A DNA stretch of 5,272 nucleotides, taken from Actinomycetota bacterium (GTDB lineage Bacteria > Actinomycetota > Humimicrobiia > Humimicrobiales > Humimicrobiaceae). A program made the position numbers and the translations under genes. Numbering within the stretch: the first letter of the stretch is position 1; each line of letters opens with the position of its first letter. Location: contig JAMCQQ010000321.1 in assembly GCA_023379515.1 (NCBI GenBank), positions 1-5,272 of the forward strand. Reading direction: 5' to 3'. Shown here piece by piece: positions 1-5,272 of this stretch. The notes under the pieces were generated by a model. The model worked only from the letters and a program-made list of their open reading frames with translations. It made no database searches and was not told the DNA's origin.

Positions 1-726
1 AGCCAGGTTTTTGGATATCGGAGAGCAAACCTGAAGATTTCACAGGGAGAATTTGTTGCAATTATGGGCCCTTCAGGTTCGGGTAAATCTACTCTTATGA
101 ACATTCTTGGGTGCCTGGATACCCCGGACAGCGGAAAATTTTTTCTTGAAAATACCGATGTCAGCAAATTAAATGATAATCAGCTTGCCGAAATAAGAAA
201 TAAAAAAATTGGTTTTGTTTTTCAGACATTTAACCTGCTTTCCAGATCCGATGCGGTTCGTAATGTTGAGCTTCCATTGATTTATACTGCCAGAAATGTT
301 TCCAGAAACAGAAAGACAAAAATTCTTGACTCATTAAAATCAGTCGGGCTCATTGGTTGGGAAAAACATAAACCAAGTGAGCTTTCAGGAGGTCAGAGGC
401 AGAGAGTGGCTATAGCCCGTGCACTGGTAAACGATCCTTCGATAATATTGGCTGATGAACCTACGGGAAACCTTGATTCGGTAACTGGTGAGGAGATTAT
501 GGCCATCTTCCAGAAATTAAACAGAGAGGGAAAAACAATTCTGCTTGTTACACACGAGCTTGATATTGCAAAGCATGCGAGCAGAATTATTTATCTGCGC
601 GATGGAATGATATTCAGGGAAGAAAAAATTATCATGCCGATAGATGCGACCGAAATGCTTGAAAAAATGCCAAAACTTGAAGATAAGTTAGGCGTGGAGG
701 AAAAACCAAATCAGAAACAAAAATAA
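1..726 (+). CDS. ABC exporter ATP-binding subunit, MacB/LolD/YknY type (5' end outside window)
   Basis: This is the cytoplasmic ATPase of an ABC exporter and should power the FtsX/MacB-type permease encoded just downstream. The reading frame is open from base 1, so the ATG at 64 is not the start: it is the Met just before Walker A, and the N-terminus with any A-loop lies outside the window. In the 241 visible residues I see Walker A (GPSGSGKST, 23-31), the Q-loop (FVFQ, Gln75), the ABC signature LSGGQ (128-132), Walker B ending in Asp152 with catalytic Glu153, the D-loop (GNLD, 156-159) and the H-loop His185. The stretch [14 protein letters not shown] after Walker A is typical of the MacB/LolD subfamily. 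All catalytic motifs are intact. The last 30 or so residues form a hydrophilic, Lys/Glu-rich tail that is probably poorly conserved. The substrate cannot be told; family members export peptides, lipoproteins or drugs. Confidence 0.95.
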
Positions 727-747
727 AAAGGAAGTGCATTTAAAATT

Positions 748-1983
748 ATGCGAAGATTGTATGAAGGTATAATAATTGCTTTTCAATCACTGGCTTCTAA
801 TAAATTACGGGCATTCCTGACAATGCTTGGAATAATTATTGGTGTAGGCGCCGTAGTTGCTATGATGTCAATCGGTACGGGTGCTCAGGAATCAATCATA
901 AAGAGTGTGCAGGATATTGGCTCGAATCTTATTATTGTCACCCCGGGTAACAGACAAGAGCAGCAGCAGGGATTTGAGAGAATGCTGGGAGATGACAGGG
1001 ATAAGGAAGCATTAAAAGTTGAGGATGTAAAAATGATTGAAAAAGAAGTGAAACTGATTAAAGGTGCGGCTCCCGCTGTATTGAGTTCTTCGGTTATTAC
1101 ATATCTGAATAAAAATACCAGGGCCAGTGTTTATGCATCAAGCGAAAAGGCTGAATATATTTACAATTTTGAAATTGAAAAGGGCCACTTCTATACAGCA
1201 AGCGATGTGCAGAATTCTGCAAATGTTGCTGTAATAGGTCATACCATAATAAATAAATTATTCGGTAAAATTGACCCGATAGGAAAAATAATAAAAGTTG
1301 ACGGCAAGAACTTCACAGTTATTGGAATAGTAAAATCCAAGGGTACCGATCAGTTTGGAAATGACCAGGACAATTCAATCTCTATACCAATAACTACCGC
1401 CCAGCATAAGATTTACGGAATTAATTATATAAATATGATAATTGCCCAGAGCACTTCTGAAAATAACATGGATCAGGCATCAAAAGAAATTGAAAGAATA
1501 TTAAGGAAGGCTCATAATCTGAGAGCTGATGAGAAAAATGATTTTACTGTTCAGAACCAGACACAACTTATTGATATAGTGGGCACAATCACAAGCATAT
1601 TTACGATTACAATTTCCAGCATAGCAGGAATTTCACTCCTGGTTGGTGGAATAGGCATTATGAACATCATGCTTGTATCTGTTACCGAAAGGACAAGAGA
1701 AATAGGAATAAGAAAAGCAGTAGGTGCAAAGAATAAGGACATCCTTTTCCAGTTTCTGATAGAAAGCGTTGTATTGAGCATAACGGGCGGGATTTTAGGT
1801 ATACTTTTTGCAGTCGCGGTATCAATAATCCTGAATAAGTTTACAATACTCCAACCTACAATTTCGGCATTTCCGATAATACTGGCAATTACTTTTTCGA
1901 CAATGGTGGGTTTATTTTTTGGTATTTATCCTGCGATGAGAGCGGCGAGATTAAATCCGATTGCAGCTTTAAGATATGAATAG
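748..1983 (+). CDS. ABC exporter permease, MacB/FtsX family (YknZ-like)
   Basis: This 411-residue integral membrane protein is the permease partner of the ATPase upstream, from which it is separated by 21 bases. A Shine-Dalgarno-like AAAGGAAG (727-734) lies 13 bases before the ATG. The layout is the classic MacB one: a first transmembrane helix at about residues 22-43 (LTMLGIIIGVGAVVAMMSIGTGA), a large extracytoplasmic domain (about 45-280), then three C-terminal helices (about 283-307, 338-362 and 370-398) of the FtsX domain. The cytoplasmic loop TERTREIGIRKAVGAK (313-328) and the C-terminal NPIAALRYE are family hallmarks that contact the ATPase. There is no fused ATPase domain, so this is the split arrangement seen in Gram-positive YknYZ-like systems. 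An adaptor protein gene often precedes such pairs and could lie upstream, outside the window. The family is known to couple ATP hydrolysis to movement of its extracytoplasmic domain; the substrate here is unknown. Confidence 0.95.
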   Translation: MRRLYEGIIIAFQSLASNKLRAFLTMLGIIIGVGAVVAMMSIGTGAQESIIKSVQDIGSNLIIVTPGNRQEQQQGFERMLGDDRDKEALKVEDVKMIEKEVKLIKGAAPAVLSSSVITYLNKNTRASVYASSEKAEYIYNFEIEKGHFYTASDVQNSANVAVIGHTIINKLFGKIDPIGKIIKVDGKNFTVIGIVKSKGTDQFGNDQDNSISIPITTAQHKIYGINYINMIIAQSTSENNMDQASKEIERILRKAHNLRADEKNDFTVQNQTQLIDIVGTITSIFTITISSIAGISLLVGGIGIMNIMLVSVTERTREIGIRKAVGAKNKDILFQFLIESVVLSITGGILGILFAVAVSIILNKFTILQPTISAFPIILAITFSTMVGLFFGIYPAMRAARLNPIAALRYE

Positions 1984-2024
1984 AAGCATGTTGCAAACAA
2001 ACTGAAGTAAATAGCAAACTTTTT

Positions 2025-2033
2025 TTATAGAAT
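2025..2033. repeat. Left 9-bp direct repeat (putative target-site duplication)
   Basis: TTATAGAAT is identical to bases 2260-2268 and abuts the left end of the MITE-like element. A 9-bp duplication fits several DDE transposase families, so it does not identify one. Confidence 0.7.
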
Positions 2034-2036
2034 GTT

Positions 2037-2057
2037 AGCATCTAAAATTTCATGATA
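2037..2057. repeat. Left terminal inverted repeat of the MITE-like element
   Basis: It reads AGCAT then CTAAAATTTCATGATA. It pairs with 2236-2256 at 20 of 21 positions, and the exception is a T/G pair that would still pair in RNA. Three bases further out the terminal base also matches (G2034 with C2259), so the full terminal repeat may be 24 bp with mismatches. Confidence 0.8.
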
Positions 2058-2079
2058 GCAATAAAGGAAAATTTTAAGG

Positions 2080-2219
2080 GCCATGATGGGTATTTCAAAA
2101 ACACGCAGGCTTTTCCCCGGCGAGTAAAAGCCAGCTCAGTTTCAGGCTCAGCTCTCCTCCCGGAGGAGGAACCATGCCCGCTTAAGCCTTCAAATGGTTT
2201 TCTCAATACCCATCATGGC
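2080..2219. repeat. Subterminal 15-bp inverted repeat pair inside the element
   Basis: GCCATGATGGGTATT at 2080-2094 is the exact reverse complement of AATACCCATCATGGC at 2205-2219. The arms lie 22 bases (left) and 16 bases (right) inside the terminal repeats and enclose a 110-base core. They could be transposase-binding sites or lengthen the foldback stem. The core also contains two small hairpins: GGCTTTT/AAAAGCC (2108-2114 with 2126-2132, 11-base loop) and CTCCTCC/GGAGGAG (2154-2160 with 2162-2168). Confidence 0.7.
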
Positions 2220-2235
2220 TCATCAATTTATTTTT

Positions 2236-2256
2236 TATCATGAAATTTTAGGTGCT
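2236..2256. repeat. Right terminal inverted repeat of the MITE-like element
   Basis: It reads TATCATGAAATTTTAG then GTGCT, and is the reverse complement of the left arm at 2037-2057 apart from position 2252. On the complementary strand this end begins GGAAGCACC. Confidence 0.8.
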
Positions 2257-2259
2257 TCC

Positions 2260-2268
2260 TTATAGAAT
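2260..2268. repeat. Right 9-bp direct repeat (putative target-site duplication)
   Basis: This is the second copy of TTATAGAAT, abutting the right end of the element. The match does not extend on either side (T2024 against C2259; G2034 against T2269), as expected for a discrete duplication. Confidence 0.7.
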
Positions 2269-2295
2269 TAGATTAATTTAAGGAAAGAATAAAAT

Positions 2296-2353
2296 AGGCT
2301 CCCAATTTAGATTACTGTTTTAATATGTTTCTAAATAGGGAGCCTGCTTTTTT
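2296..2353. terminator. Strong intrinsic terminator of the exporter operon, possibly bidirectional
   Basis: AGGCTCCCAATTTAG (2296-2310) pairs with CTAAATAGGGAGCCT (2331-2345) with a single A-A mismatch, giving a 15-position stem around a 20-base loop. On the + strand it is followed by GC and TTTTTT (2348-2353), the classical rho-independent signal, and by further T-rich sequence. Read from the - strand the same stem is followed by ATTTTATTCTTT, a weaker U-tract, so it may also end the convergent DUF4349 transcript. It lies about 310 bases beyond the permease stop because the MITE-like element sits between them. Confidence 0.85.
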
Positions 2354-2410
2354 GTTTATTTTTTTATTTATTAATTTCTGACTCGCTGATACTTTTTAAT
2401 TTTTTTTAAT

Positions 2411-3376
2411 TTAAGCTTTTGTTTGTCTTGCTCTTTTTCTATTTCTTGCCCTGAGGCTCTGCCAGATTATAATCAATATTATTGCTATCAATATAAGTAC
2501 CGGACTCATAACAATAAGTACTGTGGTCATCCCTCTGACAACTGTCAAGGCACCTCTTGCTCCTCTTTTAACAGCTCCCAGGAAACCGCCTTCCGTTGAT
2601 TCAGTTATTGCCTGGGGTTCAGCCAAACTAATATCTATTGTTGAAAAAGAAACCATATTATCAAGGTAATTCATTCTGCCTTTTATAACTTCTATTTCAC
2701 CCTGAACATTGCTGAGCTCTCTTTGTACTTCTATGCTGTCCGTAACTTTGACTGATTTCTTCATCAGCTCTAAAAGAACCTGCTCCTGAGCCTGAAGATT
2801 CTTCAATCTTGATTCCAGGTCAACATATTCCTGGGTAACATCTGTTCCGCCCAGTTGAACACTTTTTACCGTACCCAATTGCTTTATTTTGTTTATTACG
2901 GCATCAAAATTCTTTTGTTCAACTCTTATTGTTATCATGCCGCTTGTAAGTTTTCCTTCAGAATCCGAATAGCTTTGTGAATTGCTTACAAAACCATTAT
3001 TCGCTTCAGCAAGTGTTGCTATCTCAAAGAACTTTTTCTCAAACTCACCCTTATTAACTTCAAGCTGTATATTCGCAGTTTTTATTATTTTGCCGCTGGC
3101 AGCCACAGTCTTGCTATAATCTGCAGTACCCTCCTGGGCATAATAATCTCCGGTGTCACTTGCTGGCGCTCCGCCCTCCTGCGTCATTGCTTCACCTTCC
3201 GATACACGTGCCGTTGTGGATACGCTTTCATTTTTCGTTAAATCTGCCGGATAAGTAGTATTAGTCATTTCCCCATTTACTGCAGATTTTAAGGTGGCAC
3301 ATGCCGGCAGTACTGCAGCAATCATAAGTATTGCCAGAATGATACCTAGTATTACTTTTGGTTTTATCTTTTTCAT
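2411..3376 (-). CDS. DUF4349 domain-containing membrane lipoprotein
   Basis: The product has 321 residues and an envelope layout. It starts with a basic MKKIKPK, a hydrophobic stretch (9-25) and a lipobox-like LPAC with Cys26, so it is probably a lipoprotein, although Pro at -2 is not the commonest form. A Ser/Thr/Glu/Gly-rich linker follows (about 35-90), then the DUF4349 region (about 95-305): KIIKTANIQLEV, GFVSNSQSYSD, the LGTVKSVQLGGTDVTQEYVDLESRLKNL block and a coiled coil (about 185-240). One transmembrane helix (about 283-306) and an Arg/Lys-rich cytoplasmic tail end the protein. I chose the ATG at 3376, preceded by GGGGGG, over the in-frame ATG at 3418, which would add 14 residues before the signal peptide. 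The family's biochemical function is unknown. The gene follows rsgI on the same strand after 87 bases without a terminator, so it may be read from sigI-rsgI or from its own promoter. Confidence 0.9.
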   Translation of the reverse strand: MKKIKPKVILGIILAILMIAAVLPACATLKSAVNGEMTNTTYPADLTKNESVSTTARVSEGEAMTQEGGAPASDTGDYYAQEGTADYSKTVAASGKIIKTANIQLEVNKGEFEKKFFEIATLAEANNGFVSNSQSYSDSEGKLTSGMITIRVEQKNFDAVINKIKQLGTVKSVQLGGTDVTQEYVDLESRLKNLQAQEQVLLELMKKSVKVTDSIEVQRELSNVQGEIEVIKGRMNYLDNMVSFSTIDISLAEPQAITESTEGGFLGAVKRGARGALTVVRGMTTVLIVMSPVLILIAIILIIIWQSLRARNRKRARQTKA

Positions 3377-3389
3377 TTTCCCCCCAATC

Positions 3390-3418
3390 TTTATAATAAA
3401 ATTTAAAAAATTTATCAA
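3390..3418 (-). promoter_or_regulatory. Candidate sigma-A-type promoter before the DUF4349 gene
   Basis: On the - strand TTGATA (3418-3413) is followed after exactly 17 bases by TATAAA (3395-3390), close to the vegetative consensus. A transcript would start near 3383, only about seven bases before the ATG and within the G-run that would serve as ribosome-binding site. The leader would then be too short for normal initiation, and the region is so AT-rich that chance matches are likely. Confidence 0.35.
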
Positions 3419-3426
3419 TATAGTTA

Positions 3427-3455
3427 TACGAAATTACTTTAATAAAAACTGGGGT
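3427..3455 (-). promoter_or_regulatory. Candidate sigma-I-like promoter before the DUF4349 gene
   Basis: On the - strand ACCCCA (3455-3450) followed by G and a T5 tract is the -35-like part, and CGTA (3430-3427) the -10-like part, 19 bases apart. Known SigI promoters have a C-rich, A/T-tract -35 (ACCCCC in Bacillus subtilis) and a CGWA -10. I cannot verify the expected spacing from memory, so this is tentative. The position, 51 bases before the DUF4349 start and just after rsgI, is suitable. Confidence 0.35.
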
Positions 3456-3463
3456 AATATATA

Positions 3464-4144
3464 TTATTCATTAAATTCTCCATATACAACCAGTTTAAAT
3501 TTAGTTTCGCCATTTTCAATAGGGATCTTTTCTTCTTTAATATAACCAGGATTAAAACCTGGCAGATCTATCGTCACCTGATTTTTGATGCTCCCGTCTT
3601 CAAGCATTATCTCAAGTAAAAAATTGCCTTCAAATTTTAAACTATCATTTTCATTTTCTATTTTAACCTGCAAAACTTTCTGATCTATACTCAAAATCTG
3701 ATAAGAAAATAAAATACCATTAATATTCTCTTCGGTTAAAACATTCTCTTTCTTTAATAAAAATATCTTTTCAAATAATGGCATCTGCCCGGCAGCCTCG
3801 GAATTTTCCGCAGCAGCCTCAGATTGTCCAAGGATCGCATTTTCATCCGTAGTTTTTACTGCTGCAACTGCCTGAGCAGAACCAATTGGAAAATATTGCC
3901 TTAAAAACCTGTAGCTGAAAACTGATCCCATAACCAGTACCACAAGTACTGCAAATCCTACTGCAAGCCCCCTGATCCATGTTTTTTTGTAATTTGAATA
4001 GGAAAATTCATTGTATTTTTTTTCAATTACTATCTCGTCACCAATTTCAACGGAACCTCCAGGAATCCTGTAATTTAAAAACTGGCCATCTTCAGTCATA
4101 ACAATACAATATTTTTTATTTATTTCCATTATTATTGCTTTCAT
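3464..4144 (-). CDS. rsgI: RsgI-type membrane anti-sigma-I factor with atypical ectodomain
   Basis: This is the likely membrane-bound inhibitor of the SigI factor encoded upstream. In its 226 residues the N-terminal cytoplasmic RsgI domain (1-45) is clear: MKAIIMEINKKYCIVMTEDG, then a small beta-barrel pattern ending VEIGDEIVIEKK. One transmembrane helix follows (about 57-80), so the rest should be extracellular: an Ala/Glu/Ser-rich linker (88-120) and a beta-rich region (about 122-226) of alternating hydrophobic strands that resembles an immunoglobulin-like fold, though I recognise no named domain. The usual juxtamembrane block with a DxNPS-type motif, where characterised RsgI proteins self-cleave, is missing; the only Asn-Pro (198-199, GFNPGY) lies near the C-terminus. 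No carbohydrate-binding module is present. It is shorter than Bacillus RsgI (about 380 residues). Its ATG overlaps the sigI stop (ATGA) and GGTGGTG upstream can serve as ribosome-binding site, so translation is probably coupled. The pairing with SigI supports the call despite the divergent C-terminal half. Confidence 0.85.
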   Translation of the reverse strand: MKAIIMEINKKYCIVMTEDGQFLNYRIPGGSVEIGDEIVIEKKYNEFSYSNYKKTWIRGLAVGFAVLVVLVMGSVFSYRFLRQYFPIGSAQAVAAVKTTDENAILGQSEAAAENSEAAGQMPLFEKIFLLKKENVLTEENINGILFSYQILSIDQKVLQVKIENENDSLKFEGNFLLEIMLEDGSIKNQVTIDLPGFNPGYIKEEKIPIENGETKFKLVVYGEFNE

Positions 4145-4845
4145 CTATCGTCACCACCATTGCAGATATCAAGATAGCTAAGTCCATTAAGAACTGCTAA
4201 AACTATTGCTATTATATATATTCGTCCCCGCTCCAGCTTTTTCCGGTGTATTTTTAATATTTTCTCAATTCCCTGAACCGGCAGTCTTTTTGTGCGCATA
4301 AGCTCATTAAGCAGATTATCGTTATTTATAATTGCCAGGGCTGCCTTTTTGTATTCCTGGCGCAAGGTATCTTTTTTGGGAGAGATGCGGACAAGTTCAT
4401 TAAAGCTTATATTCCAGTTCTTTAGAAGAGAGGTATATTCTATAACTTCGAGCTTCCTGTTCTCTTCTTCAGTTTCAAGCATATATCTTTCCATCGATTT
4501 CTTGTCAAGAACTGCCGACAATTCATCCCGGGAATCTTCATCAATGCTGATAGTTTTTAGTTTGGACTTTTTCCTTAAAAAATCAATCACTCTAGCATTG
4601 ATAACAAGTCTTGAAAAATTTAGAAATGCACCTTTTTCAAAATTGAAGGAATTGACTGCTTCCATAAAAGCTGACAAACCGACTGAAAGTTCATCATCTG
4701 TTCCATATTCCAGATATCTGCCAACTTTTTTCTGGACCACACTGGCAATGAAAGGTTTGAAATCTGATATGAGTGCGTTTAGCTCATCGTTATCATTTTT
4801 GGATTTGATGACTCTTTGTTCAAGTGAAATTTTTTTAAAAAACAT
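4141..4845 (-). CDS. sigI: RNA polymerase sigma-I factor
   Basis: This 234-residue alternative sigma factor of the SigI family is close to the family's usual size. The N-terminal start MFFKKISLEQRV is typical. A sigma region 2-like segment (about 25-95) contains FKPFIASVVQKKVGRYLEYGTDDE, then GLSAFMEAVNSFNFEKGAFLNFSRLVINARVIDFLRK, matching the core-binding and -10-recognising part. After a variable acidic linker (about 98-135) comes the SigI-specific C-terminal DNA-binding domain (about 140-225): LVRISPKKDTLRQEY, LMRTKRLPVQGIE and HRKKLERGRIYIIAIVLAVLNGLSYL. No good ribosome-binding site precedes the ATG, but this start reproduces the family's N-terminus. The stop overlaps rsgI by four bases. 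In Bacillus subtilis SigI responds to heat and envelope stress, and in cellulolytic clostridia to polysaccharides; which applies here is unknown. It lies 32 bases after the GltD-like gene, so it may be co-transcribed with it or read from a promoter inside that gene. Confidence 0.95.
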   Translation of the reverse strand: MFFKKISLEQRVIKSKNDNDELNALISDFKPFIASVVQKKVGRYLEYGTDDELSVGLSAFMEAVNSFNFEKGAFLNFSRLVINARVIDFLRKKSKLKTISIDEDSRDELSAVLDKKSMERYMLETEEENRKLEVIEYTSLLKNWNISFNELVRISPKKDTLRQEYKKAALAIINNDNLLNELMRTKRLPVQGIEKILKIHRKKLERGRIYIIAIVLAVLNGLSYLDICNGGDDR

Positions 4846-4877
4846 AGCAAGAACTTTTTAATTTTAAAGAAAAAATT

Positions 4878-5272
4878 TTAAAGCCAACTGCCTGTTTTTA
4901 TAAATTCATCCATATGTTGAGATCGGACTTTACCGGCGCCCATTGCAAGAATTACAGTTGCTGCGCCACTGACAATATCACCACCGGCAAAAACTCCTTT
5001 TTTATTTGTCCTGCCGGCTTCATCTGCTTCGATATTACCTCTTTTATTTAACTTAAGTTCGGGAATACTTGAAGTCAACAGAGGGTTAGGGCCCTGCCCG
5101 ATTGCCATTACCACAACTTCTACTTCAATCTCATGCTCTGAACCTTTAAGCGGGACAGGTCTTCTTCGCCCGGATGAATCAATTTCTCCTAATTCCATTT
5201 TTATACATTTTATTTTCTTTACCCAGCCATTTTCTGCAATAATTTCCACAGGATTAGTCAGAAATTGATTCA
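4878..5272 (-). CDS. GltD-family NAD(P)H-dependent oxidoreductase, C-terminal part (glutamate synthase small subunit or NfnB-like)
   Basis: Only the last 130 codons are in the window; the frame stays open through the right edge, so the GTG at 5249 is internal. The visible part is the C-terminus of the FAD/NAD(P)-binding flavoprotein family that includes glutamate synthase small subunits and the NfnB subunit of NADH-dependent ferredoxin:NADP oxidoreductase. Diagnostic stretches are FLTNPVEI, CIKMELGEIDSSGRRRPVP, VVVMAIGQGPNPLL (nucleotide-binding region) and GVFAGGDIVSGAATVILAMGAGK, which carries the conserved GD that contacts FAD. The end is complete (TGSWL, then TAA). The iron-sulfur and dinucleotide-binding parts lie outside the window. 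Enzymes of this family feed NAD(P)H electrons to glutamate synthesis or to ferredoxin; this fragment cannot decide between these roles. The last residues before the C-terminus (KVRSQHMDEFI) differ somewhat from the usual pattern but are plausible. Confidence 0.9.
   Translation of the reverse strand, partial: NQFLTNPVEIIAENGWVKKIKCIKMELGEIDSSGRRRPVPLKGSEHEIEVEVVVMAIGQGPNPLLTSSIPELKLNKRGNIEADEAGRTNKKGVFAGGDIVSGAATVILAMGAGKVRSQHMDEFIKTGSWL

What the first reader, a model, noticed from the sequence alone, without database searches (positions are those of the whole stretch)
2025..2268. MITE-like element with perfect 9-bp flanking duplication
A 226-bp unit with 21-bp terminal inverted repeats is bounded on both sides, at identical distance, by TTATAGAAT. 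Removing the element and one copy gives a plausible uninterrupted exporter-operon trailer leading into its terminator. The interior is clearly more GC-rich than its surroundings (53 of 90 bases in 2101-2190). I do not recognise its ends as a named family, so it may be an undescribed non-autonomous transposon.
Basis: partly seen in the sequence, partly recalled or inferred. Interest (0 to 1): 0.7.

Follow-up and report, generated by a model that had tools for sequence, protein, structure and literature searches.

The report
Small hitchhiking transposon in uncultured actinobacterium
A 226-base DNA parasite with no gene of its own appears to have jumped in between two genes of an uncultured bacterium, and what look like related copies turn up elsewhere in public sequence data; it is a real but ordinary kind of element from a little-studied group.

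Summary
Window 2034-2259 has 21-bp terminal inverted repeats (20 of 21 paired), a second inverted pair inside them, a GC-rich core and a perfect 9-bp flanking duplication, TTATAGAAT. Chance tests make coincidence unlikely. No genome was held for the window, so I searched a protein database with the two meaningless reading frames that cross the element. Ten clusters (25 member sequences) match; six are named 'hypothetical protein', four have no name. Five carry different locus tags of one prefix (M1308, Actinobacteria bacterium). In three others the frame runs past the right end: similarity to the window stops at 2256-2259 and the three flanks differ. Hits lie on opposite strands and some change frame, so this is repeated non-coding DNA. 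It is best explained as a MITE moved in trans by a transposase that makes 9-bp duplications. Not shown: the helper insertion sequence, an empty site, and different duplications at other copies, because no DNA of other copies could be fetched. New member of a known kind, of modest interest.

The parts
2025..2033 (.). left copy of the 9-bp target-site duplication TTATAGAAT
   Evidence: chance tests
2034..2259 (.). 226-bp non-autonomous element (MITE)
   Evidence: related sequences
2037..2057 (+). left terminal inverted repeat; the three bases between it and the duplication are GTT
2236..2256 (-). right terminal inverted repeat, 20 of 21 paired with the left; the three bases between it and the duplication are TCC
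2080..2094 (+). left inner (subterminal) repeat GCCATGATGGGTATT; shares CATGAT with the outer repeat (CATGAT at 2051 and 2082), possibly a second transposase-binding site (inference)
2205..2219 (-). right inner (subterminal) repeat, inverted
2101..2190 (.). GC-rich core (53 of 90) that can form internal stems, e.g. GGCTTTT...AAAAGCC at 2108-2132
2052..2243 (+). 63-aa frame across the element, judged not a gene; used as a probe for copies
   Evidence: (no Pfam family)
2042..2206 (-). 54-aa antisense frame across the element, judged not a gene; used as a probe for copies
   Evidence: (no Pfam family)
2260..2268 (.). right copy of the 9-bp target-site duplication TTATAGAAT
   Evidence: chance tests

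Best explanation
2034-2259 is a MITE: a short non-autonomous DNA transposon without a transposase gene, with 21-bp terminal repeats plus inner repeats. A DDE-type transposase encoded by an insertion sequence elsewhere in the host binds its ends, moves or copies it, and joins it to staggered cuts 9 bp apart, whose repair gives the duplication (inferred). It has spread to several places in at least one uncultured actinobacterial lineage (indirectly shown). Here it sits in AT-rich DNA between the stop of a MacB-type permease gene and a hairpin terminator between two convergent genes, where it should do little harm (inference); read-through RNA would fold into one long hairpin (predicted). Which IS family helps it is not known; by 9-bp duplication the IS4, IS5, IS256 and ISLre2 families are candidates (family names and their duplication lengths recalled, from no call).
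For: Anatomy and duplication beyond chance. Related sequences: the 63-aa frame found 6 clusters of 6 candidates (E 5.6e-31 to 3.8e-5, 11 member sequences) and the 54-aa antisense frame 4 clusters of 4 candidates (E 3.5e-26 to 1.1e-19, 14 member sequences). P0121 and P0127-P0130 carry locus tags M1308_13155, _08320, _21480, _13475 and _19945: five loci under one prefix. P0127-P0129 need at least 3, 4 and 5 base changes from this copy over the 53 codons after the start. The similarity of P0124, P0125 and P0126 ends at 2259, 2256 and 2259, and their residues beyond differ from one another and show no significant match to the window flank. P0124-P0126 match the window partly in frame +3 and partly in frame +1 (P0125, P0126: +1, +3, +1), which is the mark of indels in non-coding DNA. 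No family match for the two frames in Pfam or for the three hits tried of ten in NCBIfam.
Against: No DNA of another copy was read, so different 9-bp duplications and empty sites are not shown, and left-end boundaries were not seen. No transposase with these ends was found. Member counts may include duplicate database entries (sources 'ncbi,nr'). That five tags with one prefix are one assembly rests on GenBank convention (recalled). The exact right end occurs in only three stretches of genome contigs, all judged chance, so the family is not visible in that collection by that pattern.
Confidence: 0.92

Rival explanations
1. A conserved structured RNA or regulatory hairpin of the exporter transcript (trailer or riboswitch-like), not a mobile element.
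For: Very stable fold; a GC-rich core in which ten residues of one frame (PCPLKPSNGF) are identical in all 7 sequences of A1.
Against: No Rfam match at gathering score and only three hits far below it at E up to 1. Exact 9-bp flanking duplication. Several loci under one prefix and differing flanks at the right end do not fit one trailer. The search needs shared 5-residue words, which favours finding a conserved block.
Confidence: 0.03
2. A dispersed repeat of the ERIC/REP/Correia kind that carries a functional RNA or protein-binding site and is kept by selection, being mobile only in the past.
For: Multicopy palindromic intergenic repeat with a block of the core that stays alike in hits of only 44-59% identity.
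Against: A perfect 9-bp duplication and near-perfect terminal repeats point to a fairly recent insertion; REP and ERIC elements are not flanked by 9-bp duplications (recalled).
Confidence: 0.04
3. A real small protein gene repeated in the genome.
For: Open frames of 63 and 54 aa, with relatives of which six are annotated as hypothetical proteins.
Against: Annotated on opposite strands at different loci of one prefix; frame switches in P0124, P0125 and P0126; the stop codon of the antisense frame lies in the terminal repeat; no family matches.
Confidence: 0.01

Closest known systems
MITEAba12 (Acinetobacter; PMC6382973, passages seen)
   Same: Short element without a known coding sequence, imperfect terminal inverted repeats, 9-bp target-site duplications, many copies.
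   Different: 113 bp with 16-bp ends GGCTTTGTTGCA(C/T)AAA, proposed helper ISAba12, AT-rich (78%); here 226 bp, other ends, GC-rich core, helper unknown, other phylum.
TIMEs, Tn3-derived miniature elements (PMC4133298 and PMC13367494, search listing with start of abstract only)
   Same: Non-autonomous, inverted-repeat ends, moved in trans.
   Different: Tn3-type ends of about 38 bp and 5-bp duplications (recalled); here 21-bp ends and a 9-bp duplication.
ERIC / REP / Correia intergenic repeats (recalled, from no call)
   Same: Dispersed palindromic intergenic repeats.
   Different: No 9-bp target duplication (recalled); sequences not compared here.

Membership tests
bacterial MITE | short, without a transposase gene | tested here: met
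   226 bp; its two frames match no Pfam family
bacterial MITE | terminal inverted repeats | tested here: met
   20 of 21 bp; 0 of 5,000 shuffles reach the score
bacterial MITE | target-site duplication | tested here: met
   9 of 9 bp; 5 of 20,000 dinucleotide shuffles at equal offset
bacterial MITE | multiple dispersed copies | tested here: met
   10 clusters, 25 member sequences, five tags under one prefix; seen as proteins only, not as DNA
bacterial MITE | boundary at the terminal repeat with different flanks | tested here: met
   right end only, in the three hits of ten that read through it (P0124-P0126); left end not seen
bacterial MITE | a different 9-bp duplication at each copy, and empty sites | not testable with these tools
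   no DNA of other copies was obtained; no whole genome held
bacterial MITE | resident insertion sequence with the same ends | not testable with these tools
   no host genome held; end-sequence scans of genome and viral contigs gave only what I read as chance hits; the genome scan covered only the exact right-end variant
Tn3-derived TIME | about 38-bp ends and 5-bp duplication (recalled) | tested here: not met
   21-bp ends, 9-bp duplication
MITEAba12 / ISAba12-like ends | ends GGCTTTGTTGCA(C/T)AAA | tested here: not met
   ends here are G-NN-AGCA(T/C)CTAAAATTTCATGATA

The most novel reading that the evidence does not exclude
The GC-rich core is not mere filler: it is a structured RNA or binding site that the element carries and that is kept under selection while the arms drift, so that the MITE spreads a regulatory cassette through an actinobacterial lineage.
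Probability: 0.08. Interest if true: 0.55.

Novelty: new member of a known kind. Interest (0 to 1): 0.3.

Why it matters
It documents a possibly undescribed MITE family in an uncultured, low-GC actinobacterial lineage, and shows that such elements leave a trail of false predicted proteins in public databases which can be used to find copies when no genome is at hand. If the core proved functional, it would be a mobile regulatory cassette.

Tried and rejected
Exact searches for the ends gave three stretches in genome contigs (L001-L003, right-end variant only) and one in viral contigs (L004, both variants). I read all four as chance: L002-L004 lie inside open frames, translating as HLKFHD or YHEIL(G/D); the L001 hit lies in overlapping open frames; blastn of the element against the four loci showed no second end. 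Looser end patterns in viral contigs returned only L004 again. Inner-repeat and core patterns in viral contigs gave none. Back-translated A1 (67 stretches) and the DUF4349 neighbour (17 stretches) gave no confirmed relative in viral contigs. Plasmids gave two pieces at E 0.7 and 0.2, taken as chance; phages none. Rfam at E up to 1 gave three hits far below their gathering scores, among them a microRNA-precursor family over 2061-2237, rejected. Promoter-like sites were at chance level (3 found, 2.3 expected) and the terminator scanner, limited to loops of 3-8, found none; folding 2290-2360 shows a long-loop hairpin (z -4.9). A family search (DUF4349) in the genome behind L003 gave 0 of 1 and led nowhere. 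A sigma-I alignment (A3) was not used further.

The left-end variant was never searched in genome contigs.

Full report
Observation. The described element is there at the stated coordinates. TTATAGAAT flanks 2034-2259 on both sides, the 21-bp ends pair at 20 of 21 positions, and 53 of 90 bases of 2101-2190 are G or C. Beyond the 21 bp, the arms match again around GCCATGATGGGTATT, so each arm carries an outer and an inner repeat that share CATGAT. The spacing of the two CATGAT motifs differs between arms (31 bp left, 25 bp right, from the positions). Shuffles make both the duplication (29 of 200,000 mononucleotide; 5 of 20,000 dinucleotide) and the ends (0 of 5,000) unlikely by chance.

Surroundings. 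Upstream on the + strand lie an ABC-transporter ATPase and a MacB-type permease ending at 1983. Downstream on the - strand lie a DUF4349 protein (2411-3418), an RsgI-N anti-sigma protein, a sigma-I factor above its NCBIfam cut-off (TIGR02895), and the end of a glutamate-synthase-like flavoprotein. The element sits between the permease stop and a hairpin (2295-2346, z -4.9) followed by six Ts (2348-2353). Of the 120 listed (of 276) relatives of the sigma factor, the only two with an organism name are labelled 'Actinobacteria bacterium' MAG (P0003, 86% identity; P0063, 57%). I take the host to be an uncultured, low-GC member of Actinomycetota; a Humimicrobiia-like affiliation is only a guess (the name exists in the taxonomy; kinship was not tested).

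Copies. No whole genome is held for the window, so I used the two frames across the element as probes in the protein database. The + frame gave 6 clusters of 6 candidates and the - frame 4 clusters of 4 candidates, at an E-value limit of 10. The ten are 51-96 aa long and stand for 25 member sequences; members may be counted twice where the sources are 'ncbi,nr'. Five clusters name locus tags with one prefix, M1308, and different numbers; of these, P0121 is read on the opposite strand of the element from the other four. The same sequence called a gene on either strand, plus frame switches in P0124-P0126, points to repeated non-coding DNA rather than a gene.

Boundaries. In P0124, P0125 and P0126 the frame runs out of the right end. 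Similarity to the window stops at 2259, 2256 and 2259, and the residues beyond share nothing visible with one another or with the window flank. These three come from other sources ('ena', 'jgi', 'jgi') and are 59, 44 and 45% identical to the window frame, so the family is probably older than the M1308 copies. P0127, P0128 and P0129 end at the same residue as the window frame, whose stop codon (2042-2044) lies in the terminal repeat. In P0130 the left arm reads like the right arm of the window copy (81% over 16 residues in frame +2, 2198-2245), as if the arms had been exchanged or made alike.

Mechanism. Shown here: ends, duplication, absence of a recognisable transposase gene, several related sequences, right-end boundary. 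Inferred: movement by a transposase supplied in trans, staggered cuts of 9 bp, transposase binding at the outer and inner repeats. MITEAba12 with its proposed helper ISAba12 is a published example of a MITE with 9-bp duplications (PMC6382973, passages only), but the ends differ. I assign no IS family.

Novelty. Full-text searches for the end and inner-repeat sequences and for MITEs together with Actinobacteria, metagenome-assembled genomes and terminal inverted repeats found no paper; searches found none; the 10 listed of 106 papers were off the subject; (15 listed of 57) listed papers on known MITEs among others, of which I looked into one. ISfinder was not available, so 'undescribed' is provisional. 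Elements of this kind are common; the finding is sound but ordinary, with modest added interest from the alike core (PCPLKPSNGF identical in 7 of 7 sequences of A1). That block may be partly a product of a search that needs shared words.

Noticed in passing
2042-2206 (-), compared with P0130: One M1308 copy has a left arm that resembles the right arm of the window copy, suggesting inversion of the core or conversion between arms.
   Followed up: partly
3464-4845: A sigma-I / RsgI-N pair, which I recall mainly from Firmicutes, lies in a contig whose only named relatives of the sigma factor are labelled Actinobacteria; sigma-I is above its NCBIfam cut-off.
   Followed up: no
2295-2353: Long-loop hairpin followed by six Ts between convergent genes, a likely terminator (use in both directions is a guess), missed by the short-loop scanner.
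   Followed up: partly
P0121-P0130: Database proteins, six of them named hypothetical, that appear to be translations of a MITE; they could be flagged as spurious.
   Followed up: yes
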